Below are positions 1 to 64,000 of a stretch of 64,000 nucleotides of DNA, piece by piece. Made by a program: the position numbers and the translations under genes. The notes under the pieces are model-generated. The model worked only from the letters and a program-made list of their open reading frames with translations. It did not search any database and had not been told where the DNA came from. Source of the stretch: Aquimarina algicola (GTDB lineage Bacteria; Bacteroidota; Bacteroidia; Flavobacteriales; Flavobacteriaceae); contig NZ_VFWZ01000001.1 of assembly GCF_006443095.1 (NCBI RefSeq), forward strand, positions 248,001-312,000, in the 5' to 3' direction. Each line of letters starts with the position of its first letter. Position 1 is the first letter of the stretch.

Positions 1-122
1 CCATTACCGGCTATAGCAAATTGATCTCTCTTTGAACCATATCCAAAGTTTGAAGATCTTCTATACTTATTCTGAAAATCAGCAAAACGTCTTGTTCTTT
101 TTGGCTTTTCTTTATTTTTCAT
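1..122 (-). CDS. Hypothetical protein, N-terminal part only
   Basis: The reverse strand opens with an ATG at 122 and stays open to the window edge, giving about 40 residues that begin MKNKEKPKRTRRF. The visible part is strongly basic (many Lys and Arg), lacks a signal peptide and has no motif I recognise. The gene runs off the left edge, so length and function cannot be judged. It is divergent from the YceI-like gene at 307, with about 180 bp of AT-rich DNA between them that could hold promoters for both. Confidence 0.5.
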   Translation of the reverse strand, partial: MKNKEKPKRTRRFADFQNKYRRSSNFGYGSKRDQFAIAGN

Positions 123-306
123 AATACTAAAATTTTAAAATAAAACATCCTTTAGTACTCTCTAATTTATTACTTTTTTTATATTCAATTCGTTCATTTC
201 TATTACTTTATATTTATTTTATGAATTTTTTCTGATTTTAATTATCAATTATTCTTAGTACGATAATCAGTAATTCATTACATTGGGATTATAAAATTGT
301 AGTTCA

Positions 307-894
307 ATGAAGATCATTTTCGGAATCAAAATACTTATTTATATTATTAATATACAAGGGTTTAGCCAGATTACACCTCCTAATAACTCTAGACAAAATA
401 CATCTGATAAGTATGCACTAATCGATGATGTCAAAAATTTAGAATTCGATACCGAAAAATCTAAGATTTCGTTTGATTTTGTAGAAGAAAACACAAAAGG
501 AACTATCTCTATTGTTGACTTAAAAATTAATTTTAATCCCAATGATGTTGATAATGCGAGCTTTAGTGGTAAAGCCTCTGTAAAAACTATCGATACCAAT
601 AACTTTTTGCGTGATGGTCATTTGATGTGGGAAAAGTTTTTTTATAAACGAAAATACCCTACAATTTCTTTCAAAAGTAATCAAGTGGTTTCTTTTGGTA
701 AAAACACCTATAAAGTAATCGGTAATCTTACCATCAAAGGTGTTGAAAAAGAAATCATCATTACATTCTCTTTGAATGATTCCACATTATTAGGAAAAAC
801 AACTATTTACACCAGTGATTTTAACGTGAATATTCATGACGAACGTCTAAAGAATAAGTTAGACATAGAGTTTCATTTTCCTATTGTAAAATAG
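307..894 (+). CDS. YceI-like family protein
   Basis: 195 residues. An N-terminal hydrophobic stretch (about residues 1-20) ending near GFSQ looks like a signal peptide, so the protein is probably periplasmic. Residues 45-195 fit the YceI lipocalin-like beta-barrel: an opening FDTEKSKISFDF strand, the loop with FLRDGHLMWEKFF and YPTISFKS, the NLTIKGVEKEI strand pair, and a closing LDIEFHF strand. YceI-family members bind isoprenoid-type lipids such as polyprenyl chains or quinones. The 3' end overlaps the end of the convergent phosphopantetheinyl transferase gene by 14 bp, next to a predicted lipid or quinone biosynthesis operon. A functional link is possible but only inferred from position. 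Confidence 0.85.
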   Translation: MKIIFGIKILIYIINIQGFSQITPPNNSRQNTSDKYALIDDVKNLEFDTEKSKISFDFVEENTKGTISIVDLKINFNPNDVDNASFSGKASVKTIDTNNFLRDGHLMWEKFFYKRKYPTISFKSNQVVSFGKNTYKVIGNLTIKGVEKEIIITFSLNDSTLLGKTTIYTSDFNVNIHDERLKNKLDIEFHFPIVK

Positions 895-1423
895 CAAATG
901 CTGAAAACTTGCCATGATGAGTTAAAGAAAAAGGAATATCAATTTTGGTATGATTGTTTTTAAGTATTGGGATTCCGTTAGTATCTTTATCCATATGTAT
1001 TTGTAACGCTTTTACCGACTTATGATTCAAAAGTTCTTTTACTCTTTTTTTTGCCTCATATTTTCCAGTAAATACTTCAGAAGTATAATTTATATTTGAT
1101 AAGAATGCAACACTATAGATATATTCGTTTGTTATAGAGGTATTTATCTCATATTCAAAATCATCAATGATTACTCTTTTTTGGATAGTATCACATTCAA
1201 AACTTTTGGGATTGTATTTTGGTTGTAACCCAAATCGTCTCTGATGAGCCTTATAAGTCGCTTCTTTCATTGTCCATAATATCCAAACTTCTCTCTCAGG
1301 ATTTGTAGACTTGAGTATAAGATTTTGTTCTTTAGGAGTATATATTTTTTGCATCCAACCCCTCCTCTGCCAATTACTTTGTATGTGAGCTAATTGTATG
1401 TCTACAATATCATTTCCGATCAC
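881..1423 (-). CDS. 4'-phosphopantetheinyl transferase (AcpS/Sfp superfamily)
   Basis: 180 residues. The enzyme transfers the phosphopantetheine arm of CoA onto the Ser of a carrier protein. It shows the GNDIVDI motif at residues 3-9 (metal ligand Asp) and the WTMKEATYK motif at 50-58 (Glu and Lys that bind Mg and CoA). Length fits a short single-domain or half-Sfp enzyme. Its start overlaps the stop of the upstream acyl carrier protein gene by 4 bp (ATGA type), so the two are translationally coupled. The enzyme is therefore very likely dedicated to that carrier protein and is the last gene of the nine-gene polyketide operon. Confidence 0.88.
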   Translation of the reverse strand: MIGNDIVDIQLAHIQSNWQRRGWMQKIYTPKEQNLILKSTNPEREVWILWTMKEATYKAHQRRFGLQPKYNPKSFECDTIQKRVIIDDFEYEINTSITNEYIYSVAFLSNINYTSEVFTGKYEAKKRVKELLNHKSVKALQIHMDKDTNGIPILKNNHTKIDIPFSLTHHGKFSAFAILQ

Positions 1424-1674
1424 TTTTCAGCTAGTTTTTGTTCAATAATTGATACAGACGCACCAACAGTAAGCATTTTTTCCATCGCCTCATTATCAAT
1501 TTCTATATCAAACTCGTCTTCTACATCTAAAGCTACATCTACGAGGTTTGCAGAATTGATTTCTAAATCTTTGATAAAATCAGTTTCTTCATTTAACTCA
1601 CCTAGTGCCTTCTCATTCTGAACATATGGAGTAATAATAGTCTTTAATTTTGAAAGTAATTCTTCTTGTGTCAT
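1420..1674 (-). CDS. Acyl carrier protein with atypical attachment motif
   Basis: 84 residues, the usual size of a stand-alone carrier protein: acidic, helical and free of Cys. The phosphopantetheine attachment site is predicted at Ser41 in the sequence DLEINSANLVD, where canonical fatty-acid ACPs have DSL. The following helix VDVALDVEDEFDIEI matches ACP helix II/III, which recognises partner enzymes. The gene lies between the ketosynthase and the phosphopantetheinyl transferase (4 bp overlap with the latter). The non-DSL motif suggests a specialised carrier separate from the housekeeping AcpP, probably holding the growing acyl chain for the type III polyketide synthase. Confidence 0.9.
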   Translation of the reverse strand: MTQEELLSKLKTIITPYVQNEKALGELNEETDFIKDLEINSANLVDVALDVEDEFDIEIDNEAMEKMLTVGASVSIIEQKLAEK

Positions 1675-1700
1675 CAGTTTTTATAATTCTAATATTTTGT

Positions 1701-2975
1701 TTAGTATTTTTTAAAGATAATACATGCATTCACATCTCCAAACCCAAAACTAGCTTTTGCTATAATATTTGGAGAAAAATCAATTGTTTTTTCAGGAATT
1801 TTTTCTCGATCAACCATTGCCACGATATCAGGATGTAAATCTTCAGAATTGATATTACCAAAAATAAAACCTTCTTTGATTTGTAATACTGTTGCAACGC
1901 TTTCTATACTTCCCGAAGCTGCCAAACAATGCCCTGTAAGGCTTTTTAAAGAGTTTATATAAGGAAAATCTTTCTTTTTACGGTTTAGTGCAGTACACCA
2001 ATTCTTGATCTCTAGACTATCTTTACTCGTAGCTGTTAAATGACCATTTATTGCATCGATGTCATTTGGTTGAATTTTTGCATCTTGTATCGCTTTTATT
2101 ATACAGCGTTGTACTGCCTCACTATTGGGAGCAGTCATACTCCCTTCATTACGTTGGCCTCCGCTATTGATGTGACCTCCTAAAATCTCTGCATAAATTG
2201 TAGCTCCTCTTTTTTGTGCACTACTTAAGCTTTCTATTACCAATGCTCCTGCTCCACTTCCTGGAACGAACCCACTAGCCGAGGCACTCATTGGTCTTGA
2301 AGCTGATACTGGATCATTATTGTATTTATATGGTAAAATGCGCATAGCATCAAAACCTCCCCAAACATATGGCCCGCTATCGCTTGTACTTCCTGCTAGT
2401 ATAATTTCTGCTTGCTCATTTTTAATACGTTCGTAAGCCAACAATACAGCTTCTGTACCTGTACTACATGCCGAAGAGTTTGTTGTAACGATATTTCCGC
2501 AACCCAATATACCTCCTAAAAAAGCACTTATGCCGCTTGCCATGGTTTGGATTACAGTGGTGCTTCCTAATCGTCTAACTTGACCCTCATCTACTTTATA
2601 AATTGCTTCTCTAAATTTATCTACCCCCAATATTCCTGTGCCAAAAATAATACCAGCATCCCAAAGTGGAGTTTCATTTTTGTTGATCTCTAAACCAGCA
2701 TCTTTCCAAGCATCTATACCTGCAATAACGCCATATTCCATGCCAGAAGCATTCAATCCTCTTAATTGTAATTTATTGAAGTAATTATTTAAATAACTAC
2801 TTTCATATATCGGTTTTCCAGCTATTTGACATGAAAAATTTAAATTGTTCAACTCTTCAATATAACGAATCCCACTACTCCCCTTTTGTATTGCATTTCT
2901 AAAATCTGAAATGTTCGTTCCATTTGGAGAAACTACACCTAATCCGGTAATTACTACTCTTCTATTCTTCATCAC
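1701..2975 (-). CDS. Beta-ketoacyl-ACP synthase (KAS I/II type)
   Basis: 424 residues, a full-length FabF/FabB-like condensing enzyme. The catalytic Cys-His-His triad is intact: Cys170 in NSSACSTGTEA, His312 in NGHLTATSKDS, His349 in SLTGHCLAASGS. The N terminus RRVVITGLGVVSPNG is the usual KAS opening, and the C terminus KASFGFGDVNACI matches the GFGG-type loop. It would extend an ACP-bound acyl chain with malonyl-ACP. It sits 26 bp upstream of the acyl carrier protein gene in the type III PKS operon, so it is more likely a pathway-specific chain elongation enzyme than housekeeping FabF. MM or M as the start cannot be separated. Confidence 0.9.
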   Translation of the reverse strand: MMKNRRVVITGLGVVSPNGTNISDFRNAIQKGSSGIRYIEELNNLNFSCQIAGKPIYESSYLNNYFNKLQLRGLNASGMEYGVIAGIDAWKDAGLEINKNETPLWDAGIIFGTGILGVDKFREAIYKVDEGQVRRLGSTTVIQTMASGISAFLGGILGCGNIVTTNSSACSTGTEAVLLAYERIKNEQAEIILAGSTSDSGPYVWGGFDAMRILPYKYNNDPVSASRPMSASASGFVPGSGAGALVIESLSSAQKRGATIYAEILGGHINSGGQRNEGSMTAPNSEAVQRCIIKAIQDAKIQPNDIDAINGHLTATSKDSLEIKNWCTALNRKKKDFPYINSLKSLTGHCLAASGSIESVATVLQIKEGFIFGNINSEDLHPDIVAMVDREKIPEKTIDFSPNIIAKASFGFGDVNACIIFKKY

Positions 2976-3037
2976 TTTCTGTGATTGTATTAAATTTTTT
3001 AAAGTAAAGTTTTCGCTTTCTTTTTAATTCTCTGGTG

Positions 3038-3481
3038 CTATTTTTTTTGTTGAAAAGCCATACCGGCAATAGTTCCTTTGGCAACAAGTGTATCATTTGC
3101 ATTGTACATTGCCACTTTACATTTTAATTTATTAAACCTGAAATATTCTTTGTCAGCAATGACTGAAACCTTCTCTCCCGGTAGTACTGGTTTATAAAAA
3201 TCAATTTCACTACTTGTGATTGCGATACTGAGTTGATTTTGGTTCAAGGAGTTTTTAATTAAAAAAATACCAAAAGATGCCAGCCCTATTTGAGCCATAC
3301 ATTCTGTAAGGATTACTCCTGGAGTAATTGGATTATTTTTAAAATGCCCTTGATAAAAGTATTCGTCTTCACGAAAGGTATAGGTTCCTTTAATTTGATG
3401 CTCATTTACTGCTATAATCTCATCTACAAACAAAAAAGGTTTGCTATACGGAAGTTCCTGTATGATATTGTCCTTTGTCAC
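3038..3481 (-). CDS. 3-hydroxyacyl-ACP dehydratase, FabZ-like hotdog protein
   Basis: 147 residues, the usual FabZ size. The opening PYSKPFLFVDEI strand, the catalytic His46 in YQGHFKNNPITPGVILTE and Glu60 in LTECMAQ match the FabZ/FabA hotdog active site; the conserved PxTPGV turn is present. It would dehydrate 3-hydroxyacyl-ACP to trans-2-enoyl-ACP. It lies 12 bp downstream of the lipoprotein gene and 62 bp upstream of the ketosynthase, inside the same leftward operon, and supplies the dehydration step of the private acyl-chain machinery. Confidence 0.85.
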   Translation of the reverse strand: MTKDNIIQELPYSKPFLFVDEIIAVNEHQIKGTYTFREDEYFYQGHFKNNPITPGVILTECMAQIGLASFGIFLIKNSLNQNQLSIAITSSEIDFYKPVLPGEKVSVIADKEYFRFNKLKCKVAMYNANDTLVAKGTIAGMAFQQKK

Positions 3482-3493
3482 GGCTATTATATG

Positions 3494-4012
3494 TTAAAAA
3501 GCACAATTTTGAGGCAAAGGAGAAACGTTTTCTAAATTGCTTGCAAAAGAACTTTCTAAAGTACTTTTTTCAAAACCGGTTTCTACGCTCCCTTTAAAAA
3601 CAACATTTCCATAGCCGGAATTGTTCATATGAGCTCTTACATAAACAATCTGGTTTTTAGAAATAGCTACAGGGCTTCCTGATCTAGAAAATGGTTGTTC
3701 GTTTACATGGCTATGTCCCAAAATACGACGAAAAATCAATTCTCCATCTTCAGAAATAACTTCCCACCAGTTTGCATACTGATCGCAACCGGTGTCAGGA
3801 CTTTTAATCTCAACACTGAAAGAGTAATTATTTTCATTTCCCGAAACAAAAACTTTTGTAACCTCTGCAAGGGTATTGTTTTGTTCACCAGAATCAGGGT
3901 TTTCTGTATTTGAATTTTCTTCTCCAGAAGAATTGTCTGTGTTTGGAGAATTATCACTGCTACAAGATAAAATGTATAAAAGTGGTAATATGAAGATGAA
4001 TTTGTATCTCAT
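3494..4012 (-). CDS. Lipoprotein of unknown function inside the polyketide operon
   Basis: 172 residues. The N terminus MRYKFIFILPLLYILSCSSD is a lipoprotein signal with the lipobox Cys at 17, followed by a Ser/Asn/Glu-rich linker (about 20-50). The remainder (about 50-172) is a compact beta-rich domain with a cluster of Trp, His and Cys (GCDQYANWWEV, RILGHSHVNEQPF, PLPQNCAF); the two Cys could form a disulfide. I do not recognise the family. Spacing (12 bp to the dehydratase gene, 47 bp from the reductase gene) places it in the biosynthetic operon, so it may help transport, anchor or sense the lipid product at the envelope. That role is inference from position only. Confidence 0.75.
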   Translation of the reverse strand: MRYKFIFILPLLYILSCSSDNSPNTDNSSGEENSNTENPDSGEQNNTLAEVTKVFVSGNENNYSFSVEIKSPDTGCDQYANWWEVISEDGELIFRRILGHSHVNEQPFSRSGSPVAISKNQIVYVRAHMNNSGYGNVVFKGSVETGFEKSTLESSFASNLENVSPLPQNCAF

Positions 4013-4059
4013 GATTTTAGTAATATTTTAGAGTATTATAATCCTGTTATGATTTATAT

Positions 4060-4845
4060 TTAATTTAGATGTTCTCCCCCATTTACTGGGATCACACAGC
4101 CATTAATCCATGATGCCTCGTCCTTACATAGTAAATATACCACATTAGCTACATCTTCGGGTTGTGTTATTCTATTAAATGGGTTTCGTTGAACGCTATG
4201 GTCAATAATTTGTTGATGTTCCGGGATCATTCGTAATGATTGTGTATCAACAGCGCCGGGTTGTAGGCAATTTGCCGTGATCCCATGAGGAGCAAATTCT
4301 AATGCAATACTTCTTGTTATTGTTTCTAAAGCTGCTTTTGCTGCTGACACTGCCGCATAATGTTTCCATGCTTTTTGACTTCCTTCACTAGTAAAAGATA
4401 ATACTGTTGATTTTTTGGCAAACAGATTATGATCAAAAATGGTTTTGACCCAATCATATAGGCTTATCGCCATTGCATCAATTGTAAGGTGAAAATCATC
4501 ATTTTTTAAGACAAATTCTTCGTCTACCATAGGTTTTAAATTGCCTTTGGCGACACTATGAATCAATGCCTTGATTTTTCCTTGTCCAATAGTTTTTAAA
4601 AGGTTCTCGGCTACTTCATTTCTTTTTTGTAAACGCAATAGATCGATATTATATGAAAGAAGTTGTACCCCGATGTCTCTAATATTTGCGAAATTGGATT
4701 CGATCTCATGCATTTCGCTTTTACGATTGCGATGAATGATGATAATATTCATGCCATGAAAGGCTAATTTTTTGGCCGTAGCAATTCCCAAACCCGTACT
4801 TCCACCCAAAATGATAGCCCATTCATTTTTACCTTCAAAATCCAT
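4060..4845 (-). CDS. SDR oxidoreductase, FabL-like enoyl-ACP reductase
   Basis: 261 residues. A Rossmann SDR with the nucleotide-binding glycine motif GGSTGLGIATA near residue 14. The active site reads HYAAVSAAKAALE, a Tyr-x6-Lys spacing typical of enoyl-ACP reductases (FabI/FabL) rather than the Tyr-x3-Lys of FabG ketoreductases. The stretch SIALEFAPHGITANCLQPGA and the closing NGGEHL are like FabL. It would reduce enoyl-ACP to saturated acyl-ACP with NAD(P)H. It follows the type III PKS gene after 40 bp. Classification as a 3-oxoacyl reductase is the main alternative; the Tyr-Lys spacing argues against it. Confidence 0.75.
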   Translation of the reverse strand: MDFEGKNEWAIILGGSTGLGIATAKKLAFHGMNIIIIHRNRKSEMHEIESNFANIRDIGVQLLSYNIDLLRLQKRNEVAENLLKTIGQGKIKALIHSVAKGNLKPMVDEEFVLKNDDFHLTIDAMAISLYDWVKTIFDHNLFAKKSTVLSFTSEGSQKAWKHYAAVSAAKAALETITRSIALEFAPHGITANCLQPGAVDTQSLRMIPEHQQIIDHSVQRNPFNRITQPEDVANVVYLLCKDEASWINGCVIPVNGGEHLN

Positions 4846-4885
4846 AGCTTATTTACTATTTTTTAATCTTTGTTCAAAACTTGTT

Positions 4886-5938
4886 TTACCATTCTAATAA
4901 TACTCGTTGTGCAGAAAAGCCCGGACCAAAGCTAAGCATTAAACCCGTGTCTCCTTCTTTTGGATTTTTATCCATAAAACGCTCTAAAACATACAAAACC
5001 GTTGCACTACTCATGTTACCATATTCTCTCAAAATAGTCTTTGTTTCATCTATATTTTTTCCTAAATGACCAAAGAGTTCTTCTACAGTTTGAACGATTT
5101 TCTTTCCTCCCGGATGAAAAATTAAATGATCTACTTCTTCTATTGTTTTGCCATATTTTTTAAGAAACGGATGGATCACTCTCGGAAAATGCTCTGATAT
5201 GGTTTCTGGCACTTTGGGATTGAGTATCATTTGCAATCCATTATTGGTCAAATCAAAGCCCATCATAGTAGTTGCATTATAAAAATGATACATTTCGTCT
5301 CCAATAATTTTTGGACCAACAGCATTTTCTTCTGACGATAGCAAGGTACAGGCAGCTCCGTCACCAAATATCGCAGCACTTACCATATTGGTCATACTAT
5401 AATCATCTAATTGAAAAGTAGCTGTAGGGGCTTCTATAGCAATAACAGCCGCTCTTTTTCCCGGATTTGCATTCAAAAAATTTCTGGCATAAATCATACC
5501 GGATATCCCTGCTGCACAACCCATTTCTGTGACCGGAAGCCTAACGATATCTTGTCTTAGATTAAGGTCATTGATTAAATATGCATCCAGAGAAGGAATC
5601 ATAATCCCCGTACAACTTACTGTTATGATATAATCCAAAGATTCAGAATCCCAATTTGATTGTCGAAGTGCTTTTTGTAAAACAGATGCCCCTAACTTTT
5701 TAACCTCTCTTATGTAAATATCATTTTTTTCTTGAAACGATGTCGCTGTAAACACTTCTTCAATATTCATGATTCCGTAACGTTTGTCAACAGCAGCATT
5801 TTCAAAAATTTTAATTACTTTTCTTCTGAAACGATCGTTCTGGTTTGATAGCCAATCAGAGACAAACGGTAGGATCTCCTTTGTTTCTCTTACATATTGA
5901 GGGAGTTGTTTGACGACAGTATTAATTCTTACATTCAA
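4886..5938 (-). CDS. Type III polyketide synthase (chalcone synthase family)
   Basis: 350 residues, the usual length. The catalytic Cys141 (TEMGCAAGISG), His275 (LIFHPGGKK) and Asn308 (EYGNMSSAT) triad is complete, and the C-terminal LSFGPGFSAQRVLL is the GFGPG loop of this family. These homodimeric enzymes extend an acyl starter with malonyl-CoA without using a carrier domain and then cyclise it, giving alkylresorcinols, alkylpyrones or related aromatics. Directly downstream lie reductase, dehydratase, ketosynthase and carrier-protein genes, which suggests an ACP-bound acyl chain as starter. A methyltransferase gene ends 20 bp upstream. The product is likely a long-chain phenolic lipid; exact structure cannot be read from the sequence. 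Confidence 0.92.
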   Translation of the reverse strand: MNVRINTVVKQLPQYVRETKEILPFVSDWLSNQNDRFRRKVIKIFENAAVDKRYGIMNIEEVFTATSFQEKNDIYIREVKKLGASVLQKALRQSNWDSESLDYIITVSCTGIMIPSLDAYLINDLNLRQDIVRLPVTEMGCAAGISGMIYARNFLNANPGKRAAVIAIEAPTATFQLDDYSMTNMVSAAIFGDGAACTLLSSEENAVGPKIIGDEMYHFYNATTMMGFDLTNNGLQMILNPKVPETISEHFPRVIHPFLKKYGKTIEEVDHLIFHPGGKKIVQTVEELFGHLGKNIDETKTILREYGNMSSATVLYVLERFMDKNPKEGDTGLMLSFGPGFSAQRVLLEW

Positions 5939-5958
5939 ATTTTATTTTTTTATTTGAT

Positions 5959-6672
5959 TTATGAGTTATTTATGATCCATCTATATCGAAATGCCCATTT
6001 CCATGTAATCTTATAGTTTGTAAGATTAAGATCTTTGGCATATTGTATAAGATCTTGTTTTTTAAATGCTCTTTTGATAGACACCAATCCATCATTTTTG
6101 GCTACATAGCCTTTTATAAAAAAGAAGCTGAAAATTTTGAATAAATAGTATGCTAAAGCACTACGGTGTAAATCATTAATAATTATACCTTTTTTTGCTA
6201 ACTGTAATGATTTATACATTATCTTTTTTATGTCTTCATTAGTCAGATGATGTAATGTCAATGTACTGATAATAATGTCGCAAGAGAATTCTGAAACTTT
6301 CATTTCAAGAAGATCTTGATGCATATATTGGATTTCAGGATAGTTTTCACTTAATTTCTGTGCATACAATAGGCTCTTTTTACTTAAATCTATGCCTAAT
6401 AATTTTACAGCTCTTTCTTTTTTTCTAAATATACGAGCAATTGCCCTTAACATTTCTCCATCTCCACATCCTAGGTCGATTATAATGATCTCTTTGGATG
6501 TATCAATATCTTTTATCATCGAATTCACTGCTCGAATTGTGATTGCATTACCACCTAATAATTTATTAACTTTTGATATATCAGCAAGTGCGATTTGTAA
6601 TGCTTTATCCTCAATATTTGGATTATCCATTAACTCTACTTCATTACTTCTATGTTTTAAATTGATTAGCAT
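5959..6672 (-). CDS. SAM-dependent class I methyltransferase
   Basis: 237 residues. The SAM-binding motif I IIIDLGCGDGEML lies around residues 62-75, followed by the acidic LLGIDLSKKSL (motif II) and STLTLHHL (motif post-II). The C-terminal NDLHRSALAYYLFKI segment is common in methyltransferases found beside type III PKS genes. It probably O- or C-methylates the phenolic or quinone product. It overlaps the stop of the flavoprotein gene by 7 bp and is 20 bp from the PKS gene. Met15 (in front of DNPNI) is an alternative start; I keep the upstream start because of the tight coupling. Confidence 0.85.
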   Translation of the reverse strand: MLINLKHRSNEVELMDNPNIEDKALQIALADISKVNKLLGGNAITIRAVNSMIKDIDTSKEIIIIDLGCGDGEMLRAIARIFRKKERAVKLLGIDLSKKSLLYAQKLSENYPEIQYMHQDLLEMKVSEFSCDIIISTLTLHHLTNEDIKKIMYKSLQLAKKGIIINDLHRSALAYYLFKIFSFFFIKGYVAKNDGLVSIKRAFKKQDLIQYAKDLNLTNYKITWKWAFRYRWIINNS

Positions 6673-7796
6673 GCTATAGTTATAGGTTTTCCATGAGTTT
6701 GTTTGATGATCGTTGGTACTACCTTTGGCAGTTTGCTTGCTATTTTAAAAGAGTATTGTTGTAGATTTTCTTTAAGTAAAATTCTTTGTAAAATTCTTCC
6801 TGCATACAACCTTCTGGAAAATGTGGAATTCCACTTTTTTTGGTATAGTCTTTCTATATATTTTCTTTCTTCAAGTGTACGTTCTTTGGTTTTTGTAAGT
6901 AATAATTCGCAAAGTATTTGTGAGCTTTGTATTGCCATAGCCATACCATTACCACAGAGCGGATGAATAAGCCCTGCTGCATCACCGATCATAAAAATAT
7001 GATTCTCTACAGGTTTTTTTCTACTAAAATTGATTTGACTTATTGTAATAGGTTTGTCAAACAGTAAGTTAGCGTTCTTAAAAAATGAATCAAGGTGAGG
7101 GTTTTGCGATATTTCTGATTCTTGAAAAGAAGTAATGTCTTTATAATTTTTGAAACTATTGTAGTTTACTAAGTAACAAGCATTAATTTTTTGATCTTCT
7201 ACCATAGAAAGCCCACAATATCCACCTCTGAAGTTATGTAATGCAACTAATTCTGGATCAAAATCACTTTCGTAATGTGCTTTTACAGCAAGCCAAGGAG
7301 ATTTTTTAAAACTAAAGCTTCTTTGTAGTGTTTTATCTAGAATAGAACGCTTTCCATAGGCTCCTAGAACATAATCTGCTTCAAAATCACCTTTATTTGT
7401 GTGAACGTAAAAGGTGTTTTCATGATATTTAATGTCTAGAACCTGTTCATGAAAAAACGTTACGCCTTGTTCTAATGCTTTTTTATATAAAAAATGATCT
7501 AAAGTATATCTGCTTATCCCAAAGCCTCCTAAAGGTAGTTTATGAGTGATTTGATCCCTCTTTTGTGTACTTATCGATAGTTTTGAAATCCATACAGGTT
7601 GTATTGTATTAATATCGATATCAAGATACTCCAGATATGGTAAAACTTCATTAGATATATATTCTCCACAAACTTTATGTTTTGGATATGTGTTTTTTTC
7701 AAATACAGAAACTTTACTTCCATGCTTGCTTAAATGAATTGCACTTGTTAAGCCAGCTAGTCCCCCACCAACAATTATTGTATGTAACGTTTTCAT
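6666..7796 (-). CDS. FAD-dependent oxidoreductase/monooxygenase (geranylgeranyl reductase-like)
   Basis: 376 residues from the ATG at 7796; an upstream in-frame ATG at 7847 would add 17 hydrophobic residues before the FAD motif and leave no room between a terminator (7850-7879) and the gene, so the inner start is preferred. The Rossmann motif IIVGGGLAGL lies at residues 7-16, the KVCGEYIS signature at 41-48, and the second FAD motif FMIGDAAGLIHPLCGNGM in the C-terminal half. These are typical of the UbiH/GGR flavoprotein family, which hydroxylates or reduces aromatic and isoprenoid lipids. Beside a type III PKS and a methyltransferase it most likely hydroxylates the alkylresorcinol ring toward a quinone. 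It is the first gene of the operon. Confidence 0.85.
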   Translation of the reverse strand: MKTLHTIIVGGGLAGLTSAIHLSKHGSKVSVFEKNTYPKHKVCGEYISNEVLPYLEYLDIDINTIQPVWISKLSISTQKRDQITHKLPLGGFGISRYTLDHFLYKKALEQGVTFFHEQVLDIKYHENTFYVHTNKGDFEADYVLGAYGKRSILDKTLQRSFSFKKSPWLAVKAHYESDFDPELVALHNFRGGYCGLSMVEDQKINACYLVNYNSFKNYKDITSFQESEISQNPHLDSFFKNANLLFDKPITISQINFSRKKPVENHIFMIGDAAGLIHPLCGNGMAMAIQSSQILCELLLTKTKERTLEERKYIERLYQKKWNSTFSRRLYAGRILQRILLKENLQQYSFKIASKLPKVVPTIIKQTHGKPITIAC

Positions 7797-7849
7797 TCTG
7801 ATAATGAAGATACACAAAATAATACATTGCCATTCGCTTATAATCATAA

Positions 7850-7879
7850 AAAAATCCTGACATTACAGTCAGGATTTTT
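7850..7879 (-). terminator. Rho-independent terminator after the OmpA lipoprotein gene
   Basis: A perfect hairpin with 12-bp arms (AAAAATCCTGAC / GTCAGGATTTTT) and a six-base loop lies 20 bp after the stop of the OmpA-family gene. The arm ends form A and T runs on either strand. It separates that gene from the polyketide operon, which must then start from a promoter in the roughly 50 bp that remain, or from readthrough. Confidence 0.8.
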
Positions 7880-7898
7880 ATCTTGAAAAGCTTTATGC

Positions 7899-8594
7899 TT
7901 ACTGTTTTACTTGATTTTGAGCATCTTGCTTCATTTTCTCATTCGCTACAATACCTAATTCTACTCTTCTATTTTTTGCTCTTCCTTCTGGAGTAGAGTT
8001 GTCGTATTTTGGTAATGTTTCACCATGAGCATATGTAGTAAGACGTCCTTTACTAATTCCTTTTGAAACTAAATAGTTTGTTACTGCATTTGCTCTGTTT
8101 TTTGACAAGGTCATATTATAACTATCATTACCAGTACTATCTGTATGTCCTTCTACTACGATATTAGTATCAGGATATTCTTTAAAAATACCCGCCAACT
8201 TATCTAAATTCGCTTTTGATTTTGCGTTCAGGTCATATTTATTTGTTGCAAAATAAACACCACTGTTTTCATCAAAAACAACATCGATACCTTCTCCTAC
8301 TCTTGTTACTTCTGCTCCCGGTATTTCAGATTCAATTTTTTGAGCCTGCTTATCCATTTGTTTACCGATAACTCCTCCGGCAACTCCTCCTACTACACCA
8401 CCAATTACGGCTCCTAGTGCAGAGTTTTTCTTTTTTACATTATTACCAATAATACCTCCTAATACAGCCCCGGCAGCAGTACCGATTACAGCTCCTCGTT
8501 GCGTATTGTTAGAGTTTTTTACTGCCTCGCAACTAGTTAACATAGCGAAAACCATTATTGTTGCTCCTATTTTTTTAAGAGTTTTATTCATCAC
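7899..8594 (-). CDS. OmpA-family lipoprotein with glycine zipper (YiaD-like)
   Basis: 231 residues. The signal region ends in AMLTSCEAV (lipobox Cys 22). Residues 33-80 form a glycine-zipper segment (GAVIGTAAGAVLGGIIG and repeats), a predicted membrane-inserting hairpin. Residues 115-222 are an OmpA C-terminal peptidoglycan-binding domain: VYFATNKYDLN, VVEGHTDSTGNDSYN, LSKNRANAV and PEGRAKNRRVEL with the conserved Asp and Arg for diaminopimelate binding. It links outer membrane and cell wall. The lipocalin-like gene is 17 bp upstream and likely cotranscribed. Confidence 0.9.
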   Translation of the reverse strand: MMNKTLKKIGATIMVFAMLTSCEAVKNSNNTQRGAVIGTAAGAVLGGIIGNNVKKKNSALGAVIGGVVGGVAGGVIGKQMDKQAQKIESEIPGAEVTRVGEGIDVVFDENSGVYFATNKYDLNAKSKANLDKLAGIFKEYPDTNIVVEGHTDSTGNDSYNMTLSKNRANAVTNYLVSKGISKGRLTTYAHGETLPKYDNSTPEGRAKNRRVELGIVANEKMKQDAQNQVKQ

Positions 8595-8611
8595 TTAAAG
8601 TTTTGATTTTA

Positions 8612-9088
8612 TTATATTTTATTAAAATTCATTGTAATAACAAAAGGTTTCCCTTCTAAGCTAACAGTCATAGCCCATGTCATTGTAGTACTATCAAGGT
8701 GTTGCAAAGCCATTCTATATCCTGCATTATTATTAGTACTCTTTTTCTTTGCATTAATTGGTTTAAACATAAAATAATATGTACCATCACCTTCTGGCTT
8801 AGGAATTGTAAATCTAAAGTTTCTAGCACCTGTAGAAACACAACTACTTTGATTTACATCATATGTACCGGTATTGTTATTTGGGATAAACTTCCAGATA
8901 CTTCCTGTAAAACATTCTGCAGAAGCATCATTGTATAAATTTACTTCAAAAATACCCGATTGATCATAAGAAATATTATCTAGAGACCATTCTCCTTTCA
9001 AAGTTTTTTTTGCGGCTATTACTGTTTGTTGACTTGAACCACATGATGCCAGTACAATTACTACTAGCAATAACAAAAGTTTTTTCAT
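8612..9088 (-). CDS. Lipocalin-like lipoprotein
   Basis: 158 residues. The N terminus MKKLLLLLVVIVLASCGSS is a clear lipoprotein signal (Cys16). The mature part begins with LKGEWSLDNISYD, the opening Trp strand typical of lipocalin-like domains in Bacteroidota, and continues with about eight predicted beta strands ending in KPFVITMNFNKI. The domain may bind a small hydrophobic ligand or be structural; no ligand can be named. It is the first gene of a two-gene unit with the OmpA lipoprotein. Confidence 0.75.
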   Translation of the reverse strand: MKKLLLLLVVIVLASCGSSQQTVIAAKKTLKGEWSLDNISYDQSGIFEVNLYNDASAECFTGSIWKFIPNNNTGTYDVNQSSCVSTGARNFRFTIPKPEGDGTYYFMFKPINAKKKSTNNNAGYRMALQHLDSTTMTWAMTVSLEGKPFVITMNFNKI

Positions 9089-9296
9089 AGTTGTATATTT
9101 TATATGATAAAAATAGCTAATAAGAATAACGTATCCAATACTATTATATTACGATTAGAGTTGATTTGCTTCGATTTTATTGGGGAAATTTGCCACACTT
9201 TAACATATCAATGATACTAGATTTATGGTAGTAAAGCAGTTACCCAATTGTCTAATTTTTATTTAACATATCTAAAAAATATGTTTTTGATCAAAA

Positions 9297-10619
9297 TTAT
9301 TCTTTTTGTCTGGGTACTCTGAACAATAAGATAAGCCCAACCGCAAAAAATAAGATCAAAAATAAAATTGAGTATCGTACACTACCCATAATTTGTGCAA
9401 CAATCCCATAAGAAAACATACCAATAACTATACCTATTTTTTCAGCTACGTCATAAAAGCTAAAATATGAAGCGGTATCTATAGTTTCTTTTGGTAAAAA
9501 CTTAGAGTATGTAGATCTGGATAAAGCTTGTATACCTCCCATGACCATTCCTACAATAGCAGCAGCGATATAAAACTGAAAAGGAGTTGTAATTGTATAC
9601 GCATAAATACAAATTCCTATCCAGATAATATTAACAGTAATTAGTGTCTTGATATTACCAAATTTTGATGATGCTTTTGAGGTTAATATAGCTCCCAAAA
9701 CCGCTACAAGTTGAATCAATAAAATACTGATGATTAAGCCTGTTGTTGCATTTTGTTCGCCCCAGTCTAACTCTTCTATGCCAAAGTATGTTGCAATAAG
9801 CATGATGGTTTGTACAGCCATGCTATACACAAAGAAAGCTCCCAAATATCTTCTTAACTTAAGATTGTCTTTTAGCGCATTCCACACTTTTTTTAGTTCT
9901 TTAAAACCATTAAAAACTACAGATGAAGTTAACGCATCTTTCTTGTTTCCTTTTGGAAGGTAATAATATGTATATTGGCTAAACCCTATCCACCAAATAC
10001 CTACCATAACAAAAGAAAGTCGCGTGGGTGTTCCTTCGTTTTCAAAACCAAACCATTCGTATTTTAAGATCATTACCAAATTGATGATCAGTAATAAAAC
10101 ACTACCAATATATCCAAGAGAGTATCCTTTTGCACTTATGGCATCTTGTTGTTCTGGAAAAGCAATATCAGGAAGATATGAGTTGTAAAAAACCAAACTT
10201 GCCCAGAAACCGATGAGCGCCAAGAAATAACATAAAAGACCAAACCATAGATAATCAAGGCTGAACCAATATAGACCTATACAAGAGACGGCTCCCAGAT
10301 AGCAAAAGAATTTTAAGAAGTTTTTTTTGTTTCCAACATAATCTGCAATACCGGATAACAAAGGGCTAATAAAAGACACCACCAAAAACGCTAAAGCTGT
10401 GACATAACTAATTAATGAATCGTTATTAAAATCATATCCTAAAAAACGAACAGTATCACTAATAATGTCTCCTTGATCATTTCTTATGATAGTTAACGCC
10501 CCCCAAAAGATAGGAAAAACAGCAGAAGAAATGGTTAAATTATAAACAGAGTTAGCCCAATCATAGAAGGCCCAGGCATTTAAAAGTTTTTTATGCCCCT
10601 TAGGTAATGTTTTTTGCAT
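9297..10619 (-). CDS. MFS transporter, UMF1/Atg22-like family
   Basis: 440 residues with about 11-12 predicted membrane segments. The N terminus contains LLNAWAFYDWANSVYNLTISSAVFPIFW, the hallmark opening of the UMF1 family (related to fungal Atg22 vacuolar effluxers), and a loop with SRSTYSKFLPKE between the later helices. The substrate is unknown in bacteria; amino-acid efflux is suggested only by the fungal relatives. It is a single gene: about 200 bp of AT-rich DNA with no visible feature lies downstream, and a terminator of the next gene lies just upstream of it. Confidence 0.85.
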   Translation of the reverse strand: MQKTLPKGHKKLLNAWAFYDWANSVYNLTISSAVFPIFWGALTIIRNDQGDIISDTVRFLGYDFNNDSLISYVTALAFLVVSFISPLLSGIADYVGNKKNFLKFFCYLGAVSCIGLYWFSLDYLWFGLLCYFLALIGFWASLVFYNSYLPDIAFPEQQDAISAKGYSLGYIGSVLLLIINLVMILKYEWFGFENEGTPTRLSFVMVGIWWIGFSQYTYYYLPKGNKKDALTSSVVFNGFKELKKVWNALKDNLKLRRYLGAFFVYSMAVQTIMLIATYFGIEELDWGEQNATTGLIISILLIQLVAVLGAILTSKASSKFGNIKTLITVNIIWIGICIYAYTITTPFQFYIAAAIVGMVMGGIQALSRSTYSKFLPKETIDTASYFSFYDVAEKIGIVIGMFSYGIVAQIMGSVRYSILFLILFFAVGLILLFRVPRQKE

Positions 10620-10631
10620 TGAGTAGATATT

Positions 10632-10659
10632 AAAAAACCGTTCTAAATATTTAGAACGG
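10632..10659 (-). terminator. Rho-independent terminator after the M48 protease gene
   Basis: A palindrome CCGTTCTAAATATTTAGAACGG is preceded on the + strand by six A, which read as a T run after the hairpin on the - strand. It lies about 45 bp after the stop of the leftward M48 protease gene. Confidence 0.75.
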
Positions 10660-10703
10660 CTTCTAATTTAAGTATAATCTTTTTAAGTATTGAGAGTTTA
10701 CGA

Positions 10704-11525
10704 TTATTTAAAAGTTGTTATCCCAAATTTTTTGGCTTCAGCTCGAGCTCTAGGAGCCCATGCAGTAAGATTTGCAATACGGGTATCACTAGATGGGTGT
10801 GTACTCATAAATTCTGGTGGAGCTTGCCCGCCACTATTAGCTTTCATACGTCTCCAAAGGTCAGCAGCTTCATCAGGATTATATCCGGCAATTGCCATTA
10901 ATTGTATCCCTATCTCATCTGCTTCGGTTTCGTGTTTTCTACTGAAGGGTAGCATAACACCATATTGGCTACCTAACCCAAAGGCTTGACCTACAATTCT
11001 TTGTGTTGCTTCACTTTGGCCTCCTACTGCTACAGATGTGGCCGCACCTGCAACTTGTTGAATTTGACCTGCACTCATACGTTGTTGACCATGATTAGCC
11101 AAAGCATGTGCAACTTCGTGCCCCATTATGGCTGCAATACCTGTTTCATCTTTTGCAATTGGTAAAATACCTGTATAAAATACAATTTTACCTCCTGGCA
11201 TACACCAGGCATTAACGGTTTTATCATCTACAAGATTGTATTCCCACTTATAATCTTTGAGATATCCTTGATGCCCATTTGCATTTAACCATCTTTCTGC
11301 TGCTCTAGAGATTTTTTGACCTACTCTTTTAACCATTTCTGCATCAGAAGTACCTTTTACAACTTTATTTTCTCCCAAAAACTTATCATATTGTTGAAAA
11401 GCCATTGGTAATATTTTTGAGTTTGGTACAAGTGCCAATGTTTGTTTACCTGTAAACGGATTGGTTGCACAGGACAAAAACATTACAAATGTTCCTATTA
11501 AAATTATTGTATTTCGAGTCTTCAT
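10704..11525 (-). CDS. M48-family zinc metalloprotease lipoprotein
   Basis: 273 residues. Signal peptide with lipobox FLSC (Cys19). The zinc site HEVAH is at residues 136-140 and the third ligand Glu201 lies in KHETEADEIG, the M48/Oma1-LoiP arrangement. The C-terminal STHPSSDTRIANL motif is conserved in the BepA/LoiP/YcaL group, which acts in outer-membrane protein quality control. It is probably a periplasmic, outer-membrane-anchored protease. A TATTTTTG box at 11557-11564 lies 32 bp upstream. The gene stands alone and has its own terminator. Confidence 0.9.
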   Translation of the reverse strand: MKTRNTIILIGTFVMFLSCATNPFTGKQTLALVPNSKILPMAFQQYDKFLGENKVVKGTSDAEMVKRVGQKISRAAERWLNANGHQGYLKDYKWEYNLVDDKTVNAWCMPGGKIVFYTGILPIAKDETGIAAIMGHEVAHALANHGQQRMSAGQIQQVAGAATSVAVGGQSEATQRIVGQAFGLGSQYGVMLPFSRKHETEADEIGIQLMAIAGYNPDEAADLWRRMKANSGGQAPPEFMSTHPSSDTRIANLTAWAPRARAEAKKFGITTFK

Positions 11526-11556
11526 TTAAATCTAAAATATTTTTTATTTAAAGCTA

Positions 11557-11564
11557 CAAAAATA
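11557..11564 (-). promoter_or_regulatory. Candidate -7 box for the M48 protease gene
   Basis: On the - strand the sequence reads TATTTTTG, a match to the Bacteroidota -7 consensus TAnnTTTG, 32 bp before the start codon. I see no good -33 TTTG at the expected spacing, so this is a weak call. Confidence 0.35.
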
Positions 11565-11667
11565 AAGCTCTTTCATCAAAAAACACATAAAAATATCATC
11601 AATAAAAACGTCAAAAAGTATAAAACAAAGATAAACGACGTTTCAATACTAATAAAATAGCATGAAT

Positions 11668-14073
11668 TTATTTTGAACTAATATGAAGTTCTGTAAAATC
11701 CTTAGGGACTACAATCGTATTATTTTGATCATCAAAATGCAGACTCTCTAGTGTCACTGAAACATTGTCTAATTCGATTTGACTAATTTTAAATGGAAGT
11801 CCTATAATCTCGATCTTCATTGTATCGTACTCGGTAATATAGCTTCCGTTTTTATGTTGTTGAATAATGACCTGATTTTCTTTACCTGTTAGAGAAAAAC
11901 TACGTAAACTAAACCTTCCTTTGGTATACCCATAACCATCCTGATCATCTTCAAACACACTTGAAACTTCTTTACTACCTAATTTATAATATACTTCTAA
12001 TTTTAATTGTTCTATTTTCTTTTCTCCTACATATTGTTGAATAGGGTATTTTGGTATGATTGCTCCTTCTTTGATAAAAAGTGGTATGATATCAAGATCT
12101 GCATCTACCCACTGCTCCATTCCACCTTTTGTATATTCTCGTGTCCAGTAATTATACCAATTACCTCTAGGAATATACATTCTTCTTCCTTTGGCATTGG
12201 GTTCTTGTACGGGACAGACTAAAATCTGGTTACCAAATATAAACTCGTCTGTTCTATAATGTGTTTGAGGGTCATTTTGATCAAATAATACTAATGGTTT
12301 TAGCATTGGTATTCCATCTTTTGCATATTCCCAGAACATTGTGTACAAATATGGGAGTAGCTGATATCGTAATTCTACAAATTTTCGGGTTACATCTACG
12401 ACTTCTTCTCCAAATGTCCATGGTTCTTGGTTACCATGATCTCCTGAAGAGTGAGTACGGCAAAAAGGATGAAATACTCCTAATTGAATCCAACGTGCAT
12501 ATAATTCTCCTGTTGGATGCTCAGCAAATCCACCGATATCACTTCCTGTAAAAGACATACCACTCATACTCATTCTTTGTGCTTGTATATTGGCAATCCA
12601 TAGATGTTCCCAGGTAGCAACATTATCACCTGTCCAGGATGATGTATATCTTTGTGCGCCAGAATATGCTGATCTTGTAATTATAAATGGCCTTTTGGGA
12701 TATGCAAAACGTTTTACTCCCTCATAAGTAGCTCTTGCCATTTGAGTACCATAAATATTATGCGCTTTTCTATGGCTACAAGGGTTGCCATCGTAGTTAT
12801 GTCGAACATCTCCCGGAAATGTTTTTCCCGGAACTTCCATAACTGCAGGCTCGTTCATATCATTCCAAACCCCTTTTACTCCTATTTCGTCAATAATTTC
12901 TTTAAATAACCCAGACCACCATTCTCTAACTTCCGGATTTGTAAAATCCGGGAAATAACATTCGCCAGGCCAAACTTTTCCTCTCATGTATGGTCCATCT
13001 GCCCTCTTACAGAAGTAGTCTTTTTCCATAGCTTCTTGATAGACAAAATACTCATCGTCTATCTTTATCCCAGGGTCTATAATCACAATGGTCTTAAATC
13101 CATCTTCTGATAACTCCTGAACCATCCGTTTTGGATCCGGGAAATATTCTTTATTCCAAGTGAAACATCTAAATCCTTCCATATAGTCAATATCAAGATA
13201 AATAGCATCGCAAGGAATCTGAAGTTCTCTGAATCTGCCTGTAATTTCTTTTACCTTACTTTCAGGATAATAACTCCATTTGCATTGATGATATCCTAAA
13301 GCCCATAATGGAGGTAACTCCGGCTTACCAGTGAGATCAGTATATCTTGTAATAACATCTTGCATATTTGGACCATAAAAGAAATAGTAATTCATTTCTC
13401 CTCCTTGCGCCCAAAAGCTGGTTACGTTGCGACGCTCATTACAAAAGTCAAAATAACTTCTAAAGGTATTATCAAAAAATATCCCATACGCTCTTTCTTC
13501 ATACATTCCTATATAGAAAGGAACACTTTTATATAGCGGATCTTGATCTTTTCCAAAAGCATATTGATCAGTTGCCCAATTTTCTATACGTTTTCCTTTT
13601 AAGTTTAAGTGCATAGGTTTGTCTCCTAAACCATAGTAGCATTCTCCCAAAGGAGCAGACTTACTCATCTTTACAATATTACCACCATATTCATAGCTTT
13701 GCTCCCAATGAAAACCCCAATCATCTTTGCATACAACATTTCCTTCGAGATCATAGATAATTGTTTTGATATCTGATTTGCCAATAGTGATTTGTACTCG
13801 TGATGTGATAATTGTATAATGAGCATCGTGCTCTTCTACTTCTAATTTACTATATCCTCTGGCACCACTTTCGCTAATAGCGTAAGAAAAATCTTTTTCA
13901 AAATTTTTGTCTGTTGCATATCGAAAACGTATTACACTACCACGTAAGATCGTAATCTGTAAAATAACTCCATTTTCTGTAATAAAATTTAATTTGTCTA
14001 CATCTTGAGAAAAGGAGATTATTTTTCCTGGAAATAAATTTCCTTTATGCTCTAACTCTGTATTGACAATCAT
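11668..14073 (-). CDS. Glycoside hydrolase family 31 alpha-glucosidase
   Basis: 801 residues. The GH31 catalytic nucleophile is Asp405 in GVWNDMNEPAV, and the acid/base is Asp483 in SSWTGDNVATWEHL. The N-terminal beta domain, the ECYYGLGDK segment and the LWALGYHQCKWSYYPE entry to the barrel are typical. There is no signal peptide, so the enzyme should be cytoplasmic, hydrolysing alpha-1,4 (or related) glucose ends of oligosaccharides. It lies 195 bp downstream of the glycogen synthesis genes on the same strand and probably works on glycogen-derived or imported maltodextrins. Xylosidase or other alpha-glycosidase specificity cannot be excluded from sequence. Confidence 0.9.
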   Translation of the reverse strand: MIVNTELEHKGNLFPGKIISFSQDVDKLNFITENGVILQITILRGSVIRFRYATDKNFEKDFSYAISESGARGYSKLEVEEHDAHYTIITSRVQITIGKSDIKTIIYDLEGNVVCKDDWGFHWEQSYEYGGNIVKMSKSAPLGECYYGLGDKPMHLNLKGKRIENWATDQYAFGKDQDPLYKSVPFYIGMYEERAYGIFFDNTFRSYFDFCNERRNVTSFWAQGGEMNYYFFYGPNMQDVITRYTDLTGKPELPPLWALGYHQCKWSYYPESKVKEITGRFRELQIPCDAIYLDIDYMEGFRCFTWNKEYFPDPKRMVQELSEDGFKTIVIIDPGIKIDDEYFVYQEAMEKDYFCKRADGPYMRGKVWPGECYFPDFTNPEVREWWSGLFKEIIDEIGVKGVWNDMNEPAVMEVPGKTFPGDVRHNYDGNPCSHRKAHNIYGTQMARATYEGVKRFAYPKRPFIITRSAYSGAQRYTSSWTGDNVATWEHLWIANIQAQRMSMSGMSFTGSDIGGFAEHPTGELYARWIQLGVFHPFCRTHSSGDHGNQEPWTFGEEVVDVTRKFVELRYQLLPYLYTMFWEYAKDGIPMLKPLVLFDQNDPQTHYRTDEFIFGNQILVCPVQEPNAKGRRMYIPRGNWYNYWTREYTKGGMEQWVDADLDIIPLFIKEGAIIPKYPIQQYVGEKKIEQLKLEVYYKLGSKEVSSVFEDDQDGYGYTKGRFSLRSFSLTGKENQVIIQQHKNGSYITEYDTMKIEIIGLPFKISQIELDNVSVTLESLHFDDQNNTIVVPKDFTELHISSK

Positions 14074-14268
14074 AGGATTTTCTTTTTCAAATTAAACTTG
14101 GGTTTCTTGTATTGTAAAAGAACAATATCTTAAACGATTTCAAAATCATTTTCTTTATTATTTATTAAAAAAAAACTACGAAAACGTTTGAATTAACAAT
14201 TCTTTAAATATTGCTTATACTCTAATTAAAATAAAACAATAGTTGATTCATTATCAAAATATTAGAAT

Positions 14269-16179
14269 TCAATTATTGTATCTCAAAACTACTGTAGCCA
14301 ATGGTGGTATTTTTATTTTTGCAGAGTGTTCTCGATAATGCCATTTCTTGTTTTCGATCTGTATTTGGTTTGTATTTGATACTCCACTACCACCATATTT
14401 TTTATGATCACTATTAAATACTTCTTCTAAAACTCCTTCTTGAGGTAAACCAATGCGATACTCTACACGAGGTACAGGTGTAAAATTGCACACTACAATC
14501 AAAGGTTTTTCATTTTTGAGATCTTTTCGGATGTAAGCTATAATAGAATTCTCATGGTCGTCATAGGTAATCCATTCAAAACCAGATATATTAAACTGTT
14601 GTTCGAATAATGCTTCATTATTTCTATAAAGAATATTAAGGTCTTTTATTGTATTTTTTATACCATTATGATATTGGTATTGCAAAAGGTGCCAGTCTAA
14701 ACTTTCAATAAAATTCCATTCATCTCTTTGCGCAAATTCAGCTCCCATAAATAAAAGATTTGTTCCGGGATGTGTGAACATATAGCTATACAGAAGCCTC
14801 AAATTAGCAAACTGCTGCCACTCGTCACCGGGCATTCTGCCAATAATACTCCTTTTACCATACACAACTTCATCATGCGATAGCGGAAGCATAAAATTTT
14901 CGGTAAAAGCATATGTCATACTAAAAGTAAGATCATTTTGGTGAAACTTGCGGTGAACAGACTCTTTTGCAAAATATAGTAATGTATCGTGCATCCACCC
15001 CATCATCCATTTCATACCAAAACCTAAACCTCCAAGATATGTTGGTTTTGAAACCATCGGAAAAGAAGTTGATTCTTCTGCAATAGTTTGTACATCAGGA
15101 AAACTGCTATAGATTTCTGTATTTAATTCTTTCATAAAATCTATTGCTGCCAGATTTTCTCTTCCTCCATATATATTTGCATCCCATTCGCCATCTTCTC
15201 TAGAATAATCGAGAAATAGCATTGATGCTACTGCATCTACTCGTAAACCGTCTATATGATATTCATCCAACCAAAAAAGTGCATTGCTTATCAAAAAGCT
15301 TTTTACTTCATTACGTTCGTAATTAAAAATTAAGCTTTTCCAATCGGGATGATATCCTTTTTTTCGATCTGGATGTTCATAAAGACATGTTCCATCAAAA
15401 AAACCTAACCCATGAGCATCTTCGGGAAAATGTGATGGAACCCAGTCCAAGATAATACCAATATCATTTTGATGTAATTTGTCTACCAGTGTTTTGAACT
15501 CTTCAGGATATCCAAATCGACTCGTTGGCGCAAAATACCCTGTAATTTGATATCCCCAAGAAGGATCATAGGGATGTTCCATGACTGGCATTAACTCTAC
15601 ATGAGTAAATTGCATTTCTTTTACATAATTTACCAGTTCTTCAGATAATTCAGTATATGATAAAGACCTATCTTCTTCTATCTTTTTTTTCCAAGATCCT
15701 AAATGAACTTCATACACAGAAAATGGAGCATCAATTGCATTATTTTGATGTCTTTTTTGCATCCAAGAACGATCGTTCCAATCATATTGACTATCCCAAA
15801 CTACTGACGCCGTTTTAGGTGGATGTTCACATCGCCTGGCATAAGGATCTGCTTTTTCTGTTTTTATATCATTATGATTAGAATGTATCTTGTATTTATA
15901 CAATGCTCCCATTGTGACTCCCGGGATAAAACCTTCCCAAATACCCGATGAATCCCAACGTACATTAAGTTGATGTTTTCCTTCTGTCCAATAATTAAAA
16001 TCTCCAATTACAGATACAGATTTTGCCGCAGGTGCCCAAACCGCAAAATATGTTCCTTTTACACCATTGACCGAGGTGATATGCGATCCTAGTTTTTCAT
16101 ATAAACGATAGTGTTTGCCTGCCTTAAAAAGATTAATATCAAAATCAGAAAAAAAACTATGTACTATTACATTATTCAT
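14269..16179 (-). CDS. glgB: 1,4-alpha-glucan branching enzyme
   Basis: 636 residues, GH13 family. N-terminal CBM48 domain (about 30-125; YFAVWAPAAKSVSVIGDFNYW), then the catalytic barrel with nucleophile Asp315 in GLRVDAVASML and acid/base Glu368 in QTIAEEST, the MQFTHVELMPVMEHPYDPSWGYQ entry and the LPLSHDEVVYGK segment. It cuts alpha-1,4 glucan and re-attaches the piece by an alpha-1,6 bond. It is the third gene of glgA-glgC-glgB, 39 bp after glgC. Confidence 0.95.
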   Translation of the reverse strand: MNNVIVHSFFSDFDINLFKAGKHYRLYEKLGSHITSVNGVKGTYFAVWAPAAKSVSVIGDFNYWTEGKHQLNVRWDSSGIWEGFIPGVTMGALYKYKIHSNHNDIKTEKADPYARRCEHPPKTASVVWDSQYDWNDRSWMQKRHQNNAIDAPFSVYEVHLGSWKKKIEEDRSLSYTELSEELVNYVKEMQFTHVELMPVMEHPYDPSWGYQITGYFAPTSRFGYPEEFKTLVDKLHQNDIGIILDWVPSHFPEDAHGLGFFDGTCLYEHPDRKKGYHPDWKSLIFNYERNEVKSFLISNALFWLDEYHIDGLRVDAVASMLFLDYSREDGEWDANIYGGRENLAAIDFMKELNTEIYSSFPDVQTIAEESTSFPMVSKPTYLGGLGFGMKWMMGWMHDTLLYFAKESVHRKFHQNDLTFSMTYAFTENFMLPLSHDEVVYGKRSIIGRMPGDEWQQFANLRLLYSYMFTHPGTNLLFMGAEFAQRDEWNFIESLDWHLLQYQYHNGIKNTIKDLNILYRNNEALFEQQFNISGFEWITYDDHENSIIAYIRKDLKNEKPLIVVCNFTPVPRVEYRIGLPQEGVLEEVFNSDHKKYGGSGVSNTNQIQIENKKWHYREHSAKIKIPPLATVVLRYNN

Positions 16180-16218
16180 GTATGCTTTTTATTTTCAAGA
16201 AAATTAAATTAGAATCAG

Positions 16219-17493
16219 TTAGCTAATTCTAAAACCGTCAGGGATCACAGATCGACTTTTTATCACAACTACTCCTTCTCGTATGATATAGGAGTCGTGT
16301 TCTACATCTTCGAGATGTTCTCCTCCTTCTATATGTACATTATCGCCAATACAGGCATCTTTGTCTATAATAGTATTATTGATGTAGCAATTTTCTCCTA
16401 CTCCCAAAGAAGGTACTCCTTCCTTTTTATTATGTTCTAATTCTTCAACTTCTTGATAAGAGTTACTCCCAATCATATATGTATTTTTGATCACAGTATC
16501 TTTGCCAATCCTTGATCGTATACCAATTACAGATCGTTTAATTTCTTTAGCATTGATAATACAACCTTCTGCAATCATTGATTTGTGTATTGTTGTTCCC
16601 GACATTTTTGTAGGAGGAAGAATTCTAGGCCGAGTTAAAACAGAGCTATTTTTACTAAAAAGATCAAATTGTGGAATATCATCAGTGAGACTAATATTGG
16701 CTTCAAAAAATGCAGGCACATTTCCGATATCTGTCCAGTATCCTTCATATTGATATGCTAAAACATTATGCTTACCTATAGACTGAGGTATAATTTCTTT
16801 TCCAAAATCTATGGTATCAGGATCAGATAAAATATCTATTAGCAATTGTTTATTAAAGATATAAATCCCCATAGAGGCCAGGTATTGTCTATCTTCATTT
16901 TTCATTTCTTCACTAACTTCAGATTCCCAGCCAGGTAATTTATCTAACGAAGGTTTTTCTATAAAAGAAGAAATAAAACTTTCTTCATTGGTTTTTAAAA
17001 TCCCAAATTGCGTAGCTTCTTTGGGCTTAACAGGTAATGTTGCTATAGAAATATCAGCTCCTTTTTCTATATGTTCATCCAACATTTCGTTAAAATCCAT
17101 TTTATATAACTGATCTCCTGAAAGAATCAATGCGTATTCAAATTCATGATTTAGCAGGTGATACATAGATTGTCGTACTGCATCTGCTGTACCTTGATAC
17201 CATGTTTTGTTATCAGGTGTTTGTTCTGCAGCAAGAATATCAACAAAAGCGTCACTAAAAGAACTGAAGACATATGTATTTTTGATGTGTCGATTTAATG
17301 AAGCCGAATTAAATTGAGTCAATACAAACATTCTTTTTATATCACAGTGTATACAATTAGATATAGGAATATCTACTAGTCTATATTTTCCTGCTATAGA
17401 TACTGCCGGTTTTGAACGTTTTTCTGTGAGTGGAAATAGCCGAGTGCCTTGCCCCCCTCCTAATATTATTGCCAGGACTTTTTTGTTGATCAT
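16219..17493 (-). CDS. glgC: Glucose-1-phosphate adenylyltransferase (ADP-glucose pyrophosphorylase)
   Basis: 424 residues. The nucleotide-binding N terminus AIILGGGQGTRLFPLTEKRS with Lys (SKPAVSIAGKYRLVDIPISN) is the ADP-glucose pyrophosphorylase signature; residues 300-424 form the left-handed beta-helix (IGIRSRIGKDTVIKN, YINNTIIDKDACIGDNV). It makes ADP-glucose from ATP and glucose-1-phosphate, the committed step of glycogen synthesis. Its start overlaps the glgA stop by 4 bp, so translation is coupled. Confidence 0.95.
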   Translation of the reverse strand: MINKKVLAIILGGGQGTRLFPLTEKRSKPAVSIAGKYRLVDIPISNCIHCDIKRMFVLTQFNSASLNRHIKNTYVFSSFSDAFVDILAAEQTPDNKTWYQGTADAVRQSMYHLLNHEFEYALILSGDQLYKMDFNEMLDEHIEKGADISIATLPVKPKEATQFGILKTNEESFISSFIEKPSLDKLPGWESEVSEEMKNEDRQYLASMGIYIFNKQLLIDILSDPDTIDFGKEIIPQSIGKHNVLAYQYEGYWTDIGNVPAFFEANISLTDDIPQFDLFSKNSSVLTRPRILPPTKMSGTTIHKSMIAEGCIINAKEIKRSVIGIRSRIGKDTVIKNTYMIGSNSYQEVEELEHNKKEGVPSLGVGENCYINNTIIDKDACIGDNVHIEGGEHLEDVEHDSYIIREGVVVIKSRSVIPDGFRIS

Positions 17494-18905
17494 TGTTGTT
17501 GTGTTAAAGATTTGTATATGTTTATGTATTGGTTAGCAGATTGATCCCATGAGTTATCAATTTGCATGTTTTGTTTTTGTATTTTTTGATATTGTGGTTG
17601 TTCTTTATATAATTTTACTCCTCTTTGTATAGAATAGCAAACATCCCAGACAGAGGTTTGATCATGACAAATACCAAATCCATTATCACCGATATCGATT
17701 ACGGTATCTTTTAATCCTCCTGTTCTTCTTACAATAGGTATGGTTCCATATCGTAATGCATACATTTGATTTAATCCACAAGGTTCAACTCGTGATGGCA
17801 TGATCAAGAAATCTGCTCCTGCATAAATACGATGAGAAAGTTTCTCATCATATCCGATAAATACATTATACAAACCTTTGAACTCCTCCTGTAATTCCAA
17901 TAATTGCTCTTCTATTTCTTGATGGCCAGAACCTAGAAATAGGAAGTTTAATTGTGAATCTTGTAGAGTATCTTTTACAATTTCTGGTAGTAGATCAGCT
18001 CCTTTTTCTCCTACTAATCGACCTATAAATCCAAATAATGGAAGATCATAATTAAGGTTAAATTGATCACATAACCATCTTTTATTTTCTTGTTTCCCGC
18101 TGATTACACTAGATACAGAATAGTTTTTTACCAACATAGAATCTGTTTCGGGATTCCAGGTATTAATATCAATCCCATTAAGCACTCCGGTACATTTTTG
18201 TTTCTCTTGTTGTAATAACCCTTCTAATCCGTTAGCTTCTTTTTGCAGTTCTTGCATATAGTTGGGAGAAACTGTAGTCACTTTCCATGCACATTTTATT
18301 CCTGCAGCCAAAGGATTTAGAGAACCATACCAATCTAAAAGACCTATTCTTTCTTGGTCAAATGATGGGAGATAGTGCAGCTTATCATATGACATGTGAC
18401 CTTGATACTGCGCATTATGAATGGTAAGTATGGTAGGTATATTTTGTAATGAACTGAATTGATCAGTATTGGTCATTAAAAAAGGAATCAATCCAGTATG
18501 GTGATCATGGCAATGTATGACATCAACTTTTTCTTTTGTTGTTGTTAACCAATCTAAAATTGCTAATTGAAAAGCGATACTTCTTTCGATATCGTCTGTA
18601 TGTCCATAAACTTCTCTCCTGTCTAATATACCTTTGATATAAACAAAATATGCTGAGAACCCTAAATCTGGAGAAACAAGTTTTTTTAATGTGTACTCAT
18701 GATCATGATCGCCCAATATAATTTTTGAAGAATGTATATCACTTACATCTGCATTTGCTACAAACGAATTATTATAAAAGGGTGTGATAACCGTTACATT
18801 ATACCCTAAATTATTTTGATATTTTGGTAATGCTCCTACTACATCTGCGAGTCCACCCACTTTTGCTATGGGATAACACTCCATACTGGTGTGAATAATA
18901 TTCAT
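17490..18905 (-). CDS. glgA: Glycogen synthase (GT5)
   Basis: 471 residues, the bacterial GlgA length. The KVGGLADVVGALPKY motif near residue 15 is the ADP-glucose binding signature, and the C-terminal half has the GT-B donor domain with LIMPSRVEPCGLNQMYALRYG (conserved Glu). It extends glycogen with ADP-glucose. It is the first gene of the operon glgA-glgC-glgB; a TATTTTTG box lies about 80 bp upstream. Confidence 0.95.
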   Translation of the reverse strand: MNIIHTSMECYPIAKVGGLADVVGALPKYQNNLGYNVTVITPFYNNSFVANADVSDIHSSKIILGDHDHEYTLKKLVSPDLGFSAYFVYIKGILDRREVYGHTDDIERSIAFQLAILDWLTTTKEKVDVIHCHDHHTGLIPFLMTNTDQFSSLQNIPTILTIHNAQYQGHMSYDKLHYLPSFDQERIGLLDWYGSLNPLAAGIKCAWKVTTVSPNYMQELQKEANGLEGLLQQEKQKCTGVLNGIDINTWNPETDSMLVKNYSVSSVISGKQENKRWLCDQFNLNYDLPLFGFIGRLVGEKGADLLPEIVKDTLQDSQLNFLFLGSGHQEIEEQLLELQEEFKGLYNVFIGYDEKLSHRIYAGADFLIMPSRVEPCGLNQMYALRYGTIPIVRRTGGLKDTVIDIGDNGFGICHDQTSVWDVCYSIQRGVKLYKEQPQYQKIQKQNMQIDNSWDQSANQYINIYKSLTQQQ

Positions 18906-18985
18906 TAAGAAGGTAATCTATTTTTTAGAACTTAAATTGGTCTTTAAAGTTCATTAAAGCTATAAAAAACCTAATAGAAACACAC

Positions 18986-18993
18986 CAAAAATA
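18986..18993 (-). promoter_or_regulatory. Candidate -7 box for the glycogen operon
   Basis: TATTTTTG on the - strand fits TAnnTTTG and lies 81 bp before the glgA start. No clear -33 TTTG is seen at 17-20 bp, so support is limited to this one box. Confidence 0.3.
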
Positions 18994-19098
18994 TCCTAAA
19001 AAGAAGATGTTTTAATAGTTTTTTAATAAAAAAATAATCTAAAAAAAATATTATTCACAATACATGTGGAGTTCTTATTATTCGGTGGGATATTTATC

Positions 19099-19899
19099 TT
19101 ACTTATTAATAGATCTTAATCCTCTTTTAATGATATATTGAGTTTCTTTAGTTGGAGAATTTCTCTCCCATTTTTTACAGATTTGGATTACCCAATCTGG
19201 TTTACTTTTGCTTACATCATTGAGCCAATTTCCTGTAGCATCTCTTACATATTTTGAAGCATCTGCCATCAATGGTTCTAATATAGGCAAACCTTTATTG
19301 GGATTTTCTTTAAGAGTATCTATTTTTTTTGTCCATACTCCTATTGGTCTTGTAGCTTCTATTGCATAACGACGTATATTTTCGTCACTATTTGAAGTCC
19401 ATGAAGATAAAATTTGAATTGCTGTATCCAAATCATCAATGATTGCTTCTTTTGTAGCAAAAATAGCTACTTCTCGTACACCAAAATGTGAATCTGCCGC
19501 AAATGGCTCTATTGCTTCTAACTTTTGAGTAATATTAGGTTTTGAGATTCCTGCCCAATACGCCGCCCAACATCTAGGCACATCAGAAGTATGATTGGTA
19601 AGATGATCTAAAACCTTTTTATCTTCTGTCAATTCTAAAAAAGTAGTTCCGATGACTTTTGTTGTTGAATTAGCAGAAGGTTTTTTTTGAGCAACTACTG
19701 CTTCGTGAAAAATATCATACCAATCAGACTTATTAATGTCCTCGAGCACTTTTTTTAGTAATTGTAATTGATTTACTGCCAACCATTCAATGAGGTTAGC
19801 TGTTTCTATCTCGCCTTTATTAAGATATTCTAATACTTCCGGTTGTAAATCTTTTGTGCTTCTTGGGCCTTTTCTGGAAACAATATGTTCAGGAATCAT
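19099..19899 (-). CDS. DNA alkylation repair / HEAT-repeat protein (AlkC/AlkD-like)
   Basis: 266 residues, almost all predicted helix, arranged as HEAT-like pairs (residues 100-250: VREVAIFATKEAI, IRRYAIEATRPIGVW, KYVRDATGNWLNDVSKSKPDWV). The last motif is typical of alkylation-repair HEAT proteins of the AlkC/AlkD type, which remove alkylated bases by gripping DNA with the HEAT solenoid. The opening MIPEHIVSRKGPRS is rich in basic residues. A general HEAT-repeat scaffold is the alternative. It is a single gene; 66 bp separate it from the upstream small protein. Confidence 0.7.
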   Translation of the reverse strand: MIPEHIVSRKGPRSTKDLQPEVLEYLNKGEIETANLIEWLAVNQLQLLKKVLEDINKSDWYDIFHEAVVAQKKPSANSTTKVIGTTFLELTEDKKVLDHLTNHTSDVPRCWAAYWAGISKPNITQKLEAIEPFAADSHFGVREVAIFATKEAIIDDLDTAIQILSSWTSNSDENIRRYAIEATRPIGVWTKKIDTLKENPNKGLPILEPLMADASKYVRDATGNWLNDVSKSKPDWVIQICKKWERNSPTKETQYIIKRGLRSINK

Positions 19900-19965
19900 A
19901 TATATTTTTTAAATACTTTTTTAAAAATAGTAATTTGATTTTAGAAGACTACGTTAGTCGTCACA

Positions 19966-20331
19966 TTATTCAAATTGGTTAAAAGATGTAAAATGATTCA
20001 TTTCTATAGTTTCTGGCCTGATAATTTTAAAAATTTCGCTAGCAGCTTCGTTTTTATTTAATTCGGCAGCAGCTGCTTTGGCAGATTCCATATCTTTCCA
20101 GTATATGATATCAATATATTTACCCTCATTGTTATTGGCAGTAATTCTTTCTATAAAGCCATAATAAAATTTGATAATATCGTTTAAGGCGGTTAATGCT
20201 TCTTTTGCTTCTTCTTTAGAATACCCTGGATATACTTCAAATGATACTACTTCAATTACTTTTGGTTCTATTTGCATAGATACTGTATTTTGATCTGATG
20301 TTGATACAGAATTAAACAATAAACTAATCAT
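19966..20331 (-). CDS. Small ABM-like (dimeric alpha/beta barrel) protein
   Basis: 121 residues. The core from about residue 25 to 115 has the beta-alpha-beta-beta-alpha-beta layout of antibiotic-biosynthesis-monooxygenase-like domains: VIEVVSFEVYPGYSKEEA, FIERITANNNEGKYIDIIYWKDMESAKAAAAEL. Proteins of this fold often take part in stress or small-molecule responses. The first 18 residues are unrelated to the fold, so Met19 (at 20277) is an alternative start. The WYL-type regulator 86 bp upstream on the same strand probably controls it. Confidence 0.6.
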   Translation of the reverse strand: MISLLFNSVSTSDQNTVSMQIEPKVIEVVSFEVYPGYSKEEAKEALTALNDIIKFYYGFIERITANNNEGKYIDIIYWKDMESAKAAAAELNKNEAASEIFKIIRPETIEMNHFTSFNQFE

Positions 20332-20417
20332 GATATTTGTGTTCTAGATGTTAACTGATATCAAAATTAAATAAGGTTGATGACAACCTTATGTCAGTAG
20401 TATTTTTTTGAAATATT

Positions 20418-21107
20418 TTAGATCGAATACCCTTGATACCTCTCTTTATAGTAATTTTCTAAAGTAAAATTTCTTGGGGCATAAAATGCTTGTTTTTGGA
20501 TTAAATTAGAGATTCTATCGGTTCTAAATTCTCGATAATCTTTTCTTAATCTACAATAGGCAATCATGATCCAAGTATTATTAGCAAAATAAACCCCTAG
20601 AGGTTCTATTTCTCTATTTGAAAATTGTCTTTGCGCATCAGAGTATTGTATTTCTAAAACTCTTAGGTCTGTAATCGCTTGCTGAATGATAGAAAGACTA
20701 TTACTAGTTATTGCTGTTTCTTGTCCAAATGTATACATGCGTTGTTCAAGAATCTCTAATTTTTTCTTTTGAGTGGACTTAAGTACAGCTTTTACCTTAT
20801 CGATAGCTTCTTGGTATTCGGTGATCAATGATTGATCATTGTTGGTTTCGATAATTTTAGAAGCTGTGAGTAATGCATTTGCTTCTGTCTCTGTAAACAT
20901 TATAGGAGGTAACGAATATCCGTCAACCAAATAATATCCTGTACCTGCTTCTGCTCCTATAGGAACACCGGCATCCATAAGTGCTTGCATATCTCTATAG
21001 ATCGTACGGGTACTCACTTCAAATTTGTCTGCTAAATCTGCTGCAAGAACTACTTTTTTTGATTGTAATTTTACTAAAATAGCAGTTAATCTATGTAATC
21101 GTTTCAT
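20418..21107 (-). CDS. WYL-domain transcriptional regulator (YafY type)
   Basis: 229 residues. The N-terminal winged helix (1-60: HRLTAILVKLQSKKVV, VSTRTIYRDMQALMDAGVPI) is a DeoR/HTH_11 type DNA-binding domain. Residues 135-205 form a WYL ligand-sensing domain (LEIQYSDAQRQFSNREIEPLGVYFANNTWIMIAYCRLRKDYREFRTDRI region). It most likely regulates itself and the downstream ABM-like gene in response to a small ligand. Confidence 0.88.
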   Translation of the reverse strand: MKRLHRLTAILVKLQSKKVVLAADLADKFEVSTRTIYRDMQALMDAGVPIGAEAGTGYYLVDGYSLPPIMFTETEANALLTASKIIETNNDQSLITEYQEAIDKVKAVLKSTQKKKLEILEQRMYTFGQETAITSNSLSIIQQAITDLRVLEIQYSDAQRQFSNREIEPLGVYFANNTWIMIAYCRLRKDYREFRTDRISNLIQKQAFYAPRNFTLENYYKERYQGYSI

Positions 21108-21187
21108 TAGATATTCTTTAAAAAAATCAGAATCATATTGTAATCCACGTCATGTAGTTTAATTCTAGGCTGATCCGGATATTTGAT

Positions 21188-22492
21188 TTAATGATCAGAT
21201 ACAGGAGGGGTATCGTCAATGTCGCTTAAGTCTGTTGTATTTTTAATAAAATACTCAGTTTCTTCTAATACCTCTTCTTCCTCCAACACTGTTTCTGAAG
21301 GTTTTGGGTTGATTTTTTTGTCTCTTATCATTCCCCAGGTCATAATCAAACTTGTTCCTATAATCACAAATAGTAATATCCCCGGTTCAAAACCTTCTAT
21401 GATTGCTTCTTCAGGGATAGCATAAAATAATAATACCGTTATTAATCCTCTTGGTGCAATAAATAGTTGCGGAGAAAGATCTTTTCCTAAAAAGACTCTA
21501 AGTAATACAAATCGAATGGCATAAATCGAAACCAAAATCAATATACTTATTAAGGCTACTTTGAGACTTAATAAAGAAGAAAGAACGATAGTAATCCCAA
21601 AAATCACAAAAAACAAAGTACGCACAACAAAAGCAGTTTCTGCGGTAATCACATGTAATTCGTGATATATCAGTTTTGCTTTAGTAACATCAAGATACTC
21701 TTTTAATTTTCCTTGAAAGAATAGTTTCATATTTGCGATGACCAGTCCAAAAATTAATATAATAATTAATGACGACAGATGCATTTTTTTTCCTAATGCA
21801 TACAGTAATAATAGCACTGCAATCAATAAAAATAATTTCACCTGACTTTTTATCTTCTGGAAGATCAAAATGATTGCATAACTGGCAATAAGTGAAATTA
21901 CAATCGTAAGGATAAGGTTAAGGAAAAAGCCTCCTACTCCTGCATCTTCGGCAGGATTTAGTCTACCAGTAAGAAAGTAGAATAGCATAATCCCAAGAAT
22001 ATCAGAAAAAGTACTCTCATAGATATGAAATTCTTTTTTGTGATCTGGTAAAGATGATACACTAGGGATGATAATCGCACTAGAAAGAATTGATAAAGGC
22101 GTTGCATATAACCATGCGGATTGCATGGTCATTCCTTTGATTAATGCTTTTAAAATTACTGCAGCCAAAAAAGTGGAGACTACCAAACCAATTAAGGCGA
22201 CAGCAAGCGATTTCAAAATTGGAACTAACTTATCCCTTTCGAGCTCTAACTCTAATGCTGCCTCTAGAACAATCATAATCAGACCGACGATTCCCAGAAT
22301 CTCAAGCAAAGGAAAAAAGTTAAAAGCGCCCTCACCAAAAGCTTTTATAACATATTGAATAATAATCCCCAATATGATAAGCATCAAAACTGCCGGGACA
22401 TTGGTCTTTTTGGCAATACCATTAAAAATGAAAGATAGAATTAAAACTAAGGAAACCTCAATAATCAAATTATAGGATGAAAATATTTCCAT
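21188..22492 (-). CDS. Cation:proton antiporter (CPA family)
   Basis: 434 residues with about 11-12 membrane segments in residues 1-385 and a charged acidic cytosolic tail (ETVLEEEEVLEETEYF). The helices fit the sodium/hydrogen exchanger fold (residues 10-100 and 240-380), with the conserved-type segments LEAALELELERDKLVP and SLLSLKVALISIL. It exchanges Na+ or K+ for protons across the inner membrane. It has no cotranscribed partner; the WYL regulator gene begins 80 bp further downstream. Confidence 0.85.
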   Translation of the reverse strand: MEIFSSYNLIIEVSLVLILSFIFNGIAKKTNVPAVLMLIILGIIIQYVIKAFGEGAFNFFPLLEILGIVGLIMIVLEAALELELERDKLVPILKSLAVALIGLVVSTFLAAVILKALIKGMTMQSAWLYATPLSILSSAIIIPSVSSLPDHKKEFHIYESTFSDILGIMLFYFLTGRLNPAEDAGVGGFFLNLILTIVISLIASYAIILIFQKIKSQVKLFLLIAVLLLLYALGKKMHLSSLIIILIFGLVIANMKLFFQGKLKEYLDVTKAKLIYHELHVITAETAFVVRTLFFVIFGITIVLSSLLSLKVALISILILVSIYAIRFVLLRVFLGKDLSPQLFIAPRGLITVLLFYAIPEEAIIEGFEPGILLFVIIGTSLIMTWGMIRDKKINPKPSETVLEEEEVLEETEYFIKNTTDLSDIDDTPPVSDH

Positions 22493-22743
22493 TCAGGATA
22501 GGTTTTGGTTGTTATTATTTGGTTGGTACTAAAACGAATCAAAAGATAGTAAATTATTTTATCATAAATTTTTCGAGATATACTTAAATAAGTTAGCGTA
22601 TCAATCTTCTTTTAATAGCGTTTATTTAATTTGGGAAAGGTTTTAAATATTAATAATTTATAAATATTAGTTTTTGTTTAAAAAAATACATCAATATGCA
22701 ACCAAGTAGCGAAAGGAGCATCTAAAGAAAAAAACATAGTCAG

Positions 22744-23178
22744 ATGCAAAAAATAATTTTTACAGTTTTAGTTTCATTTTTCATGCTACTTTCTTGTAGT
22801 AGTGATGATGATGGTAGTGAGGGCAACAATAACATAAGTAATTGTGATGATACAATTTTAATTAGCAAAATATTATTTGACACTGCTCCTAGTGATCAGC
22901 TATTTATAAACAATTTAGAAATCATTGGTAATTGTCTTACGATCAACTTTAGTTCGGGAGGCTGCGATGGAAATAGCTGGGAGGTAAAACTTATAGATTC
23001 TGAAGCTATCTTAGAATCAAATCCTCCTCAACGAAACCTTAGATTATCTTTAAAAAATGAAGAACTATGTTTAGCTTTTATAACTAAAGAGTTAAGTTTT
23101 GATATTTCAAGTTTGCGAATGATCGGTAGTCCAGTACAATTAAATATCACAAATTCTGATGATACGATTCTTTACTAG
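22744..23178 (+). CDS. Small lipoprotein of unknown function
   Basis: 144 residues. Signal peptide MQKIIFTVLVSFFMLLSCSSDDD gives a lipobox at Cys18 followed by an acidic linker. The mature domain carries several Cys (SNCDD, GNCLTINFSSGGCDGNSWEV, EELCLAFI) and predicted beta strands. I do not recognise the family. It is monocistronic, with 250 bp of AT-rich DNA upstream. Confidence 0.7.
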   Translation: MQKIIFTVLVSFFMLLSCSSDDDGSEGNNNISNCDDTILISKILFDTAPSDQLFINNLEIIGNCLTINFSSGGCDGNSWEVKLIDSEAILESNPPQRNLRLSLKNEELCLAFITKELSFDISSLRMIGSPVQLNITNSDDTILY

Positions 23179-23230
23179 CTTGTTGTGCATTTAGAAAATT
23201 AAAAATCTAAAGATTTTAAAAGCAAAGTTA

Positions 23231-23255
23231 TTCTGAGTCTGAGTTTATTGAAGAC
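23231..23255 (-). repeat. Degenerate dispersed repeat (CTTCnACAAGCTCAGnCT family)
   Basis: On the - strand the bases read GTCTTCAATAAACTCAGACT and continue CAGAA. They resemble the copies at 28811 and 33536. All three lie in intergenic DNA. Such CTTCGACAAGCTCAG elements recur between genes in many Bacteroidota; here they are degenerate. Confidence 0.45.
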
Positions 23256-23413
23256 AAGACGACTATTAAGATTCATAAGACCTAAAAAATCATCTATAAT
23301 TAACTATTTTTTCTGACCCTTTTACAAGTATCAATTGTATTTTTATGGTAGTATTCTTTTAAAAAGAATAGACAAAATATTCTTGTCATAATACATTCAT
23401 AAACACAGTTAGC

Positions 23414-24286
23414 ATGTCGAATCTAGGGTTGATTATAGAAGAACGTAGTCGAGATATCGGTGATTTTTTAGTTGGACGTTTGATTCCGTTTAGGAAAAAA
23501 AGAATGGTAGGACCTTTTATATTTATAGATCATATGGGGCCTACTGTACTAAAAAAAGGTCATTATATGGATGTAGATCAACATCCACATATTGGTTTGT
23601 CTACACTTACGTACATGCTAGAAGGTGATCTTATGCATCGAGATAGTATAGGAACTCAACAACGTATTTCTCCAGGTTCTGTTAATTGGATGGTTGCAGG
23701 TAAAGGTGTAACCCATACAGAACGAACACCAGAAGACTTAAGAGATAAAACAGATTTTACTGTACATGGTTATCAAATTTGGGTCGCTCTACCAAAAGAA
23801 CTAGAGGAGATTGAACCAGAGTTTCATCATATTGATGAAAAAGAATTACCTAGTTGGCATGATAACGGTACAACATTCAAACTAATAGCAGGACAAGGAT
23901 ATGGAAAAACCTCTCCTCTACCCGTTCATTCTGAATTATTCATGATCGACGTAAAAAGCGAGGAACGCTATACATTACAGATTAAAGGCGAGCTAAAAGG
24001 AGAAATCGGTATTTGTATTGTAAAAGGAAGTATCAACGCCTGTGATACCACTATTGAACAAGATAATATGTTGGTTTCTAAAGTAGATGATAGTTGTACT
24101 ATTACTATGGAGCCTAATACCCACGTAATTTTGTTTGGAGGACAACCATTTGAAGAAGAACGACATGTTTACTGGAATTTTGTATCACACGACAAAGCAA
24201 AAATTGAAGATGCAAAACGAAGGTGGGCGCAAAAACAATTTCCTACCGTTGATGAAGACCAAACTTATGTTCCTTTACCATCATGA
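23414..24286 (+). CDS. Pirin family cupin protein
   Basis: 290 residues. The N-terminal cupin has the metal ligands His57, His59, His101 and Glu103 (DQHPHIGLSTLTY and VTHTERTP), in the same order and nearly the same spacing as known pirins. The C-terminal half is the pirin C-terminal cupin (VSKVDDSC, HVILFGGQPFEEERHVYWNF). Bacterial pirins are iron proteins with quercetinase or regulatory roles; which applies here is unknown. It ends 10 bp before a convergent gene. Confidence 0.92.
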   Translation: MSNLGLIIEERSRDIGDFLVGRLIPFRKKRMVGPFIFIDHMGPTVLKKGHYMDVDQHPHIGLSTLTYMLEGDLMHRDSIGTQQRISPGSVNWMVAGKGVTHTERTPEDLRDKTDFTVHGYQIWVALPKELEEIEPEFHHIDEKELPSWHDNGTTFKLIAGQGYGKTSPLPVHSELFMIDVKSEERYTLQIKGELKGEIGICIVKGSINACDTTIEQDNMLVSKVDDSCTITMEPNTHVILFGGQPFEEERHVYWNFVSHDKAKIEDAKRRWAQKQFPTVDEDQTYVPLPS

Positions 24287-24296
24287 TGGTTATTTT

Positions 24297-24920
24297 TTAA
24301 ACCAATTCTCGCCTCAGCTCATTCAAAGTAATATTACTATTGATCAAACGACTTATCACTTCTTCACGAAATTCTTCCAGATCCTCATAATCATAGTATT
24401 TTGCCCATTTATGAGTTTCTAAAAGGTTCTTGATCTGTTTGATCAGTTTTCGTGTAGCATCTGCAGATCTCAAGACAGCTATTTCATCATAATCTGGATT
24501 ATCCTTATGCATATAGCTCACTTTTTTGGACTCAAAATCGACAGCTATGTAATAAGCATCAACTTCGGGATCAAGATTTTCTCTAAAATCTATCCAATCG
24601 GCATATCCTAATCGTAGATCATCTATTTCTGCCGGAAAATCAGAAATCAATCTCCATTGGCATTTTGCAGCTCTCCCCCAATGGTTTGATAATCGATATA
24701 CGCCATGTTTTGTATAATAATATGTGCTACCGGATTCGCTACGATAATTAGGTTTTCTTCTTGAGATCTCTCGCAGTGAAGCTCCTCTGAATACACAATA
24801 TGTTTTATTAAAAAAATTGTACCTGGTGTACGTCTTTTTTTGTTCTTTTTCCTGATTTTCCAATACCTTACTTTTTTCCGGGAGCAAATAAATTACATTT
24901 TTTTCAGAAAGTAAAACCAA
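24297..24920 (-). CDS. Conserved hypothetical protein, no known domain
   Basis: 207 residues, soluble, rich in Arg, Lys, Glu and Tyr, no signal peptide. The middle part (about 70-110) is aromatic-rich with YYYTKHGVYRLSNHWGRAAKCQW. The C-terminal 60 residues are predicted helical and charged. I do not recognise a family, and there is no operon partner; it is convergent with pirin. Function unknown. Confidence 0.6.
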   Translation of the reverse strand: MVLLSEKNVIYLLPEKSKVLENQEKEQKKTYTRYNFFNKTYCVFRGASLREISRRKPNYRSESGSTYYYTKHGVYRLSNHWGRAAKCQWRLISDFPAEIDDLRLGYADWIDFRENLDPEVDAYYIAVDFESKKVSYMHKDNPDYDEIAVLRSADATRKLIKQIKNLLETHKWAKYYDYEDLEEFREEVISRLINSNITLNELRRELV

Positions 24921-25064
24921 GTTTTTAACAACGCTTTAATACAAATTAATTTTATGGGTTCTGTACTCCTTAAAAAATCATATTTATCATTGTTGATAAA
25001 GTAGCCTAAACTAGATTTCAAAGGCTGAGAAATTATGTTTAAGTTACTCTTTGTTTATCTATTT

Positions 25065-25072
25065 TATCTTTG
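25065..25072 (+). promoter_or_regulatory. Candidate -7 box for the lipoprotein gene at 25159
   Basis: TATCTTTG matches TAnnTTTG and lies 86 bp before the start codon. The nearest TTTG upstream is only 11 bp away, closer than the usual 17-20 bp, so the promoter call is weak. Confidence 0.3.
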
Positions 25073-25158
25073 TGTAAATAATTCAAAAACAATAATAAAA
25101 GGTTCTTTTTTTAGATAATTTTAAGTCATTATTAACTAATATCTTAAAAATTACACAA

Positions 25159-25731
25159 ATGAAAAATTCAATTTTCACTCTGGGGCTATTTGCTTGTTTA
25201 TCAATTGTATTTGTTGGATGTCAAAACAATGAATCTGAAGTTCCCGAAACTCAAGAATTACAAAACTTTACGATCCAAGAGGCAAAAGAACAATTTGTAG
25301 AAGTTAAAGATGTATCCAATACTCCTGAAACGTCTGTATTACTAGAAGAACTTATTTCAAGTTCACAAAACCCTGTAAATGCAAAAAGGGTTGGTTGCGT
25401 ACTTGATAGTGATATCGGTTGTGGTAGTGATGCTGCCGCAGAAATCGAAGAATATATCAATACGTCTAATTGTATTGCTTACAACAGAGGCACTCTTATT
25501 TTTCCTGTAGAGGCAGAACAATTTACATATAGTTATTCATATTATGTAGATAGTGATTCTGATATCAATATGGATTTGTATCAGTTTCAATTTGATGCTC
25601 ATGTAGCGGATATACAAAATAGAATCTCTCCTAAGAAAATAGCATTTATAAGTGCTGTAGCCTCTAATCGATGTGGCGGAAGAGGTTTTAAAGTATCTAA
25701 TGTAACCTATACAGTGATTTTAGGTAACTAA
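25159..25731 (+). CDS. Secreted lipoprotein, Cys-rich, unknown function
   Basis: 190 residues. The signal peptide ends in VFVGCQNNE (lipobox Cys21). A helical acidic region (35-70) is followed by a domain with five Cys (VGCVLDSDIGCGSDAA, SNCIAYN, SNRCGGRGF) that could form disulfides in the periplasm or outside. The C-terminal third is beta-rich. I recognise no family. A terminator-like hairpin follows at 25753. Confidence 0.7.
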   Translation: MKNSIFTLGLFACLSIVFVGCQNNESEVPETQELQNFTIQEAKEQFVEVKDVSNTPETSVLLEELISSSQNPVNAKRVGCVLDSDIGCGSDAAAEIEEYINTSNCIAYNRGTLIFPVEAEQFTYSYSYYVDSDSDINMDLYQFQFDAHVADIQNRISPKKIAFISAVASNRCGGRGFKVSNVTYTVILGN

Positions 25732-25752
25732 TTAGTAATAAGTAGTATTTAT

Positions 25753-25792
25753 AAAAGAGGCTGTTTAAAAATACTTTTGGATAGCCTTTTTT
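25753..25792 (+). terminator. Probable terminator after the lipoprotein gene
   Basis: AAAAGAGGCT and AGCCTTTTTT form an inverted pair around a 20-base loop, followed by a T run, about 22 bp after the stop codon. The long loop lowers confidence. Confidence 0.45.
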
Positions 25793-25816
25793 AGATATAT
25801 AACACAAAATCATATC

Positions 25817-25911
25817 ATTTTTACTCGATAATCGAGATTTAAATGCTTTACGGCTTGCCTCGAAATCAAAAGTAAATTCCATTCGAATGCCTCGTGAGCT
25901 TGCTCTGAGGT
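25817..25911. repeat. Dispersed repeat element with internal hairpin
   Basis: The first 31 bases resemble 28098-28127 with a few mismatches (ATTTTTACTCGATAATCGAG against ATTTTACTTGATCATAGAG, then both run into TAAATGCT). The right end has a stem CCTC/GAGG around GAGCTTGCTC at 25890-25910. The block is more GC-rich than its surroundings. It looks like a decayed extragenic repeat; this copy is longer than the one at 28098. Confidence 0.45.
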
Positions 25912-26048
25912 CCTTTACTCCCACAAATTATGTGATATAAGTATAGTAAACAGATCAAAACCAGCAGAGTATGATTGAGTTAGCAAAAAATACTGAAAAT
26001 TGTGAATATTTATTTCATCTTACCGTTAATAAAGCTTAGTATAACCTA

Positions 26049-26056
26049 TATATTTG
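26049..26056 (+). promoter_or_regulatory. Candidate -7 box for the DUF4494 gene
   Basis: TATATTTG matches TAnnTTTG, 21 bp before the start codon at 26078, which would give a very short leader. No -33 TTTG at the right spacing. Confidence 0.35.
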
Positions 26057-26077
26057 CCCCCTTTAAAAAAGTAAAAT

Positions 26078-26722
26078 ATGAGCGCAATTTGGTATGAATG
26101 CAAAATAAAATATCGAAAAATAGACGAATCTGGTGCACAAAAAATGGTTACAGAACCTTACCTTGTTGATGCTGTGTCTTATACAGAAGCTGAATCCAGG
26201 ATCAATGAAGAAATGTCTGCATATATCAGTGATGAATTTAAAATCACAAATATAAAGGTAGCCAATTTTGCAGAGATACATCCTTTTGAAAATTCTGATC
26301 GTTGGTTCAAATCCAAAGTTTCGTTAATTGCTTATGACGAAGAAAGTGGTAAAGAAAGAAAATCGAGCATGTATTTGCTTATACAAGCCAATGATGTAAA
26401 AGAGGCTTTTGATAATACAAATACGGCGATGCATGGTACGATGGGTGATTATACGATTCCTGCAATTTCAGAATCTCCTATTATGGATGTATTTCCATAT
26501 TTTTCTGGTGAAGAAGACGATTTGAAAAAAATAGAGAAATTTAATGCTCTCAAAGATTCTATTCCTGCTCCTGCAGAAGAAGAGAGTGAAATAGAAAATA
26601 CAATTATAGAGGATGAAGATACAATAACTTCTGAAGAAATATTAGAGGACAAAGATGATGGATTACAGTATTCTGAGGATGAAGAAGAGAACTATCGTAT
26701 TGAAACTTTTGAGGAAGAGTAA
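26078..26722 (+). CDS. DUF4494 domain-containing protein
   Basis: 214 residues. Residues 1-150 match the DUF4494 family of Bacteroidota: WYECKIKYRK, VDAVSYTEAESRI, RWFKSKVSLIAYDEESGKE and the HGTMGDYTIPAISESPIMDVFPYF segment. The C-terminal 60 residues are extremely acidic, with runs of Glu and Asp. It is cytoplasmic. Function unknown; family members are common and conserved, suggesting a housekeeping role. A strong hairpin follows the stop codon. Confidence 0.88.
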   Translation: MSAIWYECKIKYRKIDESGAQKMVTEPYLVDAVSYTEAESRINEEMSAYISDEFKITNIKVANFAEIHPFENSDRWFKSKVSLIAYDEESGKERKSSMYLLIQANDVKEAFDNTNTAMHGTMGDYTIPAISESPIMDVFPYFSGEEDDLKKIEKFNALKDSIPAPAEEESEIENTIIEDEDTITSEEILEDKDDGLQYSEDEEENYRIETFEEE

Positions 26723-26764
26723 ATAACTCAAAATACGAGAGTATAATGCACTCTCATTAAAAAA

Positions 26765-26819
26765 ATAAAGCCTTATTTTTTATGAATTCTGAGTCTAGAT
26801 CAAAAAAATAAGGCTTTAT
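26765..26819. terminator. Bidirectional terminator, 17-bp perfect stem
   Basis: ATAAAGCCTTATTTTTT at 26765-26781 pairs perfectly with AAAAAATAAGGCTTTAT at 26803-26819 around a 21-base loop. It lies between the + strand DUF4494 gene and the - strand gene at 26837, and provides a T run on both strands. Confidence 0.7.
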
Positions 26820-26836
26820 ATAAGATATTGATATCT

Positions 26837-27169
26837 CTAAACCACTTTACTCTCCTCCCCTAATATGCTCTTTATTTTTTCAACAACCTCTTGTTCCATT
26901 GCTTTTTGTTTTTCTTTTTTCATAAAAATGTATAGCCCTATTGGGGTAAAAAGGAGTAAAAAAATAATGGCCATATCATAATTGGTTTGGGTAGTAACTG
27001 TTCCTTTTTTGGCATTTACATTGATTTTGACATTGCCCGTTAAGGTAAAACCACTTGTTCTTACTTGTAATCCTCCAAATCCTGTTTGTATTTTATAATT
27101 AGGAAATTCTTCTTTTAGTTTTTCTATGAATTCTTCTTTATTAAAAGGTTCGAAATTTAATTTTATCAT
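26837..27169 (-). CDS. Small membrane protein of unknown function
   Basis: 110 residues. A soluble N-terminal part (1-65; FEPFNKEEFIEKLKEEFPNYKIQTGFGGLQVRTSGF) is followed by a membrane helix at about 67-85 (MAIIFLLLFTPIGLYIFM) and a charged C-terminal tail. The N-terminal part probably folds as a small alpha/beta domain. No family recognised. Confidence 0.6.
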   Translation of the reverse strand: MIKLNFEPFNKEEFIEKLKEEFPNYKIQTGFGGLQVRTSGFTLTGNVKINVNAKKGTVTTQTNYDMAIIFLLLFTPIGLYIFMKKEKQKAMEQEVVEKIKSILGEESKVV

Positions 27170-27522
27170 TTTTATTTTCTTAAATAATTCAGTTTTATGA
27201 ATCTAGTTTATAGATAGTTTTTTCCTTTTTATACTTTTCCTGTATATACCAAAACAAGCTAACACAGGTATTGACTTATTTTTCAAAATAACTGAATTTC
27301 ATATAAAACTTTGTACAAATTATGACGCTACAGGTACCAATTTATAAGTTGGGGCTAAAAAAAATTAAGTACTGGCATATAGGAAACCGAAAAGAACGTT
27401 TCAAGACCTTTCTTCGCATAAAAAACATCGATATAAAACTTTAAAATTGAGTTCCCGAATGCAGGAAACTGAAAAGAACGTTTCAAAACCTTTCTCCCGC
27501 ACAAAAACATCGATAAAAAATT
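27170..27522. other. Intergenic region with tandem-spaced 62-bp repeat
   Basis: About 350 bp without a supported gene. Two imperfect direct repeats, 82 bp apart, fill the right half (27381-27442 and 27463-27524). The rest is AT-rich and featureless to me. I see no tRNA or riboswitch. Confidence 0.6.
27381..27442 (+). repeat. 62-bp direct repeat, copy 1
   Basis: Begins AGGAAACCGAAAAGAACGTT and contains CATCGATA near its end. It aligns without gaps to the copy at 27463 with roughly ten mismatches. Neither has an ORF of its own. Confidence 0.7.
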
Positions 27523-27524
27523 TT
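27463..27524 (+). repeat. 62-bp direct repeat, copy 2
   Basis: Begins AGGAAACTGAAAAGAACGTT. Its right end reaches the stop codon of the zinc-ribbon gene at 27523, so the repeat arose by duplication of sequence next to that gene or inserted precisely beside it. Confidence 0.7.
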
Positions 27525-28080
27525 ATTTCGTTTTTATCTCAGTAATCTTTTCTTCTACATCGGCTATTTTTTTACTCCAGTATATCTGAGCCTCGGTAGA
27601 ATTATATTCAGGACTGTTTTTGGTTCCTATTTTTACCTTTTTAGGAACCTGATTAAAAAATGCTCTATTGTAATGTTGGTCACGAGCAATTTCACTTTGT
27701 GTCTTTGGATTTTCTTTTCTATTTATCCAAAAAAACTGATGTTTTTGATAAGCTTCTTTGATTTTTGATAAGTGATTTATCAGGGCTTCTTTATTGTTTG
27801 GTATATATCCTGGACCAGTACAACCACAGGAATGAAATGTAATCCCTACTGTATAAAGATTGGCTATATGTTTCCAAGCTTTTATATCTTGTTTTTTGGG
27901 CGCTTCAAAGTCTAAGCCCATATCTGCCATAGGAGCATTACATTCTGTGCATTTGGCAGTAGTTTCGATAAGATCTTTAGAATCCCCACCCTTTATATCC
28001 CTTAATAGCTTTCTTTTGAAAGTTTTTCTACAGGAGAAACAAGCATAATGAGATTTGTATGCAGTAGCATATCTACACAT
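27523..28080 (-). CDS. Zinc-ribbon hypothetical protein
   Basis: 185 residues. Two CxxC pairs near the N terminus (YACFSCRKTFKR at about 12-23 and AKCTECNAPM at about 42-51) look like a zinc ribbon. Another Cys pair lies in HSCGCTGPGY. The rest is charged and helical, with KEAYQKHQFFWINRKENPKT. It is cytoplasmic and of unknown function; nucleic-acid or protein binding through the ribbon is a guess. Confidence 0.65.
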   Translation of the reverse strand: MCRYATAYKSHYACFSCRKTFKRKLLRDIKGGDSKDLIETTAKCTECNAPMADMGLDFEAPKKQDIKAWKHIANLYTVGITFHSCGCTGPGYIPNNKEALINHLSKIKEAYQKHQFFWINRKENPKTQSEIARDQHYNRAFFNQVPKKVKIGTKNSPEYNSTEAQIYWSKKIADVEEKITEIKTK

Positions 28081-28097
28081 ATCATTTATCTTTTATA

Positions 28098-28127
28098 ATT
28101 TTACTTGATCATAGAGATGTAAATGCT
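28098..28127 (+). repeat. Short partial copy of the 25817 repeat
   Basis: ATTTTACTTGATCATAGAGA followed by TGTAAATGCT resembles 25817-25847 with about five differences. Both copies lie between genes. This one lacks the GC-rich right half. Confidence 0.4.
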
Positions 28128-28149
28128 CCGAAATTTACCACAAGGTATT

Positions 28150-28662
28150 TTACTTATCATTCTCTTCTTTTTTCTTAATAAATACTCTTGGGTCAAAGTT
28201 CTTGGTATGAATGATAATGGTATCTCCAGTAATTTTACCATTATAATCTCTGGTGTTATACCTAACTCCTATATCCCATCGTTGATTTTTCTTATTTTTA
28301 TAAAGTGGACTTATCGGTTTTTTATAAAAGATTGAATCGTTGACATGTAGACTAAAAGAAATTGTATCCTCACCAATATCAATTTTATCTATCTGAGTCT
28401 TGAAAAACCCCGGATGATATCCTTCTCTTACTTCATCAAAATCATCACTCGTACCATAATAAAATGCATTTCCATTCTTAAACTCAAGATAATGGTTTTC
28501 AATCAAATACTTTGTGTTGTGTTCATAGACGTATTGGTAAATTCCTGATAATTTGATTGATTGATCAATTTTGGGTTCGTTAACAGCAATAAGCTTGTCT
28601 CTTTTTTCTTGAGTACAAGCGTTTAATAAGATGACCAGAAGTATGAATAATAATTTTTTCAT
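28150..28662 (-). CDS. Small lipoprotein of unknown function
   Basis: 170 residues. Signal MKKLLFILLVILLNACTQEK with lipobox Cys16. The mature part is beta-rich (SGIYQYVYEHNTKYLIEN, ISFSLHVNDSIFYKKPI) and ends with a charged tail. No recognised family. A small + strand reading frame overlapping its end (28123-28335) has no support. Confidence 0.65.
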   Translation of the reverse strand: MKKLLFILLVILLNACTQEKRDKLIAVNEPKIDQSIKLSGIYQYVYEHNTKYLIENHYLEFKNGNAFYYGTSDDFDEVREGYHPGFFKTQIDKIDIGEDTISFSLHVNDSIFYKKPISPLYKNKKNQRWDIGVRYNTRDYNGKITGDTIIIHTKNFDPRVFIKKKEENDK

Positions 28663-28810
28663 AGGGTTTGGAAAGCACTAATAATTTCAAGTTTTTGTTT
28701 TTACTTTTAAAGTTATATCTAACTTTTGTTCAATTCTATATTAAAAACAAATAAAAGAATTTAAGGTTGATAAAAGACATTTTTCTTGTAGATTTTAACT
28801 TAATTGAATA

Positions 28811-28833
28811 GTCTTCAACAAGCTCAAACTGAC
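28811..28833 (+). repeat. Degenerate dispersed repeat (CTTCnACAAGCTCAGnCT family)
   Basis: GTCTTCAACAAGCTCAAACT closely resembles 33536-33559 and the inverted copy at 23231. Confidence 0.5.
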
Positions 28834-28897
28834 GACTCAATTTATTTAATCAGAGTATTTATTTCTTGCTTCTTTACTCTTTATCTCTTCTTTGTAT

Positions 28898-29443
28898 TTA
28901 CTTCCATTTCCAGTTTAACTCTTTAGCATATTCAATTTTTAATTGTTCTGATAATGCTTCTAGTTTTGCTTTTATAACATCTGTATTTTCGAATGCAGAT
29001 TTAGGAATAATCAGTGTGCCTTTTGATCTACTTTTTAACAAATAATGACTTGATAGTTCAATCACTTTTTCTAAAGAAGAATATTTGATTTTAGCTTCTC
29101 CTGTATCATCAATAATTTGAAAATCATCTTCATTAAACTGAACGTTGTACTCTTTACCAAATCGTTCTACATAATGTTCATCGACATATTCTGACAATCT
29201 TCTTTTTAATGCTCTTTTGCGAAAGAATGGGAACATTAAGATGATCAAAACAGAAAAAATAGCAGAAAAATAAACTAAAAATATTTCGTCGATTAAATAA
29301 AACACAGAAGTAAATGATGTAAAACCTACAATTAATGCTATTTGGCCATTTAATGCATTTCTCTTTATTGTTTTAGAATGATTAGCACTATATAATTGAT
29401 GGAACAAAAAATCTTCTTTGGTTAATTTATACTTTAAATTCAT
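28898..29443 (-). CDS. YcxB-like membrane protein
   Basis: 181 residues. Two adjacent membrane helices at about 32-70 (IALIVGFTSFTSVFYLI, FLVYFSAIFSVLIILMF) are followed by a soluble C-terminal domain of the YcxB type (about 95-165: FNEDDFQIIDDTGEAKIKYS, EKVIELSSHYLLKSRSKGTLIIPKSAF). The family is of unknown function. It lies 37 bp downstream of the secreted protein at 29481 on the same strand, so the two may be cotranscribed. Confidence 0.75.
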   Translation of the reverse strand: MNLKYKLTKEDFLFHQLYSANHSKTIKRNALNGQIALIVGFTSFTSVFYLIDEIFLVYFSAIFSVLIILMFPFFRKRALKRRLSEYVDEHYVERFGKEYNVQFNEDDFQIIDDTGEAKIKYSSLEKVIELSSHYLLKSRSKGTLIIPKSAFENTDVIKAKLEALSEQLKIEYAKELNWKWK

Positions 29444-29480
29444 TAAAGTTTGTTTAATTGATACATTACTTGTTTTTAAT

Positions 29481-29924
29481 TTAAACTCTTATGATTCTTA
29501 CCATCACAACAAAGTCAATTTTTGTGCGATCAAATTCTAATTGAACCTTTCCGTTCTCATCTTCTTTTTCTGCGTTTCCAAACATGGATATTTCTAATAT
29601 ATAATATGGATCTATGGCTATCAACTCTGGGGGGGTAATATTTCCTCTCTTACCACCAGAGGGCTCCCAACCACAGCAAACAAATTCGAGTTTCCCAATA
29701 TTATATTTCTCAATTAAGAATTCTTCAACTTCTTCTGAGTATTTCCCTTCTACTTTATATTCAGCTACAAGTATAGTTTGTCCTTTTCCTTCTTTACATG
29801 ATATAAAATCGAGGTGTTGTGGTTTTTCACCATATTTTTCTAATAAATCTCCACATTCTAGGTGTTGACTTTTACAAGAATTGAAAAAAAAGAAGCTAAT
29901 TGTAATTAGGATATATTTGATCAT
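29481..29924 (-). CDS. Secreted Cys-rich protein, possibly DUF4952-like
   Basis: 147 residues. The N-terminal signal ends in FFNSCKSQ (lipobox-like Cys17). The mature part has the pattern CGDLLEKYGEKPQHLDFISC, then VEEFLIEKYNIGKLEFVCCGWEPSGG, which resembles the DUF4952 family, including the CCGWE motif. That match is from memory and tentative. It lies 41 bp after the giant MORN gene and 37 bp before the YcxB-like gene. Confidence 0.6.
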   Translation of the reverse strand: MIKYILITISFFFFNSCKSQHLECGDLLEKYGEKPQHLDFISCKEGKGQTILVAEYKVEGKYSEEVEEFLIEKYNIGKLEFVCCGWEPSGGKRGNITPPELIAIDPYYILEISMFGNAEKEDENGKVQLEFDRTKIDFVVMVRIIRV

Positions 29925-29965
29925 GGTTTAAATTAAATCGAGCTCTTCAATATTTTCTTAGAAAT

Positions 29966-32518
29966 CTAATATAATCGATTTTCGTAAATAAATTTTAGGT
30001 CAAATCCAAGGGTATTAGTAATCCTAAAACTACCATTTTCATCCTTTTTTTCTTTTAATTCAAAAGTGATTACTCCTTCTTCATTAAATGCTTCTATTAT
30101 AATCTCGTTATTTTCTTGTTTTATAAGCATTTTGTTGCTTTTGGTGTATCCATATCGATTTTCGTTAATTAAAACAGATCCACTTTGTAATCTTCCGTTT
30201 TTGAACTTAGCAACATGTATAGGATTCCCTTTTTTGTCATATCGGGTTACTTCTCCATGTAAGTTTCCACTATTTAACTGATATGTATATTTTACCTGTT
30301 TACTATTTTTGAAATAAGAAGTTACCTTTTTTTGAACATCATCTATATAAATGGCTTCGTATAGATTACCGTTCTTAATTATTATTTCTTTTTGAACTTT
30401 TCCTTCTTTGTAGTATTTTTCTGTTTTATCAATTTTTGAACCATATTGTATCACTTCTTTGCCTTCGTATGGTAAATCGTTTTTGTATAACAAAGAGCTA
30501 GCTACTGTACCATCAGGATTGAAATATGTAGTTTTTCCTTCTCGTTTTCCTGCTTTGTGTTGTTCTACAGTTTTTTTGTTTCCGTTATAGTCGAATACTA
30601 TAAATTCGCCTTCTTTCTGATCATTTTTATAAAAACCTGAGCTCAAAACTTTACCATTGTAATCAAGTTGTTGAAAGAGTCCTTCTCGTTTTCCTTCTTT
30701 GATCGTAAATAGTTCTCGTGTTTTGTTATTGAACACGCTGCCTTGCCATGGTTTACCATTTTTGAAAGTAGCTTCTGCTATCACTTGCCCATCTTTATTG
30801 TAAAAAATAGCTTTTTTATTAATATCAGAATCTTCTACTAATGTATATGTATCTTGTTTTTTTCTTGAATTATAGCTTTTTATATACTCTTTACGTTTGA
30901 CCAATTTGCCATCTTTTCTTTCTTCATAAACTTTAATTTGATCAGAATCATAGAAATATTTAATTAAAATTCCTTCTTTGTTTGCATGATCATAACTACC
31001 TATCTCTTTACCATTGCGATCAAAGTAAATCTCTTTTTTTGGCGAATATCCTGAGTAGATAATTTCGTTTCGTTTGCGATCTACATCATGATAATATTCG
31101 ATCTTTTTGGTGGTATTTCTAGAGATAATATCATAGAAGTTCTCTTCTTTACCAATCTTGGTACTATCATCATAAAAGTATCTAATGTTTATTTCATGTA
31201 TCAATACACCTTCTTTATACTCTGAAATACGGGATAGTTTCCCTTTATAGTCTATTCTATATTCTTTTCCTTCTAGTGGAGAAAAATAATCTTGTTTTTT
31301 TGAAGTCACCTCTCCCATTTTTGCTCCACTGGGATCATAAAAAGTAGCTTTGTAATTTTCGTATATTTTAAAAGGTATTGTAGTTTCTGGATAATAATTA
31401 ACTTCTTTTACTAGTTTACCTTCTTTAAAAACCTCTTTTCTATCCTTGTTGATAAGTGTTCCTTCATAAGGTCTGTATCCATCATAGGTAATTCTAGCAA
31501 TTTCATCTCCTTTTTTGTTGTAGCTAATCTCTAGAGATTTTTGTCCATTTTTATATTCAATTTTAGATTTTAGCTGTTGATTTTCATGATAGTATTCGGC
31601 TGCAATTATTTTTCCATCTTTATCATAATCAGATGTAGAATATACCAACGATATTTCTTCTAATTTAAAGTTAGAGTAAAATCTAATTTTGGTTCCATCA
31701 TAATATGTATAAGCACCGTCTTCTAGTGACACAAATACAGAACCTTTGGTATTACCATTTTCATCATAATAGACAATTTTTGGGGTATCCCCATTTATAT
31801 ATTCTTCTCGTAACTTGCCATTTGGGTGATATAGTGCCAATACGTTTCTATGTCGTGAGTTCAAATCAAGAATCTTTTTAACTCTCATTGGATTATAGTA
31901 GTATTGCACTTCTACCCCTTTATCTTTTGAATTAATGTTATCAAATACTTTTGTCCCGATAAGATTTCCTTTGCCATCATAAGACATCGTTTTGACAGGT
32001 CTTTGCTGCTGATCATAATAGCGTTCTATTCTAATCCCTTCTAAACTCTGATCATAAGCTACTTCTACCAAAAGGGTATCTTCCTTTTTCATTAACCAAT
32101 TGTATCGTTGTGATATCATGTTTACCTGTCCCGAAGTTAACCTTCCTTTTGTATACAGGCCTTTTAATTTTTGATCTTTGTAGAAAGAGATGGCTTCTCC
32201 TTCTAACCTATTATCTACATATGTGAAGATTTGTAACAGTTTCCCATTTTCATCATACCATTTTGTTTTTCCTTGCCAAAAATCTTTGTCTTCATATTGA
32301 GATGTTCCTTCCATCTGCAAAGTACCATTACTGTAAAAGTCTCTGATAAGATATAAATCATCTTTTTTTACAATGGGTGGTCGATAATAAGCGGCTTGTT
32401 TTTTTGTAGAAACTTTCCAGGTTGCATCATACCAGATCGTATCTCTTTGAGCCATTAGATTATGTAAACTATTTACTAATAATAAAATAACAATGCTTAG
32501 TTGTTTGTGATTGATCAT
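29966..32518 (-). CDS. Very large MORN-variant (YwqK-family) repeat protein
   Basis: 850 residues. A signal peptide (residues 1-23, NSLHNLMAQ) suggests export. The rest is made of about 20-30 short repeats of the MORN-variant type, each roughly 20-25 residues with a core like YYDENGNTKGSV, FYKNDQKEGEFIVFDYNGNK or YFNPDGTVASSLLYKNDLPY. Automated annotation often calls such proteins YwqK-family antitoxins, but no toxin gene is adjacent and a secreted 850-residue antitoxin would be odd. It is more likely a surface or periplasmic repeat scaffold. It heads a possible unit with the two genes downstream. Confidence 0.8.
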   Translation of the reverse strand: MINHKQLSIVILLLVNSLHNLMAQRDTIWYDATWKVSTKKQAAYYRPPIVKKDDLYLIRDFYSNGTLQMEGTSQYEDKDFWQGKTKWYDENGKLLQIFTYVDNRLEGEAISFYKDQKLKGLYTKGRLTSGQVNMISQRYNWLMKKEDTLLVEVAYDQSLEGIRIERYYDQQQRPVKTMSYDGKGNLIGTKVFDNINSKDKGVEVQYYYNPMRVKKILDLNSRHRNVLALYHPNGKLREEYINGDTPKIVYYDENGNTKGSVFVSLEDGAYTYYDGTKIRFYSNFKLEEISLVYSTSDYDKDGKIIAAEYYHENQQLKSKIEYKNGQKSLEISYNKKGDEIARITYDGYRPYEGTLINKDRKEVFKEGKLVKEVNYYPETTIPFKIYENYKATFYDPSGAKMGEVTSKKQDYFSPLEGKEYRIDYKGKLSRISEYKEGVLIHEINIRYFYDDSTKIGKEENFYDIISRNTTKKIEYYHDVDRKRNEIIYSGYSPKKEIYFDRNGKEIGSYDHANKEGILIKYFYDSDQIKVYEERKDGKLVKRKEYIKSYNSRKKQDTYTLVEDSDINKKAIFYNKDGQVIAEATFKNGKPWQGSVFNNKTRELFTIKEGKREGLFQQLDYNGKVLSSGFYKNDQKEGEFIVFDYNGNKKTVEQHKAGKREGKTTYFNPDGTVASSLLYKNDLPYEGKEVIQYGSKIDKTEKYYKEGKVQKEIIIKNGNLYEAIYIDDVQKKVTSYFKNSKQVKYTYQLNSGNLHGEVTRYDKKGNPIHVAKFKNGRLQSGSVLINENRYGYTKSNKMLIKQENNEIIIEAFNEEGVITFELKEKKDENGSFRITNTLGFDLKFIYENRLY

Positions 32519-32845
32519 TGAAAATCTATTTTGTGAATTTATTTTCCCTTTTTTTATGCTAAAGTAATCATGAATAGAGATATAACGCCCCCTGTTTTCA
32601 GGGTTTTTGATGATACTGGAAATTAATATTGTAGCTTATTAATACAATTTTTTAGCTATGATTATGATAATGAGAACGTTTCAAGTTATATATAAAATAA
32701 AAAGATTACTCATTACAAGTAACTTAGACCTCTAAATTTAATATTTTCTTCAAAAATTATTTGAATATCTATAATCTGCGTACTTTAGTATACATAGAGA
32801 GTAACAATATTCTATTAGGGGATTATTTTATAAAACTCGTTGATT
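32519..32845. other. Intergenic region, no gene seen
   Basis: About 325 bp. A small hairpin CCCTG-TTTT-CAGGG followed by a T run lies at 32590-32603 on the + strand, and a weaker one at 32628-32648, but no + strand gene ends nearby, so I do not call them terminators. GAACGTTTCAAG at about 32672 echoes the repeats at 27381 and 27463. Confidence 0.5.
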
Positions 32846-33355
32846 TTAAGCACTTTTATCGCCTTCTGTAGTTATATCAATGTCATGAGTCAATTTTTTT
32901 GCCCATATGATAGCATCTTCAAGATTATCAAAATTTTGAAAGCTATTACGCATAAATAATTTTTCAAGTAGAGAGGTCAATAATCCTTTTTGGGTATAAC
33001 TCACGATGGCATAACCTCTTAATCTGAAGTTATTTCTAAAAAACTTAATCCAATCACTTGGTTTTACAGAATAGGAATGCACGCGATTTGAAATATAAAC
33101 TACGTTTTCTCCATTGTGGTCATAGAGGTCAGTTAATTCTTCTACAATTGGTTTTGCATGCTCATCCCACGTGTATACGATATCCTCCTTAATCTCTGCT
33201 ACGATAAAAGTATCAAACAGGTAATAGGTACCGCATGAATAATGTTTTTCGTGTATTGCATCCTTATAAAAAGGAGTGTCTTTAATAAATCCCATATTAC
33301 TTTTGTATCCCTCCGAAACACTCCCAAAAAATTCTTGAACTATATTCGGACCCAC
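32846..33355 (-). CDS. Hypothetical protein, possible STAS-like fold
   Basis: 169 residues, soluble, no signal peptide. The middle (about 55-140) alternates strands and helices: KEDIVYTWDEHAKPIVEELTDLYDHNG, VVYISNRVHSYSVKPSDW, YAIVSYTQKGLLTSLLEKL. This could be a SpoIIAA/STAS-type alpha/beta fold, but I cannot confirm it. No operon partner. Confidence 0.6.
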   Translation of the reverse strand: MGPNIVQEFFGSVSEGYKSNMGFIKDTPFYKDAIHEKHYSCGTYYLFDTFIVAEIKEDIVYTWDEHAKPIVEELTDLYDHNGENVVYISNRVHSYSVKPSDWIKFFRNNFRLRGYAIVSYTQKGLLTSLLEKLFMRNSFQNFDNLEDAIIWAKKLTHDIDITTEGDKSA

Positions 33356-33779
33356 TTAAGTATTTCAATATACTAATTAATTCATAATTATAAATTTTAT
33401 ATTTTGATTATGAAACAAAAAACTAAAGTATTTTATTTTGTTTTATTATTGTTGTGAAAATTAGGTGATCTAAAAGAGAACTATTCATTGTCAAATTAAG
33501 CTTATTGAAGTTTTTAATCACTTGAATTGTAATATGTCTTCGACAAGCTCAGGCTAACAAGATTTCTTTTTTTTCAGCTCTTTAGCTTTTTAATTTTCTA
33601 ATACATAAAGAGCCAAATTATAGTAAAATTGTTATGTAGAATTTCTTAAAGTAGTTTACTGTAATTGAATTATTAAAAAATGGTTTATAGGAATTTTACT
33701 ATTTTTAATGGATCATCAAAAAAGTAAAAACAACATATTTGTAAAATTGTTATATAATTAAAGAATACACACTAAACAA
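33356..33779. other. Intergenic region, no gene seen
   Basis: About 420 bp, very AT-rich. It contains the dispersed repeat at 33536-33559 and should hold the promoters of the divergent genes at 33355 and 33780. CATATTTG at about 33738 is one base off the -7 consensus. I see nothing else. Confidence 0.6.
33536..33559 (+). repeat. Dispersed repeat (CTTCnACAAGCTCAGnCT family)
   Basis: GTCTTCGACAAGCTCAGGCT, the best-preserved of three copies (others at 28811 and, inverted, 23231). Confidence 0.55.
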
Positions 33780-34922
33780 ATGAAAAGAAAAATTACCCGA
33801 ATGCGAATTGGTGAAGGAAGAATTAGCGGAGCTATCTCGATATTTCTTGGTTCATTATCTCTAGTTGGAATATTGTGTTTTAAGTTTCCGGAGCAATTAA
33901 CAACACCCGAATTTCGTGAAGTATATACGGCAAGTATGGTCGAGAATCTGATGTTTGGAGCCATTATAGCTACTTTTCTCTTTGCTTTGGTTAGTATATT
34001 ACTCAATAAAAACAAAACAAATGCTGTAATTGGAATTTGCCTGGGAGTATTGACAATAGTTTTTGGTGGCTTTACAGTAGAAGGTCGAGCAGTAGAAAAA
34101 GTAGAATGGAGCGTTGGATTAGATTGGCTAATTTTGGACTTATTTATAATGGCGTTATTGTTTGTCCCTATAGAACTTGCTTTTCCCAAAAATAAATTAC
34201 AATCCAAATTTCATGAAGAATGGAGGACTGATCTTATTTATTTTGGGATAAGTCATCTTGCGATTCAGTTATTTGGAGTAATTACCAAAAAACCAGCTGT
34301 TGCCTTTTTTGGTTGGATGAATCTGGAACAAGTTCATATATGGGTATCAGAATTACCGTTTGTAATTGAGTTGTTCTTAGCATTATTTATAACAGATGTA
34401 TTTCAGTATTGGGCACATAGATTTTTTCATTCACATCACTATCTATGGAGGTTTCATTCTATACATCACTCCACGCAAAACATGGATTGGCTTGCAGGTT
34501 CGAGGACTCATTTTATAGATATATTCTTTACCAGAAGTATTACCTATATACCGCTTTATGTATTAGGTTTTTCTACACTTACATTCAATGTTTATATATT
34601 ATTTATTGCTATCCATGCTGTTTTAATTCACGCAAATACGAGAATTAATTTTGGATTTTTAAAATATATTATAACCACGCCTCAATATCATCATTGGCAC
34701 CATTGCGAAGAACCCGAACATTATGGAAAAAACTTTGCTGTAGTATTTCCTTTTATAGATAAGATTTTTGGAACGTATTACTTACCAGGAAATAAATGGC
34801 CCAAAGGTACAGGTTTGGTCGATGCTTCTTTCCCAAAAGGATTTGTCAAACAACTTGTTTTTCCGTTTACCAAAAATCCTTTCAAAAATGATTTATTACC
34901 AGAAGAAAGAAGTAAACGTTGA
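33780..34922 (+). CDS. Fatty acid hydroxylase / sterol desaturase family protein
   Basis: 380 residues. Several membrane helices (about 15-35, 55-75, 82-98, 115-132, 155-170, 195-210, 255-285) and the di-iron histidine motifs WAHRFFHSHH (211-220), HSIHH (226-230) and YHHWHH (303-308) with an extra His in IHANTR. The N-terminal 130 residues add four helices before the catalytic domain. It would insert a hydroxyl or double bond into a lipid or sterol-like substrate; the substrate is unknown. It leads a likely three-gene unit with the SUFU and zinc-ribbon genes, 52 bp downstream. Confidence 0.88.
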   Translation: MKRKITRMRIGEGRISGAISIFLGSLSLVGILCFKFPEQLTTPEFREVYTASMVENLMFGAIIATFLFALVSILLNKNKTNAVIGICLGVLTIVFGGFTVEGRAVEKVEWSVGLDWLILDLFIMALLFVPIELAFPKNKLQSKFHEEWRTDLIYFGISHLAIQLFGVITKKPAVAFFGWMNLEQVHIWVSELPFVIELFLALFITDVFQYWAHRFFHSHHYLWRFHSIHHSTQNMDWLAGSRTHFIDIFFTRSITYIPLYVLGFSTLTFNVYILFIAIHAVLIHANTRINFGFLKYIITTPQYHHWHHCEEPEHYGKNFAVVFPFIDKIFGTYYLPGNKWPKGTGLVDASFPKGFVKQLVFPFTKNPFKNDLLPEERSKR

Positions 34923-34974
34923 TTACGTTTTTACTTAATTAAAAGAATAATTATAGTCTATCTAAAACAGAGTA

Positions 34975-36090
34975 ATGAGTTTTTTTAAAAAGATATTCTC
35001 TTCAAAAGAAAAAGAATTTCAAAAGGCTGATATTTTACTTGAACAAAAATCCCCCTGTTGCCCAATAACAGCAATAGTTGAACAAGACAATCGAGTAGCA
35101 CACTTTTATTTATGGGGTCCTGAAAATTCAAATTTTGGTGTAAAATCTTGTTGGATACGTAATTTGAAAGATGCTCCCAAAGCATTAGAAATCGAATTAA
35201 TGGATAAAGGCATCCCTCCTATGCTGCCAAAGGAGTTTTGTAAATTTCAAAAAGGACAAGAAAAGCTGAATAAAAATGATTTAGATATCGTTTGGACAGA
35301 AGAAGGAGATGCAGCTGCCCTTTTAGTAAAAGATGAAATAATTGCAATCATACCCATCTGGAGTGGTCAAAACGGGTTTCATGGATATGCAAAGGATTGT
35401 TTGGGACAAGGAGACTTTGCTTGGGAACTTACAGAATCTAATGTTTTTATCGAAAGAATCCATAAGTCTAAAGAGTATTGGAACTCTTGGAATGATGAAT
35501 TAAATCCATTTCAAATTCTACAACCTTTCATTCTTGATACATACGATGAAATTTTTGGTAAGCATGATCAATATTTTGCAATTGATGGAAATGAATGGCC
35601 TCCTAAAGGACTTTACTTAAGGAAAGGAGAGTTTAAAACTATTTTTGCTACTGTAGGTGTTTCTTTATTACCGATGCCTGTAGTTGAAATGTATTCTGAA
35701 AATCGTCTTGAATCGAATCGAATTGAACTAGGAATGATTTGTGATTCGGTTTTTTCTGAAAACGATATACAGCAAATAGCAGAATGGATTAGTGGGCAAA
35801 CTACAATTCCCTGGGGTAATATTACCTTTTTGGGAGAAGGACATACTATTGGTTTTATACCATTACATTCAACAAAATATAATTCTGTACTTCTTACCAA
35901 TAGACTCGATATCCTACCAAAACCAGAGCTTGGAGATTATCGAGAATCCAAAATCAACTTTTTTTGGATGGTACCAATATCAGAAAATGAAAGAAATGAA
36001 ATTATGAAGAATGGTAGCGAAGTAATTTTGGAACGACTCAACAAGATAGGAGAAAAATTATTCTCTCTGGATCGAGAAGAAGTATTGTAA
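34975..36090 (+). CDS. Suppressor of fused (SUFU) domain protein
   Basis: 371 residues, cytoplasmic. The C-terminal half (about 185-355) fits the bacterial SUFU family: LPMPVVEMYSENRLESNRIELG, TTIPWGNITFLGEGHTIGF, and the closing FFWMVPISENERNEIMKNG. The N-terminal 180 residues (VAHFYLWGPENSNFGVKSCW region) form an additional domain I do not recognise. Bacterial SUFU proteins often act as immunity proteins in polymorphic toxin systems. No toxin gene is next to it, so its partner is unknown. It is probably cotranscribed with the desaturase-like gene upstream and the zinc-ribbon gene downstream. Confidence 0.75.
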   Translation: MSFFKKIFSSKEKEFQKADILLEQKSPCCPITAIVEQDNRVAHFYLWGPENSNFGVKSCWIRNLKDAPKALEIELMDKGIPPMLPKEFCKFQKGQEKLNKNDLDIVWTEEGDAAALLVKDEIIAIIPIWSGQNGFHGYAKDCLGQGDFAWELTESNVFIERIHKSKEYWNSWNDELNPFQILQPFILDTYDEIFGKHDQYFAIDGNEWPPKGLYLRKGEFKTIFATVGVSLLPMPVVEMYSENRLESNRIELGMICDSVFSENDIQQIAEWISGQTTIPWGNITFLGEGHTIGFIPLHSTKYNSVLLTNRLDILPKPELGDYRESKINFFWMVPISENERNEIMKNGSEVILERLNKIGEKLFSLDREEVL

Positions 36091-36144
36091 TAATATGTAA
36101 TGTTTCTTATAGAGGTTATTGTTCAACCAGATATCTCATAGAAC

Positions 36145-36660
36145 TTGGATAAGAAAAACCATAAAATAGAAAGAGAGTGTTTAAAATGCGGTACTATACA
36201 GAGTCTTACTGTTACAAAAAAAGAAGCTGCTTTTGATTTGATTGATTACGATAGAGTTTTAGGTGTAAAATGTCCAAAATGTTTTAATAAGCAATTCTCA
36301 ATTACTTTCCAAAACGTAACTCTTGATTTGGATATACTCAAAGAATGGTCTCTAGATTCAGAATTATATTTACAAGAACAAGACGAAGAACTCTTATTAG
36401 CTGATGAGCTATATTTAGATATAGTTTTAAAAACTTTGGATACTCATAAAATATTAGATCATAAGAGAAATATACTACTAGAGGCTCTATGTATAATTGT
36501 CTATGACAATACAATTAAAGAGAACCCGAAAAGAGACGAAGATCTAAAAAATAGGGTAATTTTTGAACTGAATACAAGAATAGAACAATTACGATTAGCT
36601 GATGATTGGGTGATGGATTATATCAAAGAGGTTGTATATCCGCAATTGAACACAATGTAA
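36145..36660 (+). CDS. Zinc-ribbon protein starting at TTG
   Basis: 171 residues. The start must be TTG at 36145: an in-frame stop TAG lies just two codons upstream and no internal Met occurs before the last 20 residues. A CxxC pair at about 12-15 (RECLKCGTI) and another at 43-46 (VKCPKCFNK) form a zinc ribbon; the rest is acidic and helical. It lies 54 bp after the SUFU gene. Function unknown. Confidence 0.65.
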   Translation: MDKKNHKIERECLKCGTIQSLTVTKKEAAFDLIDYDRVLGVKCPKCFNKQFSITFQNVTLDLDILKEWSLDSELYLQEQDEELLLADELYLDIVLKTLDTHKILDHKRNILLEALCIIVYDNTIKENPKRDEDLKNRVIFELNTRIEQLRLADDWVMDYIKEVVYPQLNTM

Positions 36661-36812
36661 AAACATTACCTTCCGATAAAATCTTCTTTATTTTATAAAT
36701 TCAAATGGTTCGTAATATTAATTATTGATTCTAAATTAGATCATAAATATTCTTTGGATTTGAGAACCTAAACCCATTTTGAAGATTTAGACTCTCTTTA
36801 GACATCATCAAT

Positions 36813-39800
36813 TTATTCTTTTATTGTCAATGTATTACCTGGAATCCAATGTTTATATTCATCTGCATAGTACTGGTATGTGCAACTTGCTGGAGCTTGA
36901 TACACTCCTGATATATCTGCTTTTAGGTCTAATGAAATAGTTTTAGATTCATTAGGACCAAAACCTCTCCAATAAAAAACAATATAGTTATTGAATATTT
37001 CGTAATAGGCTACTTCTTTTCGTTCAAGTATTTCTTTTAACTGCCATGGTTGTGGTGTTGTTCCCGAAGGGATGCCGATGATAGCCATTGGCATGCTCAA
37101 TCCGGTTTTGGATGTATTTTTTACCATTACTGTCATTCTCACATTATCTCCAACACGATAAGATGGTTTGGTAATTGTAGTTTCTAATTTAAGTTTACAT
37201 TGTTTAGATGTATCTGGTAAAGGGCTATCCCATTCAACATGCATTTCATAAGGAAATGTAATTTTAGGATTTGTAAAACGTACAGATAACTTTTGTTTTC
37301 CTTCTTTGATATAATTTTCAAGATTTTGAATCACAATTTGCCCGTTATCATTTAACTGCAATTGTTGAGTCAGTTTTTTATTATTTAAGATAAGTTCTAC
37401 TGCTTGGTTTTCTTCAATCCATTTACTTTTTTGAACTTTAGTATAATTAATAAGTGCTTTAAGCGCAGTGGCAGTAGCTTGAGTAGACCCAAAACTCCCA
37501 TTTTTTCGTTGACTTAGCAAATAATCTATTCCTTTTGTAAGTAGCTCCTCATTTTGATCTTTAGCTTTTAGCAGTGCAAGAATGGTAAATGCTGCGGTCT
37601 CTACATTTTTGGAGTTTCCATAAGATCTGGTAATCGTATGTGCTACAGGTAATTCAGCATAACCATACTGTTTTATATTTTTGGTAATTTCCTTTATCAA
37701 TGTTGCAGCCTTATTAGGTTGTTTAAAATTATAACTTGTTGCTGCTAATAATGCCATTCGGTATGTATCTTTATCTTCGAGGGCTTTGTTATAGGCTTGA
37801 TTATATTCTTTTTCTATATCCACATTTATACCAGCCTGACTAATTGCATAAACAATATAGGCATTGGCAACATCTTTTGGTGTACTTGTAAAATGACTAT
37901 ATCCTTTAGTACTTTTTTCAAAGCCTCCTTTTCCATCTCTACGACTCATTAACCATTGTACTGTCCTATCGATCATTTTTTGGTCTACTTCAGGATATAT
38001 TTCTTTCATTTCTGTAAATTCCAATACACCATATGCGGTTAAGGTTTCATGTGGAGGAGTCCCACCAAACCATTCAAATCCACCTTCTTTGGTTTCAAAA
38101 CCAATCAAGCGTTTGTACCCTTCTTTTATAAACTGAAGAGCCTTTTGCTCGATCTCGGGATTACTTTTTCCTGTTTCTTTTAAATATTGCAATATCAAGA
38201 TATTAGGATAGGTACTTGAAGAAGTTTGCTCAAAACAGCCATAAGGTCTTCTAATCAACGATTCTATACCATTCATCACATCACCAACAATATCGGTATA
38301 GATGGTGAAGTTTGCTGTTAGACTATTCTTTACAACAGCATTAACATCAAAGGTATACGATTGGTTTGTAGCACCTGAAATAGAAACCTCTGTTGGAAAA
38401 TCAGGGCTAATTAAGGCCACTTCTTTTTTTACAATATCTTGATAAGATGCACCTTTTACAGATACTGTAATCATTTTTTCTTCTGAAATTACAGTTGGTA
38501 GCACTGATACTAGTATTTTTTTTGAGCTTTTGGGTGCCAAATCAACTCCTTTTTCTATAGGGTTAATCAATTCTATACCTTTTGGCAGAACAAGGTTTAT
38601 AGAGGCTTGTATAGATTGGTTTGACTCATTTTTAATTGTTATTGGTAACAAAACAGTATCACGCAATGCCATATAATTTGGAGTTTTGACATCTATTGAT
38701 AAAAGTTTTTTGGTACTATAATCCTTTTCAGTACGCCCTACTAGTCCATTAAAGCCGATTCCCTCTGCAATAACCTTAAACGATGTAATAGCATCAGAGT
38801 TATAAAACGATAAAGAAGCTTCTCCTTTATCATCTGTTTGAACAATAGGGTTCCAGTATATGGTTTGTCTAAAATCGGTACGCTCTTGAGATATATTGGT
38901 ATTGTCATATACAGGAGCATAAAATTCCTTAGGTGTATAATTAACTAAAGATCGTTGCTTATAAATATTCTGATACGTATAATTATTAAATGTTGGGTTA
39001 TTCAATGTTTTCTTCCCCCAGTTGTTAATAAAACCTTTGTTTTTGGAGTTGATCACAATGACCCCATTGGCTCCTCTGGTACCATAGAGTGCGGTAGCAG
39101 AAGCATCTTTTAATATAGTTATAGATTCTATTCTATCAGGATCCAATTGCTGTAATGATGTTTGATTTGCGACGATCCCATCAACAACATATAAGGGTTG
39201 ATTGTTACCCGAAACACTACTGATACCTCGTATGCTGATTTGGGATGTATTTCCTACATTACCATTTGCTCTAGTAATCTCTACTCCTGTAACTCTGCCT
39301 TGTAGCATCTGAGATACTGAAGAAGCTGGTTGTATTTCTTCTGTTTTTAATATTACAATACTACTATTGGTAGCTATCTTTTGTTGTGTAGAATATGCCG
39401 CTACAATCACCTCTTCTAAGGCGGCTGCTTCACTTTCTGCCAAAGATAAAGGCGCTATTTTTCCTTTTTTAGCAATCTTCTTCTTGTTCAATGATGGTTT
39501 TATATTCTCTAAAGCTGCTATTTCTGCTTTTTTAGCAATCTTTTTCTTCAATGGTGGTTTTATATCTTCAAAACGCTCAATAACTATACTATTATCCTTA
39601 TCATCATTGATATAAGTCGTTGACTTTTTTTCTACATCATATCCTTTTTGTAATACGGTTCGGTTGATATATACTTTTTTACCATTATCTGTATAGGCAA
39701 CCAATATATATGAATTGGATTGCCCTAATTTATATGCATATTCTCCTTTATCATTAGTATCAAAAACCAATACCTTGTTTCCATTTTCATCAAATAAAAG

Positions 39801-41465
39801 CAAGTGAGCTTTTACAGGTTTGCCTTGTGCGTTTACAACAACCCCTTTATGCACTTCTTCACGTTCAGGAAGATAAGACGCATTTTCTTGAGTTATCATT
39901 TGTGTTGAGAGATAATTCCTCCATCCATGAGTAAGCATTACATAATCAAGTGCTTTTGATGCTTTAGGTTCTTTTGGATCAAAATAAAAAACCGGTTTGT
40001 GTATATTGCCTTTTAGTTCTGATGACATCAAGAAATAGGACAAGATATGGTCTTGTTTGTCGTCTGCGAGCGAAAGTAATTTATTATCCGCTACTGCTAT
40101 CGATAAATTAGCAGGTATAGGTACTCCTACTGCATCAGTGGTTTTTATATTTATGTTTACTTTCTCTCTAGTTTGATAAATTTCTTTATCAGTATTTACT
40201 TCTACTTTAAGCTGTTTATGAGTATTTAAAAAAACTAACCGTTCTGCAACAGGGGCATCTTTTGAATCAAAAATTGTAAACTGTGTAATCCCAATAGGAA
40301 AATCATGTATTGGTATCTGTATCGTGTTTTGGTCTTTATTTATTGTACGAGACCACAAGGTCTTTGTTGGAGTTGAGATTTCTAATCGTAATGAAGTGTT
40401 TAATGTAGAAAATAATTGTAGTGTTGCATTAACACTATCTACCACTGTAGAGAAACGAACTCCCTGGTCATGCACTTTTGGGAGTTTAATTTTTTGTTCT
40501 GAAGTAAATGGTGCTTTGATTTGAGCATAATATGTAGTATTTGATAAAGCAGGTAGGTCAAAACCGCCCATACCATCATGATAGCTGGTAAAATTCGCTA
40601 AAACGTTTCCTGAAGCATCTGTAATATTACCTGAAATATCTACTGGTTTGCCAAACTCATTTACAGCTTTAAAGGCTACTTGATTTGTTGTTCCTGCTAT
40701 GAGTTTTCCACTTTCGGGAAAAAACTGAAGATCTATAGTATCTAATACTACAGGTACACTACGAGAAATTGATTCTGTAGTACCATTATGAGGAAGTAAT
40801 ATAGTCAATACAACATCTATAGTAGACAAATCTTTAGGTAGTGTAAAAATTGGATTCGCTTTTCCGTTGGTATCAGTGATAGTTGTATCGGTAAATATTT
40901 TTTCTCCCTTTACAGCAACTTCATAGGTGATTTCTTGATTTGCTATAGGATTATTTTTAAGGTCTTTTGCTTCAAAATTGGCAGTAACCTCTGAGGATTT
41001 TCCATAACCTTCTCTTTCAAATTTAAGTGTTAGTAATGCCTCTGGTTTGATGATTTTCTGAATGGTTATTTTTTTCGTAAAAAAAGAGGATTCACCATAA
41101 TTATACATCCAGTTGGTGTACATTTTGAGCGTGTAGATCCCTCCTACCCAATCATATTGAGTATCAAAGTTACCATATGCATATCCATGATTGACTGCTA
41201 TTTTTAATCGTTTTACTATGGTTCCTTTGGGAGAGATAAGTTCTGCATACATAGCATCACTTAGAGTAGTTATAGTATGACTTTCATCAACAACATATGA
41301 TTTGAACCATATCGTTTCTCCCGGAAAATAAAATGGTCTATCAGTTTGAGTATAAATATCCTCGACCAACCTATGGTTTTTATCATAATTAATAAAAGAG
41401 ATAGTAATCATGCACATTACTATTACCAATAGTATTCTTTTTATTTTATGTATATATAATTGCAT
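36813..41465 (-). CDS. Alpha-2-macroglobulin family protein with internal TonB-receptor plug domain
   Basis: 1550 residues. After an N-terminal hydrophobic signal (about 8-26) come macroglobulin MG domains (about 30-530; QTDRPFYFPGETIWFKSYV is the MG2-type opening). Residues 538-605 form a carboxypeptidase-regulatory-like beta domain, 630-680 a Lys-rich linker with a tandem duplication, and 684-808 a complete SusC-type plug: LEEVIVAAYSTQQK, MLQGRVTGVEI, SQISIRGISS, QPLYVVDGI and DASATALYGTRGANGVIVIN. The A2M core resumes at 871 (WNPIVQTDDKGEASLSFY), with a thioester-type CFEQ motif at Cys1077-Gln1080 and the helical thioester domain to about 1345, then C-terminal beta domains. A2Ms trap proteases. 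The gene starts 4 bp after the barrel gene, which itself lacks a plug. Confidence 0.92.
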   Translation of the reverse strand: MQLYIHKIKRILLVIVMCMITISFINYDKNHRLVEDIYTQTDRPFYFPGETIWFKSYVVDESHTITTLSDAMYAELISPKGTIVKRLKIAVNHGYAYGNFDTQYDWVGGIYTLKMYTNWMYNYGESSFFTKKITIQKIIKPEALLTLKFEREGYGKSSEVTANFEAKDLKNNPIANQEITYEVAVKGEKIFTDTTITDTNGKANPIFTLPKDLSTIDVVLTILLPHNGTTESISRSVPVVLDTIDLQFFPESGKLIAGTTNQVAFKAVNEFGKPVDISGNITDASGNVLANFTSYHDGMGGFDLPALSNTTYYAQIKAPFTSEQKIKLPKVHDQGVRFSTVVDSVNATLQLFSTLNTSLRLEISTPTKTLWSRTINKDQNTIQIPIHDFPIGITQFTIFDSKDAPVAERLVFLNTHKQLKVEVNTDKEIYQTREKVNINIKTTDAVGVPIPANLSIAVADNKLLSLADDKQDHILSYFLMSSELKGNIHKPVFYFDPKEPKASKALDYVMLTHGWRNYLSTQMITQENASYLPEREEVHKGVVVNAQGKPVKAHLLLFDENGNKVLVFDTNDKGEYAYKLGQSNSYILVAYTDNGKKVYINRTVLQKGYDVEKKSTTYINDDKDNSIVIERFEDIKPPLKKKIAKKAEIAALENIKPSLNKKKIAKKGKIAPLSLAESEAAALEEVIVAAYSTQQKIATNSSIVILKTEEIQPASSVSQMLQGRVTGVEITRANGNVGNTSQISIRGISSVSGNNQPLYVVDGIVANQTSLQQLDPDRIESITILKDASATALYGTRGANGVIVINSKNKGFINNWGKKTLNNPTFNNYTYQNIYKQRSLVNYTPKEFYAPVYDNTNISQERTDFRQTIYWNPIVQTDDKGEASLSFYNSDAITSFKVIAEGIGFNGLVGRTEKDYSTKKLLSIDVKTPNYMALRDTVLLPITIKNESNQSIQASINLVLPKGIELINPIEKGVDLAPKSSKKILVSVLPTVISEEKMITVSVKGASYQDIVKKEVALISPDFPTEVSISGATNQSYTFDVNAVVKNSLTANFTIYTDIVGDVMNGIESLIRRPYGCFEQTSSSTYPNILILQYLKETGKSNPEIEQKALQFIKEGYKRLIGFETKEGGFEWFGGTPPHETLTAYGVLEFTEMKEIYPEVDQKMIDRTVQWLMSRRDGKGGFEKSTKGYSHFTSTPKDVANAYIVYAISQAGINVDIEKEYNQAYNKALEDKDTYRMALLAATSYNFKQPNKAATLIKEITKNIKQYGYAELPVAHTITRSYGNSKNVETAAFTILALLKAKDQNEELLTKGIDYLLSQRKNGSFGSTQATATALKALINYTKVQKSKWIEENQAVELILNNKKLTQQLQLNDNGQIVIQNLENYIKEGKQKLSVRFTNPKITFPYEMHVEWDSPLPDTSKQCKLKLETTITKPSYRVGDNVRMTVMVKNTSKTGLSMPMAIIGIPSGTTPQPWQLKEILERKEVAYYEIFNNYIVFYWRGFGPNESKTISLDLKADISGVYQAPASCTYQYYADEYKHWIPGNTLTIKE

Positions 41466-41469
41466 ATGG

Positions 41470-44334
41470 TTATAGTTTTAGTTTTAATGTTACTCCTATT
41501 TCGCTGATAATAGGGGTGTTGAAAAATTGAAGCCCTCTTGCAGATGTGTGATCAAATAGATTTCTAAAGGGTGATGCTCCATCATATTTATTATAGGTAA
41601 ATAGATTTTTACCATATATTCCTACATCAAATTCTCTGATAAAATCGTGATCCCCTTTTCTTTTGATTTGATATGAAATATCAACTGATTTTAAGTTAAT
41701 AAAGCTTCCATCTACGATTGCTTCTTCTGCGACACCTTCAAACCCGTATCTTGTAAATCTGTTTTCTGATATTGCATTTTCTGGGTTGGCAAAATCTATA
41801 ATAGTCGTGTTAGGAGTACCCTGCGTAGTTACTCCATCAAAAACAAACCCTGTAATCGCCCGTTCATTGGCAGATTGTTCAGAAGTTCCGAGATAGTTAA
41901 GTACATTTTGAGTACCATTCCAAACATCGCCTCCTTTTTGATAATCGATCAAAAAATTAAGTCGTAACTTTCTGTAATAAAAAGAATTAGAAAATCCAAT
42001 GGTAAAATCCGGTGTTGGATCTCCTATGATTTTGGATGTTGTAGCAACTAAAGGAAAACCTTGATCGTCAATAATCATATTATTCTCGCTATCTCTTGCA
42101 TAGGCAGAGCCTACAATTACTCCTGCCGATTGACCAGGAATCAAATTTTTAGAAATTGTAGAAAAACCAGCAATAGGAATACGATCTTCATCACTATAAA
42201 TTCGTTTTACCTCATTACGATACCAAGTAAAAACTAGACTCGGAGAATAAGTAAAGCCTCCATAATGATATGAAGATAGATGCAAAGAAGCTTCTAATCC
42301 ATAATTATTAATATCAGCACTATTTTGAAGTTGAAATTGGCCTTCGCTCTCTACAGGAAAGACAACTTTTTCATCAGTGTGATGATAATACAAAATACTC
42401 AAATCGATATTCTTATTATGAAATAGTTCGAAACCAATTTGAGTACTTATAGAATAACTCTTTTTTTCTTCCAATTGTAAATCATCGCTCACAAATAAAT
42501 CATCATTAGACACAAAACCTTGTATCTGTTGTGGCGTTATGTCCAGACTATTATGACTCTGATTGGCATAATACAAGGGAGTTTCATTGATTTCAAGAGC
42601 TGCACCTGCTGATATTTTAAGTCTATTGAGCCAATACATATCTAGAGCTTCTCTAAGATTAATATCAACTTGTAGATTAGGTAAAAACCATTTATCATTT
42701 TGTATTGATGATACATAAGAAGAGTTTGTAAAACTGATTTTGGTATTCCAGTCTATAATATTGTAAGCAAACATGTTAGAAAGACGTAGTGTATTTCTAT
42801 TGATTGTCTTATTATTATTACTAATTGTCTCTGGAGCATCAAATGTAAGAGGAGTAAATCCTGTTTGTTCTTGTAAACTATATTTCAAATCTTTGTTTGT
42901 ATAGTCTACTTTACTATTAAAATCTATTTCGGATTTCTTATATGTTTTAGTAAATGAAAATAATGCAGTAGCATTAAAAGTATTTGTATCAAATTCTTTA
43001 TCACTAGCAAATCCATTAGTAAATCCAGCAGTATTGGGAATGACACCAAAACGTTCTGCTCTCGTAGTATAGGTATTACTAATATTGGTATTGAGCGTTA
43101 CTACATCCGAAAATCGAAAAGTGTTTTGAACACCGGCAATAAGAGCATCTTGTGTTATTTGATTTCGGTTAAAATCTAATAACCAAAATGGATTATTAAA
43201 ATTCTGTGAACTAAAACTACGCTGCAATCCATTTTCTAAAGCTACTCCTTGCCTATTCTCAAAGCTAACAGGTGTTGCCCAATTAGTAAGTAAAACCGTA
43301 TTAAAAAAACCATTAAGATTTGGTTGATTGTCTTCTTGAGTAGTATACTTTAACGAAGCATCCCAAGTACTATTTTTTTCTGTATTAGAGAGGTTGTTAT
43401 ATCGTAATGCTACTTCATGAAATCGGTTATTTTCTTTATCAAAAATATCTCTAATTCTTTCGTCTTTATATTCTAAACCTAAATAATCTTTATCAGTAGC
43501 GACATTAAAAAATACTGTATTGATCGTTTTGAACGAAGTATCAAATATCTCATTATCATATGCAATAGAATTCGCTCCCGAACCAGAGCCGATAGGTATA
43601 AGTACACCATTTTGATCATATGGGGTATCAATAGCATTAAACTGTAAATTGCTTAATCTTGGACCGTAGGAAAAAAATACATTTGAATCTGGTCCAAAAT
43701 AGGTGTTTTGACCTTCAAAAGGTTGTCCTTGAGCAAAATTTTGTTGAAGTTTTGGTAAATTACTTTGTTTCACAAATTGAACCCCTGTAGTAGTGTTCCA
43801 CCCTACTTCGTAAAATATATCTGGTTCAAAATAGGTAAGTTGGACTTTATTTTTTTCTTTTTGTATTTCAATACTTTTAATCCTTTCATACTGTAAATAT
43901 GAGGTGTTATTTCGGTATTTATATCTGCTATTTGAGATATCAGGGATATTAAAATTATTTGCCTTTTTATTTTTTAAGGTTATAGCTTCAATGTATTTGT
44001 CACTAATGATATGGCTTACTGCTTCTTGTTTGATTTTGATTTCTTTATTATCGTCATTAAACATGTCTGAAGTAATTACTACTTCTTTGGTATCCATTCC
44101 TATAAAACTAAATACAAGCACATCTCCTACATTACAATCAATACTATAATTACCATCAAAATCTGTTTGTGTTCCCGTATTTGTTCCCTTTATCACTACG
44201 TTTACTCCGGGAAGAGGCTCACCTTCTTCATCTTCTAATACCCCTTTTAGAGTACGTTCCTGAGAGAATATAGAAGTAGAAAAAAGCAATAAGAGTAATG
44301 TAACTATATAAAAATGAAAGAAATAGTTTTTCAT
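41470..44334 (-). CDS. SusC/RagA-like outer membrane barrel lacking a plug domain
   Basis: 954 residues. Signal peptide (1-24, STSIFSQ), then a CarboxypepD-regulatory-like domain (27-103: GEPLPGVNVVIKGTNTGTQT, FDGNYSI). A normal SusC would follow with a plug of about 115-130 residues carrying LYVVDG and ALYGSRAANG motifs; here only about 60 unrelated residues (104-165) precede the barrel, which starts with the usual post-plug pattern (LPKLQQNFAQGQPFEGQ, FSYGPRL). About 20-22 strands follow to the closing ISEIGVTLKLKL. No SusD gene is adjacent. The next gene downstream encodes an A2M with the missing plug. The reading frame is intact, so this is not a frameshift artefact within the gene. Confidence 0.9.
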   Translation of the reverse strand: MKNYFFHFYIVTLLLLLFSTSIFSQERTLKGVLEDEEGEPLPGVNVVIKGTNTGTQTDFDGNYSIDCNVGDVLVFSFIGMDTKEVVITSDMFNDDNKEIKIKQEAVSHIISDKYIEAITLKNKKANNFNIPDISNSRYKYRNNTSYLQYERIKSIEIQKEKNKVQLTYFEPDIFYEVGWNTTTGVQFVKQSNLPKLQQNFAQGQPFEGQNTYFGPDSNVFFSYGPRLSNLQFNAIDTPYDQNGVLIPIGSGSGANSIAYDNEIFDTSFKTINTVFFNVATDKDYLGLEYKDERIRDIFDKENNRFHEVALRYNNLSNTEKNSTWDASLKYTTQEDNQPNLNGFFNTVLLTNWATPVSFENRQGVALENGLQRSFSSQNFNNPFWLLDFNRNQITQDALIAGVQNTFRFSDVVTLNTNISNTYTTRAERFGVIPNTAGFTNGFASDKEFDTNTFNATALFSFTKTYKKSEIDFNSKVDYTNKDLKYSLQEQTGFTPLTFDAPETISNNNKTINRNTLRLSNMFAYNIIDWNTKISFTNSSYVSSIQNDKWFLPNLQVDINLREALDMYWLNRLKISAGAALEINETPLYYANQSHNSLDITPQQIQGFVSNDDLFVSDDLQLEEKKSYSISTQIGFELFHNKNIDLSILYYHHTDEKVVFPVESEGQFQLQNSADINNYGLEASLHLSSYHYGGFTYSPSLVFTWYRNEVKRIYSDEDRIPIAGFSTISKNLIPGQSAGVIVGSAYARDSENNMIIDDQGFPLVATTSKIIGDPTPDFTIGFSNSFYYRKLRLNFLIDYQKGGDVWNGTQNVLNYLGTSEQSANERAITGFVFDGVTTQGTPNTTIIDFANPENAISENRFTRYGFEGVAEEAIVDGSFINLKSVDISYQIKRKGDHDFIREFDVGIYGKNLFTYNKYDGASPFRNLFDHTSARGLQFFNTPIISEIGVTLKLKL

Positions 44335-44356
44335 AATTGTTTGGTTTAGTGCTTTT

Positions 44357-44386
44357 CAAAAATATTACCATTATTTAATTCTCAAA
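44357..44386 (-). promoter_or_regulatory. Promoter of the barrel-A2M operon
   Basis: On the - strand TTTG (44386-44383) is followed after 18 bp by TATTTTTG (44364-44357), a good match to the Bacteroidota -33/-7 promoter, 22 bp before the start codon of the barrel gene. Confidence 0.55.
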
Positions 44387-44596
44387 ACTTAAAGTGAGTG
44401 AAGTTGTCTTTTGGGTGAGTAAAGTTGTTTTTGAATGATACCATAGAAATTCTCCTTATGTTCATATAACACAATATTATCTCATTAAATCTTAGTCAGA
44501 TCTTTTCTTAAAATTTAATTAAATACTTCAATGCTACGCTTCATTTTTAGTTACTTTAAGCTTTTAGAAATAATCATCAATCAAAATCAAAACATT

Positions 44597-46438
44597 ATGA
44601 AAAAAACCATTTTATCCATTGCGATAGCTTCATTTTTGATTTCGTGTACACAGAAAACAAAAGAATCAACACCTTTATCGCCCAAAGAACCTGGCCCAGT
44701 TAAATTAGTAGAGACCAATCTTATACAACCTGTTTATTTTGAAGGAGACTCAACATGGACAATAGAAGAACGTATGAAACACTATGGTGTTCCCGGTGTG
44801 AGTATTGCTGTTATAAAAGATTATAAAATTGACTGGATAAAAAGCTATGGTGTTATGGATAAAGATACTAAAGCTCCTGTTACTGATCAAACTCTTTTTC
44901 AAGCTGGATCAATTAGTAAACCTGTAGCAGCTTACGGAGCATTAGCACTTGTACAACAACAAAAAATAGATCCAGATACAGATATCAATACCTATCTAAA
45001 ATCATGGAAACTACCTGATAATACATTTACTGAAAGTAAAAAAGTTACCTTAAAACACTTGGTTAGCCATACAGGAGGGTTGACAGTACACGGTTTTTTA
45101 GGATATAGTCCTGATCTTACTGTACCAACTTTGATACAGGTTCTAAATGGAACTCCTCCTGCTAATTCTGATGCAATTGTTGTTGATAAAATGCCAGGAG
45201 AAAGCTTTCGCTATTCTGGAGGAGGGTATACTGTAATGCAACAAATGATGATTGATATAGAAGATAAACCTTTTCCTGAGTTAATGAACAATCATGTTCT
45301 CCAACCATTGGCTATGAATAATAGTACATTTAATCAACCTTTATTAGATGAACAATTGCAAGCAGCTGCAACAGGCTATTTACCTGATGGTTCTATGACC
45401 AAAGGAAAGAGGCATACATATCCTGAGATGGCAGCCGCGGGGCTATGGACAACTGCAGAGGATTTGGCAAAATTTGCCACTAATTTGCAACAAACACTTA
45501 AGGGAACTAGTGAAAAAGTATTGTCTAAAGCGATGACAACGCAAATGCTTACTCCTTATATAGAAGATTTTGTAGGTCTTGGTATATTTCTAAATACATA
45601 CAAAGATGAGATCTATTTTGGCCATGGTGGTTGGGATGAAGGGTTTTCTAGTGAACTCATAGCGCACAAAGACAAAGGATATGGTGTTGTAGTACTTACC
45701 AATTCTAATCACCCTAAATTTATCTCAGAACTTATTCGATCTGTTGCCTTGAGTTATCATTGGGATAGTTATGTTCCTTCATATAAAAAAATGGGATTAG
45801 ATTCGACAAAACTTGCAGAAGTTATAGGTCGTTATCGTATCAATGGTAATAGAGTTGCTCAAATATCCAAAAAAGATAATCGACTTTATAAAAAATTAAC
45901 TGGAGATGCATCTATAGAATTATTTCGAATATCAGATAGCACTTATATCAGTAGAGATCGAGAAAACCCAATTCAGTTTAAGGTAAATCCAGAAAATAAT
46001 CAAATGAATCTATTATTATTGGATAGAAATGGAGAAAAGATTGTTGGTGCTTTTCCTAAAATTGGCGACGAAAAAAAATTACCAATCGAACTTGTAGAAG
46101 ATGGAGATTTTGAAGCTGGACTCAATGCATATTCGACATTATTAAAAAATAATCCTAGAGACCTTACAGTTGCCGAGAATAGTCTAAATCGACTTGCTTA
46201 TGAACTTGCTTTTAACTTAAACAAAATTCAAATGGCGCATGATGTTCTTAAAATCAATACAATTTTATATCCTAATAGCTTTAATGTATATGATAGTTAT
46301 GGTGAAGTATGTATGCTAATGGAGAAATTTGATCTAGCTCTAGAAAACTATAAAAAATCATTGGAGCTTAATCCAGAAAATACTAATGCCATTAGTAAAA
46401 TAAAAGAAATAGAGCAAAAAATAAAAGAACAAGTTTAA
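44597..46438 (+). CDS. Serine hydrolase (beta-lactamase/PBP family) lipoprotein with TPR tail
   Basis: 613 residues from the ATG at 44597, which gives a clean lipoprotein signal (MKKTILSIAIASFLISC, Cys17); an ATG 66 bp upstream adds a leader that spoils it. The catalytic Ser105-x-x-Lys108 (GSISKPVAA), Tyr206 in RYSGGGY and the HGGWDEGF motif mark a class-C beta-lactamase-like hydrolase (peptidase S12). C-terminal residues about 500-613 contain TPR repeats (YDSYGEVCMLMEKFDLALEN YKK-type). It probably acts on peptides or peptidoglycan in the periplasm. It is divergent from the barrel-A2M operon and 25 bp upstream of the LamG gene. Confidence 0.88.
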   Translation: MKKTILSIAIASFLISCTQKTKESTPLSPKEPGPVKLVETNLIQPVYFEGDSTWTIEERMKHYGVPGVSIAVIKDYKIDWIKSYGVMDKDTKAPVTDQTLFQAGSISKPVAAYGALALVQQQKIDPDTDINTYLKSWKLPDNTFTESKKVTLKHLVSHTGGLTVHGFLGYSPDLTVPTLIQVLNGTPPANSDAIVVDKMPGESFRYSGGGYTVMQQMMIDIEDKPFPELMNNHVLQPLAMNNSTFNQPLLDEQLQAAATGYLPDGSMTKGKRHTYPEMAAAGLWTTAEDLAKFATNLQQTLKGTSEKVLSKAMTTQMLTPYIEDFVGLGIFLNTYKDEIYFGHGGWDEGFSSELIAHKDKGYGVVVLTNSNHPKFISELIRSVALSYHWDSYVPSYKKMGLDSTKLAEVIGRYRINGNRVAQISKKDNRLYKKLTGDASIELFRISDSTYISRDRENPIQFKVNPENNQMNLLLLDRNGEKIVGAFPKIGDEKKLPIELVEDGDFEAGLNAYSTLLKNNPRDLTVAENSLNRLAYELAFNLNKIQMAHDVLKINTILYPNSFNVYDSYGEVCMLMEKFDLALENYKKSLELNPENTNAISKIKEIEQKIKEQV

Positions 46439-46463
46439 AAAACATTCACTAAATAAAGTTACT

Positions 46464-47405
46464 ATGAAACATACTCAATTTTATTCATCATCAGTCATAA
46501 TCATTATCATATGTTTATTTGCTTTTACTTCTTGCAAACAAGAAACCAAAAGTAATGATCAGAATAGTCAACCTGACGAAGAAAAAAAAGAAGAGACAGA
46601 AGAAAAAAGTGATTATACAGCATTAAAAAATGCACTTACTTTTTATGCTTCTTTTGATAATGATGTAGAAGCTAATTTTGCACTTGGCGACAAACAAATG
46701 TATACGGTTCCCTCTCGTAAGGCAAAAGACTCTGCAAAAGTAGGGTTACATAAACCAGATATTAGTATTGCTAAAGGAAAAGGGAAATATGGAGATGGCT
46801 TATTATTTACAGAAAGAAGCAAAGGAAATATTTATTACCCTAGTAAGGGAAATATCGCTTATAGTAAAGAAAATTGGAGCGGCGCTGTATCATTTTGGTT
46901 ACAACTAGACCCTGGCACAGATCTCGAACCCGGATATTGTGATCCAATACAAATTACAGATGTTAGTTATAATGATGCTGCTATTTGGGTAGATTTTACC
47001 AAAGAAAACCCTAGAGATTTTAGATTAGGAGTTATTGGTGATCGAGAGGTATGGAATCCAAATCCAGAAGGCCCAGACAATGAAAACCCTATTTTTCTAG
47101 AAAAATTAAAACCTGTTGTAAAAACCCCTCCTTTTGGAAAAGAAGTATGGACACACATATTGATTAATTTCTCTGGCCTTAATACTCAAAATGGAGAAGC
47201 CTCGTTGTACATGAATGGAGAGTTAAAAGGAACTCGTACTAATATCACAACACCTTTTACATGGGACTTAGAAGCTTCTAATATTTATATAGGTCTTGGA
47301 TATATAGGGTTAATGGATGAATTATCAATCTTTAGTAGAAAACTTACTGACGAAGAAATCAGTACCATTTATACACTACAAAATGGTGTGCAATCTATTT
47401 TATAA
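46464..47405 (+). CDS. LamG/concanavalin-like domain lipoprotein
   Basis: 313 residues. Lipoprotein signal ending in FAFTSCKQE (Cys24), an acidic linker (QPDEEKKEETEEKSD), then a beta-sandwich of the LamG/ConA-like type: LTFYASFDNDVEANFALGD, GDGLLFTERSKGNIYYPSKG, WSGAVSFWLQLDPGTDLEPG, SNIYIGLGYIGLMDELSIF. Such domains bind carbohydrates or surface proteins. It follows the serine hydrolase gene by 25 bp and is probably cotranscribed. Confidence 0.82.
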   Translation: MKHTQFYSSSVIIIIICLFAFTSCKQETKSNDQNSQPDEEKKEETEEKSDYTALKNALTFYASFDNDVEANFALGDKQMYTVPSRKAKDSAKVGLHKPDISIAKGKGKYGDGLLFTERSKGNIYYPSKGNIAYSKENWSGAVSFWLQLDPGTDLEPGYCDPIQITDVSYNDAAIWVDFTKENPRDFRLGVIGDREVWNPNPEGPDNENPIFLEKLKPVVKTPPFGKEVWTHILINFSGLNTQNGEASLYMNGELKGTRTNITTPFTWDLEASNIYIGLGYIGLMDELSIFSRKLTDEEISTIYTLQNGVQSIL

Positions 47406-47441
47406 TTGAAGTATATAGATGATTAAAAATGATATTTGTAA

Positions 47442-47449
47442 TATCTTTG
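47442..47449 (+). promoter_or_regulatory. Candidate -7 box for miaE
   Basis: TATCTTTG fits TAnnTTTG, 33 bp before the miaE start. The -33 element is not clear. Confidence 0.35.
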
Positions 47450-47482
47450 TATAGAAAAGAAAACATCTTAAAATAGTATATT

Positions 47483-48064
47483 ATGCTAGGTTTAAAACTT
47501 CCTACTGACCCTAGATGGGTTAACATTGTAGAAAAAAATATAGAAGAAATCTTAACTGATCATGCGTTTTGTGAACAAAAGGCAGCCTCTACAGCAATTT
47601 CTCTTATTGTTAGCTTTCCTGAATATACAGAATTAGTAAAGGAAATGACGAAATTGGTAAAAGAAGAAATCAGCCATTTTAAAATGGTTCATGATAAAAT
47701 TATAGAGAGAGGTTGGGTTCTTGGTCGAGACCGTAAAGATGAATATGTAAATAAGCTTCTTACATTTTTTCCCAAAGGAGGAAGTAGAACCACCCATTTA
47801 GTACATCGATTATTGTATGCTGCTCTTATTGAAGCTCGCAGCTGCGAACGTTTTAAGCTATTGTCTGAAGAACTTGAAGAAAAAGAGTTGGCTGATTTTT
47901 ACAGAAGTCTCATGGTGAGTGAAGCAAATCATTATACTATGTTTTTGAATTTTGCAAGAAAATATGGGGAACGTGAAGAAGTAGATAAAAAGTGGCAAGA
48001 TTTACTCGTTTTTGAAGCAGAAATCATGAAAGATCTAGGTAAAAAGGAAACAATACACGGATAA
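47483..48064 (+). CDS. miaE: tRNA-(ms2io6A)-hydroxylase
   Basis: 193 residues, all helical, matching MiaE: the opening LGLKLPTDPRWV, the helix with ILTDHAFCEQKAASTAISLI, the di-iron carboxylate/His helices VKEEISHFKMVHDKI and EARSCERFKLLSEEL, and YRSLMVSEANHYTMFLNFAR. The enzyme hydroxylates the modified adenosine at position 37 of some tRNAs using a non-heme di-iron centre. It is monocistronic and ends in a bidirectional terminator. Confidence 0.93.
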   Translation: MLGLKLPTDPRWVNIVEKNIEEILTDHAFCEQKAASTAISLIVSFPEYTELVKEMTKLVKEEISHFKMVHDKIIERGWVLGRDRKDEYVNKLLTFFPKGGSRTTHLVHRLLYAALIEARSCERFKLLSEELEEKELADFYRSLMVSEANHYTMFLNFARKYGEREEVDKKWQDLLVFEAEIMKDLGKKETIHG

Positions 48065-48081
48065 TAGTCATATTATAAACC

Positions 48082-48112
48082 AAAAAAACCTGTTGCTACA
48101 ACAGGTTTTTTT
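48082..48112. terminator. Bidirectional terminator
   Basis: A hairpin with 14-bp arms (AAAAAAACCTGTTG / CAACAGGTTTTTTT) and a 3-base loop lies between the convergent miaE and OMP genes, with T runs on both strands. Confidence 0.85.
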
Positions 48113-48132
48113 AGATTTATATCGTTAAGAGA

Positions 48133-48693
48133 TTATAATTTATATCCAAAAGAGAGTTGAATATTTCTACTGTTTCCTTTAAAATCGCCTTCAACATCTT
48201 CATCATCAAACAAATTACTGAAACCAAAACCGTATCGGAGATCAGCAAAAAAGTTTTCTGTAATATTTACTCCTACTCCTGCCATACCAGAAAAATTAAA
48301 GGTATTAAAATCTACCTCTAGATCTGTATTGTCTTCCCATTCCCAAATTTTTAAACCAATTTGAGGTCCAATGTGAACGTTAAATACAGGAGTAAAATTA
48401 TATTTTAAGAAAACAGGCGCTTGTAAAAAGTTAACTCTAAGTGTTTCATCTTCATTTCCTAATGAAGAAAACTGAAACTCTGGTTGAATACTCCATTTTT
48501 CTGATATTGGATATTCTGCAAGAAATCCTACAACCACTCCAAATCTACTATCTTCTAAATTCTCGGGGATATCATCTGAGCTAATAGAACTCAAATTCGC
48601 TCCTATACGAACTCCATAAGTATTCTCCTGGGCAAAAGAATTAAAAATTGTAAAAAGAATCAAAATAATGGCGTAGGGTAAGTTTTTTTCCAT
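48133..48693 (-). CDS. Small outer membrane beta-barrel protein (PorT/OMP_b-brl type)
   Basis: 186 residues. A signal peptide (MEKNLPYAIILILFTIFNSFAQ) precedes a barrel of about eight strands: YGVRIGANLSSIS, FGVVVGFLAEYPISEKWSIQ, PEFQFSSLGNEDE, VGVNITENFFADLRYGF, NIQLSFGYKL. It resembles the protein at 55724 and belongs to the same small-barrel family. Function unknown. Confidence 0.8.
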   Translation of the reverse strand: MEKNLPYAIILILFTIFNSFAQENTYGVRIGANLSSISSDDIPENLEDSRFGVVVGFLAEYPISEKWSIQPEFQFSSLGNEDETLRVNFLQAPVFLKYNFTPVFNVHIGPQIGLKIWEWEDNTDLEVDFNTFNFSGMAGVGVNITENFFADLRYGFGFSNLFDDEDVEGDFKGNSRNIQLSFGYKL

Positions 48694-48781
48694 AGTGTTA
48701 AGTTAAATTGGTTATTTAACAAGTTTAACAATAAAAATTGAGTTATTAAAATTATTACTTAAATGATTTATTTTTCGACGG

Positions 48782-49669
48782 TTAAGAATTTTTATATAAT
48801 GATCTGATAATCCCATCTGATAATCCTATTTTTGGAACATGTATTTCTTGCGCACCACTCCACTTCATTGCAGACAAATAGATACGAGACGCAGGAATAA
48901 TAACATCTGCTCTGTCTTCATTAAGATTTAATTTCCATATTCTTTCTTCATATGTCATAGAGTTTAGTAATTCATAGTAAGAGCTTAGGTATAAGAACGA
49001 TAATGGTTCTCCATTTTTCTTACCACTGGTCTTAAAAATATTATTGATATTTCCTCCTGATCCTATCAAAGAAATTCTATTGTAATCTTTTGTATTGTTC
49101 CTAATCCATTCTTCAACATCTTTCCAGATTATATCAGAAACCAGATTATTGAGTAATCGAACAGTCCCAAGTTTAAACGATTTTGAGGTGATTGTTTTTC
49201 CCTTATTAAAAACCGTAAATTCTGTGCTTCCACCCCCAACATCAACATAAAGATAAGTAGCTTCTTTTTTAATCAACTCATTCAAGTCAGTCATTGCAAT
49301 TATAGCAGCTTCATCTTTACCGTCTATAATATCGATCTGTATTCCTGTTTTTTCTTTGATTAAATCTACGATCTGTTCTCCATTTTCGGCTTCTCTCATA
49401 GCAGAAGTAGCACAAGCCTTGTAACTTAATACTTTGTGTGTTTTCATTAACAACTCATACGCCTGCATAGTATCGATCATTCTAGCTATGTTTTCTTCTG
49501 AAATGATTTTAGTCTTAAAAACATCAGCTCCTAATCGGATAGGCACACGAACCAAGCTTGTTTTTTTGAACCTGGTTTCTTGCCCTTCTTCTTCATGTAT
49601 TGTGCTAATTAATAAACGTATAGCATTAGAACCAATATCTATGGCTCCGAATTTTTTAATGGTCAACAA
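48782..49669 (-). CDS. Ppx/GppA phosphatase (exopolyphosphatase-like)
   Basis: 295 residues, an ASKHA fold with GAIDIGSNAIRLLI at residues 8-21 (phosphate-binding loop 1), YVDVGGGSTEFTVF and SLIGSGGNINNIFK (loops 2 and 3). Short form without the C-terminal HD domain. It cleaves polyphosphate ends or pppGpp. It starts 5 bp after ppk, so the two are coupled and together set the polyphosphate level. Confidence 0.9.
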   Translation of the reverse strand: MLTIKKFGAIDIGSNAIRLLISTIHEEEGQETRFKKTSLVRVPIRLGADVFKTKIISEENIARMIDTMQAYELLMKTHKVLSYKACATSAMREAENGEQIVDLIKEKTGIQIDIIDGKDEAAIIAMTDLNELIKKEATYLYVDVGGGSTEFTVFNKGKTITSKSFKLGTVRLLNNLVSDIIWKDVEEWIRNNTKDYNRISLIGSGGNINNIFKTSGKKNGEPLSFLYLSSYYELLNSMTYEERIWKLNLNEDRADVIIPASRIYLSAMKWSGAQEIHVPKIGLSDGIIRSLYKNS

Positions 49670-49674
49670 AATAT

Positions 49675-51780
49675 TTAATTTCCTAGTTTTTGTAAATAAT
49701 ATTCATAGGTCGCTACTTGTGACCTAATTTTCTCTTTATCATTTCGAATGTAAGCATTATCTTGATTTTTAGAAAGACTTCTTGCTTTTACATTATCACT
49801 CCAGCAGATATCAAAAGTTTCTATAAGTTCCTGTTTGATATCTTCTTCATAAATAGGACAAGAAATTTCTACTCTTCTGTCAAGATTACGAGTCATCCAA
49901 TCGGCAGAAGAGATATATACCTTTACATCTCCTCCATTTTCAAAAATATATAACCTCGGGTGTTCTAAAAATTTATCTATGATACTTATTGCTCTAATAT
50001 TTTCACTCATACCTTGTATTCCCGGAATAAGAGAACATATCCCTCTTATGATCAAATCGATTTTAACCCCGGCTCTACTGGCTTCATAAAGTTTATCAAT
50101 CATATCATAATCACTCAAACTATTCAGCTTTAATTTGATGCCAGAAGGCTTACCTTCTTTCTCATTTTGAATTTCGTTATCTATCAGCTTAATCAATTTT
50201 GATCTTGTATAATGTGGAGAAACTAATAGATGTTTATAACGGTTTACTTTGTAGTTTGTTTCAAAAAACTTAAATACCTTATTGGCATCCTTTAATATGG
50301 CTTCATTTGTGGTAAATAAAGTATAATCTGTATATATCTTGGCAGTAGATTCATTAAAATTACCCGTACTTATGAATCCATATCTTTTTAATTTGCCTTT
50401 TTCTTCTCTCTCAATCACACAAGTTTTGCAATGCACTTTTAGTCCCGGTACTCCAAAAATTAGGTTCACCCCTTCGCGTTGCATTTGTTCTGCATAGCGT
50501 ATGTTTGCAGCTTCATCAAATCGTGCTTGTAATTCTATCTGGACTAATACATTTTTTCCATTTTTTGCTGCATTGATCAATGAGCTTGCTATATGCGATA
50601 TATTGGCTAACCTATAAATTGTGATTTTAATACTCTTTACCTTAGGATCAATTGCAGCTTCTCTTAAAAATTTTACAGTATAAGAAAAAGTATGATAAGG
50701 TGTATATTGTATAAAATCTTTTTCTGCGATCTTGTTTAGAAGACTACCTTGTAGTGATAAGCCAGGTATCGTAAGTGGTTTTATTGATTGATATACCAAA
50801 TCCTCGGTCCCTAAATCCGGAAAATTCATATAATCTCTACGGTTATGATAACGCCCACCGGGGATAATACTATCTGTATTATCAACATCCATTTTTTCCA
50901 TTAAAAAAGTTAATGTGTCTTTCTCAATAGTCTTGTCATATACAAATCGAACCGGTTCTCCATCTCTTCGAGATTTAACACTACTGGATATTTTTTGAAT
51001 GAAGCTTTTGCTCAAATCATTATCAAAATCTAATTGTGAATCTCTGGTTATTTTGATCATATGAGCAGAAGCACTTGTATATTCAAAAATACTGAAATTG
51101 ATGTGCATACAGTATCGAATAAGATCATCAAGAATAATGATATATTTTTTTCCATCTTTTTCAGGAAGTACTACAAACCTTTCTGTATTCTTGGGGATTT
51201 CGATTAAGGCATATATTTTTTCTTTGGTAGTTTGTTGTAATATTTTAGAAATCCTTCCTTCTTTAGGGATTTTATCTTTTAATACAAGTTTTACTGCCAG
51301 ATACGCTACGCTATCTTTTAGGTGAGGAAATTGATCGAGGTCATTTAAAATATAAGTCACTAATGCAGGACTCACTTTGGTTACAAAATAGTTACGGATA
51401 AAAGCATCTTGATCTTCGGTTACCTGTTTTTCATCGATAATAAAAATATTATGCTCTTTTAGCTTTTCTGTTATTACATTGATCGTTTTGAGACTTTCTG
51501 CCTGTTGACGAATAACAATTTTGGTGATTTTTTCTAGCAATTCACTAGCAGTCATACCTTTTAATACGTTCTTACCGTCTTTTCCTGCCAGATCTATTCG
51601 TTTTATTGTAGCATATCGTACTTTGAAAAACTCGTCTAAATTGTTTGAAAATATCCCTATAAACCTTAATCGTTCCAAAAGTGGAACACTACTATCCGCA
51701 GCTTCTTGTAATACTCTTGCATTAAATTGTAACCAACTGAGTTCTCTATTTATATATTGGTTTTCTATATGTTCTGTCAT
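49675..51780 (-). CDS. ppk: Polyphosphate kinase 1
   Basis: 701 residues. N-terminal domain (NRELSWLQFNARVLQEA), head domain, and two PLD-like domains with the catalytic His in VKVHCKTCVIERE, the GFISTGNFNESTAKIYTD loop and the second domain HPRLYIFENGGD. It transfers the gamma phosphate of ATP to polyphosphate. The start shares one base with the sixA stop (TAATG-type), and ppx follows after 5 bp. Confidence 0.95.
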   Translation of the reverse strand: MTEHIENQYINRELSWLQFNARVLQEAADSSVPLLERLRFIGIFSNNLDEFFKVRYATIKRIDLAGKDGKNVLKGMTASELLEKITKIVIRQQAESLKTINVITEKLKEHNIFIIDEKQVTEDQDAFIRNYFVTKVSPALVTYILNDLDQFPHLKDSVAYLAVKLVLKDKIPKEGRISKILQQTTKEKIYALIEIPKNTERFVVLPEKDGKKYIIILDDLIRYCMHINFSIFEYTSASAHMIKITRDSQLDFDNDLSKSFIQKISSSVKSRRDGEPVRFVYDKTIEKDTLTFLMEKMDVDNTDSIIPGGRYHNRRDYMNFPDLGTEDLVYQSIKPLTIPGLSLQGSLLNKIAEKDFIQYTPYHTFSYTVKFLREAAIDPKVKSIKITIYRLANISHIASSLINAAKNGKNVLVQIELQARFDEAANIRYAEQMQREGVNLIFGVPGLKVHCKTCVIEREEKGKLKRYGFISTGNFNESTAKIYTDYTLFTTNEAILKDANKVFKFFETNYKVNRYKHLLVSPHYTRSKLIKLIDNEIQNEKEGKPSGIKLKLNSLSDYDMIDKLYEASRAGVKIDLIIRGICSLIPGIQGMSENIRAISIIDKFLEHPRLYIFENGGDVKVYISSADWMTRNLDRRVEISCPIYEEDIKQELIETFDICWSDNVKARSLSKNQDNAYIRNDKEKIRSQVATYEYYLQKLGN

Positions 51781-52265
51781 TATTTTAGCAGTTTAGGATA
51801 TAATTTTAATACAGTTTTACCTTCTTTAATATTTTTCCATGATGTTACAGGAAACTCAATCCCTATAACTCCTGCCGTAGGAAGATTATCTATATATGTA
51901 TCACCGTACAAATTGGCAATAGAAGTAAAAGCATGATTATGTCCAAAAATCAGAAGAGTATTAATATCATCACTGCAATTTTTTATCACTTTTGTCACGT
52001 CATTACCGCTAAAATCATAAAGTAGAGGCTCTATTTTAAATATCTCTGCCGGGATATCTAAATAGCTAAGTATTATTTTTGCTGTACTATGTGCTCTTTC
52101 GGCCGGACTACATAAAATTTTATCTATTGGTTTTAATAGTGCAGTAAGTTTTTCTCCTATTAGAGCAGCGTCATTTAAGCCTCTTTTATTTAGAGGTCTT
52201 TTTTCATCAGATACGTCAAATTCCCAGGATGATTTTGCATGTCTAATAATATATAATGTTTTCAT
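51780..52265 (-). CDS. sixA: SixA-type histidine phosphatase
   Basis: 161 residues. The RHG-type motif LYIIRHAKSSWE at residues 4-15 carries the catalytic His9; a second His in LLIFGHNHAFTSIANLY completes the site. SixA dephosphorylates phosphohistidines. It is the first gene of sixA-ppk-ppx, an arrangement seen in other Bacteroidota. Confidence 0.88.
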   Translation of the reverse strand: MKTLYIIRHAKSSWEFDVSDEKRPLNKRGLNDAALIGEKLTALLKPIDKILCSPAERAHSTAKIILSYLDIPAEIFKIEPLLYDFSGNDVTKVIKNCSDDINTLLIFGHNHAFTSIANLYGDTYIDNLPTAGVIGIEFPVTSWKNIKEGKTVLKLYPKLLK

Positions 52266-52605
52266 GATTTAATACTATTCTGGTAAAAACACAGTTATTT
52301 TATACAAGTTTAAGAATTAGCTTTTACAAATCTTAGTTTACGGGCAAAAAAAGATTGTTTGTTTTTAAACAGGCTAAAATCCCTGTCAAGATTGTAGATG
52401 AATTGATGAAAATGCTAAAATTAACCTTCAAATCACGATATGTTCTTAAAAGTATGATAATGAACATGGTAAGTTTGTGGACTTGGTCGGAAAAAAGAGT
52501 GTTTATATCGAAAATGATTGTTTTTTGTATAAGAATTAGATGTTAAAATTTAAATTTACTCATGATTTTCCCCAAATAAAAATGTTTTCCCCCTAGAAAA
52601 TAGAT
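52266..52605. other. Intergenic region, no supported gene
   Basis: About 340 bp between the divergent sixA and OmpA-like genes. A 63-codon frame (52355-52546) has no start context, no domain and odd composition; I do not call it. No promoter or hairpin is clear. Confidence 0.55.
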
Positions 52606-54855
52606 ATGGATAATATCAAAAAATGTTTAGAGTTCGGGATTAAAAAGACAGATAACGTGGAAAAAGAATTTACTTACAAAAAGAACCTACTTCACCTAAA
52701 AACCATTAGTTTATTTTTGATTTTCTTTTGGGCTGCTGATTATTCTTATGGTCAAGTAGAAGTACCTCTTGAAAAAAGAAAAGAACTAACACTGAAAGGA
52801 GACTTTAAGTTTGTTTCTAATACCATTTTAGGAAAAGTTAGTAATGATGATGGTTCGGGTGTATTTGATCCTAACAAAAGTTATAATGATGGAGGATTGA
52901 ACAACCAATTCAAAATGGGTTTCATTGATATAGATAATGATCCATCTACCTTTAATTCTAGTAGTGCTGATCTAATTATTGATTCTAATTGTAATTCTAT
53001 CAAACATGTTGGATTGTATTGGACAGCTGCTTACGCTGATGAAGATCGTAAACACGATATAACTTCTATAAAAATTAAATATCCCGGTCAAAAGTCCTAT
53101 TCTAATATCACAGGAGCTCAGGTAATTCATGATTATTATAATGATGAGAAATCTTTATTTCATCAATACTCATGTTATAAGGATATTACACAAGAAGTAT
53201 TAAATCTGGATAATCCACTTGGTACTTATACTGTTGCGAACATCCCTGCAACTACAACAGAAGTAAATGATGATGCTACTTTAGGAAATGGCCTTGCCGG
53301 AGGATGGACAATGGTAGTTATTTACCAAGATGACAAAAAACCTCGTAAACGATTCTATGTTTATGATGGTTTTGTAAATATTGATTCTAAAGCCAAACCT
53401 GTTGCTTTTTCTTTTGATAACTTTCAGACTATACCCAACGGAGCTGTACATGGCAAAATAGGTGTTATTGCTTATGAGGGTGACAAAGGTATTAGAGGAG
53501 ATCGTTTTCAAGTAATGTCAAATGAAACGAATCGATATAAAAGTCTTGCTGATGGAACAAACCCCATGAATAATTTCTTTAATGCTAACATTACAGAAAA
53601 TGGAAAAAATGTTAGAACCCGAGTTCCTGCAAGTCAAAACACATTGGGGTATGATGCAGATTTATTTGATATCAAAAATATAAGAAACAGTATTATCGGC
53701 AACAACCAAACTGAAGCAAAATTCAGACTTCTTACCGATAATGATGGATACTCTGTAATGGCTGTAGCATTTAGCGTAGAGATATATGAACCTGCTATTC
53801 ATATTCTTAAGCGATCAAAACATACGGCTAATAATAATTATATCCGTCCGGAAGATATTATATCTCCAAAACAAGAGATTACTTACAAACTTACTGTTTA
53901 TAATGATGGTAATGATGATGCAAAGAATACGGTTATCAAGGATATATTACCTAAAAATGTAACGTTTGTAAAAGAATCATTGGTATTACCAACGAAAAAA
54001 ATTAAGACAAAATTCGACAAAGAATCAAGAACCTTAAGTTTCTATGTACCTAACAAAATGGTGAAAACAGACAGTGAACCTTTTGAAATTACATATAATG
54101 TAATGGTTGATACAGGTTGCGAGTCTATTACATCTATTGATGATATACTGATTGTAGATCAGCCTGTCACTGCTGAATTTAATGGCACATTGAATGAAAC
54201 TGTAAAATATTCTGAAGGATATAATCACATTAATTCTTGTAATGTTCCTGATTACTATCAATTCAAGCTTGCTATTGATATTAGTGAATTAAATTGTCCT
54301 AATGCTAGTAGATTTGCTTTTCTTCCAAAGCAATTATCAAATAGACGTTTGGCTACTTTAAATCCAAATGAAAGAGATCAATCAAACAAAGAGAATAACA
54401 CTCACAGTGGAGGAGTTACTCCAGAAGATATTGTTCCTAATAAGCCCTCTCCTACTTCGATAACCAAATCAGAGGTTAAACTTAGTAGAACGATTAATGA
54501 CTTAATTAATCTTAATGAGATTTATTTTGATTTTGATAAGTGGGATATTACTAATAAAGCAGAATTAGAATTGAATAGGGTTGTAAAAATTATGAATGAA
54601 GACTATCCTGATATGATCATCAAAATTGAAACGCATTCAGATAGTAGAGGTGGTGATAATTATAACCTTGATTTATCGCAAAAAAGAGCAGAATCAATTT
54701 ACAACTATTTGATAAGTAAAAACATTTCTAAAAATAGAATTTTATCGTATGAAGGTTTTGGAGAAAGCAGACCTGTAAATGATTGTAAAGATGGTATCGA
54801 TTGTTCTGAAGAACAATATAAAAAGAATAGAAGATCTAGCTTTGTAATTATGTAA
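52606..54855 (+). CDS. OmpA-family surface protein with DUF11-like repeat
   Basis: 749 residues. A hydrophobic signal (about 33-49, TISLFLIFFWAADYSYGQ) is preceded by a 32-residue charged leader, which is unusual; no internal start codon would remove it. The central part (about 50-390) is a large beta-rich domain, then a DUF11-type adhesin repeat (about 410-500: ITYKLTVYNDGNDDAKNTVIKDILPKNV region). The C-terminal 110 residues are OmpA-like (YFDFDKWDITNKAELE, IKIETHSDSRGGDNYN, LSQKRAESI, KKNRRSSFVIM) and bind peptidoglycan. It is likely anchored to the wall and exposed outside. A terminator follows. Confidence 0.85.
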   Translation: MDNIKKCLEFGIKKTDNVEKEFTYKKNLLHLKTISLFLIFFWAADYSYGQVEVPLEKRKELTLKGDFKFVSNTILGKVSNDDGSGVFDPNKSYNDGGLNNQFKMGFIDIDNDPSTFNSSSADLIIDSNCNSIKHVGLYWTAAYADEDRKHDITSIKIKYPGQKSYSNITGAQVIHDYYNDEKSLFHQYSCYKDITQEVLNLDNPLGTYTVANIPATTTEVNDDATLGNGLAGGWTMVVIYQDDKKPRKRFYVYDGFVNIDSKAKPVAFSFDNFQTIPNGAVHGKIGVIAYEGDKGIRGDRFQVMSNETNRYKSLADGTNPMNNFFNANITENGKNVRTRVPASQNTLGYDADLFDIKNIRNSIIGNNQTEAKFRLLTDNDGYSVMAVAFSVEIYEPAIHILKRSKHTANNNYIRPEDIISPKQEITYKLTVYNDGNDDAKNTVIKDILPKNVTFVKESLVLPTKKIKTKFDKESRTLSFYVPNKMVKTDSEPFEITYNVMVDTGCESITSIDDILIVDQPVTAEFNGTLNETVKYSEGYNHINSCNVPDYYQFKLAIDISELNCPNASRFAFLPKQLSNRRLATLNPNERDQSNKENNTHSGGVTPEDIVPNKPSPTSITKSEVKLSRTINDLINLNEIYFDFDKWDITNKAELELNRVVKIMNEDYPDMIIKIETHSDSRGGDNYNLDLSQKRAESIYNYLISKNISKNRILSYEGFGESRPVNDCKDGIDCSEEQYKKNRRSSFVIM

Positions 54856-54875
54856 GATACTGTTTTCTAATTAAA

Positions 54876-54910
54876 AGATATAGTGATAACCTTATAAAGT
54901 AATTTATAAG
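54876..54910 (+). terminator. Rho-independent terminator
   Basis: ATAACCTTATAAA pairs with TTTATAAGGTTAT around a 4-base loop and is followed by a T run, 20 bp after the OmpA-family stop. Confidence 0.85.
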
Positions 54911-54922
54911 GTTATTTTTTGA

Positions 54923-55567
54923 TTAAGGAGCAAGTCTGTCTATTTTCCAGGTAGTATCTTTTTGGGTATATCTAATTCTATCATGAAGTCTGTTTGCCCT
55001 ACCTTGCCAGAACTCAAACTCAACAGGAATTACATTATATCCTCCCCATGAATCCGGTTTAGGAATGTCCTGGTTTTTGTATTTTTCTTCTAAAAATGAT
55101 AATTTTTCTTCTAAAGTATCTCTAGAATCAATTATTTCGCTTTGAGAAGAAGCAAATGCTCCTAGTTGACTGCCTCTTGGCCTTGATCTAAAATATAGCA
55201 AACTCTTTTCTTCTTCTATTTTTATTGCAGTACCCTTTATAATTACTTGTCTTTCTAGATTAGGCCAGAAAAAAGAAAGACAGATCTTATTATCGGCAGA
55301 TATTGCTTTACCTTTTTCAGAGTTATAATTTGAATAAAATATAAAACCATTTTCATCAAAATGCTTTAACAAGACAATTCTGGCTTTAGGAAAACCATCT
55401 ATTCCTTTGGTTGTTATTGTCATTGCATTAGTCTCTTCTACTCCACCATATTTTTCTACTTCTTCAAACCATTCAGAAAAAAGTTGAAAAGGCGAATCAG
55501 AGATGTCATCCTCATGTAACACTCCTTTTTCATATGATTTTCTATATCCGGTAAGATCTCTATTCAT
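54923..55567 (-). CDS. pdxH: Pyridoxamine 5'-phosphate oxidase
   Basis: 214 residues. FMN-binding split barrel with ARIVLLKHFDENGFIFYSNY, SADNKICLSFFWPNLERQV, the RPRGSQLGAFASSQSE segment and the C-terminal VIPVEFEFWQGRANRLHDRIRYT. It makes pyridoxal 5'-phosphate from the pyridoxine or pyridoxamine phosphates. It stands alone. Confidence 0.95.
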   Translation of the reverse strand: MNRDLTGYRKSYEKGVLHEDDISDSPFQLFSEWFEEVEKYGGVEETNAMTITTKGIDGFPKARIVLLKHFDENGFIFYSNYNSEKGKAISADNKICLSFFWPNLERQVIIKGTAIKIEEEKSLLYFRSRPRGSQLGAFASSQSEIIDSRDTLEEKLSFLEEKYKNQDIPKPDSWGGYNVIPVEFEFWQGRANRLHDRIRYTQKDTTWKIDRLAP

Positions 55568-55648
55568 AATGCTTTATCTAAGATTTTTGGATATAAAGTT
55601 AAGCTATTTTATTGGTCTATTACTACAATTTTCTCTGTACTTTATACA

Positions 55649-55674
55649 CAAAAAAAATTACCTTTAATTAAAAA
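55649..55674 (-). terminator. Terminator after the small OMP gene
   Basis: AATTACCTTT and AAAGGTAATT pair around a short AT loop, with eight A just left on the + strand that read as a T run on the - strand, 50 bp after the stop of the gene at 55724. Confidence 0.75.
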
Positions 55675-55723
55675 GGTAATTCTCAGTTTTATAAACTTAT
55701 TAACCTAAAATATTTACATAAAT

Positions 55724-56248
55724 TTAATAAAACTTATATCCTACTCCTAACTGAAATGTTCCCATATTTGTATCCAAATCATCTTTACCAAGATTTGCGA
55801 TTCCAGCATTATATCTGGCATTAAATACCAATCCAATATCTTCTACTTCATATCCCATACCAAATGATAACCCAAAATCAAAAGATTTTGTATTATCTTC
55901 AACGGTATCTTCTGCAGAAACCCTAATACCAAATTGTGGTCCTGCTTCCAAACTTAAGCCTTCGACAGGATAATATTTTCCTATTCCTAATATTCTTATA
56001 AAATTAGCTTCTGTATCTTCTGAACCTTCGGTAGAGTATAATACCTCCGGTTGAATATGAAATTGCTCATTTGATAGCGTTATATCAGCAAAACCTCCTA
56101 TAAAAAGACCTGTTCTACCATCGAGGTCAACATCTTTTCCAAATTTTGAAAAGTTAACCCCTGCTTTTACCCCAAAAACTGCTTCTTGCCCATAGCATAT
56201 TGTCCCCATGCTAACTGCAAATAAAAAAATTATTGCATTAAATTTCAT
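55724..56248 (-). CDS. Small outer membrane beta-barrel protein
   Basis: 174 residues from the ATG at 56248, chosen because it gives a clean signal peptide (MKFNAIIFLFAVSMGTICYG); an ATG 54 bp upstream adds an unrelated leader. The barrel strands FGVKAGVNFSKFG, GLFIGGFADITLSNEQFHIQ, PEVLYSTEGSE and FQLGVGYKFY match the protein at 48133. A 33-bp repeat lies about 100 bp upstream of this start; an identical copy precedes the PQQ lipoprotein gene at 58634, so the two may be coregulated. Confidence 0.8.
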   Translation of the reverse strand: MKFNAIIFLFAVSMGTICYGQEAVFGVKAGVNFSKFGKDVDLDGRTGLFIGGFADITLSNEQFHIQPEVLYSTEGSEDTEANFIRILGIGKYYPVEGLSLEAGPQFGIRVSAEDTVEDNTKSFDFGLSFGMGYEVEDIGLVFNARYNAGIANLGKDDLDTNMGTFQLGVGYKFY

Positions 56249-56345
56249 TTGTAATGATTTTGTGTGAATTAAAAAATTATTAATGTTATTATAACAACTC
56301 AATAAAAGTATCGAAAATGGTATCGTATTGAAATACTCAATACTT

Positions 56346-56378
56346 TGTATTTTTTTCTACTGGTTTTCAGGTATATTA
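56346..56378 (-). repeat. 33-bp inverted repeat, left copy
   Basis: Perfect reverse complement of 58525-58557. Read toward the OMP gene (- strand) it begins TAATATACCTGAAAACCAGT and ends in an A-rich run. It lies about 100 bp upstream of the OMP start. Inside is a small CTG/CAG inverted pair. Confidence 0.95.
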
Positions 56379-56452
56379 CCAGGAATAAGTGTTTTATGAT
56401 ATATGAAGATATATATCTTTATTTAGCGTATTAGAAAGAGAACATACTTACT

Positions 56453-58459
56453 TTATATCTCTAGTTGAATTGTTATTGTTGTTCCTTCTTTTGTACTGGA
56501 TTGTATATCAAAAATGCCTTGCAAGTATTTAACTCTTGTTTTGAGATTAGCAAGTCCCATCCCTTTGTTATTTTCAGAAGCATTATAATCAAAACCAATA
56601 CCGTTGTCTTCAACTATAATATCTATTTTTTCTTGCTCGTGTATGTATTGTACCAAAACTTCTGATGCTTTTGCATGTTTTACTGCATTATTGATAAGCT
56701 CTTGGATAATACGATATACAGTTACTTGCTCATTGAGTGTGATCTTCTTTTCTTCTTCGTAAAATTGTAATGTTACATTACAGCCATTACTATTCATATT
56801 ACTACAATAGTCTTGTAAAGCTGTTTTCAACCCATATTTAGTTAATGTTTCCGGCATTAAATTTCTTGCAATCTCTCTTAATTCTGATAGCGAATCTTTA
56901 ATATCATTTTGTATAATGATTAAATCTTGCCTGGGATGATAGCTTAATGTATCAGTATCATTATAAAGTTTAGATATTTTAAGGCTTATTGCCGACCATC
57001 TTCCTCCCAGACCATCATGTAAATCTATTGCAAGTCGTTTTCGTTCCTTTTCTTGCCCTTCTATTATTGCAGAAAAAATTTTTGCTTGCTGTTCATGTTT
57101 TAAGACTCCTATTTCTTCTATATGCTTTCTTTCCTTTAGGCGCCCTTCTCTTAGTTTGTTTCTATAAATCATAAAACCTAAAGAGAGTAAAAACAAAAGT
57201 GTGATCACAATAATCATCAATAAATATCCTTGGGATTTCTTTTTTTCTAAAGTCAAATCTGCAATATTCATTTCATTGGTCAATCTTAGAATTTCTTTTT
57301 CTTTTTTCTCACTCTCATATTGCGACTCTATTTGTTGTATTTTGGAAGCTATCTGCTCTGCCCCTAGACTATCTTCTAATTTTACATAATTATATAGATG
57401 ATTGTATGCAGCGTCGTGATTTCCTGCACCTGCTTCAAATTTTGCCAATCTATAATATGCTTTTGCACGATCAATATCATTTTGAGATTGCAATGCCAAT
57501 TCAAGGAAATCATTAATGTATTTTTTACTCATTTTATAATTTCCCAATTTATCGTATGTGTCAGCATATTTTAAGAATAAACCAGAGTACCCTCCTCTCA
57601 TTTTATTCATCTTTAATAATGTATAGGATAAATCATACATTTGGATTGCTTCATTGTATTTTCCTACACTACTTAGATAAAGCCCTCGAGAAGAGTAATA
57701 CTGATGCCAACTAATCGAATTCGGAATCTTATCAAGGTATCTTTTAGCTAAATCAAGTGTTTTTTTCATAGAAGCAAGAGAATCCATCTCATACAAACAA
57801 GTAGCAAAATTCAGTCGATCAAATATGAAATCTTCCGGCCGATTAAGTTTTTGATACTGTTCACCACTTTTTGTAAAACACTCATACGCTTTATCAAATT
57901 GAGCAAAATTAAGATGTTTGATTCCTAAATTGGTATTTGCGATAGCTAAAAACAAGGTGTCTTTGATACGTCTTGCAATTGGTACTGTTTTGTTAATGTA
58001 TTCTATTTCTTTAGTAACATTTCCTTGATATCCATATGCAACTCCAAGATTAAAGTTAACCTTTGCCCATAGTTGCAAGTTTTTTCTTGAAGAGTCTCTA
58101 GCTATTAATGATTCAGAATATTCTTGCGCTATCAAGTAATTTTTCTTCGCGTTCTCAAGATCAAAATAATCTAAATAACCTCCTGCGAGAACGTGATATG
58201 AATATGTAATTCCATATGGGTAGTTATTTTTTTTACTTAAAGAAAGAGCTTTAAACCCATTTTCAAAAACCTTAATAGAATCAATTCCTCCATAAGCTCT
58301 GGTTAATTTGCACATCAGTTGAATTCTGGAAGTATCTGTTTTTGCTACTTTCAATTTTGCTTCTAAACTATCAATTTGTTGTTCTAATCCATTTTGAGAA
58401 AAACCAACACAAATTGTTGTCAAATACACGAATAGACAGGTTATAATCCTCATGATCAA
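56453..58459 (-). CDS. TPR-containing sensor histidine kinase (HisKA_3/NarL-type)
   Basis: 668 residues. Signal peptide (to about 22, VGFSQ), a periplasmic helical TPR region (about 50-370), a coiled coil (375-405), one membrane helix (411-431), then the HisKA_3 dimerisation domain with phosphoacceptor His481 in LAIDLHDGLGGRWSA and an HATPase domain (INNAVKHAKASEV, IDIIVEDNGIGFDY, GMGLANLKTRVKYL). It should sense an envelope signal and phosphorylate a LuxR-type response regulator. No response regulator gene is adjacent on either side, so it is an orphan. It sits exactly between two copies of a perfect 33-bp repeat. Confidence 0.9.
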   Translation of the reverse strand: MIMRIITCLFVYLTTICVGFSQNGLEQQIDSLEAKLKVAKTDTSRIQLMCKLTRAYGGIDSIKVFENGFKALSLSKKNNYPYGITYSYHVLAGGYLDYFDLENAKKNYLIAQEYSESLIARDSSRKNLQLWAKVNFNLGVAYGYQGNVTKEIEYINKTVPIARRIKDTLFLAIANTNLGIKHLNFAQFDKAYECFTKSGEQYQKLNRPEDFIFDRLNFATCLYEMDSLASMKKTLDLAKRYLDKIPNSISWHQYYSSRGLYLSSVGKYNEAIQMYDLSYTLLKMNKMRGGYSGLFLKYADTYDKLGNYKMSKKYINDFLELALQSQNDIDRAKAYYRLAKFEAGAGNHDAAYNHLYNYVKLEDSLGAEQIASKIQQIESQYESEKKEKEILRLTNEMNIADLTLEKKKSQGYLLMIIVITLLFLLSLGFMIYRNKLREGRLKERKHIEEIGVLKHEQQAKIFSAIIEGQEKERKRLAIDLHDGLGGRWSAISLKISKLYNDTDTLSYHPRQDLIIIQNDIKDSLSELREIARNLMPETLTKYGLKTALQDYCSNMNSNGCNVTLQFYEEEKKITLNEQVTVYRIIQELINNAVKHAKASEVLVQYIHEQEKIDIIVEDNGIGFDYNASENNKGMGLANLKTRVKYLQGIFDIQSSTKEGTTITIQLEI

Positions 58460-58524
58460 TACATATTTTCATTATGCTTTAACAAGATATTAATTAAGAT
58501 AAAAACATCATACAATCAAATCAT

Positions 58525-58557
58525 TAATATACCTGAAAACCAGTAGAAAAAAATACA
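58525..58557 (+). repeat. 33-bp inverted repeat, right copy
   Basis: Perfect reverse complement of 56346-56378, in the 174 bp between the histidine kinase start and the PQQ lipoprotein start, 77 bp before the latter. Immediately to the right TACTGGT repeats the inverse of the ACCAGTA inside the repeat, giving a local dyad. Confidence 0.95.
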
Positions 58558-58633
58558 TTTTTACTGGTATTTTATAAAATTGTTCTAGTAATTAACTTTA
58601 AAACAGCCGGATCATTAAATACGCTCATATATC

Positions 58634-59902
58634 ATGAAAAAATTTTCAATCTCCTTTTTGATTTTTAGTTTTTTATCAATTTTGGTTTCTTGCTCATCAG
58701 ATGAAGGTACCGATAATCCCTTAGAAACAGGAAATGGTGGTACTATTGTTTCAGGAAACCCTGAACTAAATACATTTGTTGTTAGCTCTGATTATGAGAA
58801 ATTACTAACATTAGATGCTAGTACAGGTGAACTGACTACTGTATATGAATTTGGTAAATTTAACTATGTACATAATTTACCGCATTATGAAAATGATCAT
58901 TTATATTTTACAACAGAAGATAATTCTATTAATGCCATTCAGCTAAGCAGCAAACAATTGCTCTGGAATACTCCTTTTGGAGAATATGATATTGAAATTT
59001 TTGAGAAGTCGATTACTGCCTGTGAGGATGGAATCTGCTATGCTGCCGGACATAATGGTGTATTTATAGCGGTAGATCAAGCCACAGGCCTAGAAATTTG
59101 GAGATATTCGCTAAATGAAGATGGAAGTTTTGATGGGCGAACTTCAGCAGATTCTAAACCTATAATTAAAGGAGATAAAATTTATATTGTGGCCGAAGGT
59201 TCAAGCATAAGAGAGATTCCTGCTTCTATACATGTCGTTGATAAAAATTCAGGAATAGGATTAACTAAAGTAAACCTTCTTTATCCTGATACAAGTAGTA
59301 TTACTTTTGCCGGCAATATCCTTTTGATAGCTAATAAAAATCTCTATGCCGTCAATCCTGATACCTTTGAGAACATATGGTCTTTTGAAGCTGAAGGAAT
59401 GGGACACCCTGTTGTTTCAGGAAACAGTATAATTGTCCATACCTTACCAAAAGATACGAATATAGAATCTGTATTACACAGTATAGATTTGACTACAGGC
59501 AATATCATATGGTCAATTGATACCGGATTTGATACTTTATATTCACCTGTTATTGAAGGTGATGTAGTTTTTGGAATTTATGAAGAAGGTGGAAATGTAG
59601 CATTTTCGAGAAATGGGAGACCTTTTGCTGTTGATTTAGCTACGGGTAATCAATTGTGGTTTAGAGATGATGTATCAATAAGATCTTCTCCTACTTATGC
59701 AAATGGGATGCTTTATTTCTTTGGACATGATATTAACGGACCAAGTGAATCTACTGATGAAAACTCAGGGTTGATCTGTATGGATGCCAATAATGGCAAG
59801 GTTGTTTGGGTTAGCAGTACCTTAGCACCTTTCAAATCTATAACACCTGTCGTCGTTGCAGAAAATGGAGTATTTGGACCGTCTTACTATACAGATCAGT
59901 AG
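58634..59902 (+). CDS. PQQ-type beta-propeller lipoprotein
   Basis: 422 residues. Lipoprotein signal ending in ILVSCSSDEG (Cys20). The mature part has about seven blade repeats of the PQQ/WD-type (LLTLDASTGELTTVYEFG, FIAVDQATGLEIWRYSL, LYAVNPDTFENIWSFEAEG, LHSIDLTTGNIIWSIDTG, PFAVDLATGNQLWFRDD, ICMDANNGKVVWVSS). Such propellers bind partner proteins (as BamB does) rather than PQQ. It shares the 33-bp upstream element with the small OMP at 55724 and is divergent from the histidine kinase. Confidence 0.85.
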   Translation: MKKFSISFLIFSFLSILVSCSSDEGTDNPLETGNGGTIVSGNPELNTFVVSSDYEKLLTLDASTGELTTVYEFGKFNYVHNLPHYENDHLYFTTEDNSINAIQLSSKQLLWNTPFGEYDIEIFEKSITACEDGICYAAGHNGVFIAVDQATGLEIWRYSLNEDGSFDGRTSADSKPIIKGDKIYIVAEGSSIREIPASIHVVDKNSGIGLTKVNLLYPDTSSITFAGNILLIANKNLYAVNPDTFENIWSFEAEGMGHPVVSGNSIIVHTLPKDTNIESVLHSIDLTTGNIIWSIDTGFDTLYSPVIEGDVVFGIYEEGGNVAFSRNGRPFAVDLATGNQLWFRDDVSIRSSPTYANGMLYFFGHDINGPSESTDENSGLICMDANNGKVVWVSSTLAPFKSITPVVVAENGVFGPSYYTDQ

Positions 59903-59934
59903 TACGGTAAAGTTATTCTTAATAAGCTTTTTAT

Positions 59935-60840
59935 TTAGAATTCAAATACCTTACCATCATCGGCAATTTCTACTTGATCAAAAACCGTTTTGGCTTCTTC
60001 TTTGAATAATTCAATATTTTCATAACGAGTAGAATAATGACCTAAAACCAGGGTTCCTACATTTGCTTTTTTAGCTATTGTAGCAGCTTCTATAGCAGAG
60101 CTATGACCTGTTTTGGCACATAGATGTTTATGGCTTTCTAAAAAAGTTGATTCGTGATATAAAACTGTTGCATTTTTAATTATTGGTACTTTGGCTTCAT
60201 CATACTTGGTATCACTACAAAATGCATAACTTTTTGTTGGCTTTGGCGCTGTTGTAAGCTCTTCATTACTAATAATAGTACCATTATCCAAAGTAATATC
60301 TTTTCCCTTTTTGATAGAACGATAATAAGCTTTATCAATATTATATTGCTCTACTTTATTTATTAATAGATTTCTATCGCCTTGTTTTTCTTCAAAAAGA
60401 AAACCATTGCAATATACTCTATGTTGTAATGGTATTGTTGTAACAGTTACTTTTTCGTCCTCAAATATCACTTCGGAGTCTTTACTTGTCAATTCATGAA
60501 AATGTAAAGGATAATCTGTCCAAGAATTAGAAAGCTTAAGTTGTAGTGTTATTGCTTCTTTTATGCCTTTGGGACCATAAATATGTAATGGAGTTTCTCT
60601 AGTTAATAGTCTAAAAGTAGATACTAGTCCAATAAGTCCAAAAAAGTGATCTCCGTGTAAATGAGATATAAAAATATGCTTAATCCTGGAAAATTTGACT
60701 TTATTTCGCCTTAATTGCACTTGAGTACCTTCTCCACAATCAATTAAAAAGATATGATTATTTATTTCTAAAACCTGAGATGTAGGGTTTGTAAATGTCC
60801 TGGGAGTTGCAGAATAGCAACCTAAAATTGTTATTTTCAA
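59935..60840 (-). CDS. rnz: Ribonuclease Z
   Basis: 301 residues. Metallo-beta-lactamase fold with HLHGDH at residues 60-65, the C-terminal SYAFCSDTKYDE, TVLYHESTFLESHKHLC and TLVLGHYSTRY motifs. It removes the 3' trailer of tRNA precursors. A thioredoxin-like gene lies 56 bp upstream. Confidence 0.93.
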   Translation of the reverse strand: MKITILGCYSATPRTFTNPTSQVLEINNHIFLIDCGEGTQVQLRRNKVKFSRIKHIFISHLHGDHFFGLIGLVSTFRLLTRETPLHIYGPKGIKEAITLQLKLSNSWTDYPLHFHELTSKDSEVIFEDEKVTVTTIPLQHRVYCNGFLFEEKQGDRNLLINKVEQYNIDKAYYRSIKKGKDITLDNGTIISNEELTTAPKPTKSYAFCSDTKYDEAKVPIIKNATVLYHESTFLESHKHLCAKTGHSSAIEAATIAKKANVGTLVLGHYSTRYENIELFKEEAKTVFDQVEIADDGKVFEF

Positions 60841-60896
60841 AATTGTTTTCCTCTTTTAAAAAATAAGATGTGATTATAATTAAATTAGTAATTGGT

Positions 60897-61364
60897 TTAT
60901 AGATCAAAAGAATCAAAAGAATCAAAAGAGGTCAATAGTGATATGTAACCATCTACATCCAAATCTCTTCTGTATCCTGTTGCTCCTAGAACCACACCTT
61001 TTTTATTAAGTATTAAGATCGCAGGAAAGACCATTCTTTTGTTATATTTAGCAGCAAGTCTTTCGTTTTTTTCCTTTTGTACTTTTGATATTCTATTTTT
61101 TTTACGTTTTGGAAAATCTGCTTTGAGCCAAACATATTTTTGATCAGCAAACGCATCAAATTTTTCACTAGAAAGAATATTTCTCTCAAGTTTAATACAA
61201 GGAGGACACCAATCAGATCCGGTAAAAAAAAGAACAATTTTTTGATCCTTTTTGTTTGCTAAAGCGATCGCTTCATCAAAATCATATTTCCAATCTTGAG
61301 CAAAACTTTTACTACTTATCAGAATAGTAAAACAAACTAATAATAATGGGGCTATTTTATTCAT
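60897..61364 (-). CDS. Secreted thioredoxin-like protein with repeat tail
   Basis: 155 residues. Signal peptide to about residue 22 (SSKSFAQ), then a thioredoxin fold with the active site CPPC at 53-56 (GSDWCPPCIKLER) and the cis-Pro strand MVFPAILILNKKG. It probably reduces or isomerises disulfides in the periplasm. The last residues are three SFD units plus Leu, produced by a 9-bp tandem repeat that runs up to the stop codon. Confidence 0.85.
   Translation of the reverse strand: MNKIAPLLLVCFTILISSKSFAQDWKYDFDEAIALANKKDQKIVLFFTGSDWCPPCIKLERNILSSEKFDAFADQKYVWLKADFPKRKKNRISKVQKEKNERLAAKYNKRMVFPAILILNKKGVVLGATGYRRDLDVDGYISLLTSFDSFDSFDL
60903..60929 (-). repeat. Three 9-bp tandem repeats at the end of the thioredoxin gene
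   Basis: Three exact copies of ATCAAAAGA (read on the + strand) encode Ser-Phe-Asp three times just before the final Leu and stop. Multiple of three, so slippage changes the tail length without a frameshift. Confidence 0.9.
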
Positions 61365-61425
61365 ATCATATCAGACGTAAAACACCTTTTCTGATTACAA
61401 AAATTATAAAAAAAAGTTAATTTTC

Positions 61426-61761
61426 TTAAGAATCCAGAAGGTCTCTTTCGATCTCTTCCATCTCTATCATATCATATGCCTCTTGTAATGTGGGTACAAT
61501 TGTAACTTCATCAGGCACTTCTTCAAATGATATTTTATCTGTTACGATCACAAAAGAATGTTTGTCTGATTTATGTTGTTTAGAAATTCTCAAAAACTCA
61601 TTAACATCGTCTTTTGTAATTTTGGCAAGTGAAAATAAATTGATGATGATATTATCTCCTTTGATATCGTCATATTTATCTTCTATTTTTTTTACAAATT
61701 CTGTTATGGTCGTTTTTTCTTGTGTAATGATAGTCGTAGACCCTTCTTTATTAAAAATCAT
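61426..61761 (-). CDS. Small conserved protein, STAS-like
   Basis: 111 residues, cytoplasmic. Alternating strands and helices (TIITQEKTTITEFVKKIE, DNIIINLFSLAKITKDDVNEFL, HSFVIVTDKISFEEVPDEVTIVPTL) resemble a short STAS-type fold. Relatives next to rnz are sometimes labelled ribonuclease Z by error; it has no metallo-beta-lactamase motif. It starts 4 bp after the pyrB stop. Function unknown. Confidence 0.75.
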   Translation of the reverse strand: MIFNKEGSTTIITQEKTTITEFVKKIEDKYDDIKGDNIIINLFSLAKITKDDVNEFLRISKQHKSDKHSFVIVTDKISFEEVPDEVTIVPTLQEAYDMIEMEEIERDLLDS

Positions 61762-61765
61762 GTGC

Positions 61766-62695
61766 TTAACGTTTAATTTTTGAAGCTAAAAGATAGATTA
61801 CCGCCATTCTCACTGCTACCCCATTCTGAACCTGATCTAGTATAATGGCTTGACTAGAATCAGCGACATCACTCGTGATCTCGACTCCACGATTGATTGG
61901 TCCTGGGTGCATAATTACAATTTCTTTATCGAGGCTCTCCAATATTTTCTTTGTTACTCCAAATTGTTGAGTATATTCTCTGGTAGAGGGAAAATAGCTA
62001 ATTTCCATTCTTTCATTTTGTACTCGTAACATGTTTGCTACATCACACCATTCTAAAGCTTTTTTTAGGTTTGTCTCTACCGTAACCCCTAAATCTTGTA
62101 TATATTTTGGAATCAAAGTTTTAGGACCACAAACTTTTACCTCTGCTCCTTGCATTTTTAATGCAAAAATATTGGATAAAGCTACTCTAGAATGTAAAAT
62201 GTCTCCTACTATAACTATTTTTTTATCTTGTACTTCTCCTAGACGTTCTCGTATTGAATACGAATCTAATAATGCTTGAGTTGGGTGTTCATGCGCCCCA
62301 TCTCCAGCATTTACAATACTTGCTTCAACATGTTTTGAAAGAAAAACTCCTGCCCCCGGATTAGGATGCCTCATCACAACCATATCGACTTTCATAGAAA
62401 GTATATTATTAACGGTATCGATAAGTGTCTCTCCTTTTTTTACCGAAGAAGAAGCTGCAGAAAAATTAATTACATCTGCTGATAATCTTTTTTCTGCTAA
62501 TTCAAAAGACAATCTAGTTCGGGTACTATTCTCAAAGAATAGATTTGCAATTGTTATGTCTCTTAGCGATGGAACTTTCTTAATTGGACGATTAATAACT
62601 TCTTTAAAATGATCTGCTGTCTCAAAAATCAAGTTAATATCATCCAAATTTAGGTATTTAATTCCTAATAAGTGATTTACACTTAGTTCGCTCAT
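61766..62695 (-). CDS. pyrB: Aspartate carbamoyltransferase catalytic chain
   Basis: 309 residues. Carbamoyl phosphate site STRTR at 57-61 (FFENSTRTRLSFE) and HPTQ at 137-140 (GAHEHPTQALLD), the aspartate-binding loop and the closing IMHPGPINRGVEI. It makes carbamoyl-aspartate in pyrimidine synthesis. It follows pyrR by 40 bp and no pyrI regulatory chain gene is present. Confidence 0.95.
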   Translation of the reverse strand: MSELSVNHLLGIKYLNLDDINLIFETADHFKEVINRPIKKVPSLRDITIANLFFENSTRTRLSFELAEKRLSADVINFSAASSSVKKGETLIDTVNNILSMKVDMVVMRHPNPGAGVFLSKHVEASIVNAGDGAHEHPTQALLDSYSIRERLGEVQDKKIVIVGDILHSRVALSNIFALKMQGAEVKVCGPKTLIPKYIQDLGVTVETNLKKALEWCDVANMLRVQNERMEISYFPSTREYTQQFGVTKKILESLDKEIVIMHPGPINRGVEITSDVADSSQAIILDQVQNGVAVRMAVIYLLASKIKR

Positions 62696-62735
62696 ATTGT
62701 AATTCTAATTTTAGGTTTAAAATCTTTTACTATTT

Positions 62736-63275
62736 TCATTTACTTATAAGATACACCGCATCTTCACCTTCATTTTCTACCCAATGCACTTTTACCTTTT
62801 CTTGATTTATTGCATCTACTTGCCTACCTCTATAGTTAGGTTGAATGGGTAAATGTCTACTAAATCTCCTATCAATCAATGTTAGTAATTCGATTTCTAG
62901 TGGTCTTCCAAAAGATTGTATCGCTGTAAGTGCAGATCTGATACTACGACCTGTATACAAAACATCATCTATAAAGACAACACGTTTATTTTCTACGACA
63001 AAATCTATATGCGTTTGGTTTGCTTGTAAAGGTTTTTCTCCTCTTCTAAAATCATCTCTATAAAAAGTAATATCAAGGTATCCAAGTTTAATATGATTTA
63101 CATCATAATCTTTGACCAGGATTTCTTTGATTCTATCTGCTAGAAAAGTTCCTCTAGGCTGAACTCCTACTAGAACCGTATCTTCAAAATGTGTATGATT
63201 TTCTATTAATTGGCAAGCCAAACGGTGCAGTATTATATCTATTTCTTTTGCACTAAGTAGTAGTTTTTGACTCAT
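62736..63275 (-). CDS. pyrR: PyrR bifunctional regulator / uracil phosphoribosyltransferase
   Basis: 179 residues. The PRPP loop VVFIDDVLYTGRSIRSAL is at about 99-116, with VGVQPRGTFLADRI and KLGYLDITFYRDDFRR earlier. In Gram-positive bacteria PyrR also attenuates pyr mRNA; whether this one binds RNA is not shown. It leads pyrR-pyrB and the small gene. A TACTTTTG box and a 21-bp palindrome lie just upstream. Confidence 0.93.
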   Translation of the reverse strand: MSQKLLLSAKEIDIILHRLACQLIENHTHFEDTVLVGVQPRGTFLADRIKEILVKDYDVNHIKLGYLDITFYRDDFRRGEKPLQANQTHIDFVVENKRVVFIDDVLYTGRSIRSALTAIQSFGRPLEIELLTLIDRRFSRHLPIQPNYRGRQVDAINQEKVKVHWVENEGEDAVYLISK

Positions 63276-63300
63276 AATGTCCCAATTGATACTTGGTTTA

Positions 63301-63308
63301 CAAAAGTA
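63301..63308 (-). promoter_or_regulatory. Candidate -7 box for pyrR
   Basis: TACTTTTG on the - strand matches TAnnTTTG, 25 bp before the pyrR start. The expected -33 position falls near the palindrome at 63325-63345 and shows no TTTG. Confidence 0.4.
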
Positions 63309-63324
63309 ATGAAATTTTAAAATT

Positions 63325-63345
63325 AATTGGCTTTTAAAGCCAATT
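63325..63345. promoter_or_regulatory. 21-bp palindrome upstream of pyrR, possible operator
   Basis: AATTGGCTTT and AAAGCCAATT form perfect 10-bp arms around one base, 16 bp upstream of the candidate -7 box of pyrR. No gene ends here on either strand, so it is not an ordinary terminator; an operator of pyrR or of the divergent gene at 63562 is more likely. Confidence 0.45.
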
Positions 63346-63561
63346 TTAAAAAGGATGATTGATCTCTAAAATTGATAAAAAATATTTTTTGATCGCTTGA
63401 TTTTTGTGTGATCACTACTGATTCTAGGCAATTTTTAGTTCAAGTTCAACATTTTTATATATTTCTATTCCAGAGCCTTTTGATGATTTATATACTATTC
63501 CCTTTATTCTTATATTTGATCTGTTTTTAACAAAATTTTATATCATTAATTTTTACGAAAA

Positions 63562-64000
63562 TTGAACGAAACAATATTAGATTTTGCAATAATTGCAAGT
63601 GGATTTATAGGATATTTTATTAGTTTTTCATTAGTTACTACTTCTTTTTATAAAAATCGTGCAAATAACTACCTCTCTATTTCTTTGTTTTTAATAACGA
63701 GTTTAACTTTATTAGGATGGTTTGGTATAGAAGATACTGTTTTAGAATTCTTAAATAATCCTGTATTAGAATATCTATTTGCGGTTACTCTATTTACATA
63801 TTTTTTAATTCAAATAGAACATCGGTACCTTAAAAAGAGTTGGTATAAATGGCTTTACCTTCCTTTTATTATTGTTCTGATTATAGAAACTATTGTTTTG
63901 TTTTATCATTCAGATTTTGACGATATTGTATTTTTTATTACCGATAATACATCCTTTTTTTATAATACATTTTTAATCTTTTGGGGAAGGAAATTAATAA
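63562..64000 (+). CDS. N-terminal membrane part of a sensor/regulator, truncated by window end
   Basis: About 146 residues visible. An in-frame stop lies five codons upstream and no ATG follows, so TTG at 63562 is the only good start. The translation has at least four membrane helices (FAIIASGFIGYFISFSLV, YLSISLFLITSLTLLGW, LEYLFAVTLFTYFLI, WLYLPFIIVLIIETIVLF). This layout is seen at the N terminus of Bacteroidota AraC-type or LytTR-type regulators and histidine kinases. The output domain lies beyond the window. Confidence 0.6.
   Translation, partial: MNETILDFAIIASGFIGYFISFSLVTTSFYKNRANNYLSISLFLITSLTLLGWFGIEDTVLEFLNNPVLEYLFAVTLFTYFLIQIEHRYLKKSWYKWLYLPFIIVLIIETIVLFYHSDFDDIVFFITDNTSFFYNTFLIFWGRKLI

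Follow-up and report, generated by a model that had tools for sequence, protein, structure and literature searches.

A plug-less SusC-like barrel and a plug-carrying alpha-2-macroglobulin form a conserved gene pair in Bacteroidota, probably a split SusC

TonB-dependent transporters are defined by a plug that sits inside their own barrel. The SusC/RagA transporters BT2264, BT1763 and RagA combine a barrel fold, a CarboxypepD_reg-like extension and a plug with a Ton-box-like motif, and they come with a SusD partner gene. The barrel fold, the extension, the plug and the motif are also found within the gene pair described here. In contrast to SusC/RagA, where plug and motif are part of the same chain as the barrel, both are located on a separate protein in the pair, and a SusD-like ORF is detected in just 1 of 80 loci (BLAST with four SusD-like queries, flanks of at most 6 kb). 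The plug and the barrel of FhuA, made apart, can reportedly form a working transporter, a finding said to be that of Braun et al. 2003. The FhuA split is engineered, whereas the split reported here is natural, with the plug embedded in a trap protein of 1550 residues. For the SprA translocon of type IX secretion, a large barrel in the outer membrane is described whose seal is a plug made as a protein of its own (PMC9251779), similar to what we propose here. SprA has 36 strands and serves protein export, while the barrel of our pair has 22 strands and its partner carries a plug of the TonB-receptor type. To our knowledge, the SprA Plug and the TonB-receptor plug are unrelated.

The second protein of the pair belongs to the alpha-2-macroglobulin (A2M) family. 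Like the type I bacterial A2Ms (ECAM/YfhM), it contains MG2, PF00207, TED and a CxEQ thioester motif. ECAM-type proteins have a lipid anchor and a Pbp1C neighbour. Neither is found here: a lipobox-like pattern occurs in 3 of 111 A2Ms, which leaves the plug as the sole visible membrane link of the protein, and Pfam detects no Pbp1C among four flanking ORFs of the window. Unlike ECAM/YfhM, the paired A2M carries a plug next to the bait position. The half-A2Ms of Bacteroidota share with the paired A2M an N-terminal A2M half followed by a plug, but they lack both the TED and the adjacent plug-less barrel. A literature search on macroglobulins with plug domain, TonB, SusC and Bacteroidetes returned no relevant paper, with preprints and most subscription papers outside its scope.

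The pair is found in the window, the whole 64,000-nucleotide stretch of Aquimarina algicola DNA that was analysed. Both ORFs lie on the minus strand and were recovered exactly where the original prediction had placed them (Table 1). The divergent gene at 44531-46438 encodes a serine beta-lactamase-like hydrolase with TPR repeats; it does not rank with the most frequent neighbours of the pair in other loci. A SUFU-domain protein is encoded at 34975-36090. The statement that no SusD gene is present is borne out by Pfam for the four flanking ORFs of the window.

Table 1. Features of the barrel and A2M genes, with positions in the window
Feature	Position	Strand	Basis
Plug-less SusC-like barrel protein, 954 aa	41470..44334	-	ORF, family model, AlphaFold model
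CarboxypepD_reg-like domain (SusC N-terminal extension), barrel residues 31-105	44020..44244	-	Pfam, E 6.7e-16
Barrel-protein segment at expected plug site, residues 106-171	43822..44019	-	Partly low-confidence model; no plug match
Barrel, residues 172-954, 22 long strands (counted by eye)	41473..43821	-	AlphaFold model
Spacer between barrel and A2M genes, 4 bp	41466..41469	-	ORF coordinates
Plug-carrying A2M family protein, 1550 aa	36813..41465	-	ORF and Pfam
MG2 domain, A2M residues 36-118	41112..41360	-	Pfam
Regulatory-like domain, A2M residues 540-600	39666..39848	-	E 0.018, below family cut-off
Variable pre-plug linker, A2M residues 611-682	39420..39635	-	pLDDT <50 from 613 on
Ton-box-like motif EEVIV, A2M residues 684-688	39402..39416	-	Compared with BT1763 82-DEVVVTG-88 (PMC7782687)
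Complete SusC-type plug, A2M residues 684-808	39042..39416	-	Pfam, match to solved SusC, conservation
Post-plug linker, A2M residues 809-867	38865..39041	-	Between plug and PF00207
A2M domain PF00207, residues 868-958	38592..38864	-	Pfam
Thioester-containing domain TED, A2M residues 1054-1341	37443..38306	-	Pfam
Thioester motif C-F-E-Q, A2M residues 1077-1080	38226..38237	-	Sequence; invariant among aligned relatives

The two genes cut one SusC fold cleanly. The Pfam Plug family matches the A2M only, at residues 698-802 of 1550 (E 2.4e-18), and no Plug match is found in the barrel protein even at E values up to 1. In the SusC model TIGR04056, A2M residues 670-890 cover model positions 66-298 and the best stretch of the barrel protein, residues 254-953, covers positions 272-980. 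The 27 model positions common to both proteins lie at the far end of the A2M match, beyond the plug, and with 168.8 and 167.5 bits each protein alone stays below the curated cut-off of 368.25. The same division is seen on a solved SusC. Residues 173-954 of the AlphaFold barrel model match residues 170-984 of BT2264 (5fq6_B), and in the sequence comparison with solved chains A2M residues 676-809 align with residues 16-168 of the same chain. The best structural matches of the barrel model are SusC chains. In this model, residues 95-111 and 120-132 have pLDDT values below 50 and strand 1 starts at residue 174, so no plug fold is visible there; much of the segment 95-165 is of low confidence. Some relatives also lack the N-terminal domain and have about 60-75 residues between signal peptide and strand 1, as counted by eye. 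The original prediction thus stands in its main structural points: the barrel protein consists of a regulatory-like N-terminal domain and a barrel without plug, the plug at residues 684-808 of the A2M is complete and includes the motifs LEEVIVAAY, LYVVDG and ALYGTRGANG, and the pair holds the redistributed parts of one SusC. A hidden plug in the barrel protein, which would have spoken against it, was found neither by Pfam nor in the model nor among 110 relatives. The regulatory-like domain said to precede the A2M plug is matched at the expected place, though below the cut-off of its family; the same kind of domain exceeds the cut-off in two plug-lacking A2Ms.

The plug on the A2M retains the features of a SusC plug. 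SusC plugs have 36 positions with a uniformity of at least 80%, and at these the A2M plugs share the residue in 79% on average. Conservation of R746, G747, L758, G795 and G801 prints as 1.00, and the last positions before strand 1, T807, K808 and G810, are looser. The Ton-box-like motif has moved with the plug to the A2M: a strict pattern at the plug edge is matched by 89 of 112 A2Ms, 17 of 21 SusCs and 1 of 106 barrel proteins, and a relaxed pattern by 111 of the 112 A2Ms. According to PMC7782687, mutants in the Ton-box region 82-DEVVVTG-88 of BT1763 grow as poorly as a SusD deletion, and the BT1763 plug can exit its barrel in vitro.

The A2M also has the domains and the motif of a thioester-type A2M. 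MG2, PF00207 and TED all score above their Pfam cut-offs, and the intact thioester motif (C1077-Q1080) does not vary among 68 aligned A2Ms. When the bait of an A2M is cleaved, the protein collapses and its thioester is exposed, and for human A2M the trigger is the cut bait retracting from a channel (PMC9352918). The bait region of ECAM includes residues 923-942 (PMC4498604). Since ECAM residue 938 aligns with residue 877 of the window A2M, the plug and its linkers would lie just before the putative bait position, as judged from the alignment. The linker ahead of the plug is variable across relatives and disordered in the model. For a model of A2M residues 415-1045 (mean pLDDT 70.7, pTM 0.46), the 50 PDB matches listed are A2M and complement chains, so this model adds nothing on the plug.

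Pairing of the two genes was followed from both sides. Starting from the A2M, genome contigs were scanned with two patterns N-terminal to the plug, and the best 80 of 175 relatives were kept. Ranking was by similarity to the full query, plug included, so that all 80 being plug-bearing is partly a matter of selection; the barrel played no role in the ranking. A plug-less barrel lies directly upstream on the same strand in 79 of these 80, and the remaining A2M (locus L151) starts 68 bp from a contig end. Hosts of the pair include Aquimarina, Winogradskyella, Kordia, Leeuwenhoekiella, Chitinophaga, Niastella, Chryseolinea and Labilibacter; Leeuwenhoekiella blandensis MED217 has the pair in locus L156. 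Starting from the barrel, 11 of the 199 family genomes examined, counting that of the window, have an orthologue, and it adjoins the A2M in 10 of 10 relatives, one of these A2Ms being in pieces at contig ends. A search of 395 genomes from across the order gave a strong barrel match of plug-less length in 25 and a weaker one in G866; a plug-bearing A2M is adjacent in all 21 order barrels that were fetched (20 new ones and G866). This brings the barrel-first total to 31 of 31. The three next-best barrels (G283, G010, G620) contain a plug and have a SusD-like gene, confirmed by Pfam for G283. A seemingly short barrel in G835 was rejected: it is an ordinary SusC whose gene is broken, and it has part of a plug and a SusD-like gene.

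In the pooled set of 111 loci, the barrel is adjacent in all but one, and that one begins at the end of a contig. No plug match is found among the 110 adjacent barrel proteins, and the gene spacing is 2-6 bp in 81 of the 111 loci. As the collections share some genomes, 111 loci do not represent 111 genomes, and 96 pairs remain at 95% A2M identity. The pair is thus widespread in several Bacteroidota families, far beyond the single locus of the original prediction, yet present in a minority of genomes. No relatives were found in viral contigs, and the pair has no widely conserved neighbours. The original prediction, in which plug-less barrels neighbour plug-bearing A2Ms, agrees with these counts (79/80, 31/31 and 110/111), without an observed exception among full-length plug-bearing A2Ms. 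An arrangement kept this faithfully also refutes chance neighbourhood or faulty gene models as the explanation; we found no favouring point for this reading, and it can practically be dismissed.

In 295 genomes of the class, a search gave many A2Ms of full length in which the match leaves out the plug span. Forty such loci that were fetched show neither a plug match nor an adjacent SusC barrel; 5 of the 40 offer less than 3 kb of upstream sequence, and one (L271) contains a 336-aa ORF with a weak barrel match of 33 bits. The A2M of G324 resembles these plug-lacking proteins. It has 1568 residues and no plug (locus L086), and a Ton-box-like QEVIV is located just ahead of the stretch that holds the plug in relatives, which may reflect either plug loss or chance. 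Half-A2Ms of about 800-905 residues without TED end within the start of PF00207. A plug match is present in 13 of 18 fetched loci (L087-L104), and a plug-less barrel in none of the 18. In ten half-A2M genomes (plug verified in seven), the barrel matches listed lie in frames of at least 984 aa, except for fragments of 340 and 642 aa. Plug-bearing A2Ms without plug-less barrels, anticipated as the observation that would count against the pairing, therefore do exist as half-A2Ms (all 13 loci with plug match), while none was seen among the full-length plug-bearing A2Ms. An A2M-borne plug can accordingly be of use without such a barrel.

In the A2M tree, one branch separates the 55 rows with a plug from the 41 without. 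In the barrel tree, the plug-less barrels form one clade among 23 SusCs picked as nearest matches. Both changes map to single branches and point to one old event, and the likeliest history is that a single event put the plug into the A2M and left one barrel without plug. Because the pairing is one event on each tree, the locus counts are not independent of one another, although they are strong on linkage. In the plug tree, which has too few columns for a firm reading, most A2M plugs fall apart from the plugs of the SusCs nearest to the barrel, so the plug may derive from another SusC.

A second family of the order has further plugs. Plug-VWA or plug-YfbK relatives lie upstream of the barrel in 20 of 20 loci (L085, L215-L233), some of them consisting of the YfbK part alone or cut by the stretch that was fetched. 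Judged by eye, the N-terminus of several is anti-sigma-like and includes a membrane helix; these proteins also have a Ton-box-like motif and a plug. In L085 (positions 2360-5206), a gene for an ECF-type sigma factor with sigma-70 regions 2 and 4 (Pfam) precedes anti-sigma-like genes. Of four VWA proteins that were scanned, two have a type IX sorting domain at the C-terminus. For the upstream proteins of L215 and L232, a plug was matched by a custom profile only and was not confirmed by Pfam. That one barrel has two different plugs next to it suggests that plugs are exchanged or serve in sensing. Identity between the A2M plug and the upstream plug of the same locus is above the mean for other loci in 6 of 8 cases by small margins, and we do not take this as support for concerted evolution. 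In a further locus (L046:7623-8093, G157), a 156-aa protein with two half-plug repeats is encoded directly upstream of a plug-less barrel.

Complementary pieces side by side that fit one solved SusC favour plugging in trans. The lumen of the barrel was compared at equal sample size with SusC, for which the sample has only 23 rows; mean identity is 0.34 and 0.30 in the two sets. Lumen-facing positions in the periplasmic half have a conservation of 0.398 in the plug-less clade versus 0.528 in SusC; the other three position classes show smaller differences (0.477/0.521, 0.508/0.547 and 0.450/0.458). The plug-contact zone of the barrel thus looks relaxed. Loss of a plug in cis would explain this. 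It speaks against a tight contact of the canonical kind, unless plug and barrel diversify in concert. Coevolution was analysed on 96 non-redundant pairs with an effective number of 65. At one setting, the top-ranking windows lie in and beside the plug, but coupling of plug columns is also raised towards A2M domains, and lumen-facing barrel positions are not preferred. After within-clade permutation the plug-to-TED ratio survives, while both values fall about threefold or more. We therefore reject coevolution as support for docking: the plug signal is not specific and its excess over TED persists after permutation. The top region pair between the proteins is the pre-strand-1 segment of the barrel with the post-plug linker of the A2M (3.51), which would fit docking; it has few and very variable columns.

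The relaxed lumen and the lack of specific coevolution are also what would be expected if the A2M plug stayed out of the barrel as a periplasmic interaction module, perhaps for contact with TonB, and the barrel were closed by its own residues 104-171 or by the A2M body. Plugs on other non-barrel proteins, namely half-A2Ms, VWA/YfbK proteins and the 156-aa protein, point in the same direction. This reading is unlikely, as it leaves the fixed pairing, the absence of the barrel beside plug-lacking A2Ms and the complementarity unexplained; moreover, much of the barrel-protein segment 95-165 is of low confidence, and the relatives that lack the N-terminal domain as well have only about 60-75 residues between signal peptide and strand 1.

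A dedicated plug-less barrel adjoining one large cargo could also be an export or display port, with the A2M reaching the surface through or beside the barrel and the plug acting as address tag. A SusC plug, though, has its two ends in the periplasm, and Pfam gave no type IX sorting domain for the A2M. A large export barrel with a separate Plug protein has a precedent in SprA of Bacteroidota (PMC9251779), but a SusC barrel of 22 strands is far smaller than its 36 strands. We regard a port as improbable. Still further down ranks a nutrient importer with the A2M in the place of SusD, for instance taking up peptides of trapped proteases. In favour, the barrel is a SusC relative and the plug retains a Ton-box-like motif, but SusD-like ORFs are nearly absent from the loci and the pair has no widely conserved neighbours. 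SusD is moreover extracellular, whereas the plug implies the periplasmic side. An importer is thus very doubtful.

We conclude that the pair is probably a split SusC functionally joined to a protease trap. The complementary pairing is old, is seen without exception in full-length plug-bearing A2Ms and places both pieces on one solved SusC, in line with the original prediction. That the A2M plug closes the barrel in trans, holding a thioester protease trap at the outer membrane, appears to us the reading to be preferred with reasonable, not high, confidence. In this mechanism, the barrel would be made alone, and plug and Ton box would be built into a secreted A2M, N-terminal to the bait position. 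After export of the A2M, its plug would dock into the barrel from the periplasmic side and close the pore, serving as the only visible membrane attachment of an A2M without lipid anchor. The outcome would be a thioester protease trap under a gate of the outer membrane that TonB may address, and release or cleavage of the plug segment may trigger the trap. A more tentative extension, about as unlikely as the interaction module, is a baited trap-door: the plug, just ahead of the bait position, would serve the pore as its door and the A2M as its trigger. By cutting or ejecting the plug, an intruder would break the tether that holds the A2M cocked and be captured by the thioester. In view of the second family, interchangeable plugs in one barrel could report whether the door is occupied.

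The pair is a conserved two-gene system of several Bacteroidota families and probably represents a variant of the TonB-dependent transporter without published account in the literature searched. Such a lineage, with a long-standing natural separation of barrel and plug and with the plug on a protease trap, would be a clean system for the function of the plug, its entry into and exit from the barrel and the target of the pulling by TonB. For bacterial A2Ms, it would establish where at the outer membrane they act.
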